Assembly: GCF_000215975.1 (NCBI RefSeq)
Contig: NC_015682.1
Location: forward strand, 62,001-126,000
Reading direction: 5' to 3'
Source of the DNA: Thermodesulfobacterium geofontis OPF15
GTDB taxonomy: Bacteria; Desulfobacterota; Thermodesulfobacteria; Thermodesulfobacteriales; Thermodesulfobacteriaceae
DNA length: 64,000 nucleotides
Part shown: piece by piece, positions 1 through 64,000 of the stretch
How the letters are laid out: the number at the start of each line of letters is the position of its first letter
How positions within the stretch are numbered: position 1 is the stretch's first letter
Notes under the pieces: model-generated
What the model saw: the letters and a program-made list of their open reading frames with translations, nothing else
Databases searched by the model: none
What the model was told of the DNA's origin: nothing
Translations under genes and position numbers: made by a program

Positions 1-819
1 GGAGTAGGAAAAAGTACCCTTCTTGGAATGATAGCAAGATATACCAGTGCAGATGTAAATGTTATTGCTTTAATAGGAGAAAGAGGAAGAGAAGTGAGAG
101 AATTTATAGAGAGAGATTTAAAAGAAGATGGGTTAAAAAAATCAGTTGTTGTAGTAGCAACCTCTGACGAAGCCCCATCAATAAGAATAAGAGCTGCCTA
201 TTATGCTACTTCTCTTGCTGAATATTTTAGAGATAAAGGATATAAAGTGCTTCTTCTTATGGATTCTTTAACCAGGTTTTGTATGGCAGGAAGAGAAATA
301 GGTCTTGCTTCTGGAGAACCTCCTACAGCTCGTGGATATACTCCCTCTGTATTTGCAATACTTCCTAAGCTTTTAGAAAGAGCCGGTCCAAAAATCGGTG
401 CAGGTGATATTACTGGAATATATAATGTTTTGGTAGAAGGGGATGATTTTAATGACCCCATAGCTGATTCAGTGAGAAGTATAGTAGATGGACATATTGT
501 ACTTTCAAGAGACCTGGCTCATGAGGGACACTATCCTCCTATTGATATTCTTGCAAGTATAAGCAGAGTAATGAGAGACATCGTCCCGAAGGAACATTTA
601 GATTTAGCTTATCAAACTATAGCAATTTTAGCTACTTATAAAAAAGCCGAAGATCTTATTAATATAGGAGCTTATGTTAAAGGTTCCAATCCAGATATAG
701 ACAGAGCTATTTCTTTAATAGGTGATCTAAAAAATTTTCTAAAACAACCAGTAGAAGAAAAATATTCTTTGGAAGATTCAGTTAACTTATTAAAAGAAAT
801 TATTAATAAAAAATTATGA
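1..819 (+). CDS. fliI: Flagellum-specific ATPase FliI (5' truncated by window)
   Basis: FliI powers and organises type III export of flagellar subunits at the cytoplasmic base of the flagellum. The reading frame is open from base 1 and opens with the Walker A motif GVGKST, so the true start lies upstream of the window and about 272 C-terminal residues are present. Family-typical blocks are visible: LLLMDSLTRFCMAGREI (Walker B region), GEPPTARGYTPSVF and the EGDDFNDPIADSVRSIVDGH segment that distinguishes flagellar and type III secretion ATPases from F1 beta subunits. The stop overlaps the fliJ start as ATGA, indicating translational coupling. The identification is secure; only the N-terminal domain cannot be seen. 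Confidence 0.96.
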   Translation, partial: GVGKSTLLGMIARYTSADVNVIALIGERGREVREFIERDLKEDGLKKSVVVVATSDEAPSIRIRAAYYATSLAEYFRDKGYKVLLLMDSLTRFCMAGREIGLASGEPPTARGYTPSVFAILPKLLERAGPKIGAGDITGIYNVLVEGDDFNDPIADSVRSIVDGHIVLSRDLAHEGHYPPIDILASISRVMRDIVPKEHLDLAYQTIAILATYKKAEDLINIGAYVKGSNPDIDRAISLIGDLKNFLKQPVEEKYSLEDSVNLLKEIINKKL

Positions 820-1256
820 AAAAAAAATTAAAAATTTTAAAACTTTTGACTTGGTATAAAGGCCTTCAGGAGGAACAAGCTAAAATAAGAGTTATAAATT
901 GCCGAATAAACCTTGAAAAACTATTACAAGAAAAAGAAACTATTATTTCTCTTAGAAAGAATTATTACGATTCCTTAGAAAAAAAATGTGTTTTTACTGC
1001 TGAAGAATTTAAATATAAATTGTTTCAAATAGAAAAAAATAAAGAATTTGAAAACTTATTAAATAAAAAGATTGATATGCAAAATGAAGAATTAAAAACC
1101 CTTCTCAAACTTTTAGAAAAAATTTATAAAGAGCGAAAATTAATGGAGAACGTAAAAAATAAGGTCAAACATATATGGGATTTAGAAAATATTAAAAGAT
1201 TTTATAAAGAGATGGACGATTTAGTTCTTCTAAGAAGAGGAAGAGATTATGTATAG
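816..1256 (+). CDS. fliJ: Flagellar export protein FliJ
   Basis: FliJ is the small coiled-coil stalk protein that sits in the FliI hexamer and links it to the export gate. The 146-residue product is highly charged, Lys/Glu-rich and almost entirely predicted helix, with no membrane segment, which matches the usual FliJ size. Sequence conservation in this family is poor, so the call rests mainly on length, coiled-coil character and its position directly after fliI, to which it is coupled by a four-base overlap. It overlaps the following motE-like gene by eight bases. Confidence 0.8.
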   Translation: MKKKLKILKLLTWYKGLQEEQAKIRVINCRINLEKLLQEKETIISLRKNYYDSLEKKCVFTAEEFKYKLFQIEKNKEFENLLNKKIDMQNEELKTLLKLLEKIYKERKLMENVKNKVKHIWDLENIKRFYKEMDDLVLLRRGRDYV

Positions 1257-1809
1257 GTTTTTTAGATTTAAAATAAATTTTAAGTTGAGAACTAAAAATC
1301 TTTTTTGGTTTCTAATGGTTTTAGGTATAACTAAATTTATATTAGTAACAGCTTTAATTTTTTCAGAAGTAAGTAGGGTTTCTGCAAAAGAGGGACCTAC
1401 TGTTACAGGATGTCCTCCTGAATTTTTTGAAGTCCTTGATTTAGAGAAAGCTAAACTCTCCGAGAAGGCTAAAGAAATAGAAATAAGAGAAAAAGAGTTA
1501 GAATTAATGGAAAAAAGGATTCGTGAACAAATGATAGCTTTAAAAGATTTAGAAGCTACTATAGACCAAAAACTCAATAAACTTGAAGCTATACAAGATG
1601 AAAGAACTAAACTTTTAGCCAGAGCTATATCTGAAATGAGAGCAGGAAAGGCTGCTGAAATTTTAATAAATATGGATAAAGATATGGCTGTAAAAATATT
1701 AAGTCAATTAAAAAGTCAACAAATAGCAAGTATTTTAAGTGCTATGCCTCCAGATAAAGCTGCTAATCTTTCTGCAGCTCTTTCTGGTTATCCTCCAAAG
1801 GAGTATTAG
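1249..1809 (+). CDS. motE: MotE-like flagellar motility protein (MgtE-N-like domain)
   Basis: A 186-residue protein with an N-terminal membrane segment at about residues 18-37, a short segment containing GCPPEF, a coiled coil at about 60-115 rich in Glu/Lys, and a C-terminal MgtE-N/FliG-M-like helical domain (AGKAAEILINMDKD followed by MPPDKAANLSAAL). This layout is that of MotE, described as a periplasmic-side chaperone or stator partner in epsilonproteobacteria and commonly encoded after fliJ in other flagellated bacteria. Position after fliI-fliJ supports a motility role. The 3' end overlaps the convergent tatC by 47 bases. Exact function in this organism is inferred. Confidence 0.75.
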   Translation: MYRFFRFKINFKLRTKNLFWFLMVLGITKFILVTALIFSEVSRVSAKEGPTVTGCPPEFFEVLDLEKAKLSEKAKEIEIREKELELMEKRIREQMIALKDLEATIDQKLNKLEAIQDERTKLLARAISEMRAGKAAEILINMDKDMAVKILSQLKSQQIASILSAMPPDKAANLSAALSGYPPKEY

Positions 1810-2530
1810 AAGTATTTAAAGTAGTCTCTGATTTTTGAATAAGCTTACTTAAAAATAAACCAAGTTCAAATAATATATATAAAGGAATAGCAAGAAGAGA
1901 CATATTGAAGGCATCTGGAGTAGGTGTAACTAAAGCTGCAATAACTACTATTATAAAAAATATTTCTTTTCTATAACTACCAAGTTTTGAAGGATTAATA
2001 ATTCTTCCCATAGATAAAAAACAGATAAATAAGGGTAACTCAAAAATTAGTCCAAAAGCAAGAATAAAAAAACTAAAGAAATTAACAAAATGACCAAGAG
2101 AAATAGCTGGCTCAATTTTTTCTGTTTTAAAAGAAATGAGAAATTTTATTCCGAAAGGAAGAGTAACTTCATAACAAAAAACCACTCCTAAATAAAATAA
2201 AAAAAGTCCTAATACATAAAACAACCAAAAATGGCTTTTTTTAAAAGAATAAAGAAAATTGAAAAAAGAAATTAAAAAATACCAAAGGAAAGGAAATAAA
2301 AGTATAAAGGTCAAAACCAAAGAAAATTTTAAAAGTGAAACTAACGGTTCTGAAACACTATAAAAGACAAATTTTTGATTATAGCTGGTTTGGAGATGTT
2401 TTAAAATATAAGGAGATAACAAGAAAAAAGTTAGATAAATAGCAATTAATAAAAATATTATTAAAATACCTTTATTTTTCCATAATTTTAAAAATCCCTT
2501 TAAAAATTGAGCTATTTTTTTAGGGTTCAT
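1763..2530 (-). CDS. tatC: Sec-independent protein translocase TatC
   Basis: TatC is the core membrane receptor of the twin-arginine pathway, which exports folded, often cofactor-containing, proteins. The 255-residue product has about six hydrophobic segments and the family blocks FELPLF and a C-terminal PTPDAFNMSLLAIPLYILFE stretch equivalent to the conserved TPxD-LAIPLYLLYE region of TatC. It starts with an ATG that shares one base with the purQ stop, so the two are probably cotranscribed. No tatA or tatB gene is adjacent. Its last 47 bases overlap the convergent motE-like gene, so the C-terminal tail is encoded antisense to that gene's end. Confidence 0.92.
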   Translation of the reverse strand: MNPKKIAQFLKGFLKLWKNKGILIIFLLIAIYLTFFLLSPYILKHLQTSYNQKFVFYSVSEPLVSLLKFSLVLTFILLFPFLWYFLISFFNFLYSFKKSHFWLFYVLGLFLFYLGVVFCYEVTLPFGIKFLISFKTEKIEPAISLGHFVNFFSFFILAFGLIFELPLFICFLSMGRIINPSKLGSYRKEIFFIIVVIAALVTPTPDAFNMSLLAIPLYILFELGLFLSKLIQKSETTLNTSNTPLEDNQKELQKD

Positions 2531-3342
2531 TAGAGAAGGTTAATTTTTACCCAATCTACAGCGTTTTTAAAAATATAAAGTCCTTGCGCTACTTTGTTTT
2601 TTTCTCGGGTCCAACGAGGATGATTAGTCCAGTGATTAAAAGCTTCTGGATGAGGCATAAGTCCGAATATTCTTCCTGTGATATCACATATACCTGCTAT
2701 TGCTTCTTGAGAACCATTAGGATTAAAGGGATATTTTAAAGTAGGTTCCTTGGTTTCAGGATCTATATATTGAAGAGCAATCTGGTTATTTTTTTTAAGT
2801 TCTTCCAAAATTTCTTCATTTTCAGCTATAAAATTTCCCTCTCCATGTCTTACAGGAAGATAAATTTCTTCAAGTCCCTTTAAAAAAATACATGGAGTAT
2901 TAGGATTTACTTTTAAATAGACCCATCTATCTTCAAATCTACCAGAAATATTATAAGTAAGGGTTACTTTTCTTTGTCCTAAATATTTTCCACCAGGAAG
3001 TAAACCCATTTTCACCAAAAGTTGAAACCCATTACATATTCCTAATATAAGTCCGCCCTGATTTAAAAATTTTAATAATTCTTCCCAAAGAGGTATTTTT
3101 CCTTTTATTTTAAGAAATTTAAAACGATGTGCACAAGCTTGAGCACTACCCAAATGATCTCCATCTAAAAACCCCCCAGGAAAACAAAGGATATGATAAT
3201 CAGAAATTCTTTTTTCTCCAAAAAAAATTTCAGATAAATGAACTATCTCAGGCTCTGCTCCAGATACTTTAAAAGCATAAGCAGTTTCTACCTCACAGTT
3301 TATTCCATATCCCCAAAAAACAAGAACTTTAACTTTTTTCAT
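2530..3342 (-). CDS. purQ: Phosphoribosylformylglycinamidine synthase glutaminase subunit PurQ
   Basis: PurQ supplies ammonia from glutamine to PurL in step four of purine synthesis. The class-I glutaminase nucleophile is visible as Cys103 in ILGICNGFQ, and the catalytic His/Glu follow in LMPHPEAF near the C-terminus. At 270 residues it is longer than the about 225-residue Bacillus-type PurQ and resembles the longer form found in several thermophiles and archaea. FGAM synthase requires separate PurL and usually PurS, neither of which is in this window. A good promoter lies about 40 bases upstream; tatC follows with a one-base overlap. Confidence 0.93.
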   Translation of the reverse strand: MKKVKVLVFWGYGINCEVETAYAFKVSGAEPEIVHLSEIFFGEKRISDYHILCFPGGFLDGDHLGSAQACAHRFKFLKIKGKIPLWEELLKFLNQGGLILGICNGFQLLVKMGLLPGGKYLGQRKVTLTYNISGRFEDRWVYLKVNPNTPCIFLKGLEEIYLPVRHGEGNFIAENEEILEELKKNNQIALQYIDPETKEPTLKYPFNPNGSQEAIAGICDITGRIFGLMPHPEAFNHWTNHPRWTREKNKVAQGLYIFKNAVDWVKINLL

Positions 3343-3385
3343 ATTTCTTTACAAATTTAGATTTTCTTAGTATAGTAACTCTGTT

Positions 3386-3413
3386 ATTATATTTCAAAAA
3401 AATTATTTTTCAA
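3386..3413 (-). promoter_or_regulatory. Predicted sigma-70-type promoter for purQ-tatC
   Basis: On the minus strand TTGAAA (3413-3408) is followed after 16 bases by a perfect TATAAT (3391-3386). Transcription would start near 3379, giving a leader of about 37 bases before purQ. The call is by pattern only; AT-rich context raises the chance of fortuitous matches. Confidence 0.55.
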
Positions 3414-3429
3414 AAAATTTTTATCTCCT

Positions 3430-5940
3430 ATGAGGCTTTTTACTTATATTTTATTTTTTTTAGCTCTTTTTTTACCAAATCTTTCCTTAGGAACTCCTCC
3501 TTTTCTTGAAATAGACTTAGAAATTTATCCGGAGTCAAATTCTCTTAAAGGTTCTTTCTTTATAGATAAATTAAAGGGAGAATATAAATTTATAACTTCA
3601 GATCTAACTATTAATGAAATCCAAACCTCCTCTGAGTTTATTTTTGAACAAGAAGAATTTTTAAAAATTTTTGCTAAAGAAGAAAGTTCTTTATATATCT
3701 CCTTTGAAAAAGCCCTCAATCCCTTTCTTTTACCTATAACCATTATCCATCCACCTTTCCCCTATCCTAACAAACCTTTTACTTACCAAATTAAACTCCA
3801 AATTCCGGATAATTTAAAAAATATAGAAATTTTAATTCCATCAGAAGAATCAGAAATAAAAAGAGAGTCAAACTTTTTGCTTTATACCTTTAAAACTAAA
3901 ACTCCTCTATTAGATCCCTGCATAATTATAAGTACTCTTAAATTAGAAAAAATTAAATTTTCTTATAAAAACTTTATTTTTCATTTTTACTATTTCCCAC
4001 AGCTTTATAATTTATCTGAAAAAGATCTTAAGAGGTTTTTCGAGAATTTTAAACACTTTGCACAATATTTAGAAAATTTAGAAATTTTTCCCTCTTCTCC
4101 TAAAACATTTCATATTATTTTAGTTCCTGAAGATTTCCCCAAAATTCAAGATTTTTCAAATACTTTATTTATTAATTATTCATCCCTAAAAGATATAAAA
4201 CAATTCATCCACTGTTTAGCTAAAAAAGAATTTGAAGATGAAATACTTTTAGAAGAGGAAGAAATAAAAAAAGGTTTAATTACCTATTTAATAGATTATC
4301 AATTTTCTGAGAATAAAAAAGATTTTAGGAAATTACAAGCTCTATTTCCTAAAAATGAAACAAAGGCATTCTTTTATTTCTTATTTTTAGCTGAAAAATT
4401 GGGTGAAAAAAACTTTATAAACCTTTTCAAAAAATTTTATGAAGAAAGTATTTTTAATTATAAAAGTTTAAAGGATTTTTTAATTTTTGTTCAACAAAAT
4501 TATCCAGAATTTAAAAATTTCATAATTCCCTATGAGGAATTTCAGAAACTAAGTTTAAGGGGAGAAATAAAAGCTATCACACAAGAAAAAGATTTTTATT
4601 TAATAAACTTAACCCTTTATACTAATTTAAATTCGAAAAATCTGGTTACCCCTATACCCATCCCCCTTAAAATAGAAACTGAAAGGGAAAGTAAATTTTT
4701 AGTTTTAAATTTAGAAAAGGAAACTCAAGATTTTCAGATTTCTGTTAATGAAAAACCGAAAGCAATATTTATAGATCCAGAATATAAACTTTGGAGAGAT
4801 TTAAATTTTGAAGAAATACCTAATTGCATAGCTAAACTTTTTTATTCTCAAGGTACCATTATTCTCAAAAGAGACGATCTTCCCATTTATAAAAAATTAA
4901 TTGATTATTTTAGAAAATTAGGTTATAAGGTATCTTTTTCTTTTGTTGATTTTTCAGAAGTTTCTAATTTTTCTGAAAATTTAATTTATTTAAACATTTC
5001 TCCTCTTCTTTGGCAGTTTACCCCACCTTCTGAAGGCTTTTATTTAAAAGTTCTTCCCAATCCTTATAATTCTAATTACATAATAGGATATCTGTATGTT
5101 TCTTCCCAAAATGAATTAGATTGGGCTTTAAAAAATTTAGCTTCTCTAAATTTTTATTCAGAAATATTCATACAATCTGGGAAAATTATTTCAAAAAAAG
5201 AAGACAAAACTTTAGAAGGTATACCAATATTTATACCCGCCCCCTTAGGGAAATCTTGTATTAAAGAGAATTTTTCATTTAGAGAAGAAGCTTTAAAATT
5301 GATCAATTCTCAAATGGTTTTAGTTGGAATAGAAAAAGATTCTCCTTTTTGTAAAGATTATTTTAAAAATTTTTTACAAAGTATTTATAATTTAAACACA
5401 AATATCGTTTTAGCCTTAGATTTACCACCCTCTTTTCAGAAGTTTTTAGAGGATTATTTTGAAAATAAAATTTCGGAATCTCAGTTTAAAGAAAATTTTA
5501 AAAATATAGATTATCTCAATACGGAAGTAGTTTTAGAAATAATAAATTGGGCAAAAATGAACAAAGTGAAAGTATTTACTATTGGTACTGATTCTGAGCT
5601 ATTTTTAAAAATTTTAAATAATGGATTAAAAAGCCTTTCACAAGAAGAACTTTCAAAATTACCTGAGATAGACATTTTAAATCCTTCTTATAAAAAGTAT
5701 TTATCTTCATTATTTATGGCTTCAGAAAATTTACAAAAATTTAATTTTGAAAATTTTTATGAGGCTCAAGTGTTTAGATTAGAAGATTTAGCAGAAAAAA
5801 TCAAAAAACTTTTAGAAATCTTTAATTCTAAACAATTTATTATATTTATTGAAAGAGATTTAATAATAAAAAATTGGGAACTACCTTTCTATTTACAAAA
5901 AAGAAATATCTTAGATTTCAAAATTGTCAATTTTAACTAA
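3430..5940 (+). CDS. Exported protein with degenerate M1-peptidase-like region and C-terminal ChaN-like domain
   Basis: An 836-residue protein with a clear signal peptide (residues 1-21, cleavage near LSLG-TPP). Residues about 20-460 read like the beta-scaffold and helical domain of an M1-type aminopeptidase, but where HExxH is expected the sequence is H261-C-L-A-K265, and the following family block EGLxTYL reads K281-GLITYL, so zinc ligands and the catalytic Glu are missing. From about residue 585 it matches the ChaN-like haem-binding lipoprotein pattern (VLALDLPP, ISESQFKENF, LSQEELSKLPEID, NFENFYEAQVF), again without the usual GE-H start motif (VGIEKDSPFCKDY). It stands alone between purQ and HU and is probably periplasmic. 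The domain assignments are by eye; function unknown, perhaps a binding or scaffold protein. Confidence 0.6.
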   Translation: MRLFTYILFFLALFLPNLSLGTPPFLEIDLEIYPESNSLKGSFFIDKLKGEYKFITSDLTINEIQTSSEFIFEQEEFLKIFAKEESSLYISFEKALNPFLLPITIIHPPFPYPNKPFTYQIKLQIPDNLKNIEILIPSEESEIKRESNFLLYTFKTKTPLLDPCIIISTLKLEKIKFSYKNFIFHFYYFPQLYNLSEKDLKRFFENFKHFAQYLENLEIFPSSPKTFHIILVPEDFPKIQDFSNTLFINYSSLKDIKQFIHCLAKKEFEDEILLEEEEIKKGLITYLIDYQFSENKKDFRKLQALFPKNETKAFFYFLFLAEKLGEKNFINLFKKFYEESIFNYKSLKDFLIFVQQNYPEFKNFIIPYEEFQKLSLRGEIKAITQEKDFYLINLTLYTNLNSKNLVTPIPIPLKIETERESKFLVLNLEKETQDFQISVNEKPKAIFIDPEYKLWRDLNFEEIPNCIAKLFYSQGTIILKRDDLPIYKKLIDYFRKLGYKVSFSFVDFSEVSNFSENLIYLNISPLLWQFTPPSEGFYLKVLPNPYNSNYIIGYLYVSSQNELDWALKNLASLNFYSEIFIQSGKIISKKEDKTLEGIPIFIPAPLGKSCIKENFSFREEALKLINSQMVLVGIEKDSPFCKDYFKNFLQSIYNLNTNIVLALDLPPSFQKFLEDYFENKISESQFKENFKNIDYLNTEVVLEIINWAKMNKVKVFTIGTDSELFLKILNNGLKSLSQEELSKLPEIDILNPSYKKYLSSLFMASENLQKFNFENFYEAQVFRLEDLAEKIKKLLEIFNSKQFIIFIERDLIIKNWELPFYLQKRNILDFKIVNFN

Positions 5941-5942
5941 TA

Positions 5943-5978
5943 AATTTTAATTGAGGGAAAAATCCCCCAATTAAAATT
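5943..5978. terminator. Hairpin between convergent genes, probable bidirectional terminator
   Basis: Arms AATTTTAATTGAGGG (5943-5957) and CCCCCAATTAAAATT (5964-5978) pair over 15 positions with one mismatch around a six-base loop. It lies in the gap between the end of the exported M1/ChaN-like gene and the end of the HU gene. The flanks are A- or T-rich on each strand but lack a clean long T run, so efficiency in either direction is uncertain. Confidence 0.6.
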
Positions 5979-5986
5979 AAAAAATT

Positions 5987-6265
5987 TTAACTTTTTTGAG
6001 CTGCTTCTTCAAGCTTTTTACCAGGTTTAAATTTTACCACCTTCTTAGCAGGAATCTTAATAGGTTTACCGGTTCTTGGATTTCTACCCTCTCTGGCAGC
6101 TCTTTTAACTACTTGAAAGCTTCCAAATCCTACTAACACAACTTTATCACCTTTTGACACCGCCTCTTCAACTGCTTTCATAAAAGCATCTAAAAGTTTC
6201 TCTGCAGCTGCTTTTGGTACTTCTGCAATTTCTGCCATTCTTTTTACTAATTCTGCCTTGTTCAT
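5987..6265 (-). CDS. HU-family nucleoid DNA-binding protein
   Basis: A 92-residue HU/IHF-family protein that bends and compacts DNA as a dimer. The N-terminal helices begin MNKAELVKRMAEIAEVPKAA; the signature block VLVGFGSFQVVKRAAREGR and the DNA-wrapping arm NPRTGKPIKIPAKK are intact. The C-terminus is Lys-rich as is usual for thermophile HU. It is monocistronic: a strong Shine-Dalgarno sequence (AAAGGAGGG) precedes the ATG, a near-consensus promoter lies upstream and a hairpin follows. Whether it is HU or an IHF-like paralogue cannot be decided from sequence alone. Confidence 0.95.
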   Translation of the reverse strand: MNKAELVKRMAEIAEVPKAAAEKLLDAFMKAVEEAVSKGDKVVLVGFGSFQVVKRAAREGRNPRTGKPIKIPAKKVVKFKPGKKLEEAAQKS

Positions 6266-6303
6266 ACCACCCTCCTTTTATTGAGTTTTTCTTATTTTTA
6301 TTT

Positions 6304-6331
6304 TTTATATGAATTTTCTAAATTTTGTCAA
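6304..6331 (-). promoter_or_regulatory. Predicted sigma-70-type promoter for the HU gene
   Basis: On the minus strand a perfect TTGACA (6331-6326) is followed after 16 bases by TATAAA (6309-6304). It stands about 40 bases before the HU start codon, which has its own strong ribosome-binding site. This is one of the best promoter matches in the window. Confidence 0.7.
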
Positions 6332-6383
6332 GGGTTTTTGAAAAAAAAATTAAAATTTTATTCAAAATTTTTATAAAGATAAT

Positions 6384-7217
6384 TTATATATACTGACAAT
6401 TAGGACAATAAAAAGTCCCTCTTTGAAATAATTTTTGATACTTCAATTTTTCTCCACATTTAGGACAAACATTATTTTTTTTGCCATAAACTAAAAATCT
6501 ATTTTGAAATTCTCCCTTTTTACCTTGCACATCCACATAATTTTTAATTGAAGACCCTCTAAAACTAATAGCTTCTTTCAGTAATTCTTTCATTTGAAAA
6601 AATAAATTTTTTATCTCTTCTTCTTTTAGATCTTTAGAATTTTTAAATGGACTTATTTGAGCTCTAAAAAGAAGCTCATTTACATATATATTACCTAAAC
6701 CAGATATAACTTTTTGATCCATTAATAAATTTTTTATATTCCTATTTCTTTTTAAAATTATGGTCTTAAATTCTTCAAAATCTATCTCTAAAGCGTCTTT
6801 ACCAAGGTTTTTTAGTTCCTTAAGAGTTGAAATTTCTTCAATTTTTGCCATTTTTATTTTACCAAATTTTCTTATATCAAAATAGATTAATTTGTATTTT
6901 TCAAAATGAAATCCTAATATAAAATGCTTTTTTTTCTTAATTGTTATTTTTTCTTCATCTTTTTTATCATTAAAAAGAAAAAACGCACCTGTCAATCCCA
7001 AATGAAAGAGAAGAAATTCTTTTTCAAAGAAAAAAATTAAATACTTTCCTTTTCTTTTAATGGAAATAAGTTTTGTATTAACAATAGTATCTAAATTTTG
7101 AATTTTATTTTTTAAAATAAATTCCTGATTAAAAATTACAATATTTTTTAATTTTTGTCCAATTAGTTTATCTTCTAAACCTAATTTAATTGTTTCTACT
7201 TCAGGAAGTTCGGGCAT
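6384..7217 (-). CDS. mutM: Formamidopyrimidine-DNA glycosylase (Fpg/MutM)
   Basis: This bifunctional glycosylase/AP lyase removes oxidised purines such as 8-oxoguanine. The mature N-terminus MPELPEVET supplies the catalytic Pro and Glu after Met removal; the beta-hairpin lysine lies in KRKGKYLIFFF; the helix-two-turn-helix block QKVISGLGNIYVNELLFRA is present; and the C-terminal zinc finger shows CPKCGEKLKYQ and CPNCQ. Length of 277 residues is normal. It begins six bases after the stop of the perM-like gene, so the pair is probably cotranscribed. Confidence 0.96.
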   Translation of the reverse strand: MPELPEVETIKLGLEDKLIGQKLKNIVIFNQEFILKNKIQNLDTIVNTKLISIKRKGKYLIFFFEKEFLLFHLGLTGAFFLFNDKKDEEKITIKKKKHFILGFHFEKYKLIYFDIRKFGKIKMAKIEEISTLKELKNLGKDALEIDFEEFKTIILKRNRNIKNLLMDQKVISGLGNIYVNELLFRAQISPFKNSKDLKEEEIKNLFFQMKELLKEAISFRGSSIKNYVDVQGKKGEFQNRFLVYGKKNNVCPKCGEKLKYQKLFQRGTFYCPNCQYI

Positions 7218-7222
7218 AAAAT

Positions 7223-8275
7223 TTAGTGAGGAATTTTTATTTTATAAATTTCTATTATTGAGATAACCAAACCTAAGATAACTGGACCAAGAAAAAGACC
7301 TAAAAGTCCAAATTTAGCAAGACCACCAAGAACCGAAAAAAATACAAGAAGATTGTGAATCCCTGTTCTTCCTCCAATTAAAAGTGGTTTTAAAAAATTA
7401 TCTACTTGAGCAATTATTAAAACAGAATAAATTAGAAGGATAAGAGCTTTTATATAACTTCCTACAAGTAGCAAATAAATAGTTAAAGGGAGCCAGATTA
7501 AACCTGTTCCAAAAATTGGTAGAAATGAAGCGATTGTAGTTAAAAAAGCCCAAAGTAAATATTGAGGAATACCTAATATAAAATACATAAAAAAAGCCAA
7601 AAACCCTTGGATAAGGGCTGTTAAAATATTTCCATATAAAACCCCTTTTAAAATAAAAGATACCCTTTGTAAAATTTTTTCTTTTTCTTCTCTTTCTCCA
7701 GGGATAAGTTTTATAGTTTCATTTACAAATTTTTCTCCATCAACTAAAAGATAATAAAGGGTAATTAATGTAAATGCCATTTGAAAAGCAAAAGAAAAAA
7801 GAAATTTAATAAAACTTTTTAAATATTCCAAACTACTTTGAAGTAAAATTGAAATAAATTGAGCAACTTTTTCCTGAATTTGGGGAATATAGGGCTGAAT
7901 CTGGTCAATTATTTTAGAAACTAATACATAAATATGAGGGTATTGTTTTAAATCCTCAATAAATTCTTTTAAATCCTTTTGAGTAAGTGGTTCCAAACTT
8001 TTTAAAAAAGATAAGATCTGGGAATAAAAATTAAATAAAACAAATCCAAAGGGAACTATAATAAAAACTAAAAGACCTATTATAACAATGATAGCAGAAA
8101 TTCTCTTATGATTTTTAAGTTTTAAGTTAATACGCTTATATAAAGGGTAAATAAAAAAAGCTAAAATTGCTGCCCAACAAAAAATATAAAATAAAGGACT
8201 GAGTAAATATACAAATAATCCCAATACAATTGATACCAAAATTAGTAATATCCAATTGTCTAAATATTTAAACAT
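7223..8275 (-). CDS. AI-2E/PerM family membrane transporter
   Basis: A 350-residue integral membrane protein of the AI-2E transporter (PerM/YdiK/TqsA) family. Paired N-terminal membrane segments are followed by a soluble helical stretch (about residues 90-150), then further segments and the family block FLPIFGTGLIWLP and, near the end, GGLAKFGLLGLFLGPVILG. Members export small molecules or ions, with substrates ranging from autoinducer-2 to Na+; nothing here fixes the substrate. It heads a two-gene transcript with mutM and is divergent from the fmdB-like gene. No clear ribosome-binding site precedes the ATG. Confidence 0.88.
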   Translation of the reverse strand: MFKYLDNWILLILVSIVLGLFVYLLSPLFYIFCWAAILAFFIYPLYKRINLKLKNHKRISAIIVIIGLLVFIIVPFGFVLFNFYSQILSFLKSLEPLTQKDLKEFIEDLKQYPHIYVLVSKIIDQIQPYIPQIQEKVAQFISILLQSSLEYLKSFIKFLFSFAFQMAFTLITLYYLLVDGEKFVNETIKLIPGEREEKEKILQRVSFILKGVLYGNILTALIQGFLAFFMYFILGIPQYLLWAFLTTIASFLPIFGTGLIWLPLTIYLLLVGSYIKALILLIYSVLIIAQVDNFLKPLLIGGRTGIHNLLVFFSVLGGLAKFGLLGLFLGPVILGLVISIIEIYKIKIPH

Positions 8276-8364
8276 AAACTTTTAAAATTTTGATTTTTTA
8301 ATTTGGTAGTATAAAACATTTTGGCAAATTTAAAAGCGTTTTAAAATCTCCAATTTAGGATTTG

Positions 8365-8392
8365 TTGTAAAGTTTAAAATAAATATTATAAT
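8365..8392 (+). promoter_or_regulatory. Predicted promoter for the fmdB-like operon, giving a leaderless mRNA
   Basis: TTGTAA (8365-8370), a 16-base spacer and a perfect TATAAT (8387-8392) lie immediately before the fmdB-like gene. Only six bases separate the -10 box from its ATG, so transcription should begin at or next to the start codon, and no Shine-Dalgarno sequence is present. Confidence 0.6.
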
Positions 8393-8398
8393 AAAAAC

Positions 8399-8767
8399 AT
8401 GCCTATTTATGAATTTAAATGTGAAATATGTGGAGAAATTTTTGAGTCCTTCCAAAAAATGGGTGAAGATTTCCCCTCTTGTCCTAAATGTAATTCCAAT
8501 TATGTAATAAAATTGCCTTCTATATTTGGATTCCAAGATAGAAGTGCAAGAGTTTCTGAGAGAGAAAGGGCTATTTTAAAAAGAGCAAGAGATTACTTAA
8601 TAGATGGAAAAGTAAAAGATGCAAAACGCTTTTTAGAGAAGGCTAAGGAATTTTATCCTACAGATAGGATAAAAAAACTTCACGAAACCTTAGAAACAAG
8701 AAAACCTATAAAAGGTGGGTATATTTGTAGAACGGAACTTATAGTAACTAAAAAGAAGGAGAAATAA
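8399..8767 (+). CDS. FmdB-family zinc-ribbon protein with C-terminal helical extension
   Basis: The first about 45 residues are a classic FmdB/CxxC-CxxC regulatory zinc ribbon: MPIYEFKCEICG with Cys8, Cys11, Cys28 and Cys31. FmdB-type proteins are widely distributed and mostly uncharacterised. After the ribbon this protein has a further about 75 residues, mainly charged helices resembling a short tetratricopeptide-like pair (ARDYLIDGKVKDAKRFLEK), making 122 residues where many relatives have about 70-110. It is the first gene of the ispE-prs-rplY-pth operon and its ATG probably coincides with the transcription start. Function not established. Confidence 0.85.
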   Translation: MPIYEFKCEICGEIFESFQKMGEDFPSCPKCNSNYVIKLPSIFGFQDRSARVSERERAILKRARDYLIDGKVKDAKRFLEKAKEFYPTDRIKKLHETLETRKPIKGGYICRTELIVTKKKEK

Positions 8768-8770
8768 GTT

Positions 8771-9043
8771 ATGGGTAAAGAACATGATGAGATTTTTTCA
8801 AATCTTATCACTTTTAGTACCTTTATTCTTTCTTTAAATACTGCTGCTTTGGTTCATCTAGGAGAAATACCTGATCCTATAACTAATAAAAAGCAGGTTA
8901 ATTTAACCCTTGCTAAACAAACTATAGATACTTTAGAAATGTTAAGAGAAAAGACAAAAGGAAATCTTTCTTTAGATGAGGAGAAACTTTTACAAAGTAT
9001 TATTTATGAGCTCAAACTTAAATTCTTAAAATTAGTTGAATAA
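8771..9043 (+). CDS. DUF1844 family protein
   Basis: A 90-residue helical protein with the DUF1844 pattern: an N-terminal helix containing FSTFILSLNTAALVHLGEIPDP, then LAKQTIDTLEMLREKTKGNL and a final helix ending in LK. Members occur mainly in Deltaproteobacteria-related lineages and Planctomycetes and have no assigned function. The gene has a good ribosome-binding site (AAGGAG) and sits three bases after the fmdB-like gene and directly before ispE, so it is part of the same transcript. Confidence 0.85.
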   Translation: MGKEHDEIFSNLITFSTFILSLNTAALVHLGEIPDPITNKKQVNLTLAKQTIDTLEMLREKTKGNLSLDEEKLLQSIIYELKLKFLKLVE

Positions 9044-9050
9044 TTTTATC

Positions 9051-9884
9051 ATGAAAAGTTATTTCCTTCTTTCTCCTGCAAAAATCAATCTTACTCTTCA
9101 AGTTTTAAAAAAAAGAGAAAATAATTATCATGAAATATATACTATTTTTCAAAAAATTGATCTTTTTGATGAAATTGAAATAAAAAGAGGAGTAAGAAGT
9201 TTTTCTTTAGAATTTTTTTGTGACTATCCTATTCCTTTAGAGGAAAATTTAGTTTATAAAGCCTATAAGTTATTTAGGGAAACCTTTGGTATAAAAGAGG
9301 AATTAGCTATAAAAGTTAAAAAAACTATCCCTATTGGTGCAGGGTTAGGAGGAGGAAGCAGTAATGCGGCTTCTATTTTAAAAGGATTAGCCTATCTTTA
9401 TGGTATAAATTTAGAAAAACTCTATAATTTAGCTAAAATCTTAGGAGCTGATGTACCCTTCTTTTTAAGCCCATACCTTTCTGCTATAGGATTAGGGATA
9501 GGAAATGAAATAATGCCTTTTCCCAATTTTTCATCTTGGTACATTATAATATATCCTAATTTTCAAATTAGCACTAAATGGGCTTATGAAAATTTAGGAT
9601 TGACAAAGTCAAAAAATCCGATTTATTATACCAGCGAAATCCCCCCTTGGCATCAACCTCAAGGACTTATTAATGATTTTGAAAATTTAATTTTTGAAAA
9701 ATATGAAAGATTAAAGGAGTATAAAGAGATTTTAAAAAAAATTGGAGCTTGTGCAGTGAGTATAAGTGGAACAGGATCTTCAATTTTTGGTGTATTTTAT
9801 GAAGAGCCACCCTTTTTTGCTTATAAAACTTTGAAATCTCTTTTGAAGGATTGCAAATTATTCTTAGTGAAAAATTTAGAATAA
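9051..9884 (+). CDS. ispE: 4-diphosphocytidyl-2-C-methyl-D-erythritol kinase IspE
   Basis: IspE phosphorylates CDP-methylerythritol in the MEP pathway to isoprenoid precursors. The substrate block SPAKINLTLQVL, the GHMP-kinase ATP loop PIGAGLGGGSSNAAS and the motif LGADVPFF are intact, and the C-terminal SISGTGSSIFGV loop is present. I start it at the ATG encoding MKSYFLLSPAKIN, which leaves 277 residues; an in-frame TTG 15 bases upstream would overlap the DUF1844 stop and adds nothing conserved. No clear ribosome-binding site is seen, so translation may be coupled to the preceding gene. Confidence 0.94.
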   Translation: MKSYFLLSPAKINLTLQVLKKRENNYHEIYTIFQKIDLFDEIEIKRGVRSFSLEFFCDYPIPLEENLVYKAYKLFRETFGIKEELAIKVKKTIPIGAGLGGGSSNAASILKGLAYLYGINLEKLYNLAKILGADVPFFLSPYLSAIGLGIGNEIMPFPNFSSWYIIIYPNFQISTKWAYENLGLTKSKNPIYYTSEIPPWHQPQGLINDFENLIFEKYERLKEYKEILKKIGACAVSISGTGSSIFGVFYEEPPFFAYKTLKSLLKDCKLFLVKNLE

Positions 9885-9905
9885 TCTTTAGGAGGAGGGA
9901 TTTTT

Positions 9906-10853
9906 ATGCCTATAAATCAGTTTAAAGTTTTTTCAGGAACCGCTAATCCAGAGCTTGCTCAAAAAATTTGCCATTATTTAAATATTCCTTTAGGAGAATG
10001 TATAATTAGAAGGTTTAGTGATGGAGAAATTTTTGTAGAAATAAAAGAAAATATAAGAGGATCTGATGTATTTATTATTCAACCCACATGTCCACCTGTT
10101 AATGAAAATTTGATGGAATTATTAATTATGATAGATGCTGCACGAAGGGCTTCAGCAAGAAGAATAACAGCTGTGGTTCCCTATTATGGATATGCAAGAC
10201 AGGATAGAAAAACAGCCCCTCGTACTCCTATTTCAGCTAAATTGGTTGCCAATTTGATAGTTGTTGCTGGTGCAAGAAGAGTTCTTACTATGGATCTTCA
10301 TGCTGGTCAGATTCAAGGATTTTTTGATATCCCTGTAGATCATCTCTATGCTTTACCAGTGTTCCTTAAATACATAAAAGAAAATTTCCCTATTGAGAAA
10401 ATTGTTATTGTTTCTCCTGATGCTGGTGGAGTTGAAAGAGCAAGAGAATACGCTAAAAGATTAAATACAGGAATTGCTATTGTAGATAAAAGAAGAGAAA
10501 AACCCAATGAAAGTGCGGTTATGAATATTGTAGGGGAGGTAAAAAACAAAATAGCTATTATTATAGATGATATGATAGATACAGCAGGAACAATGTGTCA
10601 AGCAGCAGATGCAATAATGGAAAGAGGAGCAATTGAAGTTTATGGAATGGCTACTCATCCAGTTTTATCAGGAAATGCTGTAGAAAAAATAAGAAAATCC
10701 TCTTTGAAGGCACTTTTTGTTAGTGATACCATACCTTTAAAAGAGGAAGCTAAAGCCTTAGAAAAAATAAAGGTCCTATCTGTAGCTAATCTTTTAGGTG
10801 AAGCTATAAAAAGAATTCATACCGATGAATCTATTAGTTCTCTATTTATTTAA
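9906..10853 (+). CDS. prs: Ribose-phosphate pyrophosphokinase (PRPP synthase)
   Basis: This enzyme makes PRPP from ribose 5-phosphate and ATP for nucleotide, histidine and tryptophan synthesis. The 315-residue product is a class I enzyme: the ATP-binding flexible loop region [17 protein letters not shown], the catalytic [18 protein letters not shown] segment, and the PRPP loop [12 protein letters not shown] are all intact. A strong AGGAGGAGGG ribosome-binding site precedes the ATG. The neighbours ispE, rplY and pth give a gene order common to many bacteria. The anthranilate phosphoribosyltransferase elsewhere in the window uses its product. Confidence 0.97.
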
Positions 10854-10886
10854 TTTAATTTTAAAAATTGCAGGAGGTGATAAAAA

Positions 10887-11492
10887 ATGAAGCAGGTTAT
10901 TTTAAATGCTATTAAAAGAGAAAAAACAGGCAAAGAAATTTGTAAAAAATTAAGAAAACAGGGTTTAATTCCCGCTATAGTATATGGACCCCATTTTCAA
11001 CCCTTACCTATTGCTGTAAAATCAAGCGAATTGGAAAGTGCATTAATAAAACATAAAGGTGAAACCATTCTTTTTAATCTACAATTAGCTAATGGAGAAC
11101 CCTCAAAAATACAAGCTATTTTGAAAGATCATCAAACCCATCCAGTTACAGATAAAATTATCCATATTGATTTTCTTGCTATTCATGAAAAAGAAACTAT
11201 AACCATAGATGTTCCTTTAGAATTCATAGGTAAACCTGTGGGAATTAGTAAAGGTGGTATTTTAGAAATTCTATTACATGAATTGACTATAGAATGCCTA
11301 CCCTCTGAAGTACCTGATAAAATAACTGTAGATATAAGCAATCTTGATATCGGAGATGTTTTACATGTAAAAGATATCAAAGTTCCTAAAGGAATTAAAG
11401 TGGTTGATAATCCAGAAGAAACAGTAGCAACTATATTAACAGAAGCTAAAGAAGTAGAAGAAGAGGAAACTTCAGAAAAAACAACTGAATAA
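10887..11492 (+). CDS. rplY: 50S ribosomal protein bL25 (CTC-type)
   Basis: bL25 binds 5S rRNA in the central protuberance. This is the long CTC-type form (201 residues): an N-terminal L25 domain (KREKTGKEICKKLRKQGLIPAIVYG) and a C-terminal TL5-like beta domain, ending in an acidic Glu-rich tail. The ribosome-binding site AGGAGGTGAT is a perfect complement to the 16S 3' end. It lies between prs and pth, the canonical order. Confidence 0.96.
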   Translation: MKQVILNAIKREKTGKEICKKLRKQGLIPAIVYGPHFQPLPIAVKSSELESALIKHKGETILFNLQLANGEPSKIQAILKDHQTHPVTDKIIHIDFLAIHEKETITIDVPLEFIGKPVGISKGGILEILLHELTIECLPSEVPDKITVDISNLDIGDVLHVKDIKVPKGIKVVDNPEETVATILTEAKEVEEEETSEKTTE

Positions 11493-11497
11493 TTTAA

Positions 11498-12067
11498 ATG
11501 TGGCTTTTTTGTGGTCTTGGAAATCCAGGTGAAAAATATAAAGATACTAGACATAATTTTGGCTTTTTAGTTATAGATAATTTTGCTAAAAAACATAGTT
11601 TAGATTTTAAATTTTATAAAGATTTAGAAAGTGAAGCTGCCTTTTATGAAGATAAAGCAATTTTAATAAAACCTCTAACTTATATGAATCTTTCAGGAAG
11701 AGCTGTTAAAAAATGGATAACAAAAGAAAATATACCATTTACTAATTTACTTGTAATTTATGATGATTTAGATTTACCACTCGGAAAGATTAAAATTTTA
11801 CCGAAAGGTGGAGCAGGAGGACACAAAGGAATGCTTTCTATAATTGAATCTTTAGGAACTACAGAATTTCCAAGAATGAGATTAGGGATAGGAAAACCTT
11901 CAAATGGTTCAGTAATAGATTATGTGCTTTCCCCTTTTTCAAACGAGGAAAAACCAAAAGTAATAAAGGTTTTAGAAATTTCTTCTTCTGCTTTAGAAGA
12001 TATTCTTAATTTAGGACTTTTTAAAACCATGACAAAATACAATTCTTTAAACGAACTTTTAGAATGA
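11498..12067 (+). CDS. pth: Peptidyl-tRNA hydrolase
   Basis: Pth frees tRNA from peptidyl-tRNA released by stalled ribosomes. The N-terminal block GLGNPGEKYKDTRHNFGF carries the conserved Asn and the catalytic His; KPLTYMNLSGRAV, the catalytic Asp in VIYDDLDLPLGKIK and the GGAGGHKGMLSI loop follow. At 189 residues it is the normal bacterial length. It starts five bases after rplY and its stop overlaps the next gene as ATGA. Confidence 0.97.
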   Translation: MWLFCGLGNPGEKYKDTRHNFGFLVIDNFAKKHSLDFKFYKDLESEAAFYEDKAILIKPLTYMNLSGRAVKKWITKENIPFTNLLVIYDDLDLPLGKIKILPKGGAGGHKGMLSIIESLGTTEFPRMRLGIGKPSNGSVIDYVLSPFSNEEKPKVIKVLEISSSALEDILNLGLFKTMTKYNSLNELLE

Positions 12068-12555
12068 AAATTAATAAAAATCTTAAACTTTTGCAAATTT
12101 CTGGTAAAACCTTTCTTTTAAAAGCTGAAGAAATAGGCTATTATTTAATTTCTGTAGGTTTATTGATAGGATTTGCATTACTTGTCTTCGACGGCTTTAA
12201 AATCCTTTTAAATATTTTTTCCTATGAAAACCTTAGCCAAGCTGCTATTCTTTTTTTGGATAAAATTCTAATTGCCTTAATTTTTATAGAAATCTTTTAT
12301 ACCGTTCAAGTTGCTTTATTAGAAGAAAGTGCAATAAAATGTGTAGAGCCCTTTCTTTTGGTAGCAATAACTGCTTTAATAAGAAGACTTCTTATTTTAA
12401 GCTTTGAAATATCTCATGTCAAAGATATTCCTATTGAAAAACTAAAATATTTTCTTATAGAATTATTAGAAATATGTTTTTTAGTATTAGCTTTACTCTT
12501 AGGATTAATTCTTTTAAGAAAAACAAGAAAAGAAAAAAATGCATCCCCAAAATAA
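12064..12555 (+). CDS. PsiE-family-like membrane protein
   Basis: A 163-residue protein with about four hydrophobic segments (about residues 26-50, 66-84, 93-118 and 128-152) separated by short loops, and the pattern [15 protein letters not shown] followed by [18 protein letters not shown], which resembles phosphate-starvation-inducible PsiE-family proteins. The role of PsiE is not known. It is coupled to pth by a four-base overlap and its last 17 bases overlap the start of guaA, so it is clearly expressed within this operon. The family call is by eye and moderate. Confidence 0.6.
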
Positions 12556-14086
12556 GGTTTTAGTTCTTGATTTTGGATCTCAAACTACCCAGCTTATTGC
12601 TCGCAGAATAAGAGAACTTGGAGTTTATAGTGAAATTAAACCCTGTTTTATTAGCTTAGAGGAAATTAAAAGCTTTTCCCCCTCTGGTATAGTTTTTTCT
12701 GGTGGACCAAGTAGTGTATATGATAAAAATGCACCTCTTATTGATAAAGAAATTTTTAGTCTTGGAATACCAATTTTAGGAATATGTTATGGTGCTCAAT
12801 TAATTACCTATATTTTAGGAGGGGTTGTTGAAAAAAGTGATAAAAGAGAATTTGGACCAGCTTATATAGAAATCTTAAAAACAAATAAGCTTTTTAAGGG
12901 GCTTAAAAAAAACAAAAAATATAAAGTATGGATGAGTCATAGTGATAGAATTGAAAAATTGCCAGAAGGTTTTTATGCTTTAGCAAAAACTGAAAATTCT
13001 CCCTTTGCAGCAATAGCTCATGAAACCAAAGCTTTATATGGAGTTCAGTTTCACCCAGAGGTAATACATACTGAAATAGGTAAAAAAATTTTACATAATT
13101 TCCTTTTTGAAATATGCAAATGTAAAGCTGATTGGAATATGCCCTCTTTTATTGAAGAAACCATAAAATATATTCGTAACCTTGTTAAAGATGAGGAAAA
13201 AGTTATATGTGCCCTTTCAGGAGGTATTGATTCTACTGTTACAGCTATACTTGTACATAAAGCTATAGATGATAGACTTATCCCAATTTTTGTAAATAAT
13301 GGACTTTTAAGAAAAAATGAACCCGAAGAAGTTTTAGATTTAATGAGAAGTCTTGGACTAAAGGTTCATTATGTGGATGCAAGTTCTATATTTTTATCTC
13401 GTTTAAAAGGGATTAAAGACCCAGAAAAAAAGAGAAAAATTATTGGTGAAACCTTTATTGAAATTTTTGAAAGGGAAGCCCAAAAATTTGAAAATGTTAG
13501 ATATCTTGCTCAGGGAACTCTTTATCCTGATGTAATAGAAAGTACATCTTTTAGAGGACCCTCTGCAACAATTAAAACCCATCATAATGTAGGTGCTCTT
13601 CCAGAAAAAATGAATTTAAAACTAATAGAACCTTTAAGAGAGCTTTTTAAAGATGAAGTAAGAAAAATTGCTGAGCTTTTAGGATTACCCAAACATATAG
13701 TTTGGAGACAGCCCTTCCCTGGTCCAGGATTAGCTGTAAGGATAATTGGAGAAATTGATGAAGAAAAACTTAATATTTTAAGAGAAGCAGATGCAATAGT
13801 AACAGAAGAAATGCTTAAATCAGGATGGTATTATAAGGTGTGGCAAAGTTTTGCTGTTCTTCTCCCTATAAAAACTGTTGGTGTTATGGGAGATTTAAGA
13901 ACATATGAATATGTAATAGCTATAAGATGTGTGGAAAGTCAAGATGCTATGACTGCAGATTGGGTTAAACTTCCCTATGAAATTTTAGAAAAGCTCTCAA
14001 ATAGAATAATAAATGAGGTAAAAGGTGTAAATAGAGTTGTATATGATATTTCTCCAAAACCACCAGCTACTATTGAATGGGAATAA
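12539..14086 (+). CDS. guaA: GMP synthase (glutamine-hydrolysing)
   Basis: GuaA converts XMP to GMP using glutamine-derived ammonia. The class-I glutaminase domain has nucleophile Cys83 in GICYGAQ and the His/Glu pair in [12 protein letters not shown]; the ATP-pyrophosphatase domain has the [10 protein letters not shown]-loop, and the dimerisation domain ends with the diagnostic KPPATIEWE. The 515-residue length is normal. The start overlaps the upstream psiE-like gene by 17 bases and the stop overlaps the downstream lipid-kinase-like gene by ten, suggesting coupled translation through three unrelated functions. Confidence 0.98.
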
Positions 14087-14634
14087 ATCTTTATAGAAAA
14101 CTTTTTCATATTCTTGTAGGATTAATCATATATGGTTTAAGCTATAAAATCTCCTATTTTTCTTTGGGTTTAATTTTAATACTTTTATGGACAGGATTAT
14201 CTCTTTTTGAATTTTTACGTTTGTTTTTTTATAAATATCTTCCTCTAAAATTTTTGTGGTTGCCTCTTCTTAAAGAGGAAGAATATAAAAAAATAAGTGA
14301 TGCTTGGTATTTTTTAGCTGGAATTTTTTTCAGCTGGTTCATTTTAGATTTAAAATATTTTCAAATTATTCTTTTAATTTTAACCTTAGCAGATCCTTGT
14401 GCCTCTATAATTGGATATTATTTTGGTAGAATTAAATTGAAAAGCAGTAAAACCTTAGAAGGTAGCTTAGCTTTTTTTATAACCTCCTTTTTAATCCTTT
14501 TTTTTAATATAAAAACCCTTTTTTCTTCCCTTTATTTATGCTCTATAATCTTGTCTTTAGTTGAGGCTTTTACTAAAAGAGATAATTTTTGGATACCACT
14601 AATTGGCAGTTTATACCTTAAAATATTAGGATAA
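14077..14634 (+). CDS. Diacylglycerol/polyprenol kinase family membrane protein
   Basis: A 185-residue integral membrane protein. It begins with the [15 protein letters not shown] helix typical of dolichol/phytol kinase and CTP-dependent diacylglycerol kinase-like proteins and contains the CDP-alcohol-like nucleotide motif [14 protein letters not shown] followed by [10 protein letters not shown]. Such enzymes phosphorylate prenols or diacylglycerol using CTP. The lipid substrate here cannot be read from sequence. It overlaps guaA by ten bases and precedes the ACT-MBL gene by nine. Confidence 0.75.
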
Positions 14635-14643
14635 AATAATATT

Positions 14644-16203
14644 ATGTTCCAACTCTGGCAATCCTTAGATAATTCTAATTTTTTATGTAAAGCAGTTCTT
14701 TATGTCCCAGATAAACCAGGATCTCTTGCTAAATTGGCAAATTCTTTTGGAAAATATGGAATAAATATAACCTACTTTTATTATAACCGCTCTGAACATC
14801 CTAATAAAGTAATAATAGAGGCAAAACATGAAGAACTCAGTCCTTTTAAACTCCTTTTTGAAGAGCTTAAAAAAGAAAATTTTTTAGAAGAGAAATATGA
14901 AGAAGACCTTCAAATAGTCAATCCAAACAATATTCTCAAAATATCTGTTTATTTGGAAAATAAACCAGGAACCTTAGCAAGATTTGCTGAATTGCTTAAA
15001 AAGTATGAAGCAAATGTAATTTACATGATCTATAATGAAGTTATTTCTGAAAACAGAGGTGAAATAGCCTTTTATGTTAAAAAACCTGAACAAATAAATG
15101 CCCTTGCTCAAGAAATGAATTTACTTGGATATTATTATAATTTTGAATATTCAGGAACAGATGAAGAAAAAACTAATAAAATAATAGGTCTCAATCTTTT
15201 GGAAAGGTTTTTCTTAAGTCTTAAAAAATTAATAGGAGAAGAAGAGACTGAAAAAGTAAAAGAAATTATAATGACTTCTAAGATGCTATCAGAAACATTA
15301 ATAAATTTCAATAGAGAATCCGGAAAAAATTTAGAAATAGGTCAGATTTTCAATAAAATTTTAACCTTTGCTATCTCCTCAATTTCAAAAAGAGGAAAAA
15401 ATTTTAATTATAAAAGATTACCTACTCTTCCTATAGGAAAAATTCTTGTTTACTCTTTTCGACCTCCTACAGGAGGAAATATCTATATTTTAAAAGGAGA
15501 AACTGAAACAATAATGATAGATGGTTCTTATGGAATTTATTATGAAGATGTAAAAAAAATGCTTGCGGAAAATCAAATTGATCCCTCTAAAATTAAAAAA
15601 ATCTATTTAACCCATGCTGATGCTGATCATGCAGGTGTAAGCGGTTATTTTGAAGAAGAATATAGAACAGAGGTGTATCTTCATCCTGCATCAAAGGGTA
15701 TTATAGAAAATGAAAATAGAGCCTACGGAACCGATACCCCTCTTTTTCAATTAAATCATTATTTTACTATTCTGGTAAATTATTTTACCAAATCCAAATT
15801 TCCTAAGGATGGGAAATTTTTTGATATAAAACCAAAAGAATTTTGTGGAGCTTTTCCTGTTATAGATTATTTTAGATTAGATGGAATAGAATTTAAAATA
15901 TTAGAGAGTTTGGGAGGACATATTCCTGGACAAGTCTTTTTCTTATCTGAAGAATTGGGTTTATTTTTTACTGGAGACTATCTCCTTTATGTTCCCAGTT
16001 TGAGTGAAGAAGAAAAAAGCTTTCTAAATATTCCCAAATTATTGATGACAAGTACCAATGTAAATTCTAAAGTATTTAGAGAAGAAATGGAGTTATTAAA
16101 AAATCTTGCCCAAAAAATAGACTCCTATTTATTAGAGAAGGGAAAAGGTCTATTAATTCTGCCTGGACATGGTGATTACTATCCTATTCGTTTGATTTTT
16201 TAA
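14644..16203 (+). CDS. ACT-ACT-linker-metallo-beta-lactamase fold protein
   Basis: A 519-residue fusion. Residues about 14-80 and 98-165 are two ACT domains (VPDKPGSLAKLANSFGKYGI and ENKPGTLARFAELLKKY), small-ligand sensing modules usually tied to amino acids. A helical linker at about 175-255 leads to an MBL-fold hydrolase with GGNIYILKG, the metal motif H324-A-D326-A-D328-H329, and later probable ligands His426 (GGHIPGQ), Asp445 (FTGDYLLY) and His509 (PGHGDYY). The second position of canonical HxHxDH is Asp here, recalling the acidic substitution in flavodi-iron proteins. No flavodoxin domain is present. The substrate is unknown; ligand-gated hydrolysis or redox is only an inference. Last gene of the operon. 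Confidence 0.75.
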   Translation: MFQLWQSLDNSNFLCKAVLYVPDKPGSLAKLANSFGKYGINITYFYYNRSEHPNKVIIEAKHEELSPFKLLFEELKKENFLEEKYEEDLQIVNPNNILKISVYLENKPGTLARFAELLKKYEANVIYMIYNEVISENRGEIAFYVKKPEQINALAQEMNLLGYYYNFEYSGTDEEKTNKIIGLNLLERFFLSLKKLIGEEETEKVKEIIMTSKMLSETLINFNRESGKNLEIGQIFNKILTFAISSISKRGKNFNYKRLPTLPIGKILVYSFRPPTGGNIYILKGETETIMIDGSYGIYYEDVKKMLAENQIDPSKIKKIYLTHADADHAGVSGYFEEEYRTEVYLHPASKGIIENENRAYGTDTPLFQLNHYFTILVNYFTKSKFPKDGKFFDIKPKEFCGAFPVIDYFRLDGIEFKILESLGGHIPGQVFFLSEELGLFFTGDYLLYVPSLSEEEKSFLNIPKLLMTSTNVNSKVFREEMELLKNLAQKIDSYLLEKGKGLLILPGHGDYYPIRLIF

Positions 16204-16215
16204 TATCTTTATCAT

Positions 16216-16243
16216 TTGACAAAATCTTTTTTGGAGTTATCTT
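16216..16243 (+). promoter_or_regulatory. Predicted promoter for yceD-rpmF-plsX-fabH
   Basis: A perfect TTGACA (16216-16221), a 16-base spacer and TATCTT (16238-16243) lie in the 70-base gap between the ACT-MBL gene and the yceD-like gene, which has a clear AAAGGGG ribosome-binding site. The -10 box matches only four of six consensus positions. Confidence 0.5.
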
Positions 16244-16273
16244 TTAACAAACTTATAAAGGGGAAATAATATC

Positions 16274-16807
16274 ATGAATGATCTTAAAAATTGGGGGATC
16301 CTTTTAGAGGAGATTCCTCCAGAGGGGATTAAATTTGATTTTGAAAATATTTCAGACCTTGGAGATGAACTTATTATAAAAGAACCCTTTTCTGGATATT
16401 TCAGATTGAAAAAATTGGGAATCGAGGTAAAATTGGAAGGCTTTTTAAAAGGTGTAGTTCTTCTTGAATGTGATAGATGTTTAACTTTTTATGAATTTCC
16501 TATTGAACATGCTTTTAAAATAAACATTTTACCACTTGCTTCTCTTAATATAGAGGAAGAAAAGGAACTTTCTGATGAAGAAATGGAGGTTAGTTTTTAT
16601 GAAAATTCTTGGATCTCCTTTTATGATTTATTAAAGGAGGAGATATTTTTGAGTTTACCATATAAAAAACTTTGCAAACCTGATTGCAAAGGTCTTTGCC
16701 CAGTTTGTGGAACAAATTTAAATGAAAATATATGTAAATGCAATGTTTATAAAAAAGAAAGCCCTTTTGCTATTTTAAAAGAACTTTTTTCTGAAAAAAA
16801 ACTATAA
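16274..16807 (+). CDS. YceD/DUF177 family protein
   Basis: A 177-residue YceD-like protein. In other bacteria and chloroplasts this family is needed for normal 23S rRNA accumulation and it almost always precedes rpmF, as here. A central pair LECDRCL and a C-terminal cysteine set ([16 protein letters not shown] then CKC) suggest a bound zinc. The gene has a good ribosome-binding site and a predicted promoter, and lies 16 bases before rpmF. Confidence 0.9.
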
Positions 16808-16823
16808 AAGGAGGTTATTTCCT

Positions 16824-17015
16824 ATGGCAGTTCCAAAAAGAAAAACTTCAAGATCAAGAAGAGGAAAAAGAAGAGCTCATAAACATTTAATAGCTTTTCC
16901 TCTTTCTTTATGTCCAAAATGTAAATCTCCAAAAATGCCTCATAGAGTTTGCCCTAACTGTGGATATTACAAAGGAAAAGCCTTTATAGAAAAGGAAAGC
17001 CCAGATCTTTCCTAA
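16824..17015 (+). CDS. rpmF: 50S ribosomal protein bL32
   Basis: A 63-residue bL32 with the family start [20 protein letters not shown] and a zinc-binding set Cys30, Cys33, Cys43 and Cys46 (CPKC...CPNC), so this is the zinc-containing form rather than the cysteine-free paralogue. A strong AAGGAGGT ribosome-binding site precedes the ATG. The conserved yceD-rpmF-plsX-fabH order links ribosome and phospholipid synthesis genes. Confidence 0.98.
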
Positions 17016-17023
17016 AGTCAAAA

Positions 17024-18022
17024 ATGTATCGGATTGTATTAGATGTAATGGGGGGTGATTTTGCCCCCTTCTCTACTCTAAAAGGAGCTGAGTTAGCTCT
17101 TCAAAAATTTCCAGAACTTCATCTTTGTCTGGTAGGTAAAGAAACTGTTCTAAAAAGTTTTAAAAATGAGGAAAGGGTTTCTTTATATTACACTGAAGAA
17201 GTTGTAGGAATGGATGAAAGTCCAAAAGATGCTTTAAAAAAGAAAAATGCTTCTATTTTTAAAGGACTTGAATTATTAAAAAATAGAGAGGCACAAGCTT
17301 TTGTTTCTGCCGGAAATTCTGGAGCAATAGTTGCAGGTGCTATATTTATTCTTGGAAGAATAGAGGGTGTTAGACGCCCTGCTATTGCTACCTTAATCCC
17401 CTCTCTAAAAGAACCTTTTGTTTTAATTGATTCAGGAGCAAATGTAGATTCAAAACCTTTTGATTTATTTCAATTTGGACTTATGGGAAGTATATTCCTT
17501 GAAAAAGTTTGGAAAAGAAAAAAACCTAAAATCGCCCTACTTTCTATAGGAGAGGAAATGGGAAAAGGAAACATCTTGGTAAAAAAAGCTCACCAGCTCT
17601 TTATTAGTTCAAATTTAAACTATGTAGGAAATATTGAAAGTAGAGATATCTTCCGGGGAGATGTTGATGTAGTTGTGTGTGATGGATTTATTGGGAATAT
17701 ATGCCTTAAACTTTCTGAAGGTTTAGCAGAAGTTATCTTAGAAATGTTAAAAAGTGAAGTAAAAAATTCTTTTATCTATATTTTAGGAATGAAACTTGCT
17801 GAAGGAGCTATTAAAAATTTCAAGAAAAAAGCTGATTGGAGAGAACATGGCGGAGCTCCTCTTTTGGGAGTAAAAGGAAATGTTATAATAGCTCATGGAA
17901 GATCAGATGCAATTGCTATTAAAAATGCTATAAAAGTTGCTATCGATTTTATAAAATTTAATCCAATTGAACATTTAGAAAAAGCTATCATAGAGACTCT
18001 TAAAATAGAGGAAGAATCATGA
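17024..18022 (+). CDS. plsX: Phosphate acyltransferase PlsX
   Basis: PlsX makes acyl-phosphate from acyl-ACP, the first donor for phospholipid synthesis by PlsY/PlsC. The N-terminal DVMGGDFAP block, VSAGNSGAIVAGAI, ATLIPS and C-terminal HGGAPLLGVKGNVIIAHGRSDA are all present in a 332-residue protein of usual size. It begins nine bases after rpmF and its stop overlaps fabH as ATGA. Product and neighbours agree fully. Confidence 0.97.
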   Translation: MYRIVLDVMGGDFAPFSTLKGAELALQKFPELHLCLVGKETVLKSFKNEERVSLYYTEEVVGMDESPKDALKKKNASIFKGLELLKNREAQAFVSAGNSGAIVAGAIFILGRIEGVRRPAIATLIPSLKEPFVLIDSGANVDSKPFDLFQFGLMGSIFLEKVWKRKKPKIALLSIGEEMGKGNILVKKAHQLFISSNLNYVGNIESRDIFRGDVDVVVCDGFIGNICLKLSEGLAEVILEMLKSEVKNSFIYILGMKLAEGAIKNFKKKADWREHGGAPLLGVKGNVIIAHGRSDAIAIKNAIKVAIDFIKFNPIEHLEKAIIETLKIEEES

Positions 18023-19017
18023 TTTCAAATACCTTAAAATCTGCTATTCTTGGCATAGGAATAGGGGTTCCCTCAAAAATTCTTACTAATTTTGATCTTG
18101 AAAAAATGGTAGATACCTCAGATGAATGGATTACAGAACGGACAGGAATAAAAGAGAGAAGAATTTTAGAAGACGGAGAAAATATAAGCAAATATGCTAT
18201 AAAGGCAAGCTTAGAAGCGTTGGAAAGAGCAAAAGTTTCTCCAGAAGAGATTAATCTTATTATATGTGCAACCCTAACTCCAGATTATTTAATCCCTTCT
18301 TTATCTGTATTGGTGCAAGAGGGAATAAGGGCTCACAATGCAGGTGCTTTTGATCTTTCTGCTACTTGTTCGGGTTTTATTTATGGTTTAGCAGTGGCTG
18401 ATCAGTTTATAAAAAATAACCCTGATTGGAAAATTCTTGTTATTGGAGCTGAAGCTTTGTCCCGTAAAACAAACTGGGAGGATAGAACTACTTGTATACT
18501 TTTTGGAGATGGTGCAGGAGCTGTAGTAATTGGCAAAAGTCCTGAACCTGAAAAAAGAGGAATTATTGATTTCATTCTTGGAACAGATGGCTCTCAATGG
18601 CATTTACTTACTTTAAAAGGAGGGGGCTCTTGTTTCCCGCCTTTTGATAAGAGACTTCCTAAAGAAGAATATTATATCAAAATGCAAGGAAGAGAGGTCT
18701 TTAAAATAGCAGTAAAAATGATGGAGAAGGTTTCTCTTGAACTATTAGAAAGAACCGGTTTAACTACAGAAGATATTAAACTTCTTGTTCCTCATCAAGC
18801 TAATTTGAGAATTATAGAATACCTAAGAGAAAAATTAAATCTTCCTAAAGAAAAAGTTTATATAAATATTCATAAATACGGAAATACCTCAGCTGCAAGT
18901 ATCCCAATAGCTTTATATGAAGCTGAATTAGAAGGGAAAATTCAGAAGGGTGATCTTGTTTTACTTGTAGCCTTTGGAGGAGGGTTTACCTTTGGTGGAG
19001 CCCTCCTCCGCTGGTGA
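18019..19017 (+). CDS. fabH: Beta-ketoacyl-ACP synthase III FabH
   Basis: FabH condenses acetyl-CoA with malonyl-ACP to start fatty acid synthesis. The catalytic triad is visible: Cys117 in DLSATCSGF, His in LLVPHQANLRII and Asn in KYGNTSAASIP; the N-terminal TSDEWITERTGIKERRI block is also typical. At 332 residues it is complete. It ends the operon and faces flgE with five bases between stops. Its last codons contain a perfect nine-base inverted repeat that may act as a terminator. Confidence 0.97.
   Translation: MISNTLKSAILGIGIGVPSKILTNFDLEKMVDTSDEWITERTGIKERRILEDGENISKYAIKASLEALERAKVSPEEINLIICATLTPDYLIPSLSVLVQEGIRAHNAGAFDLSATCSGFIYGLAVADQFIKNNPDWKILVIGAEALSRKTNWEDRTTCILFGDGAGAVVIGKSPEPEKRGIIDFILGTDGSQWHLLTLKGGGSCFPPFDKRLPKEEYYIKMQGREVFKIAVKMMEKVSLELLERTGLTTEDIKLLVPHQANLRIIEYLREKLNLPKEKVYINIHKYGNTSAASIPIALYEAELEGKIQKGDLVLLVAFGGGFTFGGALLRW
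18976..19009 (+). terminator. GC-rich hairpin inside the fabH 3' end, possible intragenic terminator
   Basis: GGAGGAGGG (18976-18984) and CCCTCCTCC (19001-19009) form a perfect nine-base inverted repeat with a 16-base loop, unusually GC-rich for this sequence. TTTTATT follows nine bases after the second arm. It lies within codons for the conserved FabH glycine-rich tail, so it may be partly coincidental. Confidence 0.35.
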
Positions 19018-19022
19018 TTTTA

Positions 19023-20633
19023 TTATCTCTTAAGATTAATCAATTCTTCAAGCATACTATCTGAAACAGTAATAATTCTTGCATCTGCTTGAAACCCTCT
19101 CTGAAAGATTATCATCTTAACAAACTGTTCTCCAAGGTCTACATTAGATTGCTCTATAGAATTGGGAGCAATTGTTCCCAGTCCATTAGTTCCTGGTTTT
19201 CCTGTGACAGGAGGTCCTGAATGGGTGGTCTCTTTAAAAAGATTACCTCCTACTTTCTGAAGTCTTTCTGGGGCATTAAAATTAGCAAGAGCAACCATCC
19301 AAAGAGGAATTACTCTACCATTTGAATAATAACCAGTTATCCTTCCTTCATTATCAGCAGCAATACTTTCTAAAGTCCCTGGTCCATATCCATTTTGGTC
19401 ATAAAATAAAGTAGCAAAAGGAGCGGAGTATTGGGTTGTTCTAACTGTTTCAGAACGCCATGAAGTTCCATCATGATAATATCCAAAATTAAGCTCTATA
19501 GGTTGTAAATTACGAGTAGCTGATGGATCTTCATTACCATTATTATCTGCAATTTTAATTCCTAAAAAATCTGCTATAAGTATAGGATAACTATTTGCTC
19601 CAAGTGCTCCTATAGTTGTGGTAAAATAATTGCTCTCTGCAAATGCATCATTAGGAGGTGGATTTTGTGGAATCCCGTTATTATTAACTATTCTAACTAA
19701 TTGATATTGGTTATTATTGGCATCCCATCCATATCTATAAACATTAAGAAAGTTTTTAACATTTCCCTGAGTGTCAAATTCAAGCATCCCATACATTAAT
19801 ACACCTTTCTTTGTGTTATCAGAAAATCCTTGTCTTAAATCTTCATTAGGATTACAAGTAACTAAAAATTCATAAACAGGCTTGGTTGTAGTTCCATCTG
19901 TTAAATTTACAGCTCTATAATAAATAGTTATTTCATGAGGTGTTCCTAAGGAATCATAAATATACAATGAAGTTCTATAATTATAATCGGTTGTTGCAAG
20001 AGGTGTAGCCAATGTAGCATCCCATTTCCCCCAAAGAGTAACTTTGTTATTGTCTGTAATAGAATTATCCCCAAAAATAGCATTATTAGTATTATCAATA
20101 GTTGTATTTCTTTCAACTTCTGCATTAAGATTGGTAATTACATCAACTAAGCTTGTTTTAACAGGGGGTGAACTTCTATCAATGCGAATATCAGTTATAG
20201 CACCAGTTATATCTCCTGTTGCCTCATCGATTTTCCACCCTTGAACTCTTAGTCCTGCTGCATTAACTAAATATCCTTCTTTATCAATCATAAATTGACC
20301 ATCTCTGGTATAAAAAACTCTTCCTGTTGCTCTGGGATCATTTACTATGAAAAAGCCATTTCCTGCAATAGCAAGGTCTGTTGGATTAGCTGTTGACTCA
20401 AAGGAGCCTTGAGTAAAAATTGGATATAATGCCTGAAGGGTTGCTCCTCTACCAAGCTGACCAGAACCAGAAGCAGTATTTATGCTCTGTGCCATTATAT
20501 CACTAAATGAAACTCTTGAAGCTTTAAAGGCTGTAGTATTAAGATTAGCTACATTATCTCCTACAACACTCATACCATGCCCTAAGGACCTAAGTCCACT
20601 TGTTCCTGTAAATAAGGCATCAGTTAAACCCAT
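19023..20633 (-). CDS. flgE: Flagellar hook protein FlgE
   Basis: FlgE polymerises into the flagellar hook. The 536-residue product has the rod/hook N-terminal helix with the signature GDNVANLNTTAFKASRVSF, the ANPTDLAIAGNGFFIV motif of hook/basal-body proteins, and the C-terminal helix SNVDLGEQFVKMIIFQRGFQADARII. The central variable domain accounts for the extra length over enterobacterial FlgE (about 400). A strong AAGGAGGTG site precedes the ATG, 36 bases after the other flgE-like gene. It is the last gene of the sigma-54-type operon; which of the two paralogues builds the hook shaft cannot be proved here. Confidence 0.93.
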   Translation of the reverse strand: MGLTDALFTGTSGLRSLGHGMSVVGDNVANLNTTAFKASRVSFSDIMAQSINTASGSGQLGRGATLQALYPIFTQGSFESTANPTDLAIAGNGFFIVNDPRATGRVFYTRDGQFMIDKEGYLVNAAGLRVQGWKIDEATGDITGAITDIRIDRSSPPVKTSLVDVITNLNAEVERNTTIDNTNNAIFGDNSITDNNKVTLWGKWDATLATPLATTDYNYRTSLYIYDSLGTPHEITIYYRAVNLTDGTTTKPVYEFLVTCNPNEDLRQGFSDNTKKGVLMYGMLEFDTQGNVKNFLNVYRYGWDANNNQYQLVRIVNNNGIPQNPPPNDAFAESNYFTTTIGALGANSYPILIADFLGIKIADNNGNEDPSATRNLQPIELNFGYYHDGTSWRSETVRTTQYSAPFATLFYDQNGYGPGTLESIAADNEGRITGYYSNGRVIPLWMVALANFNAPERLQKVGGNLFKETTHSGPPVTGKPGTNGLGTIAPNSIEQSNVDLGEQFVKMIIFQRGFQADARIITVSDSMLEELINLKR

Positions 20634-20669
20634 ATTTTTTCACCTCCTTTTTATTATAATATCGGTTAT

Positions 20670-22073
20670 TTATACTTTATTAAAAAAGTATTCTAAAAGT
20701 TGGTCTGCAGTAACAATCGTCCTTACATTGCTCTGAAAAGCCCTTTGTAAAACAATTAAGTTTATCATTTCTGTAGCTAAATCTACATTTGATCCCTCCA
20801 AAGCACCCGAAATAAGTCTACCTCTCTCATAAAGACCTGGAGCAAATATAAAAGGTGTTGCTCCATCTCTAGCTAAAAATAAATTTGAACCTATTTTAAT
20901 AAGAGAGTCTTCATATCCTGTAAAATCAGCTAAAAATATTTTAGCTACCTCTATATTTTGTCCGTTTGTATACCAAGCCTTTATTAAGCCTTCTTCAGTG
21001 ATAACTTCTATTTTATCAAATATTCCCTGAGAATATCCATTTTGATTATAATAAAGTTGGACAAAAGGGTTAGCTAAAAGTTTGCTGGCATAAGAAGCCC
21101 TTGTAATACTCCCATCTTTTTCTACCTTAAATCCTAAGTCTAAAGTTATGGTTTGAGTATTTCCTTGAATATTTAAATTAAATTGTGGTCTTCCTAAGGT
21201 GGTTAAGTCCAAGGGGGGATCTATATTAGGATCAAAAGAAGAGGGATTAGTAATTTCCCAAAATCTTGCATCTGTAATATCTCCATTTCCTCCAAAACTT
21301 AAGATTCCATAAAGAAAAACACCTTGATAAGGACCTTCTCCTCTTCCATCAAGAGTAGGATCTTCAAGGGCAACTAAAATTTCATATTCATTAGAATTAG
21401 AAGTTCTGTCTGCATAAAGTTGAAGAATCCTTCTTTCTCCTAAATTATCGTAAATAGGTAAACTCCATACAAAGTCATATCTTCCCTCTTTTAGAGCTAC
21501 TTCTTGAGTAGCATCATAATTTTTCCATAAAGGATCATCTATTCCCTCTACAGGTTTTCTACTATCAAAAATTACTTGAAGATTTATTTCATCTGTTCCC
21601 TTAGGAGGCATAACCTTAGGAATAAGGTAGGGTTTTAAAGATGCTAAATCAGCAGTTTGAGCTGTGGGATCAGCTCCTAAAAGGTAAAGCCCTAAACTAT
21701 TCTGAAGAGCAAAGTGATTTTCATCTACTTGGTTTACAAAAAATTGTCCATCTCTGGTGTAAAAGATATCTCCTTTTTTGTCTGAAACTATAAAAAATCC
21801 CTTCCCAGAAATAGCTAAATCTGTAGGAATATCTGTGGTATTAATTCCTCCTTGAGTATATAAAGTTCTAATGTCTTTGACCTTACTTCCTAATCCCTTT
21901 TCTTTCATAAATACTTCATTAGTTGCTAATATTGATTCATTCGCAAATTCATATCTACTTCCTTTAAATCCTGTTGTATTAAGATTAGCAATATTATCAG
22001 CTGTTACTCTCATACCAGTAGTAGTAGTACAAACACCACTATAACAGGTATAAATTGTTCCAAATATTCCCAT
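20670..22073 (-). CDS. Second FlgE-like flagellar hook/basal-body protein
   Basis: A 467-residue paralogue of the adjacent hook protein. It shares the terminal assembly helices (ADNIANLNTTGFKGSRYEF, IPTDLAISGKGFFIV, SNVDLATEMINLIVLQRAFQSNVRTI) but differs across the central domain and begins with an unusual cysteine-containing stretch (IYTCYSGVCTTTTGM). It may be a second hook subunit, a hook-cap or junction-like form, or a specialised rod/hook protein. It starts two bases after flgD and precedes flgE, so all three are coexpressed. The family is certain, the specific role is not. Confidence 0.88.
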   Translation of the reverse strand: MGIFGTIYTCYSGVCTTTTGMRVTADNIANLNTTGFKGSRYEFANESILATNEVFMKEKGLGSKVKDIRTLYTQGGINTTDIPTDLAISGKGFFIVSDKKGDIFYTRDGQFFVNQVDENHFALQNSLGLYLLGADPTAQTADLASLKPYLIPKVMPPKGTDEINLQVIFDSRKPVEGIDDPLWKNYDATQEVALKEGRYDFVWSLPIYDNLGERRILQLYADRTSNSNEYEILVALEDPTLDGRGEGPYQGVFLYGILSFGGNGDITDARFWEITNPSSFDPNIDPPLDLTTLGRPQFNLNIQGNTQTITLDLGFKVEKDGSITRASYASKLLANPFVQLYYNQNGYSQGIFDKIEVITEEGLIKAWYTNGQNIEVAKIFLADFTGYEDSLIKIGSNLFLARDGATPFIFAPGLYERGRLISGALEGSNVDLATEMINLIVLQRAFQSNVRTIVTADQLLEYFFNKV

Positions 22074-22075
22074 CT

Positions 22076-22732
22076 TTACTCTCCTATTAATTCTTTTATA
22101 TCTTTTAGATCTAAGGTGTAATTTCCATTGATTACTATTTGGGTATTATCTCCAAGTTTAGCTCCTGTCACTTTTGCTATCATAGTTGGAGTAATAGTTT
22201 TATTGGTATTTTCAGGAATGATTATAGAGAATAGGTAATTACCATCAGGAACTTTATTTCCTTTTAGATCTGTAGCATCCCATTGAATTTTATAATTTCC
22301 TGCCTTAAGTCCATTTAATTGTATTTTATCTACCACATTTCCTTTGTCATCCTTTATTACAATTTCTAAATAATTAACAGGCTCATCTAAATTAAACTCT
22401 CCTCCAAGAAATTTTCCATTTTCTACCCTTCCTACATTTGTTTCTACTTTTACTTTTTTACCCACAAGATTTGATATATAAGCCAAATCTAAGGACTTAG
22501 CCATATTAACTAAGGCATCAAGAGTCTTATTAATTTTAAAAAGTTGATCTACTTGATTAAAAAGGGCAAGCTGAATTGCCATTTCATTATTTTCTATAGG
22601 ATTCATAGGGTCTTGATACTGAAGTTGAGTAATAAAAAGCTGAATAAAATCCTGCATATCTAAACTTTTCTTTGGAACTCTTTGGGTATTTGGATTATTA
22701 GCCGTAGCGATACTCTTTACTTGAGATACCAT
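22076..22732 (-). CDS. flgD: Flagellar hook assembly (capping) protein FlgD
   Basis: FlgD forms the scaffold cap on which FlgE subunits assemble and is absent from the finished hook. The N-terminal block DMQDFIQLFITQLQYQDPMNPIENNE... with MAIQLALFNQVDQL is diagnostic; the C-terminal half (about residues 85-215) is the FlgD Ig/Tudor-like region with GLKAGNYKIQWDATDLKGNKVPDGNY. Length of 218 residues is usual. It lies between fliK-like and flgE-like genes, in the common flagellar order. Confidence 0.95.
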   Translation of the reverse strand: MVSQVKSIATANNPNTQRVPKKSLDMQDFIQLFITQLQYQDPMNPIENNEMAIQLALFNQVDQLFKINKTLDALVNMAKSLDLAYISNLVGKKVKVETNVGRVENGKFLGGEFNLDEPVNYLEIVIKDDKGNVVDKIQLNGLKAGNYKIQWDATDLKGNKVPDGNYLFSIIIPENTNKTITPTMIAKVTGAKLGDNTQIVINGNYTLDLKDIKELIGE

Positions 22733-22744
22733 CAGTTCCCTCCT

Positions 22745-24355
22745 TTAAACAATATAATAATATTTACCATTCCTATTATAAAACTTAAGTAAATCCCAAT
22801 TTTTAAGTGCCTTTTTATCAATCTCTTTTACATCTTCAACTTCTGCTTTTTGAGAGTAATTTCTTTTTTCTTTACTAAAGTCTTTCACTAAGTTTTTGTC
22901 GTTAAAATTAGATCCTAAGAAAAGTTGAATTTCTTTCAAATTAAAACCTGAATCCTCTAATCCAGCTTTAATAAGGTGCAAATTGTGTTTTAATTCTTGC
23001 AATAATTCAGGTTTTTCAACTCGGGCTATTATTTCTATATTTTTATCTTTGACCTTTATTTCTAACTCAAGAGAACCCATCTCAGGTGGTTCAAGTTTTA
23101 TAAAAGCTTTTTTCTCACCTTCAGGTTGTATTTCTAAACTCATTTCTTTAATCATCTCTAAAAAGCCTTCTGGAAATTTCTGAAAATCTATAATTTTGGT
23201 ATGCTCTACTTTAACTAAATTTTCCATCCTAAAATCACTTTTTATTAAATTTACATCAAAAATTTTCTGAAAATTATTTTCTTCCATTTTGAATTTCCTT
23301 TCTAAGAAATTATAAAGTTTGAATTCTTCTTTCAATATCTCTCCTTTTTTTACTTCTAAATCATTATGACTTGAAGTAAAGTCATTAAAGTCTTTCCTTA
23401 TATTTAAACTTTTTCCATTGAAATCTACTTCTGATCCACTTTGATCTACATTTTGGTTCATATATCCTTTACTTAAAGAAGCACTAAGCCAATTATGGTT
23501 AAGCTTTTGAGGATTATTTTCTATATTTTTAATTTGTAAATTTAGATTTTCTTCAATTTTAGGTTGATTATTATCCTGAAAAGTATTTGTATAAAATGAA
23601 AAAGTTTCCCTATCTGGTTGGTTATTTTCTTTGTTTTGAATATAAAAGATTTTGTTACCTTTAATTTTGCTTAAATTTCCTATCTGCCTCAAAAATTCGT
23701 AAACTTTTAACTCATCCAACTTTTCTTTGACTAAATTTTCTTCCTTATTAAGATCTTTATTTTTAGAAATATTTAAAATTTGAAAAACTTCTTCTTTATT
23801 GATTATATTTTCTACGTCAAAATCAAAAGAGTCAAAAGCGGAGGAAGAACTAACATGTTCAGCACGGGTTAAGTTTTCTGTATTAAAATAAGAAAAAATT
23901 TTCTCAAAAATTTGATTAAATTGAGAAAAATCAATTTCTTTATGACTTATTAAAAAAGAAATTAGTTTTTTAATAAAAAGGAATTTATCTTTGTTAAATT
24001 GAAAATTATTACTTTCATCTATCTTGTCAGGCTCTAAACTAACTAATTTTTTTTCGTTCAAAGAATTAAAATTATTATAATAAAATAGATAAAACAAATA
24101 TAAGTTCAATAAATCTAATTCTTTATTTCCATAAGATTTTTCTACTAAATTTGGACATTGATTAAGATCTTCATTAAGATTCCCATTAAGTATTTGGGAA
24201 ATAGAAAGATTTTCTGAAAAACTTTGATTTTCTGAAAATTGGTTGTTTATTAAATTTAAAAGAATAGACAAAAATAGATCAGATATTTTATTATAAGATT
24301 GTGCATTTAAATTCTGTACATTTAAACTTAAAAGATTATTTGAAACCTTAATCAT
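22745..24355 (-). CDS. fliK: Flagellar hook-length control protein FliK
   Basis: FliK measures hook length and switches export specificity. The 536-residue protein has a long low-complexity, Asn/Lys/Glu-rich N-terminal region without conserved features (about residues 1-400), then the conserved FliK C-terminal domain: FIKLEPPEMGSLELEIKVKDKNIEII and LHLIKAGLEDSGFNLKEIQLFL. That architecture and position upstream of flgD are typical. It is the first gene of the hook operon, with a GAGGAGAT ribosome-binding site and a sigma-54-type promoter about 35 bases upstream. Confidence 0.9.
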   Translation of the reverse strand: MIKVSNNLLSLNVQNLNAQSYNKISDLFLSILLNLINNQFSENQSFSENLSISQILNGNLNEDLNQCPNLVEKSYGNKELDLLNLYLFYLFYYNNFNSLNEKKLVSLEPDKIDESNNFQFNKDKFLFIKKLISFLISHKEIDFSQFNQIFEKIFSYFNTENLTRAEHVSSSSAFDSFDFDVENIINKEEVFQILNISKNKDLNKEENLVKEKLDELKVYEFLRQIGNLSKIKGNKIFYIQNKENNQPDRETFSFYTNTFQDNNQPKIEENLNLQIKNIENNPQKLNHNWLSASLSKGYMNQNVDQSGSEVDFNGKSLNIRKDFNDFTSSHNDLEVKKGEILKEEFKLYNFLERKFKMEENNFQKIFDVNLIKSDFRMENLVKVEHTKIIDFQKFPEGFLEMIKEMSLEIQPEGEKKAFIKLEPPEMGSLELEIKVKDKNIEIIARVEKPELLQELKHNLHLIKAGLEDSGFNLKEIQLFLGSNFNDKNLVKDFSKEKRNYSQKAEVEDVKEIDKKALKNWDLLKFYNRNGKYYYIV

Positions 24356-24390
24356 TTTTTATCTCCTCTATAAATAGCTAAAAATAAAAT

Positions 24391-24406
24391 AGCAAAAAAT
24401 ATGCCC
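24391..24406 (-). promoter_or_regulatory. Predicted sigma-54 (RpoN) promoter for fliK-flgD-flgE-flgE
   Basis: Reading the minus strand, GGGCATATTTTTTGCT places GG (24405-24404) and GC (24393-24392) exactly ten bases apart, with GGCA and TTTGCT matching the -24/-12 pattern of sigma-54 promoters. Transcription should begin near 24380, about 25 bases before the fliK start. Hook genes are classic sigma-54 targets in many polar flagellates, which supports the call. Confidence 0.6.
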
Positions 24407-24476
24407 AAAAAGGAAAAGAAATTTCTAAAGGTTTTTAAGAAATTTTTAAATGAAATTAAAGAAATTTTTTCCTATT

Positions 24477-24517
24477 TGAAAATAAAAAGGAAATATTTTC
24501 AGATAAAAAATTTCCTT
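24477..24517 (-). terminator. Intrinsic terminator after the nuo operon
   Basis: On the minus strand AAGGAAAT (24517-24510) and ATTTCCTT (24494-24487) form a perfect eight-base stem, and a T-rich tract (TTTTTATTTTC) begins within the second arm and runs past it. It stands 25 bases after the nuoN stop and before the sigma-54-type promoter of the flagellar operon, so it separates the two transcripts. Confidence 0.6.
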
Positions 24518-24541
24518 CTAATTTATTTTAATAGGTTTATT

Positions 24542-25990
24542 TTAATAGGGATAAAACAAAGAGGTAATATAAAAATACATAGTTTTGTAGATAATATCTG
24601 TCCAAGGTTTAGGATAAATACCAATTATAATTATTAAAAAAACAGTGATACATACTGGAATTAAAAAGGTAAAATCATATTTAAATTTAAATTCGAATTC
24701 TTGCTTATCCATATATACAACTTTCAAAACTCTTAAGTAAGGATAAGCTCCTATTACAGCAAATAAAATGGCAATTAGAGCTACCCATACATATTTAGCT
24801 TTAATTAAACTCATGAAAATATAAAATTTAGCTATAAATCCTGCTGTAGGAGGAATACCTGCTAAAGAAAACATAAAAACTAAAAGTAAAAGACTTACAA
24901 AAGGTGTTTTTTCACAAAGAGAAGCCATACTGGGAATGTGAAGAAGTTCTCTTTTAAAATTGGCTAAAAAGACCAAAATAGAAAATGTTCCTATAGCCAT
25001 AATTAAATACACTAACATATAGAATACAGTAAAGCTATAACCTATATAATCAGCACTAACAAGTCCTAATCCTGCATAACCTGCATGAGCAATAGATGAA
25101 TAAGCTAACATTCTTATTATGTTATCTTGTTTAATTGCCATAATGTTCCCAACTAAAATACTTGCCAAAATTATAGGTATAAGAACTTCTCCTATTTCTA
25201 TTCTTAAAGAATTAAATCCTACTAAAATTATTTTCACTAAGGTAGCTATAACAGCAAACTTAACAATTCCTGCTATAAAAGAAGTTATAGGAACTGGAGC
25301 ACTTTCATAGGCATCAGGAGCCCACATATGAAAAGGAACTAAAGAAAGTTTTATAGAAAAACCTATAAGAATAAAAATAAATCCAACTAAAAGCTCCCTT
25401 AAATATAAACTTTTTTCTAAGTTTTGAGAAATTTCTTGAAGAATAAAAGTTCCAGTAAAATAATATATTATTCCCAACCCTATAAGAATAAAAACTGATC
25501 CAAGGCTTCCCACAATAAAGTATTTTAAAGCTCCTTCTAAGGATGGTCTATTATAAGTATAGTTTAAAGCAATAAGAAAATAAACAGGAAAACTCATTAA
25601 TTCCATAGCTAAGTATATAGTAACAAGATCCATTCCAGAAAGCATTAAAAATGCTCCTACTATAGAAAAAAGCATTAATCCGTAGTATTCACCAGAATTT
25701 AAATTAATGTAATATTGTAAGTAATTATAAGAAATTAAAGAAATTAATAAAGTACCTACTACTAAGAAAAGTTTTAAAGTTGAAGAATAAAAATCTGTTT
25801 TATACGAATAGGTAAATTCTCCAAATGGAACAAATAAAATTAAATAACAGGCTAAAATAAGAGTTATGAAAGTAATATAAAAAGCATAGTTTTTATTTTT
25901 AACAAATTTGTCTATAAGAAATATAAAAGAAGAAATGAGGATAAAAATTATTTCTGTTAATATTACAGAAAAGTTTAAAGTAATTTCCAT
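24542..25990 (-). CDS. nuoN: NADH-quinone oxidoreductase subunit N (NuoN)
   Basis: NuoN is one of three antiporter-like proton-pumping membrane subunits of complex I. The 482-residue hydrophobic protein contains the family blocks YLAMELMSFPVYFLIAL, VPFHMWAPDAYESAPVPITSFIA (lysine/proline region of the pump) and LAYSSIAHAGYAGLG. I start it at the ATG for MEITLNFSV because a run of six G stands just before it as ribosome-binding site; an in-frame TTG 12 bases upstream would include that run. Last gene of the nuo operon, followed by a hairpin terminator. Confidence 0.95.
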   Translation of the reverse strand: MEITLNFSVILTEIIFILISSFIFLIDKFVKNKNYAFYITFITLILACYLILFVPFGEFTYSYKTDFYSSTLKLFLVVGTLLISLISYNYLQYYINLNSGEYYGLMLFSIVGAFLMLSGMDLVTIYLAMELMSFPVYFLIALNYTYNRPSLEGALKYFIVGSLGSVFILIGLGIIYYFTGTFILQEISQNLEKSLYLRELLVGFIFILIGFSIKLSLVPFHMWAPDAYESAPVPITSFIAGIVKFAVIATLVKIILVGFNSLRIEIGEVLIPIILASILVGNIMAIKQDNIIRMLAYSSIAHAGYAGLGLVSADYIGYSFTVFYMLVYLIMAIGTFSILVFLANFKRELLHIPSMASLCEKTPFVSLLLLVFMFSLAGIPPTAGFIAKFYIFMSLIKAKYVWVALIAILFAVIGAYPYLRVLKVVYMDKQEFEFKFKYDFTFLIPVCITVFLIIIIGIYPKPWTDIIYKTMYFYITSLFYPY

Positions 25991-26003
25991 AAATCCCCCC
26001 AAA

Positions 26004-27470
26004 TTACTTCAAATTCATCAATAAATTTTGAACCGAAGTAGTCATAAAGTTTAAAAATAAATTGGGATATAAGCCAATCCAAAATACCAATATAGTTGGT
26101 AAAATAAGAGCTGCTAATTCGTTAATTTTTAAAGGCGGCATTTTTGCAACATTAGGATTTAGTTCTTGGAAGAATACTCTCTGATAAAGCCATAACATAT
26201 AAGCTGCTCCTACAATTACTCCTAAGGCTCCAAAAACTACCATAGTTTTATTAGAGAGGTATGTTCCTAAAAGAATAAGAAACTCCCCTATAAATCCATT
26301 GGTTCCTGGAAGACCAATAGAGGCTAAAGTAAATATCATAAAAAATGCAGCATATACAGGCATTGAGGTTGCAAGCCCTCCATAATAGCTTATAGCTCTA
26401 CTATGGGTCCTATCATAAACTATCCCTACACACATAAAGAGGGCACCAGTTACGATACCATGATTTATCATTTGTAAAATTGCACCTTTCATAGCTATGG
26501 GATTGAAGGAGAAAATGCCTAAGGTAACAAATCCCATATGGCTTACTGAACTATAAGCAATAAGCCTTTTCAAATCTTCTTCTACTAAACATACAAGACC
26601 AGCATAAATAATTGCGATTACTGAAAGAACTAACATTAATTTTGAAAAGTACAAAGCTGCTTGTGGAAACATAGGTAAAGCAAACCTTATAAATCCGTAG
26701 GCTCCTAATTTGATCAAGATACCAGCTAAGATAACAGATCCTGCAGTAGGAGCTTCTGTGTGAGCATCAGGAAGCCATGTATGAACAGGCCACATAGGAA
26801 CTTTAATAGCAAAAGCAATAGCAAAACCTAAGAAAAGAAGACTTTCAACTAAAAAGGGATATTTTTGATTAACAAGAATAGTATAATCAAAAGTGCCAAA
26901 TTTGATATAAAGATATATTATTCCAATTAACATGAAAACCGAACCAAAGAAGGTATAGAGAAAGAACTTTATAGTAGAGTATATTCTTCTTGGTCCGCCC
27001 CAAATTCCAATAATTAAATACATAGGAATTAGTATAGCTTCCCAAAAGAGATAAAATATAACCAAATCAAGAGCACAAAATGTTCCCACCATAGCAATAT
27101 TAGTAAAAAGAAGAGCTAAATAAAATTCCTTCACCAATTCCTTAATTGAATCCCAGGAAATTAATATACAAAGAAGTGTAGTTAAAGTTGAAAGAGGGAT
27201 AAAAAGAATACTTATACCGTCAACACCTAAAAAATAATAGGAATTAATAAACTCTATCCAGCGCTTTTTCTCTACGAACTGAAATCCAGTTTTAGAAAAA
27301 TCAAAATTCACAAGTAAATAAATAGACAAAATAGTATCAATAACAATAGTAATTAGGGATATCCATTTTATAAATGATTCATGCTTTCTATCAGTGAAAA
27401 GTATTATTAATATTCCAATAAGAGGAAACCAAAGAATCCAAGAAAGCAAATTATTTAATAAAAATTCCAT
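26004..27470 (-). CDS. nuoM: NADH-quinone oxidoreductase subunit M (NuoM)
   Basis: NuoM is the second antiporter-like subunit of the complex I membrane arm. The conserved blocks LFWEAILIPMYLIIGIWGG, VHTWLPDAHTEAPTAGSVILAG and LIAYSSVSHMGF with the pump Glu and Lys residues are present over 488 residues and about 14 membrane segments. I take the ATG for MEFLLNNLL as start because GGGGGAG lies at ribosome-binding distance; an in-frame TTG 18 bases upstream seems less likely. It is placed between nuoL and nuoN. Confidence 0.96.
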   Translation of the reverse strand: MEFLLNNLLSWILWFPLIGILIILFTDRKHESFIKWISLITIVIDTILSIYLLVNFDFSKTGFQFVEKKRWIEFINSYYFLGVDGISILFIPLSTLTTLLCILISWDSIKELVKEFYLALLFTNIAMVGTFCALDLVIFYLFWEAILIPMYLIIGIWGGPRRIYSTIKFFLYTFFGSVFMLIGIIYLYIKFGTFDYTILVNQKYPFLVESLLFLGFAIAFAIKVPMWPVHTWLPDAHTEAPTAGSVILAGILIKLGAYGFIRFALPMFPQAALYFSKLMLVLSVIAIIYAGLVCLVEEDLKRLIAYSSVSHMGFVTLGIFSFNPIAMKGAILQMINHGIVTGALFMCVGIVYDRTHSRAISYYGGLATSMPVYAAFFMIFTLASIGLPGTNGFIGEFLILLGTYLSNKTMVVFGALGVIVGAAYMLWLYQRVFFQELNPNVAKMPPLKINELAALILPTILVFWIGLYPNLFLNFMTTSVQNLLMNLK

Positions 27471-27488
27471 AGTACTCCCCCATCTCAA

Positions 27489-29462
27489 CTATTTCAAATA
27501 TAAATAAACTAAAAGATATACAATTATACCAATCAAAATAAAAGTAGAATAATGATTAATAATTCCGGTATGCAAAATTCTTAATCCTGTTCCGGTTATA
27601 TTTACAAGTTTTGCACTACCATTAACAATTCCTTCTATAATTGTATTGTCTGTAATAGCTACTACAATCTTTCTTGAAATCCATAAGGTAGGTCTTACAA
27701 TTGTATAATGATATAATTCATCAAAGTACCATTTTCTAAATAAAAAGGTATAAAGAGGTTTAACATTTTTAGATAATAATGTCTCAAGTTCTGGTTTCTT
27801 AATATATACTAACCAAGCTAAAAAGATTCCAAAGAGACCTGCCAATACTGAAAGAAGCATAAGTAAGTATTCTGTTGAATGGGAAACTTCGTGAACAACT
27901 CTTGGATGTCCAAGTACAGGTACTAAAAATTCTTCTATGTAATTTCTTCCACCTAAAGCTTGAGGAATTCCTATCCAACCAGCAACTATAGAACCTATAG
28001 CAAGAAAAATGAGAGGAACAGTCATAACTCTTGGAGACTCATGAGGTTTTCCATGTACATATTCCCAGCCTTTAAACTCTCCATAAAAAGCTCTAAAAAT
28101 AATCCTAAAGGTATAAAAGGCAGTCATTGCTGCAACTATCCATCCTATAAACCATATAAATTTACCCCAGGGATATTTAGAAAAGAAAGCTTGGGCTAAG
28201 ATTTCGTCTTTGCTAAAAAATCCTGCAAATCCAGGAATTCCAGAAATAGATAAACTCGCTATTAAAAGGGTCCAGTAAGTTATAGGCATATACTTTTTTA
28301 ATCCACCCATTATTCTTATGTCATTTGGATCTGGTGCATGATGAAGTAAATGAATAATACTTCCTGCTCCTAAGAATAAAAGTGCTTTAAAATAAGCATG
28401 AGTAAGAAGATGGAACATTCCCGCTATAAATGCTCCTACTCCACAAGCCATAAACATGTAACCAAGCTGAGAAAGGGTTGAATAAGCAATAACTCTTTTT
28501 ATATCAAATTGGGTTGGAGCAATAGTTGCTGACATAAAACAAGTAAACGCCCCAATTATAGCAACTATAAACATCATAGCAGAAGATAATTCAAAAAGAG
28601 GATTAAGTCTACATACCATAAAAACTCCAGCTGTAACCATGGTAGCAGCATGGATTAAAGCTGAAACAGGAGTAGGACCTTCCATAGCATCAGGAAGCCA
28701 TACATGAAGCGGAAATTGGGCACTTTTCCCCATAGCTCCACAAAATAAAAGAAAAGCAATTAAAAAAGGAACATGAACTTGGTAACCTAAGATTTCTATA
28801 TATTTATTAGAAATTTCTGGAAATTTTGGAAAGATTTCATAATAATATAAGGTTCCTAAAAAATAAAAGGCTGTAAAAATTCCTAAAGCAAAACCAAAAT
28901 CTCCTATTCTATTAACTATAAAAGCCTTTTTTCCCGCATCAGAAGCACTCTTTTTCTGATACCAATAACCAATAAGTAGATAAGAACAAAGTCCAACTCC
29001 CTCCCATCCTAAATAAAGCTGAGCTAAATTATTAGAAAGTACAAGCATTAACATAAAGAAAGTAAAAAGCGATATATAAGCAAAAAATCTATAATATCCT
29101 GGATCCCCTCCCATATATCCCACAGAATACACATGAATAAGAAATGATACACAAGTTACCATAGTTATCATTGCCGCAGAAAGAGGATCAACTAAAAATC
29201 CTAATCCAACCTTTAGATCATAAGCAAACATCCAGGTATAGATATCAAATTGATATATCTTTCCATTTATAACCTCTATTAATACTTTAACAGAAAGTAA
29301 AAAGCTAAAAAATAAAGCTAATATAGGTAAAAGGTGAGCTTTGTCTCTAAAATATTTCTTACCAAAAATAAGAGTTATAACACTTGCTATTAAAGGTAAA
29401 AAGGGAATCAAAAACACATAAATATCAAAATTGGTAATTAATTCAAATTGTTTTTCAACCAT
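27489..29462 (-). CDS. nuoL: NADH-quinone oxidoreductase subunit L (NuoL)
   Basis: NuoL is the distal antiporter-like subunit, with the long lateral helix that spans the membrane arm. The 657-residue protein shows GWEGVGLCSYLLIGYW, QFPLHVWLPDAMEGPTPVSALIHAATMVTAG, and AYSTLSQLGYMF, all diagnostic. The C-terminal part (about residues 510-657) holds the lateral-helix region and final membrane anchor. It begins three bases after nuoK and is followed by nuoM. Size and motif content are normal. Confidence 0.97.
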   Translation of the reverse strand: MVEKQFELITNFDIYVFLIPFLPLIASVITLIFGKKYFRDKAHLLPILALFFSFLLSVKVLIEVINGKIYQFDIYTWMFAYDLKVGLGFLVDPLSAAMITMVTCVSFLIHVYSVGYMGGDPGYYRFFAYISLFTFFMLMLVLSNNLAQLYLGWEGVGLCSYLLIGYWYQKKSASDAGKKAFIVNRIGDFGFALGIFTAFYFLGTLYYYEIFPKFPEISNKYIEILGYQVHVPFLIAFLLFCGAMGKSAQFPLHVWLPDAMEGPTPVSALIHAATMVTAGVFMVCRLNPLFELSSAMMFIVAIIGAFTCFMSATIAPTQFDIKRVIAYSTLSQLGYMFMACGVGAFIAGMFHLLTHAYFKALLFLGAGSIIHLLHHAPDPNDIRIMGGLKKYMPITYWTLLIASLSISGIPGFAGFFSKDEILAQAFFSKYPWGKFIWFIGWIVAAMTAFYTFRIIFRAFYGEFKGWEYVHGKPHESPRVMTVPLIFLAIGSIVAGWIGIPQALGGRNYIEEFLVPVLGHPRVVHEVSHSTEYLLMLLSVLAGLFGIFLAWLVYIKKPELETLLSKNVKPLYTFLFRKWYFDELYHYTIVRPTLWISRKIVVAITDNTIIEGIVNGSAKLVNITGTGLRILHTGIINHYSTFILIGIIVYLLVYLYLK

Positions 29463-29465
29463 ACC

Positions 29466-29768
29466 TTACCCCTTAAAAGTTGTAATCTCATCTGAATAAA
29501 CCGTTTTAAGCCTTTTATATATCAAAACAACTAAACTTAGTCCTATAGCAGCTTCAGCTGCAGCCATAGCTATAATAAAAAATACTATAATATATCCACT
29601 TATATCCTTAGTAAAATGAGAGATAGCAGCAAATAACACAATAAGTCCATTGAGCATTATCTCTATAGAGATAAGAATAACAATGAGATTTCTTCTGGTA
29701 AGAAATCCGAAAAGTCCTATCAAGAAAAGAATTATAGCTAAAATAATATATTGCTCTAAGCTTGGCAT
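29466..29768 (-). CDS. nuoK: NADH-quinone oxidoreductase subunit K (NuoK)
   Basis: NuoK is a three-helix complex I membrane subunit resembling MrpC. The 100-residue product has the membrane glutamates expected of the family in VILISIEIMLNGLIVLF and MAAAEAAIGLSLVVLIY. Length and position between nuoJ and nuoL are canonical. A ribosome-binding site (AAGGAGGT) precedes the ATG. Confidence 0.96.
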   Translation of the reverse strand: MPSLEQYIILAIILFLIGLFGFLTRRNLIVILISIEIMLNGLIVLFAAISHFTKDISGYIIVFFIIAMAAAEAAIGLSLVVLIYKRLKTVYSDEITTFKG

Positions 29769-29783
29769 TTTACCTCCTTATTT

Positions 29784-30308
29784 TTATTCAAAAGTTTTTA
29801 CTTTTCTTATTAAAAACACAGCACCAAGTATAGCTACTAATAGAATCACACCTATTATTTCAAATTGTAAAAGATAGGATTTAAAAAGATAATTTGCTAT
29901 CCACCATACATTACTTTTTTCCTCTACAGTAAAAGGTAAATAGGCTTTAAAGGATGGTTTTAAAGATATTAAGCTAAAAAAATTTATCATTGAAAAGGCT
30001 CCAAAAACTAAGAAAATTATAGCTATTAAACTTGCTTTTCTTATAAAAATATTTCTTTTAGTCTCTTTTCTTAAATTTATTAAATAAACCACAAATAAAA
30101 AGAGAACTAATATAGCACCTGCATAAACTATTATCTGGACAACAGTTAGAAATTCTGCACCAAGTGTTAAAAGTAAGAAAGCTTGATGAATTATCATCAC
30201 TAATACTAATAAAACTGTATATACCGGATGTCTTGAAAAGATAGCAAAAATACTTGAAAATATCATTACAATAGCTAAGTAATAAAAAATTATCAAATCC
30301 CAATTCAT
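29784..30308 (-). CDS. nuoJ: NADH-quinone oxidoreductase subunit J (NuoJ)
   Basis: NuoJ is a membrane subunit at the junction of the quinone site and the pump modules. The 174-residue protein has five hydrophobic segments and the family block AEFLTVVQIIVYAGAILVLFLFVV, containing the conserved pi-bulge helix with Tyr-Ala-Gly. It starts two bases after nuoI. The loop between the fourth and fifth segments is short, as in other thermophilic versions. Confidence 0.94.
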   Translation of the reverse strand: MNWDLIIFYYLAIVMIFSSIFAIFSRHPVYTVLLVLVMIIHQAFLLLTLGAEFLTVVQIIVYAGAILVLFLFVVYLINLRKETKRNIFIRKASLIAIIFLVFGAFSMINFFSLISLKPSFKAYLPFTVEEKSNVWWIANYLFKSYLLQFEIIGVILLVAILGAVFLIRKVKTFE

Positions 30309-30310
30309 AT

Positions 30311-30853
30311 CTATACCCCTGTAAATTGGCGTTTTTTTGCAGGTAAAAACTTTTCAGGAATACCTCTTGGTTTCCAGAAAGGATTTAAATAGGGTCTCTT
30401 TTGAGTAACTATAAATTCATCCCAGTTTTTAAGAAGCCTTTCCTTATCAAAAAAGAGATCCTCTCTTTTAAATCCTATATATTCATAATATTCTGTAAGA
30501 ACAATTGCATTTACTGGACAAACCTCCTCACAATAACCGCAATAAACACATCTTAGAGCTTCTATTTCATATTTGATAATTTTTCTTTTCTTTGTCTCTG
30601 GATCTGTCTCATATTCTATATTTATGCATCTTGAGGGACAAACTTTTACACAACGTAAACAAGCTATGCATAAAGTATCTCCTGTATTTTCATCCCTTAC
30701 TAATGCATGGCGTCCTCTAAAACCTGGAGCAGGAACTGGTCTCACCTTATCGTAATACTGAATAGTTACTGGTCTAGCAAATAACATCTTTCTTAGAGTT
30801 AAAGCAAGTCCCTTTAAGATTTCAATAAGTAAAGCCTTTTCCAATATCTTCAT
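30311..30853 (-). CDS. nuoI: NADH-quinone oxidoreductase subunit I (NuoI)
   Basis: NuoI carries the two tetranuclear clusters N6a and N6b that pass electrons towards NuoB. The 180-residue protein shows two complete ferredoxin motifs, CIACLRCVKVCPSRC and CVYCGYCEEVCPVNA, and an N-terminal amphipathic segment for membrane association (KMLFARPVTIQYYDK). It lies 12 bases after nuoH. Because the operon lacks nuoEFG, electrons probably enter near here from a ferredoxin-like partner. Confidence 0.96.
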   Translation of the reverse strand: MKILEKALLIEILKGLALTLRKMLFARPVTIQYYDKVRPVPAPGFRGRHALVRDENTGDTLCIACLRCVKVCPSRCINIEYETDPETKKRKIIKYEIEALRCVYCGYCEEVCPVNAIVLTEYYEYIGFKREDLFFDKERLLKNWDEFIVTQKRPYLNPFWKPRGIPEKFLPAKKRQFTGV

Positions 30854-30865
30854 TACTCTACCCTC

Positions 30866-31837
30866 TTAGAATATTAGTTTCAAAAGAGCAGTTAAAAACA
30901 AATTAATAATTCCAACAGGAATTAATACTTTCCAACCAAGTCCCATTAATTGGTCATAACGATAACGAGGAAGAGTTGCTCTAACCCAAATATAAACAAA
31001 TAAGAGAAAATATAATTTTATAAGAAACCAGAAAAAAGGAACATAAGGAACTTCAAAAGGCCCAACCCAACCACCTAAAAAACAAGTAACCGCAAGTGCA
31101 CTCATAACAACCATACCAAAATATTCTGCTAAATAAAATATAGCAAATCTCATAGCACTATATTCTACAAAGTATCCTGCAACAAGCTCTGTTTCTGCTT
31201 CTGGCAAATCAAAGGGAACTCTATTACATTCTGCTATAGCTGAAATTATAAATACATAAAAGGCAATAATCTGAGGAATAAGATAAATTTTATAGGGAGA
31301 ATAAATTTGAGCCTTAACAATATCTATTAAATTAAGACTTCCTGCCATAAGAACTACACTCAAAAGAGCAAGGCTCATAGCAATTTCATAGCTAATAACT
31401 TGAGCACTTGCTCTTAAACCTCCTAAAAAAGCATATCTTGAATTAGATGCCCATCCTGAAAGAATTACTCCATAGGCACTAAGGGAACTCAAGGCTAAAA
31501 TAAACAATAATCCAACGTTTATATTACTAATTACAAATTTTTCCCAAAGAGGAATAAGAGCAACGCCTGTTCCTGCACAAACAAGAGAAATGAAAGGAGC
31601 TATATAAAATATAGGTTTATCAACTCCATAAGGAACAAGATCCTCCTTAGTTAATAATTTTAACATATCTGCAATAGGCTGAAGTAACCCCCTTGGACCA
31701 ACCCTATTAGGACCAAGCCTTTGCTGCATACGAGCTATAATTTTTCTTTCTGCATAGGTTAAATAGGCTACATGAAGTAAGGCGATAACTAATAAGATAA
31801 CTGCAGTTATTAAAAAATATATTAATCTCTCTAACAT
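30866..31837 (-). CDS. nuoH: NADH-quinone oxidoreductase subunit H (NuoH)
   Basis: NuoH forms much of the quinone-access channel in the complex I membrane arm. The 323-residue protein has eight hydrophobic segments and the family blocks ARMQQRLGPNRVGPRGLLQPIADMLK, YEIAMSLALL, PFDLPEAETELVAGY with the acidic channel residues, and RATLPRYRYDQLMGLGWK. It lies between nuoD and nuoI as usual. No unusual insertion is seen. Confidence 0.97.
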   Translation of the reverse strand: MLERLIYFLITAVILLVIALLHVAYLTYAERKIIARMQQRLGPNRVGPRGLLQPIADMLKLLTKEDLVPYGVDKPIFYIAPFISLVCAGTGVALIPLWEKFVISNINVGLLFILALSSLSAYGVILSGWASNSRYAFLGGLRASAQVISYEIAMSLALLSVVLMAGSLNLIDIVKAQIYSPYKIYLIPQIIAFYVFIISAIAECNRVPFDLPEAETELVAGYFVEYSAMRFAIFYLAEYFGMVVMSALAVTCFLGGWVGPFEVPYVPFFWFLIKLYFLLFVYIWVRATLPRYRYDQLMGLGWKVLIPVGIINLFLTALLKLIF

Positions 31838-31846
31838 CTTTCCTCC

Positions 31847-33076
31847 TTATCTATCAGAATCACCTAAAACAATGTCTAAGGTACCTATTATTGCTATAAG
31901 GTCTGCAATTAAGTGATTTTTAGCCATATATGGAATAGCTGAAATATGAACAAAAGAAGGTGTTCTAACTCTTAATCTCCAGGGTTTATTTGAACCATCA
32001 CTTACTACATAAACTGCTAATTCTCCTTTTGGAGATTCTATAGAAGCAAATGCCTCTCCAGGAGGAATTACAGGAACTTCTTCTCCCTTAAAAATAACCC
32101 CTTTCTTAGGTACAGGTTTAGGTTCAGGTTTTCTTATTTTCTCAGGCATTAAAAGATCAGGAGCATTTTCTGCAACTACTGGTTCTCCTTGAGTCTCAGG
32201 AAGTTTATCTAAACATTGTCTTATAATTCTGTTTGACTGTCTCAATTCTTCCATTCTAACACGATATCTATCGTAGGTATCACCATTTTTACCTGTAGGA
32301 ACAATAAATTCTACTTCCCCATAGGCATCATAAGGTCTAAATTTCCTTACATCATAAGGTACCCCAGAACCTCTTAAAACTGGACCAGTTAATCCAAGAT
32401 TTATAGCATCTTCTGCAGGAACAACTGCTACTCCCTTAGTTCTTTTAAGCCAAATTCTATTTACATCAATTAAAGTTTCATAATCATAAATTCTTGATGG
32501 GAATTCTTCAGTAAATTTATAAAGCTCATCTATAATTTCTTGGGTAAAATCTTGCCTTACTCCACCAACTCTAACATAAGTATGAGTAAGTCTTGCACCA
32601 CAAATTTTTTCATAAATATTTAAAAGCCATTCTCTGTCTCTAAAACAATATAAAAATACCGTCATAGCTCCTATATCAAGTGCATGAGTAGCAAGCCAAA
32701 GTAAATGATTACAAATTCTTGCCATCTCACAAACAATAGTTCTCAACAGTTTTGCTCTTCTGGGAACCTCTAAACCCATAAGTTTTTCAAAAGCTAAAGC
32801 AAAAGCAGTGTTATTTGCAGCTGAAGCTATATAGTCTAAACGGTCACTTAATACAATAGTTTGATTATAATTTAGAGTTTCAGCTAATTTCTCAACTCCT
32901 CTATGGAGATAACCTATTATAGGTGTACAGTTAACAATAGTTTCTCCTTCTAATTCCAGAAAAAGTCTTAAAACTCCGTGAGTAGAAGGATGCTGAGGCC
33001 CCATATTAAGATAAAAGGGCTCTTCCCATTTCTCTTCATTCACTTGTTTTTTATTAATTTCTAAATATGTAGCCAT
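31847..33076 (-). CDS. nuoD: NADH-quinone oxidoreductase subunit D (NuoD)
   Basis: NuoD is the 49-kDa homologue that builds the quinone site with NuoB; it descends from the large subunit of [NiFe] hydrogenases but lacks the metal cysteines. The 409-residue protein shows [15 protein letters not shown] and [12 protein letters not shown] with the quinone-binding His/Tyr region. Near residues 305-325 there is a Lys/Pro-rich insertion ([12 protein letters not shown]) that looks like a flexible surface loop. The C-terminus reads DIVLGDSDR where DIVFGEVDR is usual. It follows nuoC by ten bases and is not fused to it. Confidence 0.96.
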
Positions 33077-33086
33077 ATTCTCACCT

Positions 33087-33602
33087 TTAACTTTGTTGTT
33101 TAACCTTTTCTTTTAATTCTTTATATGTTTTCCATTCTTGTTCTTCTTCTAAATAAACTGGATAATCCTTTCTTAAAGGATGCCCCTCCCAATCATCAGG
33201 CATAAGAATTCTTTTTAAATTAGGATGTCCTTTAAAATTTATACCAAACATATCATAACATTCTCTTTCAAACCAATTAGCTGTTTCCCATAAAAGGGTT
33301 ACTGAATATTGCCAACAATCCTTTTCTGGAATCCTTACTTTTAATCTCAAAAGAATTTTAGTATCAAGGTTATAAAGATGATAAACTACCTCAAAACGTT
33401 CTTCAAAATTTTTGTATTTGTAATCTAAATAATCCACTCCACAAAGATCAATTAAATATTTAAACCCCTTTTCCTCTTTTAGATATTTCATTAAATCTAA
33501 AAAACCACTTCTTTTACAAATTAAAGTAGGATAATCTTTTTCTTGAATTTCTATAATTACAGAGGAAAATTTTTCTTTTAGTTCATTTAATAATTCTTCC
33601 AT
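33087..33602 (-). CDS. nuoC: NADH-quinone oxidoreductase subunit C (NuoC)
   Basis: NuoC is the 30-kDa subunit of the peripheral arm that packs against NuoD. The 171-residue product has the diagnostic block [44 protein letters not shown]. It is separate from NuoD, unlike the fused NuoCD of enterobacteria. It begins three bases after nuoB and ends ten bases before nuoD. Confidence 0.96.
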
Positions 33603-33605
33603 CTT

Positions 33606-34121
33606 TTATCTCCAAAATCCCCATTTTTTAGCTTCACTTTTTATTTTTTGTTGAAGATTTAATAGTCCAAAAAGTAATGCCTCTGGTCTTGGAGGACAGC
33701 CCGGAATATAAATATCTACAGGTAAAAATTCATCTGCTCCCTGAGCAACAGAATAAGTTTTAAAAATACCGCCAGAACAAGCACAACTTCCCATAGCAAT
33801 TACATATTTTGGTTCAGGCATTTGATCATACACTCTTCTCACAATAGGAGCCATTTTTTTAGTAACTGTTCCTGCAACAATAAGAACATCTGCTTGGCGA
33901 GGTGTTGCTCTAAAAATTATTCCATACCTGTCTAAATCAAAATGACTTGCTCCTGTTGCCATCATTTCAATAGCACAGCAAGCAAGACCAAAGGTTACAG
34001 GCCACATTGAACCTGCTCGAGCCCAATTGATTATCTTATCAATGGGACTCAAAACTACAGGTGTTCCTGGAATTTGTCTAATGCCTGGTGCTATTTCAAT
34101 AGTTTCTTTCTCTATTCCCAT
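33606..34121 (-). CDS. nuoB: NADH-quinone oxidoreductase subunit B (NuoB)
   Basis: NuoB holds cluster N2, the last electron carrier before quinone. The 171-residue product contains the tandem cysteines [21 protein letters not shown] and the final ligand in [15 protein letters not shown]. The N-terminal segment matches NuoB rather than a hydrogenase small subunit, and the neighbours settle the matter. Its start overlaps nuoA by ten bases, so the two are translationally coupled. Confidence 0.97.
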
Positions 34122-34474
34122 TTTAATGCTCCTTCACTCCAAGCATAAATATAGGCTATTAATAACATTAATACAAAAACCCCTATTTCTATAAATCCAA
34201 ACCAGCTTAATTCTTCAAAAATAACTGCCCATGGATAAAGAAATATTATTTCCACATCAAATACCAAAAATATAACTGCTATTAAATAAAATCTCACTCT
34301 AAAAGGGATTCTCGCATCACCTGAAGGATCAAGACCACATTCATAAGGAATTAATTTTTCTGGATGTTTTCTTCTTGGACCTAAAAGAAGGTTAAGTGCA
34401 ACAAGAGCTATACCAAGCACTAAAAGAAGTAAAGCAAAAATAAAAAGATTAAAATATGGTCCCATTTTAGCCAC
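34112..34474 (-). CDS. nuoA: NADH-quinone oxidoreductase subunit A (NuoA)
   Basis: NuoA is a three-helix membrane subunit near the quinone site. The 120-residue protein has the family blocks [27 protein letters not shown] and [13 protein letters not shown], including the conserved loop cysteine. It overlaps the upstream ferredoxin-like gene by eight bases and nuoB by ten. The order A-B-C-D-H-I-J-K-L-M-N is complete, with E, F and G absent. Confidence 0.96.
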
Positions 34475-34925
34475 TCTCCTCTTCTGGTTTTGCTCCTTCT
34501 TCTGCCTTTGGTTTTGGTTTAACTTCCACTTTTTTAACTTCTAAAGCTTTATTAGGACAAGCACTCACGCAAAAAGGAAGCTCACCCTTAATAATCCTAT
34601 CATAACAAAGATCACATTTATTGATTGTTCCTGTATTAAAATTAAATTTAGGAACACCCCAAGGACAAGCCTCAACACAATTTTTACACCCTACACATAA
34701 CATCATATCAAAAGTTACTGCTCCGTCCTTAATACTTATTGCACCTACAGGACAAGCAGCTCCACATTGAGGCTTTTTACAATGCATACAAGAAAAATAA
34801 TAGAATTTATCCCCTACTTTATAAATTCCACAATTACTTAATCCAAAATGATTTTCAGCACAAGCTTTTACGCATTCCTCGCATCCATCACAAACTTCAG
34901 GATTATGTTGAATTTTATAAGACAT
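34467..34925 (-). CDS. Four-cluster 4Fe-4S ferredoxin-type protein heading the nuo operon
   Basis: A 152-residue electron carrier of the HycB/CooF/DmsB type with four cysteine groups: CDGCEECVKAC, CMHCKKPQCGAACP, CVGCKNCVEACP and CDLCYDRI...CVSACP. This pattern is compatible with four 4Fe-4S clusters. No Tat or Sec signal is present, so it is cytoplasmic. The C-terminus is a charged Lys/Glu/Pro tail. Because it is the first gene of a complex I operon lacking nuoEFG and overlaps nuoA, it probably feeds electrons into the complex from ferredoxin or another donor. That role is an inference from position. Confidence 0.85.
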   Translation of the reverse strand: MSYKIQHNPEVCDGCEECVKACAENHFGLSNCGIYKVGDKFYYFSCMHCKKPQCGAACPVGAISIKDGAVTFDMMLCVGCKNCVEACPWGVPKFNFNTGTINKCDLCYDRIIKGELPFCVSACPNKALEVKKVEVKPKPKAEEGAKPEEESG

Positions 34926-34977
34926 ATATCCTTCCCTGATTATTAATTTTTAGATTATTTTGGATTTTTTATTTTGC

Positions 34978-34996
34978 TCATTAAAAAGTCAAGTTT
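34978..34996 (-). promoter_or_regulatory. Probable nuo operon upstream element containing a -35 box
   Basis: Minus-strand TTGACT (34992-34987) lies in a 19-base sequence identical to one before recA. It precedes the ferredoxin-like first gene of the nuo operon by about 55 bases. A convincing -10 box is lacking: a 17-base spacer gives only AAAAAT. The 179-base gap between the scpA-like gene and this operon otherwise holds a short hairpin and no gene. Confidence 0.4.
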
Positions 34997-34997
34997 T

Positions 34998-35016
34998 AAA
35001 AAAGTGATAAACACTT
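34998..35016 (-). terminator. Weak hairpin after the scpA-like gene
   Basis: Minus-strand AAGTG (35016-35012) and CACTT (35006-35002) pair around a five-base loop, with the T run of the second arm continuing to TTTTTT. The stem is only five base pairs, so it would be a weak terminator separating the ppsA-scpA transcript from the nuo operon. Confidence 0.3.
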
Positions 35017-35104
35017 ATAATTCCCCTTCTCTCTTAGAAATTTTTTAATTTTTATTCAATTTTCTTAATTTTTCTTTATTTTTTTATTTTAAGCGTTTTT
35101 ACTA

Positions 35105-35812
35105 TCAATATTTCTTAGAAAAAATTATAATATCCTCGTTTTCACTATTTTGAACCATGTAACAAACGCCTTCTAAATACAAAAATAAAAGGGCTAAGAA
35201 ATAATAAACAACTTCTAAAAATCTAACTTCTTTCCTTTCCTTTATTAATTCTTTAAAAGAAAAAGACAATTTTTTTTCTAAATATTCCTTTAGATCTTCT
35301 ATATAAAAATTTATAGAGGGAGATGAAAAATTTTTAAGTATTTCTCCTTTAACTTCTTCACGGCTTAAAACTGATAATATAGCTTTTAAAATTAAGTTTT
35401 TTTCTCTTTCTCCTGCAAAAATTTTTTTATCCTCTTTTTCAAAAACATAAGGAATTCTACTTAAAAACACTTTCTCAAATAAGATCCTTCCCAAAGGTAA
35501 AGCTTGATAGTAATTAAATCTTTCTTCTAAAAAAAATTCTTTAAGAGAGGTTCCTTCTAAATCCTCAACCTTTTCTTCGTTTCCATTATGAATATTAAGT
35601 AACAAACAACTTTTTAAATAAATAGCCTCAGAAAGTCTTATCAAAAATTCTAAAAATATCTCATTTAAGTTTGCCAAAGACAAATATTTCTGGGCAGAAA
35701 GGACTATATTAGTAAGATTTAAATCTATAAGTTCATATTTATTTTTAAAAATTTTACTTTTGAGCTCTTCAAGATTATTGTAAAGTTCTAAAGAGGGTTC
35801 TGAAATTGACAT
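35105..35812 (-). CDS. ScpA-like segregation and condensation protein
   Basis: A 235-residue, divergent ScpA-like (kleisin) protein. ScpA bridges Smc and ScpB in the bacterial condensin. The N-terminal part fits the ScpA pattern (LIDLNLTNIVLSAQKYL then FLEFLIRLSEAIYLKSCLLL, compare the family's AAxLLxIKSRxLLP), and the C-terminus fits its winged helix (FSFKELIKERKEVRFLEVVYYFLALLFLYLEGVCYMVQ). The gene is the last of the ppsA transcript and no scpB or smc is adjacent. Similarity is weak enough that confirmation by profile search is needed. Confidence 0.65.
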   Translation of the reverse strand: MSISEPSLELYNNLEELKSKIFKNKYELIDLNLTNIVLSAQKYLSLANLNEIFLEFLIRLSEAIYLKSCLLLNIHNGNEEKVEDLEGTSLKEFFLEERFNYYQALPLGRILFEKVFLSRIPYVFEKEDKKIFAGEREKNLILKAILSVLSREEVKGEILKNFSSPSINFYIEDLKEYLEKKLSFSFKELIKERKEVRFLEVVYYFLALLFLYLEGVCYMVQNSENEDIIIFSKKY

Positions 35813-35816
35813 TTAT

Positions 35817-36263
35817 TTAAATTTTCTTACTTAAAATGTGAACTTTCTTAAAGCACCTGTTCATAATTACCTTTATACCTTCTTTTTCTGCTAAATTTTT
35901 AGCCTCTTCATTAATTATCCCTTCTTGCATCCATATTACTTTTGGTTTTAATTTTATAGCTTCCTTCACAATGGGTAATACTTGATCAGATCTTCTAAAA
36001 ATAATAATAACTTCGGGATAAAAATCTGGAGGCAAATCTGATAAGGAAGGATAAACCTTTTTCCCTAAAATTTCTTCTCTTGCAGGATTAACAGGAACTA
36101 CATTAAATCCTTCTTTAATAAGATAATCCATAACCATATAACTAGGACGTTCAGGATTATGACTTGCTCCAACTATGACAATATTTTTATATTTTTTAGG
36201 AATTTCTAATATTTCTTTAGGGATATTTGAATAATCAGGTAATGGGCATGTTTCTTCTAACAT
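35817..36263 (-). CDS. CoA-binding (YccU-type) Rossmann protein
   Basis: A 148-residue single-domain CoA-binding protein of the YccU/YneT family. The Rossmann start IVIVGASHNPERPSYMVMDYL, VVPVNPAREEILGKKVYPSLSDLP and the C-terminal KPKVIWMQEGIINEEAKNLAEKEGI are typical, and Cys/Arg/His near the end are conserved in the family. The domain is like the N-terminal part of succinyl-CoA synthetase alpha but lacks the catalytic domain. Biological role unknown. It is in an operon two bases after tpiA and five bases before the scpA-like gene. Confidence 0.88.
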   Translation of the reverse strand: MLEETCPLPDYSNIPKEILEIPKKYKNIVIVGASHNPERPSYMVMDYLIKEGFNVVPVNPAREEILGKKVYPSLSDLPPDFYPEVIIIFRRSDQVLPIVKEAIKLKPKVIWMQEGIINEEAKNLAEKEGIKVIMNRCFKKVHILSKKI

Positions 36264-36265
36264 TT

Positions 36266-37036
36266 TTATTCCTTCTCCACTTTTATATTACAGATTTTAA
36301 AAAATTTTTCTGGGTCAAGGGAGGCACCACCTACAAGAACACCATCTATATTAGGTTTTTTCATTAGATCCTGAATATTATCTGGGGTAACACTCCCTCC
36401 ATAAAGAATTCTAATTTGGGTACTTATTTCTTTTGAATAAAGATTCTTTAACCTTTCTCTAATAAAAGAATGAACCTCTTCTGCTTCTTCAGGAGTAGCA
36501 TTAATTCCGGTTCCAATAGCCCATACAGGTTCATAAGCAATAACAATTTTATCGCCTTTTATATCTTTAATATTTGAAAGTCCTTCTAAAAGTTGCTTTT
36601 CTACTACTTCTAAGGTTTTACCTTTATTTCTCTCTTCTAAGGTTTCTCCTACACACAAAATAGGAATAAGTTCAAATTTATATACCCCTTCCACTCTTTT
36701 AGCTATCAACTCATTAGATTCTCCAAAAATATGTCTTCTTTCAGAATGTCCTAAAATAACATATTCAACACCTAACTCTTTAAGCATAACAGGAGATATT
36801 TCTCCTGTAAAAGCTCCCTTTTCCTCCCAGCAGGAATTTTGTGCTCCTAATTTTAAAGGGGTATTTTTTATAAAATTTTTAGAATAAGCTAAAACAGTAA
36901 AAGGAGGAGCTATCATTATTTCTCTATCGGAAAAATCAATTTCAGAAAGTCTTTTTAGAAATTTATTAAAATACTCTTCTGTCTCCTTTAAAGTTTTATT
37001 CATTTTCCAATTTCCGGCAAAAAGGTATTTTCTCAT
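36266..37036 (-). CDS. tpiA: Triosephosphate isomerase
   Basis: TpiA interconverts dihydroxyacetone phosphate and glyceraldehyde 3-phosphate. The 256-residue barrel shows the catalytic lysine in GNWKMNK, the electrophilic His in LGHSERRH, the catalytic Glu in AYEPVWAIGTG with the flexible loop, and the phosphate-binding GGSV and GGASLDPEKF. It follows pgk by seven bases in an operon with ppsA, which suggests use mainly in gluconeogenesis. Confidence 0.97.
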   Translation of the reverse strand: MRKYLFAGNWKMNKTLKETEEYFNKFLKRLSEIDFSDREIMIAPPFTVLAYSKNFIKNTPLKLGAQNSCWEEKGAFTGEISPVMLKELGVEYVILGHSERRHIFGESNELIAKRVEGVYKFELIPILCVGETLEERNKGKTLEVVEKQLLEGLSNIKDIKGDKIVIAYEPVWAIGTGINATPEEAEEVHSFIRERLKNLYSKEISTQIRILYGGSVTPDNIQDLMKKPNIDGVLVGGASLDPEKFFKICNIKVEKE

Positions 37037-37043
37037 TTTTTCT

Positions 37044-38204
37044 TTAAATTTTAAGAACTTTTAATCCGGGAAGTTCTTTACCCTCAAGATATTCTAAAAA
37101 GGCTCCTCCTGCAGTAGAGATGTAAGAAAATGATGTCTCAACTCCAGCAAGTTTAATAGCTAAAATTGTATCTCCTCCTCCTGCAATAGTGGTACCTGGA
37201 AGAGCTGCTATTTTTCTTGCTAAAGCAACAGTGCCCTTATGAAAAGGTGGTTTTTCAAAGTAACCAAGGGGACCATTCCATACGAGAGTATTTGCTCCTT
37301 CTAAAGCTTGAGAAAACAATTTTATAGTTGATTCTCCTATATCATAAATTTTATCTTCTTTAAGTATTTCAATTAATTCTATTTTCTTAGCAACCCCGTT
37401 TCTTTCAACTACTACATCTACAGGAAGATAAATTTTTACTCCATAATCCTTAGCCTCTTTCATTATTTGTTTGGCAACCCCTATATAATCATTTTCTAAT
37501 AGAGATTCTCCCACTGAATATCCTTTAGCAGCTAAAAAGGTGTTTGCCATAACACCGCCTATTATTAATTTATCTACTTTATTAAGGAGGTTTTTTAAAA
37601 CTCCTATTTTTGTAGAAACCTTACTTCCTCCTACTATAGCATAAAAGGGGCGTTCAGGTTTTCCTACAATTTTAGATAGATATTTTAATTCTTTTTCCAT
37701 TTGAAATCCTATACCTTTTTCAGAAACAAACTGAGGAACTCCTACTACTGAGGCATGATTTCTATGACAAACAGAAAAGGCATCATTAATAAATATATCT
37801 GCAAATTTGGCCAAAATTTTTGCAAATTCTAAATCGTTTTTTGTTTCCCCTTCATAAAATCTTATATTTTCTAAAAGTAAAACTTCTCCTTCTTTTAATT
37901 CTTCTAAAACTTTATTAGCCTCTTCACTCATAATATCTTCCAAAAATTTTACTGGTGCTTTAAGAACCTTTTTTAAATATTCATAAACTGGTTTTAAGGA
38001 GTATTCAGGAATTCTTCCTTTTGGTCTTCCAAGATGAGAACAAAGAATTACTTTACCAAAGGAATGAACTACATAATTAATGGTAGGAAGTGTTTCAACT
38101 ATTCTCGTATCATCAGTAATTTTTCCATTTTCCATAGGAACGTTAAAATCTACTCTAATAAAAACCTTTTTGCCTTTTAAATCAAAATCGCTTAGGGTCT
38201 TCAT
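37044..38204 (-). CDS. pgk: Phosphoglycerate kinase
   Basis: Pgk interconverts 1,3-bisphosphoglycerate and 3-phosphoglycerate with ADP/ATP. The 386-residue protein has RVDFNVPM, SHLGRPKG, the nucleotide-domain block GGSKVSTKIGVL and the C-terminal GGGDTILA. It is slightly shorter than the usual about 395 but complete. The neighbours ribH upstream and tpiA downstream place it in the ppsA operon; the gene has an AAAGGAGGGTA ribosome-binding site. Confidence 0.97.
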   Translation of the reverse strand: MKTLSDFDLKGKKVFIRVDFNVPMENGKITDDTRIVETLPTINYVVHSFGKVILCSHLGRPKGRIPEYSLKPVYEYLKKVLKAPVKFLEDIMSEEANKVLEELKEGEVLLLENIRFYEGETKNDLEFAKILAKFADIFINDAFSVCHRNHASVVGVPQFVSEKGIGFQMEKELKYLSKIVGKPERPFYAIVGGSKVSTKIGVLKNLLNKVDKLIIGGVMANTFLAAKGYSVGESLLENDYIGVAKQIMKEAKDYGVKIYLPVDVVVERNGVAKKIELIEILKEDKIYDIGESTIKLFSQALEGANTLVWNGPLGYFEKPPFHKGTVALARKIAALPGTTIAGGGDTILAIKLAGVETSFSYISTAGGAFLEYLEGKELPGLKVLKI

Positions 38205-38221
38205 TAAATACCCTCCTTTGA

Positions 38222-38698
38222 TTAGAAATGGGTAATCTTTTTTATAAGATTAATCATTTCTAAAGCTGCTAAAGCTGCTTCAGCCCCTTTATTTCCAGCC
38301 TTTGTCCCAGCTCTTTCTATAGCTTGTTCTATAGTATCTGTAGTTAAGATACCAAAAATAACTGGTATACCTGTTTCAAGCATTACCTGCGCTATACCTT
38401 TTGAGGTTTCTGCTGCTATATATTCAAAATGAGGTGTTGCCCCTCTTATAATTGTGCCTAAACATAAAATTGCATCAAATTTTTTAGTTTCTGCTAATTT
38501 TTTTGCTATAAGAGGAATTTCAAAAGCTCCGGGAACCCAGGTAATATATATATTTTCTTCTGAAACTTTATGCCTTCTTAATGTATCCAAAGCACCCTCT
38601 AAAAGTTTCTGGGTTATAAAGATATTAAATCTACTTACTACTATACCTATTTTTACACCTTCTCCTTCATAAATACCTTCTAACACTACACATTTCAT
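38222..38698 (-). CDS. ribH: 6,7-dimethyl-8-ribityllumazine synthase
   Basis: RibH makes the riboflavin precursor lumazine and commonly forms 60-subunit capsids. The 158-residue protein has the substrate-site residues in [39 protein letters not shown] with the catalytic His, and [27 protein letters not shown]. The gene overlaps the ftsB-like stop by four bases. No other rib gene is near, so riboflavin synthesis genes are dispersed. Confidence 0.97.
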
Positions 38699-39036
38699 TC
38701 TCCTACCCCCTCTTTGGTTTCATTTTTATTATAATAAGGAGAATATATAACTATCTTTTCTCCCTTTTTTATATATCCATATTTTGTTCTTAAAAGTTCT
38801 TCATAGGGTATATCAGAATTGGATAGTTTCTGAATTTCCTTTTTATAATATCTGTTTTCTTTTTGAATCTCTTCGATTTTTTTCATTTCTCTTTTTACCA
38901 TAAAACTAAGAATTAAATAAGTAGAAAGAGTAAAGATAATCACTATTATCAAAATCCCTAAAAACCATTTTTTTCTTTTTTTTCGTTTTTTTTTGTAAGG
39001 TTTAATAATAATCTGAGACTTGCGTTTGCTTAGCAT
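38695..39036 (-). CDS. FtsB/DivIC-like septum formation initiator protein
   Basis: A 113-residue bitopic protein: a very basic cytoplasmic N-terminus ([12 protein letters not shown]), one membrane segment (about residues 27-49), a short coiled coil and the DivIC/FtsB tail pattern [20 protein letters not shown]. Such proteins link the early and late divisome with FtsL and FtsQ. I use the ATG for MLSKRKSQ because TTAGG precedes it at the right distance; earlier in-frame TTG and ATG codons would extend into the upstream gene. Its stop overlaps ribH by four bases. Confidence 0.78.
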
Positions 39037-39044
39037 ATTTTTAC

Positions 39045-39719
39045 CTAAAACCATTGCCAAGGAGATGGTGTAGAAGTTTTTTTATCAGATGGAATCTCCG
39101 GAGATACCTTAGGTGTGGTTTGAGTATAAGGATAATAGGGAGGAGAGTAAGGTTTTGCAATGTAACCAGGAGGGGGAGGTGGGGGAGGAACAGGAACTTT
39201 TATATCAAATTCTTCTTTTTTAGAAAATATTCTCGAAAAAAAACCACTTATCATAGAAAAAGGATTGATTTTAGACAAAAACGGCTTCTCCTCAGAATAA
39301 GAAAAAGAAGATGCTGTCTCCAAAGATAAAAGTCTTTTTTTAATTTCTTCAAGATGAGCAACTAATTTTGATGAAATTTCAGAAGAACTTATGTTTTCTT
39401 TTACCGAATAAAAAGATTTTGAGGAAGAAGCTTCTATTAAATTAAGTTCAATTTTTGCTTTATCTTTTGCAATCTCAATAAAAGATTTTAAAAAATAATT
39501 AACATTAACTTTCTTTTTTTTAAAATCCCTTTCTTTTAAGCTTATAATTTCTATTTGAGAAGGAACTGTCAAAGTGTTATAAATTGTATTTTCTATGTTC
39601 TCTTTAAATTGAGAGGGAACTCCTTGCCCTTTAAATTCAGTTGGTAAAATACCAATTCTAATTTGAGCAAGAACTAAAGAGGGGAAAACTATTAAAATCA
39701 AAATCAAAAAATATTTCAT
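39045..39719 (-). CDS. Exported protein of unknown function with polyproline tail
   Basis: A 224-residue protein not assigned to a family. It has a signal peptide (about residues 1-18, MKYFLILILIVFPSLVLA), then a short alpha/beta stretch starting IRIGILPTEFKG that resembles the N-terminal strand of TolB-like domains, a Ser/Lys-rich middle, and a C-terminal tail with seven consecutive prolines and a Pro/Tyr/Thr-rich stretch, ending in Trp-rich residues. The tail suggests an extended periplasmic linker. It is coupled to ppsA by a four-base overlap and precedes the ftsB-like gene, so a cell-envelope role is possible but unproved. Confidence 0.6.
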   Translation of the reverse strand: MKYFLILILIVFPSLVLAQIRIGILPTEFKGQGVPSQFKENIENTIYNTLTVPSQIEIISLKERDFKKKKVNVNYFLKSFIEIAKDKAKIELNLIEASSSKSFYSVKENISSSEISSKLVAHLEEIKKRLLSLETASSFSYSEEKPFLSKINPFSMISGFFSRIFSKKEEFDIKVPVPPPPPPPGYIAKPYSPPYYPYTQTTPKVSPEIPSDKKTSTPSPWQWF

Positions 39720-42151
39720 TTCTTCTGTTCTAAACTTTTCTCTTTTTCTGCTACTAATAGTCTTGTTTTAACAACAGTATCTGGATTTAAACTCATAGAA
39801 TCTATCCCACATTCTACCAAGAATTCAGCAAAATCTGGAAAATCACTGGGAGCTTGTCCACATATTCCTATTTTTCTATTATTTCTTTTCGCAATCTCTA
39901 TAACTTCTTTTATAAGTTTTTTAACTGCAGGATTTCTTTCATCATAAATATGAGCAACTAATTCAGAGTCTCTATCAAGGCCTAAGGTTAATTGGGTCAA
40001 ATCATTAGACCCTATAGAAAAACCATCAAAAATTTTAGCAAATTCTTCTGCTAAAATTACATTACTTGGGATTTCACACATTACATAAACTTCAAGTCCA
40101 TTTTCTCCCTGTTTAAGTCCATGTTTTTTCATTACCTCTATAACTTTTTTCCCTTCTTCTACAGTCCTACAAAAAGGAATCATTACCTTTACATTAGTCA
40201 ATCCCATTTCTTCTCTTACTTTTTTAATAGCTTTACATTCTAAGGCAAAAGCGGGTTCAAATTTAGGATCATAATAACGAGAGGCTCCTCTCCATCCTAT
40301 CATAGGATTTGATTCTATAGGTTCATATAAAAATCCTCCTGCAAGATTAGCATATTCATTAGTTTTGAAGTCTGAAAATCTTACAATTACCTCATTTGGG
40401 TAAAAGGCAGCACCAATCATAGCTATCCCTTGAGCAAGTTTATCTACATAAAAATCGGCTTTATTTTCATATCCATATGTTTTTTCCTCTATTATAGATA
40501 CTACTTTAGCAATCTTTCTATCATTTTTGGCTTTTTCTTTTAATTTTTCATATTCTATCAAAGCTAAAGGATGAATCCCTATATGAGAACTTATAATAAA
40601 TTCTATTCTTGCAAGTCCAACACCATCATTTGGAATTTGTCCTTGAGCAAAAGCTTGTTCGGGAATACCTATATTCATCATAATTTTTGTTTTGGTTTGG
40701 GGTAAAGACTCAAGACCAATTCTTTCTACTTCATAAGGGATTAATCCTTCTAAAACTCTACCTTCTTCTCCTTGAGTACAATCAATAGTAACTTCCATTC
40801 CTGTTTTTATAAGTTGAGTAGCAACCTCAGCTCCTACTATACAGGGAATGCCTAGTTCTCTTGAAACAATAGCAGCATGACAGGTTCTACCTCCTTTATC
40901 AGTTACAATAGCTGATGCTTTTTTCATAATGGGTTCCCAGTCTGGATCTGTCATAGTAGTTACTAAAACTTCTCCATCTTGAAATTGAGAAATCTCGCTC
41001 ACATCTAAAATAACCCTTGCTTTGCCTTGACCTATTTTACTGCCTACTGCTTTTCCAGTACATATAACTTTACCCTCACCTTTTAATTTATACACTTCAT
41101 AATATCTTTGCTGTTTTATAGCATGAACTGTTTCTGGACGTGCCTGAACAATATAAAGTTCTCCTGTACCTACATTCACTCCATCACCATCTTTTGCCCA
41201 TTCTATATCCATAGGTCTACCATAATGTTCTTCAATAATGATTGCCCATTTAGCAAGAGTTAAAATCTCCTCATCAGTTAATACAAACTTTTTTCTTTCT
41301 TCTTTAGAAGTTTTAACTGTTTTAATGGGATTTCTTCTATCCTTTCCATATATTATTTTTATATGTTTACTTCCAAGTTTTTTTGAAAGTATAGGTTTAT
41401 ATCCTAATTTCAAAGTAGGTTTAAAAACATAATATTCATCTGGATTTACTTTACCTTGAACTACAGCTTCTCCCAAACCCCAAGAACCTGTAATATAGAC
41501 TACATCTCTGAAACCACTTTCAGTATCCAAAGTAAACATAACTCCTGAACAGGCCATATCACTTCTTACCATCTTTTGAACAGCAACAGATAAATAAACT
41601 GCAAAATGATTAAATCCTTTATCTTCTCTATAAGATATAGCTCTGTCTGTAAATAAAGAAGCAAAACATCTTTGAACCGCTCTTACTACGTTATCTTCTC
41701 CACTTATGTTTAAATAGGTTTCTTGTTGACCTGCAAAGGATGCATCTGGAAGGTCCTCTGCAGTAGCTGAGGATCTTACTGCTACATCAACATTTTGGAA
41801 ATACATTTCTTCTAATCTCCGATAAGCTTTTTTAATTTCTTCTGCTAAATCATCAGGCATTTTTGCCTTTAAGATAAGGTTTCTTATTTTTTTCCCTCTT
41901 GTTTGCAAATCTAATACATTGTGAGTATCAAGCCCTGTTAAAAGTTCTCTTATTTTTCCATCAAGTTGGTTTTCTTTTATAAAGTATTTATAAGCTTCTG
42001 CGGTTACAGCAAATCCATAAGGTACCTTTACTCCCTTTTCTGTAAGTTTTGTATACATTTCCCCTAAGGAGGCATTTTTACCTCCTACAAGAGGAACATC
42101 TTTATAAGTAATTTCATCAAACCATAATATAAAAGGTTTATGAGCTACCAT
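39716..42151 (-). CDS. ppsA: Phosphoenolpyruvate synthase
   Basis: PpsA makes PEP from pyruvate and ATP, yielding AMP and phosphate, to feed gluconeogenesis. The 811-residue protein has the N-terminal ATP-grasp-like domain (GGKNASLGEMY), the phosphohistidine His425 in GGRTCHAAIVSRELGIPCIVG, and a C-terminal PEP-binding barrel with the catalytic Cys in KIGICGQAPSDFPDF. Size and motifs indicate PEP synthase and not pyruvate phosphate dikinase. It heads an eight-gene operon with pgk and tpiA, has a near-consensus promoter and a GGGGGAGGT ribosome-binding site. Confidence 0.97.
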   Translation of the reverse strand: MVAHKPFILWFDEITYKDVPLVGGKNASLGEMYTKLTEKGVKVPYGFAVTAEAYKYFIKENQLDGKIRELLTGLDTHNVLDLQTRGKKIRNLILKAKMPDDLAEEIKKAYRRLEEMYFQNVDVAVRSSATAEDLPDASFAGQQETYLNISGEDNVVRAVQRCFASLFTDRAISYREDKGFNHFAVYLSVAVQKMVRSDMACSGVMFTLDTESGFRDVVYITGSWGLGEAVVQGKVNPDEYYVFKPTLKLGYKPILSKKLGSKHIKIIYGKDRRNPIKTVKTSKEERKKFVLTDEEILTLAKWAIIIEEHYGRPMDIEWAKDGDGVNVGTGELYIVQARPETVHAIKQQRYYEVYKLKGEGKVICTGKAVGSKIGQGKARVILDVSEISQFQDGEVLVTTMTDPDWEPIMKKASAIVTDKGGRTCHAAIVSRELGIPCIVGAEVATQLIKTGMEVTIDCTQGEEGRVLEGLIPYEVERIGLESLPQTKTKIMMNIGIPEQAFAQGQIPNDGVGLARIEFIISSHIGIHPLALIEYEKLKEKAKNDRKIAKVVSIIEEKTYGYENKADFYVDKLAQGIAMIGAAFYPNEVIVRFSDFKTNEYANLAGGFLYEPIESNPMIGWRGASRYYDPKFEPAFALECKAIKKVREEMGLTNVKVMIPFCRTVEEGKKVIEVMKKHGLKQGENGLEVYVMCEIPSNVILAEEFAKIFDGFSIGSNDLTQLTLGLDRDSELVAHIYDERNPAVKKLIKEVIEIAKRNNRKIGICGQAPSDFPDFAEFLVECGIDSMSLNPDTVVKTRLLVAEKEKSLEQKK

Positions 42152-42193
42152 AAAAATTACCTCCCCCTAAAGCTATGTTTTTCTATTAAAAGG

Positions 42194-42222
42194 ATAATAG
42201 CAAAGGTTGCTATTATTGTCAA
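42194..42222 (-). promoter_or_regulatory. Predicted sigma-70-type promoter for the ppsA operon
   Basis: Minus-strand TTGACA (42222-42217), a 17-base spacer and TATTAT (42199-42194) give a near-consensus promoter about 45 bases before the ppsA start. It is back to back with the smpB promoter in a 124-base gap. Confidence 0.7.
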
Positions 42223-42240
42223 GTTAATTATAAAGTAAAA

Positions 42241-42269
42241 TTGACTTTGAATTTAATATGTGCTATTTT
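42241..42269 (+). promoter_or_regulatory. Predicted promoter for smpB, giving a leaderless mRNA
   Basis: TTGACT (42241-42246), a 17-base spacer and TATTTT (42264-42269) lie directly before smpB. Only six bases separate the -10 box from the ATG and no ribosome-binding site is present, so transcription probably starts at the start codon. Confidence 0.5.
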
Positions 42270-42275
42270 TAAAAT

Positions 42276-42731
42276 ATGCCACAAAAAATAGTTTGTACTA
42301 ATAAAAAAGCTCATCATCTTTATAATATAGAAGAAACTTATGAAGCTGGGATTCAGCTTCTTGGGTGTGAAGTGAAATCTCTAAGACAAGGGAGAGCTAA
42401 CTTAAATGACAGTTTTGCAAGGGTAGTTAATGGTGAGGTTTTTCTTTATAACCTTCATATAAGCCCATATCCCCATAGTAGAGAAGCTCAAAATATAGAT
42501 CCTACAAGAACAAGAAAACTCCTTTTAAGAAAATCTGAAATAAAAAGATTAGCAGGAAAGGTTCAAGAAAAAGGATATACTCTTATTCCATTAAAAATTT
42601 ATTTTAATGAAAGAGGACTTGCCAAAGTAGAACTTGCTTTGGCTAAAGGTAAAAAGGTTTATGATAGAAGGGAAGAAATTAAAAGAAGAGACTTAGAAAG
42701 AGAATTAAAAAGAAAGTTTAAAATTAAATGA
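42276..42731 (+). CDS. smpB: SsrA-binding protein SmpB
   Basis: SmpB partners tmRNA in rescuing stalled ribosomes. The 151-residue protein has the family blocks [36 protein letters not shown] and the basic C-terminal tail [23 protein letters not shown] that enters the mRNA channel. No ssrA gene was recognised in the window. The gene heads a plus-strand operon with sbcC, with which it shares a four-base ATGA overlap. Confidence 0.97.
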
Positions 42732-45727
42732 AACCCCTTTATCTTTCCATAAAAGGCTTTGGACCCTATCTCAAAGCTGAAATAAAAGAAGATGATTTTA
42801 AATTTCTAACAGAAAATAAACTTTTCTTAATCTCTGGAGAAATTGGGGCGGGTAAAACAACTATTTTTGATGCAATTGTCTATGCCCTCTACGGAGAAAG
42901 CACTATAGAAGGACGTAACCCAGCTGATCTTATTTCCCATTTTATTAAAAATAAACCTAATATAATTCCTGAAATTAATTTTAAATTTTTTTTAGATGGT
43001 AAAACTTATCAAATCATAAGACGTCCTTCCTTTAAAGGAAGGGCTGAAAATGTTTCTTTATGGATTGAAAATAAACTTTTTTCAGCAAAAAAAGAGGAAA
43101 TAAAAGCAAAAATAAAGGAACTTATAGGACTTGATGCCAAACAGTTCAAAAAAGTCTTTCTTATCCCTCAAGGAGAATATAGAAAAATACTAATTGCTAA
43201 GAAGGAAGAAAGAGAGAACCTTCTTGAGACTATCTTTGAAACTTTTCTTTTTTCTAATTTAGAAGATTTTTTAAAAAATAAAATAAAAGATTTAAAAGAA
43301 CTTTATCAGTCATTAAATGAAAGAGAAGAAGATTTAAAAAAAATTGCTCAAGTATCTAATTTTGAAGAACTAAAAAATAAAATCGAAGAACTTGAAAGAA
43401 AACAAAAGGATTTAGAAAACAAATTAAAATTTTATATCCTTAAAAAAGAAAAAATTGAAAAAGAAATAAAAGAAATAGAACATATTTTGCAACTTCAAAG
43501 AGAAATTAAAGAACTCTCGGAAAAATTTGAAAATCTTAAAAGTAAAGAAGAGGAAATTTGTATCAAAAAGGAAGTTTTAAAAAAATTAAAAATATTAAAA
43601 GAAAACCTAATTTTTTACGAAAATTTTGAAAAAATTAAAATTGAGTTAAAAAATAATCATCAAAAAAAGAAAAATTTAGCAAAAAATCTTTGCCAGATTG
43701 AAAAAATACTTGAATCACTTGAGATTGAAATTAAAGAGGTTTATCAAAAGGAAAAGGAAATAGAAAAAAAGAAACAGGAACTTCAAACTTTAAAAGAGTT
43801 AGAAAAACGTTTTGAAGAAAAAGAAATATTACACAAAAATTTGGAAAAAGTAGTTGAGCTTTTTCAAAAAAAGGCAAAAGAATTAGAGATTATCAAAGAA
43901 AAAATAAATACTTTAAAAAGGGAAGTAGAAAATGCTTTTGAAGAAAAAGACCAATTAAATAGAGCTACTTTTTTATTAAAAGAAAGAGAGATAATCACCG
44001 AATCACTCAAAGCCTTTGAAGAATATGAAAAATCAATATCAGAATTAAAAACAACTGAAAAAAAATTTAAAGAATTGAAAGCTTATTACGAAAATCTTGA
44101 GAATTTAAAAAGAGATTTAGAAATAAAAAATAGTGCCCAATATTTAGCAAAGTTTTTAAAAGAAGGAGAACCCTGCCCTGTTTGTGGCTCAATTTTTCAT
44201 CCCCATCCAATTAAAACCGGAAATTTTATAGAAGAATTAAAAAGAAGAGAAAAAGAACTTTTAGAAAAAAAAGAAGAATTAGAAAAGGAAGAAAAGAGGT
44301 TTTTTAGCTTACAAGCTAAAATAGAAAATCTTGAAGAAATTTTACAGAACAAGGATAAGGAAAAACTTAACAAAGATTTTGAAAATATAGAAAAGGAACT
44401 TTCTAATCTGCCCCAAAAATATTTTCAAAATCCTACAAAAAATTTTGATATACTTTCAGAAATAGAAAAAAAAATCAAAAATCTAAAAACTCAATTAAAT
44501 TATTTTGAAAATTTGGAAACAAAAAGAAGAGAGGAATTAGAAAACTTAAAAAAAGAGGAAGTAGCATTAAGAGAACGTTTAAATATTATTGAAGAACTTA
44601 TCAAAAATTATTCTTCTCAAGAATTTAAGTCAAAAATAGATTATTTAGAAAGGGAAATTAAAGAATGGGAAAATAAAAAGGGGGAATTGGAAAATAATAT
44701 TCGTCTTTTAAGAGAAGAAAAAATAAAAACTCAAACCCAATTAATAAATATAAAAGAATCAATAAAAAAAGATCTTCAGGAATACAAAAAGATTATTAAA
44801 AAATTGATTAGTCTAAAAAGAGAGGGCTTTCTAAGTTCTATAAATGATTTCAAAACTCAAGCTTCTACATTATCTAAAATAGAAGAAATTGAAGAGGAAA
44901 TTTCAGACTTTTTTAATGAATTGGAAAGAATTAAAGAGAGACTTAAAGAAGTTAAAAACAATTTAGAAATTTATAAAAAAAAATGGGAACCCTTAACTCA
45001 AAAAACCTTAGAAGAAGAAAAATTATATTCAGAATTAGAATTAAAAAAGAATGAAAAAAGACTTTTAGAAGAGGCTTTAGGAAATTTAAATAAAGATATA
45101 GGAAGAGTAGAAAAAGATATATTACATTTTCAAGAAATTTTAATAGCCTATGAAAAATTAATAAAAGATAAAAAATCTTTAGAAGATGAGTATCCATTCT
45201 TAGAGGCTTTATACAATATCATTGCTGGAAAAAATAAAAAAGGAGTTTCTTTCCATTCTTTTGTTCTTTCCCTTTTTGCCCAGCTTATTTTAAAAAGGGC
45301 TAATTTTTATTTTAAAGAATTTTCCTTTGGTAGATATAAATTTATAGAAGATGAAGTATTACAAAAAAAATTTATTTTAGAAGTTTTTGATCATTATACA
45401 GGGAGTAAAAGGGAGACAAAGACTCTTTCTGGAGGTGAATCCTTTTTAGCTACTCTTTCTTTAGCCCTTGGAACTTCAGATGTAATTTTATATTTATATA
45501 GGACCCGTCCTTTTGAATCCCTTTTTATTGACGAGGGTTTTGGAAGCCTTGATGAAAATACTCTTGAAAAAGTAGTTAACACCTTATTAAATTTAGCTCA
45601 TCATAGTGGAAGGATAATTGGAATTATATCTCATTTAAAGGAACTAAAAGATAAATTTCCTGTAGTTTTAGAGGTTTATAAAAATCAATTTTCAGGAAGT
45701 TATATAAAAATAAATAAAAACTTTTAA
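42728..45727 (+). CDS. sbcC: SbcC/Rad50-type DNA repair ATPase
   Basis: SbcC with SbcD forms the Mre11-Rad50-type nuclease acting on hairpins and DNA ends. The 999-residue protein has Walker [10 protein letters not shown], two long Lys/Glu-rich coiled coils, a central zinc hook Cys483-Pro-Val-Cys486, the ABC signature [16 protein letters not shown] and Walker [17 protein letters not shown]. Length is typical. Its partner sbcD is not adjacent: a candidate begins at 63831, about 18 kb away. The gene is coupled to smpB upstream and to mobA downstream by very short spacing. Confidence 0.94.
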
Positions 45728-45728
45728 A

Positions 45729-46391
45729 ATGAGATTAAAACTGCTTATTTTAGCAGGAGGTAAAGGAAGTAGATTAGGAGGAAAAAAGGCCATTATACCA
45801 TTTTTTGGAAAACCTCTTATTTATTGGGTTTTTAAAAATCTAAAAGATCTTTCCTCTCCCATTTATATTTCAGTAAAAAATGAGACTCAAGAAGAAGAAA
45901 TTAAAAAAGAATTAATTAAAGAAAAAGTAGAATTTGACGAAATAATATTTATTAGAGATTTATATCCAGAAATTGAGGGGCCTTTGTCAGGTATAATTTC
46001 AGCTTTAAAACTTTTTTCAGAAGAATCTGCTTTTTTAGTGGCAGCAGTAGATCAACCCTTAATAAGTAAAAATTTTTTAAATTATTTAGATCTACTTTCT
46101 TATATTTTTTGCAATCAATTCGTAATAGTAAGTAAAGGAAGAGAAAAAATAAATCCCTTCCCCGGGGTCTATCCCTGTTCTTTGAAAGGAGAAATGGAAA
46201 CTTTCTTATTTAATTCCCCCAAAAAAAGCCTTTTTAGATTTTTTCAATATTTAACTACAAATCAAAGAATTTTTTTTATTGAAAATGATCAAAAAATAGA
46301 AACTGAAACATTTATAAATATTAATACCTTAGAAGATTTAAAAAGAGCAGAAATATGTTTTTACCAGAAGCTGAAGAACCAAAAAATGTAA
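45729..46391 (+). CDS. mobA: MobA-like molybdopterin nucleotidyltransferase
   Basis: A 220-residue NTP-transferase-fold protein with the signature LILAGGKGSRLGGKKAIIPFFGKPLI and the metal-binding VAAVDQPLIS block, matching MobA, which attaches GMP to molybdopterin for Mo/W enzymes. The C-terminal part is short and fits. It starts one base after the sbcC stop and overlaps the next gene by 37 bases. Other nucleotidyltransferases share the fold, so specificity is probable but not certain. Confidence 0.75.
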   Translation: MRLKLLILAGGKGSRLGGKKAIIPFFGKPLIYWVFKNLKDLSSPIYISVKNETQEEEIKKELIKEKVEFDEIIFIRDLYPEIEGPLSGIISALKLFSEESAFLVAAVDQPLISKNFLNYLDLLSYIFCNQFVIVSKGREKINPFPGVYPCSLKGEMETFLFNSPKKSLFRFFQYLTTNQRIFFIENDQKIETETFININTLEDLKRAEICFYQKLKNQKM

Positions 46392-47479
46392 AAATTTTAG
46401 TAGTTGACGACGATGCTTCTACTCGAGAAAACCTTAAAGAAATTCTTTCATTAGAAGGCTATCAAGTTTATACTGCTGAAAATGGAAAAGAGGCTTTAGA
46501 GATGTTATCTCATCTCAATCCAGATATAATGGTTGTTGATCTTTTTATGCCTGAATTAGATGGGATATCTCTATGTAAAATTGTAAAGAATAATACTGAA
46601 ACTGTAGATATAGGAATTATTTTAATCACTGCAGCTAATGATATAGATTCAAGAATTAAAGGGCTTGCAGGAGGAGCTGATGATTTTCTTAATAAACCTT
46701 TTCTTATTCCGGAGCTAAAGGCAAGAATAGCCTCTCTTTCTAAAATTAAAAAATATAGAGATTTTTTAAAAAATTATCAAAATCTGTTAGAAAGAGAAGT
46801 TGAAAAAAAGACCTCAGAACTTCAAAAACTTTACTTACAATTACAAATAGCTTACAATGAAATCAAAGATCTTTCCTTAGAGATAATTTATAGACTTGCT
46901 AAGGCTGCTGAATTTAAAGATGAATATACAGGTTTTCATATTCAAAGAATAGGTTTTTACTCTACAAAAATTGCAGAACATTTAGGATTAAGTAAAGAAC
47001 AAGTCGAACTTATAAAATATAGTTCCCCTTTACATGATATTGGCAAATTGAGAATTCCCGATCATATTCTATTAAAACCTGGTCCTCTTACTAAAGATGA
47101 ATGGGAAATAATGAAAACACATACTATTATGGGAGCAAAGATACTTGAAGGCTCAAAAATAAAATATCTAAAGGCTGCAGAAAAAATAGCACTTTTACAT
47201 CATGAAAAATGGGATGGAACTGGTTATCCTTATGGATTAAAAGGGAAAAAGATACCTCTTTTTGCAAGAATTGTATCCATCGCTGATGTTTTTGATGCTT
47301 TAACCTCTGATAGACCTTATAGAAAAGCCTTTTCTGTAGAGGAGGCTTTTGAAATTATTAAAAATGAATCAGGCAAACACTTTGATCCCGAATTAGTTGA
47401 GATATTTTTAAAAATTAAGGATGAAATTATAGAAATAAGAACTCTCTTCAAAGACGAAAAAAACAATTTAAGTTTTTAA
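46355..47479 (+). CDS. Response regulator with HD-GYP domain
   Basis: A 374-residue RpfG-type two-domain protein. Residues about 10-125 are a CheY-like receiver with the acidic pocket VDDD and phosphoacceptor Asp62 in VVDLFMPELDG. A coiled linker (about 130-175) leads to an HD-GYP domain with H227-D228 in LHDIGK and the motif HHEKWDGTGYP, expected to hydrolyse cyclic di-GMP. Kinase partner not seen. The ATG overlaps mobA by 37 bases, and its 3' end overlaps the convergent DUF72 gene by 12 bases. Whether it controls motility is not shown. Confidence 0.93.
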   Translation: MFLPEAEEPKNVKILVVDDDASTRENLKEILSLEGYQVYTAENGKEALEMLSHLNPDIMVVDLFMPELDGISLCKIVKNNTETVDIGIILITAANDIDSRIKGLAGGADDFLNKPFLIPELKARIASLSKIKKYRDFLKNYQNLLEREVEKKTSELQKLYLQLQIAYNEIKDLSLEIIYRLAKAAEFKDEYTGFHIQRIGFYSTKIAEHLGLSKEQVELIKYSSPLHDIGKLRIPDHILLKPGPLTKDEWEIMKTHTIMGAKILEGSKIKYLKAAEKIALLHHEKWDGTGYPYGLKGKKIPLFARIVSIADVFDALTSDRPYRKAFSVEEAFEIIKNESGKHFDPELVEIFLKIKDEIIEIRTLFKDEKNNLSF

Positions 47480-48196
47480 AATTTCTTTTAATCTCAAAGC
47501 ATTAGGAACAGCATAGCCTTCTGCTGTGTTATCAAAATAGATAAAAGCTGAATTAATTTTGAAAGTTTTTATTTTCTCAGCAAGCTTTTGAAGTTCCTCT
47601 TCCTCATAGCTTGACACATAAAGTTTTTTTGATCCATGAAGTCTAATGTATAAATAGTCTGTAGTTTGCACTTCATACCAAGAAGGATATTTTCCAGCAC
47701 AATCAGAAAAACATAAGCATACTTTATATTTTTTTAAAAGTTCTATAAACTCATCGTTATGAAAAGAAATATTTCTTATTTCTATAGTGTTAAGATAATC
47801 TGAAGGTAAAATCTTTAAAAATTTTTCTAAAGTTTCTTTATGATATTTAAAGGAGGGAGGTAACTGAAATAGAAGAATCTTCCCCTTTTCTTTTAAAGGA
47901 GATATAACTTTAAGAAAGTTATTTAAATCTTCTTCTACTTCTCTAAGTTTTTTTATATGAGTTATGGCTTTAGGAGCTTTAACAGAAAAAATAAAATCTT
48001 TGGGAGTCTCTTCATACCATTTTTTAAAAGTTTTTGCTGTTGGGATTTTATAGAAAGTAGCATTTATCTCTACAGTATTAAATTGTTGAGAATAAATTTT
48101 TAACCATTCTCTGGGTTTACTTTCAAAAGGGTATAAATAGCCTTTAAAAGAATAATAACTCCAGCCACAGGTTCCAATATAATACTTGACTTTCAT
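47468..48196 (-). CDS. DUF72 family protein
   Basis: A 242-residue TIM-barrel-like protein of the DUF72 family (YecE type). The family start YYIGTCGWSYYSFKGYLYPF, the block FNTVEINATFYKIPTAKTF and ISPLKEKGKILLFQLPPSFKY, and a conserved late FDNTAEGYAVPNA are present. Its function is unknown. It stands alone on the minus strand and its stop region overlaps the convergent HD-GYP gene by 12 bases; a short AAAGGAT ribosome-binding site precedes the ATG. Confidence 0.92.
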   Translation of the reverse strand: MKVKYYIGTCGWSYYSFKGYLYPFESKPREWLKIYSQQFNTVEINATFYKIPTAKTFKKWYEETPKDFIFSVKAPKAITHIKKLREVEEDLNNFLKVISPLKEKGKILLFQLPPSFKYHKETLEKFLKILPSDYLNTIEIRNISFHNDEFIELLKKYKVCLCFSDCAGKYPSWYEVQTTDYLYIRLHGSKKLYVSSYEEEELQKLAEKIKTFKINSAFIYFDNTAEGYAVPNALRLKEILKT

Positions 48197-48247
48197 ATCC
48201 TTTAAAGTAGAATATTTTTAAAAATTTTAAAGTGATTTTTTTAAATT

Positions 48248-48520
48248 TTGGTTAAAAATTTCAAAAATGAAAAGGATTTAAAACTCTTTATAAAAAGATT
48301 TTTAAAAGAAAATTTAAAAGGCCTTCCTCCAGAAAGTAAGATCGAGATTAAAGTTATTAAAATTAAACCAGCTGAGGTAATTTTAGAATTTCCCTTTTAT
48401 TCTGAAGGAAATTTAATAAGAGTAAACGAAGTAGATTTTTTGTTAAAAAATCTAATAGATCTTGGAATAAGGGCTCAAGTTAAATATATAGATGATGTGG
48501 GAATCTTTGAGGAAAATTAA
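48248..48520 (+). CDS. Small unknown protein upstream of mqnB
   Basis: I do not recognise this 90-residue protein. It starts with TTG (no ATG is available in frame), has a basic helical N-terminal half and an alternating beta-strand C-terminal half (KIEIKVIKIKPAEVILEF, VNEVDFLLKNLIDLG), with no cysteine and no membrane segment. No ribosome-binding site is visible. Codon use looks like the surrounding genes. It ends two bases before mqnB, so cotranscription with the futalosine genes is likely. An adaptor or enzyme-associated role cannot be stated. Confidence 0.5.
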   Translation: MVKNFKNEKDLKLFIKRFLKENLKGLPPESKIEIKVIKIKPAEVILEFPFYSEGNLIRVNEVDFLLKNLIDLGIRAQVKYIDDVGIFEEN

Positions 48521-48522
48521 AA

Positions 48523-49149
48523 ATGCATAAACTAACAGTTTTTGTTCCTTCTGAATTAGAAGCAGAGGTTTTAAAAGATCTTGATTTAGATTTGCAAATT
48601 ATTGGAATTGGCCCAATTGAATCTGCTTTATCTTCCTATGAAATTTTACTAAACAAAAAAACTAATTTAGTTTTTTTAACTGGTTGGGCTGGAGCCTATC
48701 CAGAAACTGAGTTAGATATAGGAGATATAGTAGTAGCAACTCAAGAAATATTTGCTGATTTTGGAAGAAAATATAAAACTCACTATGCTTCTTTCCCTGA
48801 AAATTTAAAAGTTTGCAATAGTTGTTCTTTAAACCATGCTTTTACTGAGAAAGTTATTCAACTTTTAGAAGACTTTGATTTAACTCCTGTTGTTGGGAGT
48901 TTTTCTACTGTATGTTCAGCAACTTATGATTTAAATAGAGCTTATTTTATAAAGGAAAAATTTGATGTTATAGCAGAAAACATGGAAGGTTTTGGAGTTG
49001 CTAAAGCTTGTGAAAAATTAAAGGTTCATATGGTTGAAATAAGAGTGATAAGTAACCTTCTTTCTCAACCAGAAAAGGAGTGGGATAAAACAAAGGCTTC
49101 GGAAGTTTTAAAAAAGGTTTGGGAATGCTTAGTGAAAAATTGGAGATAG
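48523..49149 (+). CDS. mqnB: Futalosine hydrolase MqnB
   Basis: MqnB cleaves futalosine to dehypoxanthine futalosine and hypoxanthine in the alternative menaquinone pathway. The 208-residue protein is a nucleoside-phosphorylase-fold hydrolase: IGIGPIESALSSYEIL, LTGWAGAYPETELDIGDIVVAT, and the catalytic ENMEGFGVAKAC and EIRVISNL blocks. Pairing with mqnD makes MqnB more likely than a generic nucleosidase (MTAN). It overlaps the next gene by 25 bases. Confidence 0.9.
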   Translation: MHKLTVFVPSELEAEVLKDLDLDLQIIGIGPIESALSSYEILLNKKTNLVFLTGWAGAYPETELDIGDIVVATQEIFADFGRKYKTHYASFPENLKVCNSCSLNHAFTEKVIQLLEDFDLTPVVGSFSTVCSATYDLNRAYFIKEKFDVIAENMEGFGVAKACEKLKVHMVEIRVISNLLSQPEKEWDKTKASEVLKKVWECLVKNWR

Positions 49150-49952
49150 CTCTTTCTCCTTGTCCTAATGATGTTTTTATAGTTTCAGGAATAATTCTTA
49201 AAAAAATTAAATCTCCTTTTGAGGTTAATTTTTATTTTGAAGATATAGAAACTTTAAATAATTTAGCTATAAAAAGAGTTTTTCCAATAATTAAAGCTTC
49301 TTTTGCTATATGGAATTTTATCTTTTCTGATTATGAGCTTTTACCTGTTGGCTCTGCCCTTGGATTTAGTGTAGGCCCCTTACTTGTAGGATTAAAATCC
49401 TATTCAATTGAAGATTTTAGCAAATTAAAAATTGCTATCCCTGGAAAATATACTACTGCTCATATGCTTTTTAATTTTTATTATCAAGATAAAATAGAAA
49501 AAATCTTCGTAAAATATGACCAAGTAATTCCCTTCTTATTAGAAGGTAAAACTGAACTTGGGATTCTTATTCATGAAGGAAGATTTTTGTACTATAAATA
49601 TGGTTTACATAAAATTTTAGATCTGGGAGAATATTGGGAAAAAATTACTAAAGCCCCTCTTCCCTTAGGAGGATTTTTTATTAAAAAAGCCTTATCAAAA
49701 AAAATTAAAAACGAAATTGTTAATCTTTTTAGAAAAAGTATTAATTGGGCTAAAAATAATTGGGGAGAGGTTTTTCCTTTATTAAAAAATTATGCTCAAG
49801 AAATGGAAGAAGAAATTATTAAAAAACATGTTGATACCTATGTAAATGAGTATACCTATGAATTAAAAGATTTTGCTTTAGAAGGCTTGACAATTTTAAA
49901 GGACTTCTTAAATATTAAAAAATCTTTAAAAGATCTCATTTGGGGAATTTAA
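49125..49952 (+). CDS. mqnD: 1,4-dihydroxy-6-naphthoate synthase MqnD
   Basis: MqnD converts cyclic dehypoxanthine futalosine to 1,4-dihydroxy-6-naphthoate in the futalosine pathway. The 275-residue protein is a periplasmic-binding-like fold with [15 protein letters not shown], the [20 protein letters not shown] loop, [11 protein letters not shown] and the active-site His block [11 protein letters not shown] take the ATG that follows AAAGG at good distance; a TTG two codons upstream seems less likely. Start overlaps the mqnB end by 25 bases, so the two enzymes are coupled. Confidence 0.93.
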
Positions 49953-49956
49953 TTTT

Positions 49957-50658
49957 ATGGAATTATGGAAAGTATTTTTACAAACTGGATATGTGGGAAA
50001 ATTTGTTCTTTTAATATTACTTATTATGAGTATTCAAAGCTGGTATATAATTATCGCAAATTATTTCAGATATAAAGCTTTTAAAAATCTTCTCTACGAG
50101 ATAGATTCATTAATAAAAAAGACTAAAGATTTATCCTCTTTAATAAAAGAAACTAAAGAAATGGAAGCTCATCTTTTAGGGCATAGCATAAAAAAAATTG
50201 TAGCTTCTTTTGGAGAAATTTATGAAAATTATTTTGAAAAAAGGGATGAATCTAAAAATTTTAATTTAGAAATAGCTCTTAATTTAGCTGAAAAAGAACT
50301 TATAGAAAAAGCTTTAATAGAGCAAGAAAATATCATTATGAAATTAAGTAAAGGGTTAGGAGTTCTTGCTACAGTAGGAAATGTAGCACCATTTATAGGT
50401 CTTTTTGGAACTGTTTGGGGTATAATGAAAGCCTTTCATGACATTGGCTTAAAAGGTAGCGCAAGTTTAGCAACTGTTGCACCAGGAATTGCAGAAGCTC
50501 TTATTAATACAGCTATGGGGCTTTTTTGTGCTATTCCTGCAGTAATAGCCTATAATTATTATCTTTTAAAAAAAGAAGAAACTTCTAAGACTCTTGAGAT
50601 TCTCTTTAAAAGAATTCTTCTTATTTTGAAAAGGGGTTTTATTTCTTACAAAATTTAA
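49957..50658 (+). CDS. tolQ: TolQ/ExbB/MotA-type proton channel protein
   Basis: A 233-residue membrane protein with three hydrophobic segments: [19 protein letters not shown] near the N-terminus, and two later ones around [21 protein letters not shown] and [25 protein letters not shown], which carry the conserved channel residues of the TolQ/ExbB family. Such proteins pair with TolR or ExbD to use the proton-motive force for envelope work. No TolR/ExbD-type gene is adjacent; the next gene, 79 bases on, is trxA. bamD nearby may hint at an outer-membrane role. TolQ versus ExbB cannot be decided. Confidence 0.85.
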
Positions 50659-50737
50659 ATATTAATTGAAGTTTGTAAAAATTGTATTAAATTAATTTTT
50701 TTAAAGGTTTTTATATTTTGAGGAGGGAGGGGCTATA

Positions 50738-51064
50738 ATGGCAACTTGTATAGTAACTGATCAAAATTTTGAAAAAGAGGTTTTAAAATCAGAGGTTCCT
50801 GTATTAGTAGATTTTTGGGCAGCATGGTGTGGACCATGTAAAGTTATTGCACCCATTATTGACGAGATAGCAGAAGAATTAGAAGGGAAAGTAAAGGTTT
50901 GCAAAATAAATGTTGATGAAAATCCTATAACACCTGGTAAATACGGAATAAGGGCTATCCCTACTTTAATTATTTTTAAAAAGGGAGAACCAATAGAGGT
51001 TATCGTTGGAGCAGTATCAAAAAGTGTAATTTTAAATGCCTTAAATAAAGCATTATCTTCTTAA
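50738..51064 (+). CDS. trxA: Thioredoxin
   Basis: Thioredoxin reduces protein disulphides in the cytoplasm. The 108-residue protein has the canonical active site Cys31-Gly-Pro-Cys34 in [10 protein letters not shown], the buried Asp in VLVDFW, the cis-Pro in [10 protein letters not shown] and no signal peptide. A very strong AGGAGGGAGG ribosome-binding site precedes the ATG. The 79 bases before it hold only AT-rich sequence in which I see no clear promoter. bamD follows in 11 bases. Confidence 0.96.
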
Positions 51065-51075
51065 ATTTTTATGAG

Positions 51076-51858
51076 ATGAATTTTTTTGATTTTATTAAAA
51101 AATCTTTTTTAATTATTTTTTTATTTTTTATTGCGATCTCTTTAAATTCTTGCGGGACCCTTTCAAAAATTTCATCTGGTATAGAAACTCAATTTTCTGA
51201 AGCTTTTGGGAAAAAGAAGAAGAAAGAAGAAGAACCTATACTTATTGAACTTTTAAGAGATGCAGAAAAAAATTTTGCTAAAGGAAATTATGAAAAAGCT
51301 TATGAAACTTACAAAGAAATAAGAGATAAGTTCCCAGGTTCTCCGCAAGCTGTTCTTGCTCAATTAAGAATGGCAGATTCAAAATTCTGGCAAGAAGATT
51401 ATTTAGAAGCTATAGCTCTTTATGAGGAGTTTGAAAAATTTTATCCAAATAATGAAGCAATACCTTATGTAATTTATCAAATAGGAACCTGTTATTATAA
51501 GATGAAACGTTCTTATGATAGAGATCAAAGTTATACAGAAAAAGCTATCTCTACTTATCAAAGACTATTACAAAACTTTCCTGATAGTCCCTATAGAGCT
51601 GAAGCAGAAAAGAGGATTAAAGAACTTAGAGAGCTTTTAGCTCAACATGAATTGTACATAGCTAAATTTTATTATAAGATTAAGTATTATAGAGGTGCAT
51701 ACCAAAGAATTCTTTACATTATAAATAACTATCCCGAGACTTATGCTTCAAAGGAAGCCCAAAAACTTGTATTAACTTATTATCAGAAAGCCCTTTTAGA
51801 AACTAAAGAATTTGCAGAGGGAACTAAAAAAGATTTTTGGGGGGATAAGGTTCCTTAA
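51076..51858 (+). CDS. bamD: Outer membrane assembly lipoprotein BamD
   Basis: BamD is a TPR lipoprotein of the BAM complex that inserts outer-membrane beta-barrels. The 260-residue protein has a lipoprotein signal peptide with lipobox ending LNSC (Cys26), then repeated TPR-like helices with the family features EKNFAKGNYEKAYETYKEIRDKFPGSP, LAQLRMADSKFWQEDYLEAIALYEEF and NFPDSPYRAEAEKRI. Length is about normal (E. coli 245). It ends adjacent to the convergent zinc-ribbon gene. It shows a double-membrane cell. Confidence 0.88.
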   Translation: MNFFDFIKKSFLIIFLFFIAISLNSCGTLSKISSGIETQFSEAFGKKKKKEEEPILIELLRDAEKNFAKGNYEKAYETYKEIRDKFPGSPQAVLAQLRMADSKFWQEDYLEAIALYEEFEKFYPNNEAIPYVIYQIGTCYYKMKRSYDRDQSYTEKAISTYQRLLQNFPDSPYRAEAEKRIKELRELLAQHELYIAKFYYKIKYYRGAYQRILYIINNYPETYASKEAQKLVLTYYQKALLETKEFAEGTKKDFWGDKVP

Positions 51859-52089
51859 TTATTCTTCGTAAGTAAATTCTATCTCTTCTTTTTTTTCTTT
51901 AGCTTCTTTCTCTGTTTCAAATGTTTCAAGGATAGATCTTTCCTTAAAATCATCTGCAGTTAAAAAGGGCTTAGAAGCTGAGGGAGGAAAATATCCTAAT
52001 TTTTCAAGCACCATACCCATATCAGATCCGCATTTAGGACAAATTTTAATTTCTTCAGAAAAAATATAATTACATTTTAGACATTTCAT
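51859..52089 (-). CDS. Small zinc-ribbon protein downstream of secA
   Basis: A 76-residue protein with an N-terminal zinc ribbon, [21 protein letters not shown] (CxxC twice), and a charged Lys/Glu-rich C-terminus with no cysteine. No named family is recognised; it resembles small rubrerythrin-like or FmdB-like ribbons. Its ATG lies inside the last 20 bases of secA in another frame, so translation is probably coupled to SecA. It ends back to back with bamD, without a gap. Confidence 0.65.
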
Positions 52090-54841
52090 CTCTTATCTCT
52101 CCTTGTTCTAAATTTTTACCACAACATTTTTTATATTTTTTACCACTTCCACAAGGACATGGATCATTTCTTCCTATTTTTTGAACTCTTATAGGTTGAG
52201 AAGCCGCTTCTTCACCTTCTTTAAAAGGATCTTCTCTTTTATATTGAAGCTTCTTACTATCAATTTCCTCCTTTTCTAATTCTTCTATTATTTCTTCGGA
52301 AGACTCCCTTGTTTCTTTAATTTCTATTCTAAAAAGATAGGAAAGAGTTATCTCTTTTATTCTTTTCATTAAGTCTACAAACAAATAAAAAGCTTCTTTT
52401 TTATATTCTTGTAAAGGATTCTTTTGCCCATATCCTCTTAATCCTGTACTTTCTTTCAAATGATCAAGCATTAATAAATGTTCTTTCCATAAGGTATCTA
52501 TAGTAGTTAAAAGAAAATATTTTTCAAGACCTCTTAGAGTTTCAGAACCTATTATTTTTTCTTTTTCCTCATATCTTTTTAAAGCGGAATTTTTTAATTC
52601 TTTTACTAAATCTTCTTTTTTTGAAAAATTCACATCTATTTCTGGACTAAAAGCGAAGATTTCTTTAAATCTTTGTAAAAGTGTCTCTAAATTTTCCTTT
52701 TCAAAATGTTTATTTTCAATAAATGCCTCTTCTACAATTTCTTCACACTTTTCCTCTATCATAGAAATAATCCAGTCTTTTATAGAATCACTTTTTAATA
52801 TCTCTTTTCTTTGAGAATATATTGTTTCTCTTTGTTTGTTCATTACATCATCATATTCTAAAAGATATTTTCTTATTTCGAAATGATAGGCTTCCACTTT
52901 TTTTTGAGCTTGTTCTATAGCTTTTGATAACCAAGGATGTTCTAAAGGCTCCCCTTCTGGTAATCCAAGTTTTTCCATAAAGGTTTTAAGTTTTTCAGAT
53001 CCAAAAAGTCTCAAAAGATCATCCTCTAAAGATAAAAAGAAACGAGATGCTCCTGGATCACCCTGTCTCCCTGCTCTTCCTCTTAATTGATTATCTATCC
53101 TTCTTGATTCATGTCTCTCAGTTCCAATAATATATAAACCCCCAAGAGCCTTTACTTTTTCAGCATCTTTTTGGCATTCTAAATATTTTTCATAAAGAAC
53201 CTTCGCCCAGTAATCTTTATATTTAGTAGTAGGATCAAGTCCTTGTCTTGCCATAGCAAGTACTTCATTCCAAGCTCTTTCATCAATTTCAGACAAATCA
53301 TACCCCTCTGCTTCAAGCTGAGCTTTAGCAAGCCCCTCTGGATTACCTCCTAAAATAATGTCAACTCCTCTACCTGCCATATTAGTAGCTATGGTTACAG
53401 TATGAGATCTTCCAGCTTGTGCGATAATTTGGGCTTCTTTTTCGTGATGCTTTGCATTTAAAACTTGATGAGGAATTTTCCTCTTTTTTAGCATTTTTGA
53501 AAGGAGTTCATTTTTTTCAATACTTGTAGTTCCTACAAGTACAGGTCTTCCTTCTTTATAACATTTTTCTATTTCTTCAACCACCTTTTCAAATTTTTCT
53601 TTTTGGGTTCTGAAAACCACATCAGGATAGTCAATTCTTATCATGGGTTTATGAGTAGGAATAACTACTACATCAAGATTATAAATTTCTTTAAATTCAG
53701 CAGCCTCTGTTTCTGCAGTTCCTGTCATACCAGCAAGTTTTTCATACATTCTAAAATAATTCTGAATGGTTATCATAGCTAAGGTCTGATTTTCAGCCTC
53801 AATTCTTAATCTTTCTTTAGCTTCTATAGCTTGATGAAGACCGTCACTCCATCTTCTACCAGGCATTAACCTTCCAGTAAATTCATCTACAATTATTACT
53901 TTTCCATCCTTAACTACATAATCTACATCCCTTTTAAATAGATGATGTGCTCTTAAAGCTTGATTTATATGATGAATAAGTCTAACATATCTTGGATTAT
54001 ACAAATTTTTTATACCGAGAAGTCTTTCACATTCTGCAATTCCTTCTTCTGTTAAAAAAGCATTTTTAGTTTTTTCATCCACAGTAAAATGAATGTCTTT
54101 TTTAAGTTTTCTTACAATTTCATCTATGTAATAATAAAGATCTGTTGATTCTTCAGAAGGACCAGAAATAATCAGTGGAGTCCTTGCCTCATCTATTAAA
54201 ATAGAATCTACTTCATCTATGATGGCATAATAATGCCCTCTCTGAACCATATCTTCTAAGGAATATTTCATGTTGTCACGGAGATAGTCAAAACCAAATT
54301 CGCTATTTGTTCCATAAGTTATATCGCAGGCATAAGCTTTTTTCCTTTCTGAATCACTCATTTGATTTTGAAGATATCCAACAGTTAAGCCCAAAAATCT
54401 ATAAATAGGCCCCATCCATTCAGCATCTCTTTTAGCAAGGTAATCATTAACTGTGACTATGTGGACACCTTTACCTGTTAGGGCATTTAAATAAGCAGGA
54501 AGAGTTGCAACTAAAGTTTTCCCCTCTCCTGTTTTCATTTCAGCAATTTTACCTTCATGTAAGACAATTCCACCCATAATTTGAACATCAAAATGACGCA
54601 TTCCAAGAACTCTTCTTGCAGCCTCTCTTACTACAGCAAAGGCTTCTGGCAAAATATCATCAAGAGTAGCTCCTCTTTCCAATCTCTCCTTAAATTCTAC
54701 AGTTTTTCTTGAAAGTTCAGCATCAGAAAGTTTTTGCATTTCAGGTTCTAAAGAATTTATTTTTTCAACTATAGGTTTAAGCCTTTTTAATTCTCTTTCG
54801 TTTTTTGTTCCTACAATTTTTGCTAAAACTCGAGCAATCAT
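52070..54841 (-). CDS. secA: Preprotein translocase ATPase SecA
   Basis: SecA drives preproteins through SecYEG. The 923-residue protein has the DEAD-type motor with [30 protein letters not shown] (Walker A), the [19 protein letters not shown] Walker B block, the preprotein-binding domain, the second motor domain ([16 protein letters not shown]) and [15 protein letters not shown] zinc motif ([16 protein letters not shown]) lies near the end, followed by about 14 additional residues. A ribosome-binding site (AAGGTGAG) precedes ATG. The upstream 99 bases also carry the truD promoter on the other strand. Confidence 0.98.
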
Positions 54842-54906
54842 AATAAAATTCTCACCTTTTTGGATTTTTAATAATTTAATACTTTTTCTTTATAAAACAA
54901 CCTACC

Positions 54907-54935
54907 TTGTTTTTTAGATTCCTTTCTTTTAAAAT
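54907..54935 (+). promoter_or_regulatory. Predicted promoter for truD, giving a leaderless mRNA
   Basis: TTGTTT (54907-54912), a 17-base spacer and TAAAAT (54930-54935) stand eight bases before the chosen ATG. A weak AAGG lies in between, but a start at about 54942 would leave it outside the transcript. Confidence 0.45.
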
Positions 54936-54943
54936 AAGGCTTG

Positions 54944-56113
54944 ATGAAAATAAAAGAAAAATTAGAAGATTTTGTTGTTTCAGAAATTGCAGACATTTAT
55001 CCTGAAGGAAAGGGAGAATATTCCCTTTATATGCTTAAAAAATTAAATATTTCAACTTGGGACGCACTGGGGAAGATTGCAAAAAAATTGAGAATTTCCA
55101 TGGATTCTATAAATTATGGAGGATTAAAAGATAAAAAGGCAATAGCTCATCAATTTATTACCATTAAAGGAGGACCTAAAAGAGATATAAAAGAAAAGGA
55201 ATTTGAGCTTATATATTTAGGAAAAACAACTAAACCTATGTCGAAGGATCTCCTTATAGGAAATAAATTTGAGATTATTGTAAGAGATTTTCAAATAGAA
55301 GAAAAAAAGTTTGATAGAGAAGTAGAGTTGGTAAGAAAATTTGGACTTTCAAATTATTTTAACGAACAAAGATTTGGTTCCATTAAAAGTTCTAAGGAAT
55401 TTGCTGCAAAAGAAATTATTTTAGGAAATTACGAAAGGGCTCTATATCTTATGATGGCTGAAGGAAGTGCTGTTGATATAGAAAAAACAAGAAAATTTAG
55501 AGATTGCTTAAAAAAACATTGGGGAAATTTTGAAAAATGTTTGGAATTTGCTAAAGTTAATTGGGAAAAAAATTTGCTAAATTTTTTAATAACTCATAAA
55601 CCTTCTAAAAGGACTTTTAAACGAGCTTTAAATCTAGTAGATAAAGAATATCTCTTTTTCTTAGGAAATGCCTACCAAAGTTATTTGTGGAATGAAGTAT
55701 TAAAAGAAGTCATTTTAAGGCTTGAAATACCATATTTTGAAATTTCTTATCTTTTAGGAAAACTATTTTTTTATAAAGAAGTACCAGCTGATAAATGGGA
55801 AATATTGAAAAATTTAAAATTACCTTTACCATCCCCTAAGCTAAAATTTAAAGAAAAGTTTGAAAACTTAAATTTAGAAGAAATTTATAATGAAATATGT
55901 AAAAGGGAAGGCTTAGACAATATTAAAAATTTGAGAAGCTTTATAAAAGGACTTATATTTAAAACCTATCCAAGACCAGCGGTTATTTTTCCAGAAAAAT
56001 TAGAATGGGAAAAACTTGATAACACAACTATAAAAATAAAATTTACTTTAGAAAAAGGAGCTTATGCAACTTTAGTTGTAAAGAGGCTTTGTTATGGTTA
56101 TCAGAATCCCTAA
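54944..56113 (+). CDS. truD: tRNA pseudouridine(13) synthase TruD
   Basis: TruD makes pseudouridine 13 in tRNA. The 389-residue protein has the catalytic Asp block YGGLKDKKAIAHQFITI, GLSNYFNEQRFGS, the inserted TRUD domain and the C-terminal LEKGAYATLVVKRL. TruD is known from Gammaproteobacteria, archaea and several other bacterial lineages, so it is not exceptional here. An in-frame TTG precedes the chosen ATG by one codon. The stop lies 20 bases into the waaF-like gene. Confidence 0.93.
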   Translation: MKIKEKLEDFVVSEIADIYPEGKGEYSLYMLKKLNISTWDALGKIAKKLRISMDSINYGGLKDKKAIAHQFITIKGGPKRDIKEKEFELIYLGKTTKPMSKDLLIGNKFEIIVRDFQIEEKKFDREVELVRKFGLSNYFNEQRFGSIKSSKEFAAKEIILGNYERALYLMMAEGSAVDIEKTRKFRDCLKKHWGNFEKCLEFAKVNWEKNLLNFLITHKPSKRTFKRALNLVDKEYLFFLGNAYQSYLWNEVLKEVILRLEIPYFEISYLLGKLFFYKEVPADKWEILKNLKLPLPSPKLKFKEKFENLNLEEIYNEICKREGLDNIKNLRSFIKGLIFKTYPRPAVIFPEKLEWEKLDNTTIKIKFTLEKGAYATLVVKRLCYGYQNP

Positions 56114-57050
56114 CTGGCTTGGTGATGCCTTAATGGCAACCCCTGTATATTATAATCTTTGCCAAAAAGAAAAAATTTATTTATTTGGACCTTCTCCTAT
56201 AGTAAATCTTTTCAAATTTTTTCCTAATACAGAAATTCTCTATTATGAAAAAGGTAATACCAAAAAAAATTTAGAAATTTTAAAACCTTTTAAAAAGGAG
56301 ATTGGACTTCTTCTTACTAACTCTTTTTCTTCAGCTTGGCTTTTTTTTAGAGCTGGTATTCAAGAAAGATGGGGATATGCAAAAGACTTTAGAAGTTTTC
56401 TTTTAACAAGGGCTATCAAACCTCCTCGTCAAAAAATCCACCAAAGAGATTATTATTTATATCTCTTAAAAGCCTTAGGACTTCCTTATGAATATAAAGA
56501 GTTACTCTTACCTCTTGATGAAAAAATAGTAGAGATGGCTAAAGCTTTTTTAAAAGAACTTAAAGATAAACCCTTTGTTATTATAGCACCAGGTGCTGCT
56601 TATGGACCAGCTAAAATGTGGCCTAAGGAATATTACAAAGAACTTGCTTCCAATCTTGTGAAAAAAGGTTTTACCGTAATTGTTGTAGGAAGTTTAAAAG
56701 AAAAAGAGGTAGGAGCTTTTATAAAAGATGGAAAAAAGGAAATATATAATTTTTGCGGAAAAACAAATTTGAATGAGGTTGCAGGAATTTTCTCCTTAGC
56801 TAAAGCTGTTATTTCTAACGATTCGGGGCTTATGCATCTTGCAGCAGCTCTAAAGGTACCTCAAATTGCTATTTTTGGTTCCACTGACCCAGAAAAAACA
56901 GGACCTTTAAATAAAAAAGCTATAGTTTTAAAGGCTAATCTTTCTTGTAGTCCCTGTTTTAAAAGAACTTGCAAATACGAACACTATAATTGTCTAAAAT
57001 CAATCTCTCCCAAGGAAGTTTTAGAAGCTTTAGAAAAATTAATTTCCTAA
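56094..57050 (+). CDS. waaF: Lipopolysaccharide heptosyltransferase (WaaF/GT9 type)
   Basis: This GT9 enzyme transfers heptose from ADP-heptose to the lipopolysaccharide core. The 318-residue protein starts with the family helix VIRIPNWLGDALMATPVYYNL, and has FVIIAPGAAYGPAKMWP and SNDSGLMHLAAALKVPQIAIFGSTDPEKTGP, the donor-binding blocks. A C-terminal cysteine region (CSPCFKRTCKYEHYNCL) is common in WaaF-like members. ADP-heptose would come through RfaE1, encoded 4 kb downstream. WaaF is likelier than WaaC or WaaQ, but acceptor specificity is inferred. Confidence 0.85.
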   Translation: MVIRIPNWLGDALMATPVYYNLCQKEKIYLFGPSPIVNLFKFFPNTEILYYEKGNTKKNLEILKPFKKEIGLLLTNSFSSAWLFFRAGIQERWGYAKDFRSFLLTRAIKPPRQKIHQRDYYLYLLKALGLPYEYKELLLPLDEKIVEMAKAFLKELKDKPFVIIAPGAAYGPAKMWPKEYYKELASNLVKKGFTVIVVGSLKEKEVGAFIKDGKKEIYNFCGKTNLNEVAGIFSLAKAVISNDSGLMHLAAALKVPQIAIFGSTDPEKTGPLNKKAIVLKANLSCSPCFKRTCKYEHYNCLKSISPKEVLEALEKLIS

Positions 57051-57053
57051 TTT

Positions 57054-57368
57054 TTATAAATTCATCACTTCATCAATAGCTTTCTCAATTAACTCTTTTG
57101 GAGGTATTCCACTATATCCATTTTTAGTTTTATAAATACGACATACCATAGTTGGGAAATCATTTCTTCTTTCTCTTTCAATATCTAAGCCATTAATCTG
57201 AATTGTGGGAGAACCTAAGAATCTATACTTAATTGCGTCTTCCTCTGATTTAACTTCTATAATTTCAATCTCCTCTTCAATCCCTTTTTCTTTAAGTACT
57301 TCTTTTAATAAATTTAAAGCTGGTTTTACATTAGGACAACCTTTAAAATATAAAAATCTTATTTTCAT
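57054..57368 (-). CDS. Thioredoxin-fold protein with single-cysteine motif
   Basis: A 104-residue thioredoxin-like protein. It starts MKIRFLYFKGCPNVKPALNLL, placing one cysteine (Cys11) followed by PNV where thioredoxins have CxxC, and then has the family block FLGSPTIQINGLDIE typical of small redox proteins near mercury-resistance or selenium-type clusters. Nothing here fixes its partner. It is the last gene of the recA-rfaE1-eno-tldE-trpD run and ends three bases from the convergent waaF-like gene. Confidence 0.7.
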   Translation of the reverse strand: MKIRFLYFKGCPNVKPALNLLKEVLKEKGIEEEIEIIEVKSEEDAIKYRFLGSPTIQINGLDIERERRNDFPTMVCRIYKTKNGYSGIPPKELIEKAIDEVMNL

Positions 57369-57393
57369 AACCCACTCTTAATATTTTCTACCT

Positions 57394-58431
57394 TTAATTT
57401 TTAAATTTTTTATAATATTTCAGAATTTCTTGCCATTTTTCCCAGGCTTGACCTGATTGGATAAGCTCTCTGGCTTTTTTTATTCCTCCTTTAAAATCTA
57501 TAGCTTTCTCACAGAGATAAATAGCTCCTCCAAGATTTAAAAGAAACATATCCATAATAGGACCTTCAAGTTTCCCTTTTAGTAAATTTTCTAAAATTTC
57601 CTTACTTTGAGAAGGATCTTTAATTGTTAATTCCTCTGGAATTGTACATCTTTCAAAACCAAAGTTTTCCGGATCTACATAATAGGTAGTAATTTTCCCA
57701 TCTCTTAATTCTGAGATCTTTGTAGAGCCAGTAATAGTTATTTCATCATATCCTTCTTCACCAAAAACAACCAAAGCTCTTTTAACTCCTATACTATCAA
57801 GCACATAGGCTATTTTTTCTGTAAGCAAAAAATCATATACTCCTAATAATTGATAATTAGCCAAGGCTGGATTTAAAAGGGGTCCAAGAGTATTAAAAAT
57901 AGTTCTACCGAGTTTTTTTCTTATTCCTGCAACCCTTTTAAAGGCTGGATGATAAAGAGGAGCAAAGAGAAAAGAAAATCCAATTTCTTCAAGAGCTAAA
58001 GCTCCTGCTTCAGGAGTTAAATCTAAAGGAATACCACAAGCTTCTAACAAATCTGCACTTCCACATTTACTTGAAACAGATCTATTTCCATGTTTAGCAA
58101 CATAAATTCCCTCTAAAGCTGAAAGAGCTATAGCAACAGCTGTTGAAAAATTAAAAGTATGTTTGTTATCTCCTCCTGTTCCGCAGGTATCAACAATTAT
58201 TGCAGATTCAGGTAAATTATGAGGTACTTTTATCATAATTTCTCTATAAGCCATTACTGCACCGGTTATTTCTTGCCAGGTTTCTCCCTTTTTTCTTAAA
58301 AGATCAAGAAATAACTCTACTTCTTCATCTTCGAAATTATTAGTAGCTATTTTTTTAAAAACTTCATAGGCTTCCTCCTTCTTTAAATTTTCTCTTTCTT
58401 TAAGTTTTGCGATAGCTTCTTTAATTTCCAT
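57394..58431 (-). CDS. trpD: Anthranilate phosphoribosyltransferase TrpD
   Basis: TrpD joins anthranilate and PRPP in tryptophan synthesis. The 345-residue protein shows DTCGTGGDNKHTFNFSTA, KHGNRSVSSKCGSADLLEACG and FNTLGPLLNPA, the PRPP and anthranilate binding blocks. No other trp gene lies within the window, so the pathway is split in this organism. It follows the tldE-like gene by five bases in a minus-strand run that begins with recA. Confidence 0.96.
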   Translation of the reverse strand: MEIKEAIAKLKERENLKKEEAYEVFKKIATNNFEDEEVELFLDLLRKKGETWQEITGAVMAYREIMIKVPHNLPESAIIVDTCGTGGDNKHTFNFSTAVAIALSALEGIYVAKHGNRSVSSKCGSADLLEACGIPLDLTPEAGALALEEIGFSFLFAPLYHPAFKRVAGIRKKLGRTIFNTLGPLLNPALANYQLLGVYDFLLTEKIAYVLDSIGVKRALVVFGEEGYDEITITGSTKISELRDGKITTYYVDPENFGFERCTIPEELTIKDPSQSKEILENLLKGKLEGPIMDMFLLNLGGAIYLCEKAIDFKGGIKKARELIQSGQAWEKWQEILKYYKKFKN

Positions 58432-58436
58432 TTAAA

Positions 58437-59750
58437 CTAACCTCCTAAATCCATTTTTTCTACAAGCAAACTTGGAGAACCTATAGACCCATAAAAAGTG
58501 AGATCTGAACCAAGTTCTAAAACATTTTTAAATAATTCAAAAATATTCCCAGAAAGAGCCATTTCACAAAAATAATCTATAGGTTCTCCTTCTTTATAAT
58601 AAATTCCTGAAACTCCAAAAGAAAAATCTCCAGAAATAGGATTAGCAGTATGACCCCCCAACAATTCTAAAACTTCAAAAACCTCTTTTTCTGCTTTAAT
58701 AAGATCTTCTTTAGAAACTTCTCCATTCTTAAGGTAAAGATTAGTAGAAGAAATTTTAGGAAAAGATGAAAAATCGAGTCTTCTTGAATTTCCAGCTTTA
58801 AATTCTTTAAGTCCTCTTTTTTCTGCTTCTCTTTTCCAATAAGTATCAAATAAAAAGGTTTTTACTATGCCTTTTTCTATAAGTATTTTTTTATTTTGTG
58901 CTACCCCCTCATCATCAAAGGGTCTACTCTCAGGTAAAGAAGGATTAATTCCATCATCAAATAAAGTAATTTTTTCATTAAAAACATTTTTCTCCAGTTT
59001 ATCTTTCAAAAAGGATCTCCCTTTTAATACTTCGTCTCCCAAGAAAGAAAATTCTAAGAGCTCTAAAAGATTAACTACTAAAAATGGAGGAAAAAGAATA
59101 GGAATTTTTAAATTTTTTCCTTTCTTGGTTTTAGAAAGAGCTATAGCCTTTTGGCAGGCAAGCTCAATCCTTTCTAAAAGAGTTTGGTAATTAAATTCAA
59201 CCCCTTCATACCATTCATAAGCTTCGGCTTCTTTATTATTTTTAGCAACTACCGAGATAATAAAACTATAAAAGGGACTTTCCCAAAACAATTCAAGTTC
59301 ATTTCTAATTAAAATATATTTAATTTTCCCAAAAGAAAGTTTAATTTTTTCAACTCTTGTTATTGAAGAATCAAAACCAAAGGCTTTTTCTTCTAATTCA
59401 GTAAGTTTTTCTTTAACTTCATTTACAGAGATATTGAGGTCTTTTGAAAAATAAATTTCTGGATATTTTTTTTCTTTTTCCGGAAAAATAGAAGGCACAC
59501 CGTATTTTGAAAGAGCTTTAGCTTTTAAAACCGCTTCTTCTAAGTCTAAAAAGTTAAAGGACGTACTATAAGAGAGACCAGCTTTTCCATCTTCATTTAA
59601 ATATCTTATGGAAATATTTTGATCTTTATATTTTTCTTCTAAAAAATCTTTTCTATCCCTTTTTTCTAATTCAAAACCCTCTTCAATTTCTATCCAAAAT
59701 TCAACAGGTTCTTTTTGAGATATTTTTTTAATTTCTTTTAAAAATTCCAT
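58437..59750 (-). CDS. tldE: TldE/PmbA-type metalloprotease-like subunit
   Basis: TldD and TldE together form a heterodimeric peptidase acting on unfolded peptides and on peptide natural products. The 437-residue protein fits the TldE/PmbA half: LNEDGKAGLSYSTSF near the N-terminus, a FDDEGVAQNKKILIEKGIVKTFLFDTYWKREAEKRG block and C-terminal GDFSFGVSGIYYKEGE. It lacks an HExxxH metal motif, as expected for TldE. No tldD is adjacent. The gene follows eno by five bases. Confidence 0.85.
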   Translation of the reverse strand: MEFLKEIKKISQKEPVEFWIEIEEGFELEKRDRKDFLEEKYKDQNISIRYLNEDGKAGLSYSTSFNFLDLEEAVLKAKALSKYGVPSIFPEKEKKYPEIYFSKDLNISVNEVKEKLTELEEKAFGFDSSITRVEKIKLSFGKIKYILIRNELELFWESPFYSFIISVVAKNNKEAEAYEWYEGVEFNYQTLLERIELACQKAIALSKTKKGKNLKIPILFPPFLVVNLLELLEFSFLGDEVLKGRSFLKDKLEKNVFNEKITLFDDGINPSLPESRPFDDEGVAQNKKILIEKGIVKTFLFDTYWKREAEKRGLKEFKAGNSRRLDFSSFPKISSTNLYLKNGEVSKEDLIKAEKEVFEVLELLGGHTANPISGDFSFGVSGIYYKEGEPIDYFCEMALSGNIFELFKNVLELGSDLTFYGSIGSPSLLVEKMDLGG

Positions 59751-59755
59751 AAATA

Positions 59756-62037
<2,282 letters not shown>

Positions 62038-62039
62038 TT

Positions 62040-63113
62040 TTATTTTGCTTCTTTAAGAATCTTTTCTTGAAAAGGCATATTTTCTAATAATGGTAATCCT
62101 GCTAATTCTCTTATTCTTCTTTCTATTTCTTGAGCTAAATCTTTCCTCTCTTTAAGAAGTTTTCTCACACTTTCTCTTCCTTGTCCTAACCTTTCTTCTT
62201 TTCCATCAAATTTATAAGTATACCAAGCCCCACTTCTTTCAATAATCCCCATAGCTAATCCAAGATCAATTAATTCTGCTTCTTTAGAAATTCCTTCTCC
62301 AAAGTAAATATCAAATTCAACTTCTTTAAAAGGTGGAGCAAGTTTATTCTTAACAATTTTTACTTTTACTCTATGACCTAAGGTTTCTGATCCTTCTTTT
62401 ATAGTAGAAATTTTCTTTATTTCTAATCTTAAGGAAGCAAAAAATTTAAGTGCCATGCCTCCAGGTGTAGTCTCAGGAGGTCCCCCAAAGGTATTTATTC
62501 CTATTTTCATACGAGTTTGATTTATAAAAACTACAGCAGTATTACTTTTAGAAATAGCAGATGTCAACTTTCTCATAGCTTTTGACATAAGACGAGCCTG
62601 AGATCCTACTTGTTGATCTTCCATTTCCCCTTCTAATTCTGCTTTTGGAACAAGAGCAGCTACAGAATCTACGACTACAATATCAACTGCTCCACTTCTT
62701 ATTAAGATTTCTGCAATATCTAAAGCTTCTTCTCCTGTAGTTGGTTGAGAGATAAGTAAATCTTCAACCTTTACACCCAATTTTTTAGCATAATTCACAT
62801 CGAGAGCATGTTCTGCATCGATAAAAGCTGCAACTCCTCCCAATTTTTGAGCGGAAGCTACCATATGAAGAGCTAAGGTAGTTTTTCCAGAAGCCTCTGC
62901 TCCGTAAATTTCAGTAATCCTACCTCTTGGTATTCCACCAATTCCTGTTGCAATATCAAGACTTAATGAACCTGTTGGAATGGTGCTTACTTCAATCTTT
63001 TTTTCACTCTCCCCTAAACGCATTATTGAACCTTTCCCAAATTGCTTTTCAATCTGGGAAATAGCTGCTTCTATAGCTTTTTTCTTATCAAACTCTTTTT
63101 CTACCATTTTCAT
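62040..63113 (-). CDS. recA: Recombinase RecA
   Basis: RecA forms filaments on single-stranded DNA for homologous recombination and SOS control. The 357-residue protein has the [10 protein letters not shown] start block, Walker [10 protein letters not shown], the EHALD and [25 protein letters not shown]1 segment, and the [22 protein letters not shown]2 segment. The first ATG follows AGGAGGGG at eight bases; a second ATG two codons on is less well spaced. The protein starts a six-gene minus-strand run. No obvious LexA box is seen. Confidence 0.98.
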
Positions 63114-63152
63114 AAATTTCCCCTCCTAAAAATTTAAGTTATTTTAAATCAT

Positions 63153-63181
63153 ACCATAAAAATTCTTCATTAAAAAGTCAA
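63153..63181 (-). promoter_or_regulatory. Predicted promoter for the recA operon
   Basis: Minus-strand TTGACT (63181-63176) is followed after 17 bases by TATGGT (63158-63153), about 40 bases before recA. A better-looking TATGAT follows but at 22 bases, too far for a standard spacer. The -35 box lies in a 19-base sequence shared with the nuo upstream region. Confidence 0.45.
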
Positions 63182-63183
63182 GT

Positions 63184-63212
63184 TTGGTTTTATTAAATGT
63201 AAATAGTAAAAT
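63184..63212 (+). promoter_or_regulatory. Predicted promoter for rlmE, giving a leaderless mRNA
   Basis: TTGGTT (63184-63189), a 17-base spacer and TAAAAT (63207-63212) end eight bases before the rlmE ATG, with no Shine-Dalgarno sequence between. It lies back to back with the recA promoter. Confidence 0.45.
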
Positions 63213-63220
63213 AAAAAATT

Positions 63221-63829
63221 ATGGAAAAAAATCCTTGGTTTGATAAATGGGCTAAAAAGGCTAAAGAAAAGGGATATCCTGCTCGCTCTGTATTTAAACT
63301 TATGGAAATACAAGAAAAATACAAAATCATTCAAAAGGGAGATATAGTTTTAGATTTAGGAGCATCTCCTGGATCATGGTCTAAATATGCTTTAAGTATT
63401 GTGGGAGAAAAAGGAAAAGTGATTGGGATTGATATCTTACCTATAAAAATAAGCCATCCTAATTTTTATTTTCTTCAAAAAGATGTTTTTGAATTAGAAG
63501 AAAATGATTTTAAAAACTTGGGAATAGAAAAGGTTGATGTCCTCTTAAGCGATATGGCACCAAAAACAACAGGAGATAAATTCGGAGATCATGTGAGATC
63601 TGTGAGACTTGCTGAAAAAGCTTTAGAAATAGCAAAAAATTATTTAAAAGAAGGTGGTTCTTTTGTAGTAAAGGTTTTTGAAGGAGAAAAAATACCTATT
63701 TTAAAAAGGCAAATTGAAAAATACTTCAAAAGTGTTAAATTTTTTAAACCTAAAAGCTCAAGAAAAGAAAGTAAAGAAATTTTTATTATAGCTCAAGGAT
63801 TTAAAAAATACCTTTTAAAAAGGGGATAG
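63221..63829 (+). CDS. rlmE: 23S rRNA 2'-O-ribose U2552 methyltransferase RlmE (FtsJ)
   Basis: RlmE (RrmJ) methylates U2552 in the A-loop of 23S rRNA, a late step of 50S assembly. The 202-residue protein has a Lys-rich N-terminal arm (WFDKWAKKAKEKGYPARSVFKLMEI), the SAM motif VLDLGASPGSWSKYA, the catalytic Asp in LLSDMAPKTTGD and the Lys/Glu of the tetrad (GGSFVVKVFEGE). It lies divergent from recA and one base before the partial sbcD start, probably in the same transcript. Confidence 0.95.
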   Translation: MEKNPWFDKWAKKAKEKGYPARSVFKLMEIQEKYKIIQKGDIVLDLGASPGSWSKYALSIVGEKGKVIGIDILPIKISHPNFYFLQKDVFELEENDFKNLGIEKVDVLLSDMAPKTTGDKFGDHVRSVRLAEKALEIAKNYLKEGGSFVVKVFEGEKIPILKRQIEKYFKSVKFFKPKSSRKESKEIFIIAQGFKKYLLKRG

Positions 63830-63830
63830 A

Positions 63831-64000
63831 TTGAAAATTCTTCATTCCTCAGATTGGCATTTAGGGAAAAGTTTATTTGGAAAAAAATTAATAGATGAAC
63901 AGGCACTCTTTTTTGAAAAAACTTTTTTCCCTTTGGTAAAGGATGTAAAACCTGATATTTTGATAATTACAGGAGATATAATCGATAAACCAAATCCTGA
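63831..64000 (+). CDS. sbcD: SbcD/Mre11-type nuclease subunit (3' truncated by window)
   Basis: The first 56 codons match the SbcD/Mre11 calcineurin-like phosphoesterase start: KILHSSDWHLGKSLFG, with metal-ligand Asp and His in SDWHLG, then DILIITGDIID with the second metal Asp. A TTG start, one base after the rlmE stop, is preceded by GGGG at good distance; there is no in-frame ATG near. The gene runs beyond the window. Its ATPase partner sbcC is about 18 kb away. Confidence 0.88.
   Translation, partial: MKILHSSDWHLGKSLFGKKLIDEQALFFEKTFFPLVKDVKPDILIITGDIIDKPNP

Follow-up and report, generated by a model that had tools for sequence, protein, structure and literature searches.

ACT domains are familiar chiefly as parts of biosynthetic enzymes and transcription factors. 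In IlvH, the regulatory subunit of acetohydroxyacid synthase, residues L9, N11, L16, N29 and V35 are related to valine binding, and C. glutamicum IlvN carries an Asp at the position of N11, according to the part of the source drawn on here (PMC11893703). The fusion of ACT domains with a metallo-β-lactamase (MBL) fold is not described in the accessible parts of PMC7285479 and PMC1796856, which is no proof of its absence from the literature.

On the MBL side, the C-terminal domain of Moorella ComEC has an Asp at the second position of the metal motif (equivalent to D326 of the protein described below) and is stabilized by Mn2+ and not by Zn2+, as stated in the available section of PMC8579336. 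The same section reports that this domain cuts DNA with Mn2+, that its phosphodiesterase activity needs Mn2+ or Co2+, that its motif III has an Asn in place of His, and that stabilization could not be assessed for Co, Ni and Cu. An HxDxDH motif is also reported for the AHL lactonase Y2-AiiA (PMC6146095, excerpt). Here we analyze a protein of Thermodesulfobacterium geofontis OPF15 in which two ACT domains precede an MBL domain with this motif. The ACT-ACT-MBL architecture defines a genuine and broadly distributed family, which is new in its combination of known domains and in its fixed variant of the metal motif.

Domain organization of the ACT-ACT-MBL protein

The window, the whole stretch of 64,000 nucleotides that was analyzed, encodes the protein in an open reading frame that begins 9 bases after the stop of the upstream gene. 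The coordinates and length given in the original prediction are exact, and the order of two ACT domains followed by an MBL domain is borne out by Pfam and by the structure model. The features are as follows.

14644–16203, plus strand: ACT-ACT-MBL gene, an open reading frame of 519 aa
14680–14910, plus strand: ACT domain 1 (ACT1; residues 13–89), from Pfam, the IlvH alignment and the structure model
14932–15153, plus strand: ACT domain 2 (ACT2; residues 97–170), from Pfam, the IlvH alignment and the structure model
15163–15387, plus strand: helical linker (residues 174–248), from the structure model, which has low confidence there
15427–16200, plus strand: MBL-fold domain (residues 262–519), from Pfam, the model and PDB matches
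15613–15630, plus strand: metal motif H324-A-D326-A-D328-H329 (HxDxDH in 39 of the 39 rows with residues there)
15919–15921, plus strand: predicted metal ligand His426 in GGHIPG (38 of the 38 rows with residues there)
15976–15978, plus strand: predicted bridging metal ligand Asp445 (38/38 rows)
16057–16059, plus strand: invariant Asn472 (38/38 rows)
16168–16170, plus strand: predicted metal ligand His509 in PGHG (38/38 rows)

The whole protein matches the Pfam models ACT (PF01842) with 38.7 bits and ACT_AHAS_ss (PF22629) with 31.7 bits (cut-off 27 for each), both scores being sums over the two units, and Lactamase_B with 53.6 bits over residues 274–455 (cut-off 22.7). When the units are excised, PF01842 gives 25.9 bits for ACT1 (E 8.7e-6) and 21.0 bits for ACT2 (E 2.9e-4), so that both are significant but fall slightly short of the whole-protein cut-off of 27. 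In each of two relatives (L038 and L054), the ACT region contains two stretches that exceed the cut-off.

A model of residues 1–258 (mean pLDDT 64.7) contains two successive β-α-β-β-α-β units, residues 13–89 and 97–170, plus a helical segment. Its best PDB matches include the ACT domains of homoserine dehydrogenase, prephenate dehydratase and IlvH, together with other ferredoxin-like folds, e.g. ribosomal protein S6. The comparison with IlvH (2f1f) yields a Z score of 9.9 and an rmsd of 11.8 over 142 residues, which indicates that the two ACT units do not superpose together. The whole-protein model (mean pLDDT 59.5) matches MBL-fold chains of the PDB with Z scores up to 15.6. Within its MBL domain, ten-residue blocks average 67–92 over residues 261–350 and 381–440; the model is weak in residues 441–480 and 501–519, which hold D445, N472 and H509 (ten-residue means of only 29–59).

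Putative ligand site of the ACT pair

Both ACT units were compared with E. coli IlvH (K-12 record) in a 26-row alignment. The IlvH residues N11, G14, L16 and N29, of which we take G14 to belong to the valine site as well, align with D23, G26, L28 and N41 in ACT1 and with N106, G109, L111 and N124 in ACT2. The equivalents of G14, L16 and N29 are kept in 26/26, 26/26 and 26/26 rows in ACT1 and in 26/26, 25/26 and 26/26 rows in ACT2. At the N11 position, ACT1 has Asp in 25 rows and Asn in one, and ACT2 has Asn in 16, His in eight and Asp in two. The V35 position is occupied by Tyr in all 26 ACT1 rows and by Tyr or Phe in 25 of the 26 ACT2 rows. Since both ACT domains keep most of the IlvH valine-binding residues, an amino-acid-like ligand is plausible for the pair, and the Tyr/Phe at the V35 position suggests that it is probably not valine.

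An invariant HxDxDH metal motif

The metal site was read from an alignment of 40 rows, one of them the window protein and five of them fragments; two fragments come from G212 and two from G261, each pair being taken as one gene. As the original prediction noted for the window protein, HxDxDH stands in place of the canonical HxHxDH motif, which is absent from the aligned family (HxDxDH in 39/39 rows), and the later ligands His426, Asp445 and His509, described there as intact, are invariant. As a baseline, 24 of the 25 other MBL matches of the first phylum search were readable, with 23 HxHxDH, one HxExDH and no HxDxDH motif. Judged from these alignments, the HxDxDH motif of the family is therefore more than a chance feature.

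The protein's own genome has 10 Lactamase_B matches, comprising seven HxHxDH, one HxExDH and two HxDxDH proteins. The latter are the ACT-ACT-MBL protein and the ComEC/Rec2 protein L087 (TIGR00361, 200.5 bits; cut-off 190.05), which contains the competence membrane domain PF03772, a domain with no match in the ACT-ACT-MBL protein. ComEC is a closer precedent for HxDxDH than the flavodiiron proteins are.

By analogy with ComEC, the acidic D326 might favor Mn(II) or Fe(II) over Zn(II). This suggestion is weak because ComEC is distant (9.5 bits; see below), differs at a second ligand (the Asn of motif III) and is also active with Co2+, and because the stabilization data do not extend to Co, Ni and Cu. 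Iron is considered a candidate because of the presumably anaerobic life of the hosts: Thermodesulfobacterium, Thermodesulfatator, Thermodesulfovibrio and Methanosphaera are anaerobes. An ordinary ACT-controlled zinc hydrolase, with the Asp simply taking the place of His as a Zn ligand, would have a counterpart in the Y2-AiiA lactonase with its HxDxDH motif (PMC6146095, in the part available) and would agree with the otherwise standard ligands. We consider it unlikely, as the family is diverse and yet invariant in its acidic residue, and as Zn2+ does not stabilize ComEC, which carries the same substitution (PMC8579336, same section as above).

Relationship to other MBL-fold proteins

To place the MBL domain within the fold, a profile of 26 family MBL domains was compared with the PDB and with each of the 10 MBL proteins in the own genome. 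After the protein itself, the genome's best match is the GloB-like protein L082 (29.2 bits), followed by L088 (23.1 bits), ComEC (9.5 bits) and the flavodiiron protein L090 (8.8 bits); the other five score 7.8 to 0.5 bits. Both L082 and L088 are HxHxDH proteins. L082 reaches 111.9 bits with the NCBIfam model GSH_gloB (cut-off 200.8) and 94.7 bits with the sulfur dioxygenase model (cut-off 625); it is not a proven hydrolase, because it lies under the GSH_gloB cut-off and also resembles the sulfur dioxygenase model.

In the PDB, the best profile matches are TTHA1429 (2zo4, 47.1 bits) and BLEG-1 (7ev5, 40.9 bits), followed by the hydroxyacylglutathione hydrolases 2xf4 (38.3 bits) and 7l0b (38.0 bits) and then a lactonase, with flavodiiron chains lower in the list (1vme at 22.3 bits and less). 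GSH_gloB, the glyoxalase II model, gives the ACT-ACT-MBL protein 18.9 bits, far under its cut-off of 200.8, and the matches of the MBL domain to NCBIfam hydrolase models likewise stay well short of the cut-offs. By these profile scores, the MBL domain appears closest to GloB-like and lactonase-like proteins, and the protein is a relative, not a member, of glyoxalase II.

The nucleases of the fold deserve separate consideration. HxDxDH is common to the family and to ComEC, a Mn2+-dependent phosphodiesterase/nuclease (PMC8579336, in the section cited), and the genome's own ComEC is the sole other HxDxDH protein among the 10 Lactamase_B matches. RNase J and CPSF73-type nucleases occur among the weaker PDB profile matches, and L088, the second own-genome match at 23.1 bits, resembles a β-CASP-type nuclease by eye. 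These points would suit an ACT-regulated phosphodiesterase or nuclease that depends on Mn like the ComEC C-terminal domain. However, the family profile scores ComEC at only 9.5 bits compared with 29.2 for L082, ComEC lacks the GGHxxG motif, and Pfam finds no β-CASP match in the ACT-ACT-MBL protein, which leaves this alternative with a low probability, a little under that of the zinc enzyme.

A flavodiiron reading is not supported

Flavodiiron-like oxygen handling had also been put forward in the original prediction, which noted that no flavodoxin domain is present; Pfam indeed finds no flavodoxin match. The second motif position is Asp and never Glu in 39/39 rows, unlike the flavodiiron HxExDH motif. 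The Pfam ODP model scores the protein at 24.2 bits, under the cut-off of 27.2. Among the family members, 21 of the 26 reach E ≤ 0.001 with ODP, the lowest value being 6e-7; the match of the window protein is not specific, because the HxHxDH, GloB-like L082 scores 43.8 bits. The same genome encodes a separate flavodiiron protein elsewhere (L090, HxExDH), with both ODP (78.2 bits) and Flavodoxin_1 (60.8 bits) above cut-off. Where L090 has IHWPDSM and PDHGVVWR, the ACT-ACT-MBL protein has GGHIPG and PGHGDYY, and an HWPDSM-type motif is absent from it. Membership in the flavodiiron/ODP group was rejected on the missing flavodoxin domain, the differing motifs and the profile scores (29.2 bits for L082 versus 8.8 for L090; ODP 24.2 versus 43.8 for L082), and the oxygen-handling part of the earlier reading is not supported.

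A diiron protein that reacts with O2 or NO, or another MBL-fold oxygenase, with the ACT pair replacing flavodoxin, is improbable in our judgment, against the arguments that can be made for it. These are the shared acidic character of the second motif position, the ODP matches of the family, the anaerobic named hosts, and the resemblance of L082, the best own-genome match, to the sulfur dioxygenase model. Flavodiiron chains also head the structural search with the full model (Z 15.6), a search that does not separate the subfamilies, since chains of the flavodiiron, B1, B3 and other MBL types are tied.

Distribution and phylogeny of the family

The homologue search proposed in the original prediction returned a family that keeps the ACT-ACT-MBL order even at 25% identity, with members in Thermodesulfobacteria, Nitrospirota and one Methanosphaera plasmid; in alignment A2, each of the 26 proteins has matches to PF01842 and to Lactamase_B (E ≤ 0.001). 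The first phylum search gave matches at E ≤ 0.001 in 53/148 genomes, and in only five of these did they cover the whole protein; those in the other 48 were partial, nearly always of the MBL domain. The search within the taxonomic order detected near-full-length relatives in 12/41 genomes, including 7/14 of the same genus. With the 26-row profile, a relative at E ≤ 1e-20 was found in 10/395 genomes of the same phylum and in 24/395 genomes of Nitrospirota, the phylum of the Thermodesulfovibrio isolate G186. The plasmid matches, 25.3% identical over 95% of the query, are two versions of one Methanosphaera plasmid. A pattern search of viral contigs matched 52 stretches, none of them a relative. 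Searching the whole protein against its own genome (1,634,377 bases, one contig) returned only itself at E ≤ 0.001.

The closest named relative (L002, 86% identity) comes from an isolate labelled Thermodesulfobacterium geofontis; the identity is 64% to the Thermodesulfovibrio relative and 55–56% to those of five other genomes of its genus. The frame in L002 is open and lacks a usual start codon around 4931–4980, the expected start lying upstream of a long T run, which is probably due to an assembly or sequencing error.

In the 35-row family tree, three rows from Thermodesulfovibrio and two genomes of its phylum share a supported group (97/98) with six rows that come from Thermodesulfobacterium and from an isolate labelled Thermodesulfatator. 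A distant clade of its own (98/98) is made up of seven rows from family f39 and other genera of the order. This topology suggests gene transfer between phyla. The Methanosphaera row has a very long branch and an unsure place.

Genomic setting

The gene is flanked by guaA and a small membrane protein on one side and by yceD and plsX on the other. This arrangement was found in the window and L002 only among 25 sources compared, namely the window, L002, L003, L004, L043 and 20 further stretches (G165, G171 and G186 being represented by L002, L004 and L003; G153 and G175 left out; the split genes of G212 and G261 not used). The family itself was counted in 24/25, because the crude ORF caller let an antisense ORF hide the family gene in L076. 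No neighbor family is widely common among the 25 sources: the commonest occurs in 5/25 (GGDEF-type proteins by eye) and three occur in 4/25, and the window's neighbors are common to L002 only. The neighborhood is not conserved and therefore leaves the substrate without a clue.

A stand-alone gene without widely conserved partners would be in keeping with an ACT/MBL protein that acts as a sensor or scaffold without catalysis. A dead domain, though, is not expected to retain the complete set of metal ligands without variation, as the family does, and we regard this reading as very improbable.

Within the window, the directly upstream gene (14077–14634), which overlaps the end of guaA, encodes a 185-aa protein, membrane-type by eye, with a sole Pfam match at E 0.08 and no NCBIfam match at E ≤ 0.1. 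A PsiE-family (phosphate-starvation-inducible E) protein is encoded at 12064–12555, between pth and guaA, with a 17-base overlap with the guaA ORF. Two adjacent minus-strand genes at 19023–22073 cluster by sequence with a flagellar-hook-like protein of L002 (label by eye) and are possibly duplicated hook genes.

For 20 family loci, Rfam at gathering thresholds gave six matches, all tRNAs. ARAGORN located tRNAs in the flanks of 6/34 family loci (L003, L006, L036, L048, L058 and L106): Val in one, Pro in two congeners, His, Glu and Gln in one, Ala in one and Leu in one; it found no tRNA in the window. The tRNA genes at these six loci would fit mobility. PADLOC matched LmuA (6.4e-6), Avs1a (0.0028) and PDC-M48B (0.0066); a role in a defense system was set aside, as the matches sit on residues 274–340, the common MBL motif region.

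Proposed mechanism and significance

Our best explanation is a stand-alone two-metal MBL-fold hydrolase, probably a Mn or Fe rather than a Zn enzyme, gated by a small ligand at the tandem ACT domains; we judge the chances of this reading to be about even. The gating ligand would most likely be an amino acid. The gated-hydrolase reading is supported by the conserved ACT-ACT-MBL order, the fixed set of metal ligands and the conserved ACT ligand-site residues; the same observations lend indirect support to the ligand-controlled metallo-hydrolase of the original prediction. It is weakened by the poor site model around D445, N472 and H509 and by the want of a conserved neighbor pointing to a substrate. 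ACT domains can also serve for assembly alone, which is a point against ligand gating.

In the proposed hydrolase, H324, D326 and H426 would form metal site 1 and D328, H329 and H509 metal site 2, with D445 as the bridge, an assignment that we presume to carry over from two-metal MBL hydrolases. The acidic D326 would make the site prefer Mn(II) or Fe(II) to Zn(II). Binding of a small ligand between the ACT domains might move the helical linker, and this movement might open or order the active site. Candidate substrates are an ester, thioester, lactone or phosphoester.

Both families would be extended by an ACT-controlled MBL-fold hydrolase whose motif suggests a metal other than zinc, and such an enzyme could reveal a signal or a detoxification step tied to amino acids in anaerobes. 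Thermophile proteins, e.g. of Thermodesulfobacterium, should be stable enough for direct testing. More speculatively, and rather doubtfully, the family might be an amino-acid-gated, non-zinc (Mn or Fe) MBL family that was passed between Nitrospirota, Thermodesulfobacteria and methanogens and whose members act on a metabolite or nucleotide signal, opening or destroying it according to amino-acid supply. If true, this would be a previously undescribed type of nutrient-sensing hydrolase.

Comparison with known systems

The GloB-like proteins (hydroxyacylglutathione hydrolases, TTHA1623, TTHA1429 and BLEG-1) share the MBL fold and the GH-x-x-G and GHG motifs with the window protein and are its best profile matches; in contrast to their HxHxDH motif, the window protein has HxDxDH, and it carries an N-terminal ACT pair and a helical linker. 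The C-terminal MBL domain of ComEC/Rec2 has the same Asp at the second motif position (HxDxDH), but ComEC/Rec2 is a membrane competence protein without GGHxxG and with a low family-profile score (9.5 bits). Flavodiiron proteins and ODP share the MBL fold and an acidic motif residue, and the ODP match of the window protein is partial and under the cut-off; they differ in having Glu rather than Asp and an HWPDSM-type motif, and flavodiiron proteins possess a flavodoxin domain. IlvH shares the ACT fold and most valine-site residues at the same spacing, whereas the window protein has Tyr/Phe at pocket position 35 and a fused MBL domain.
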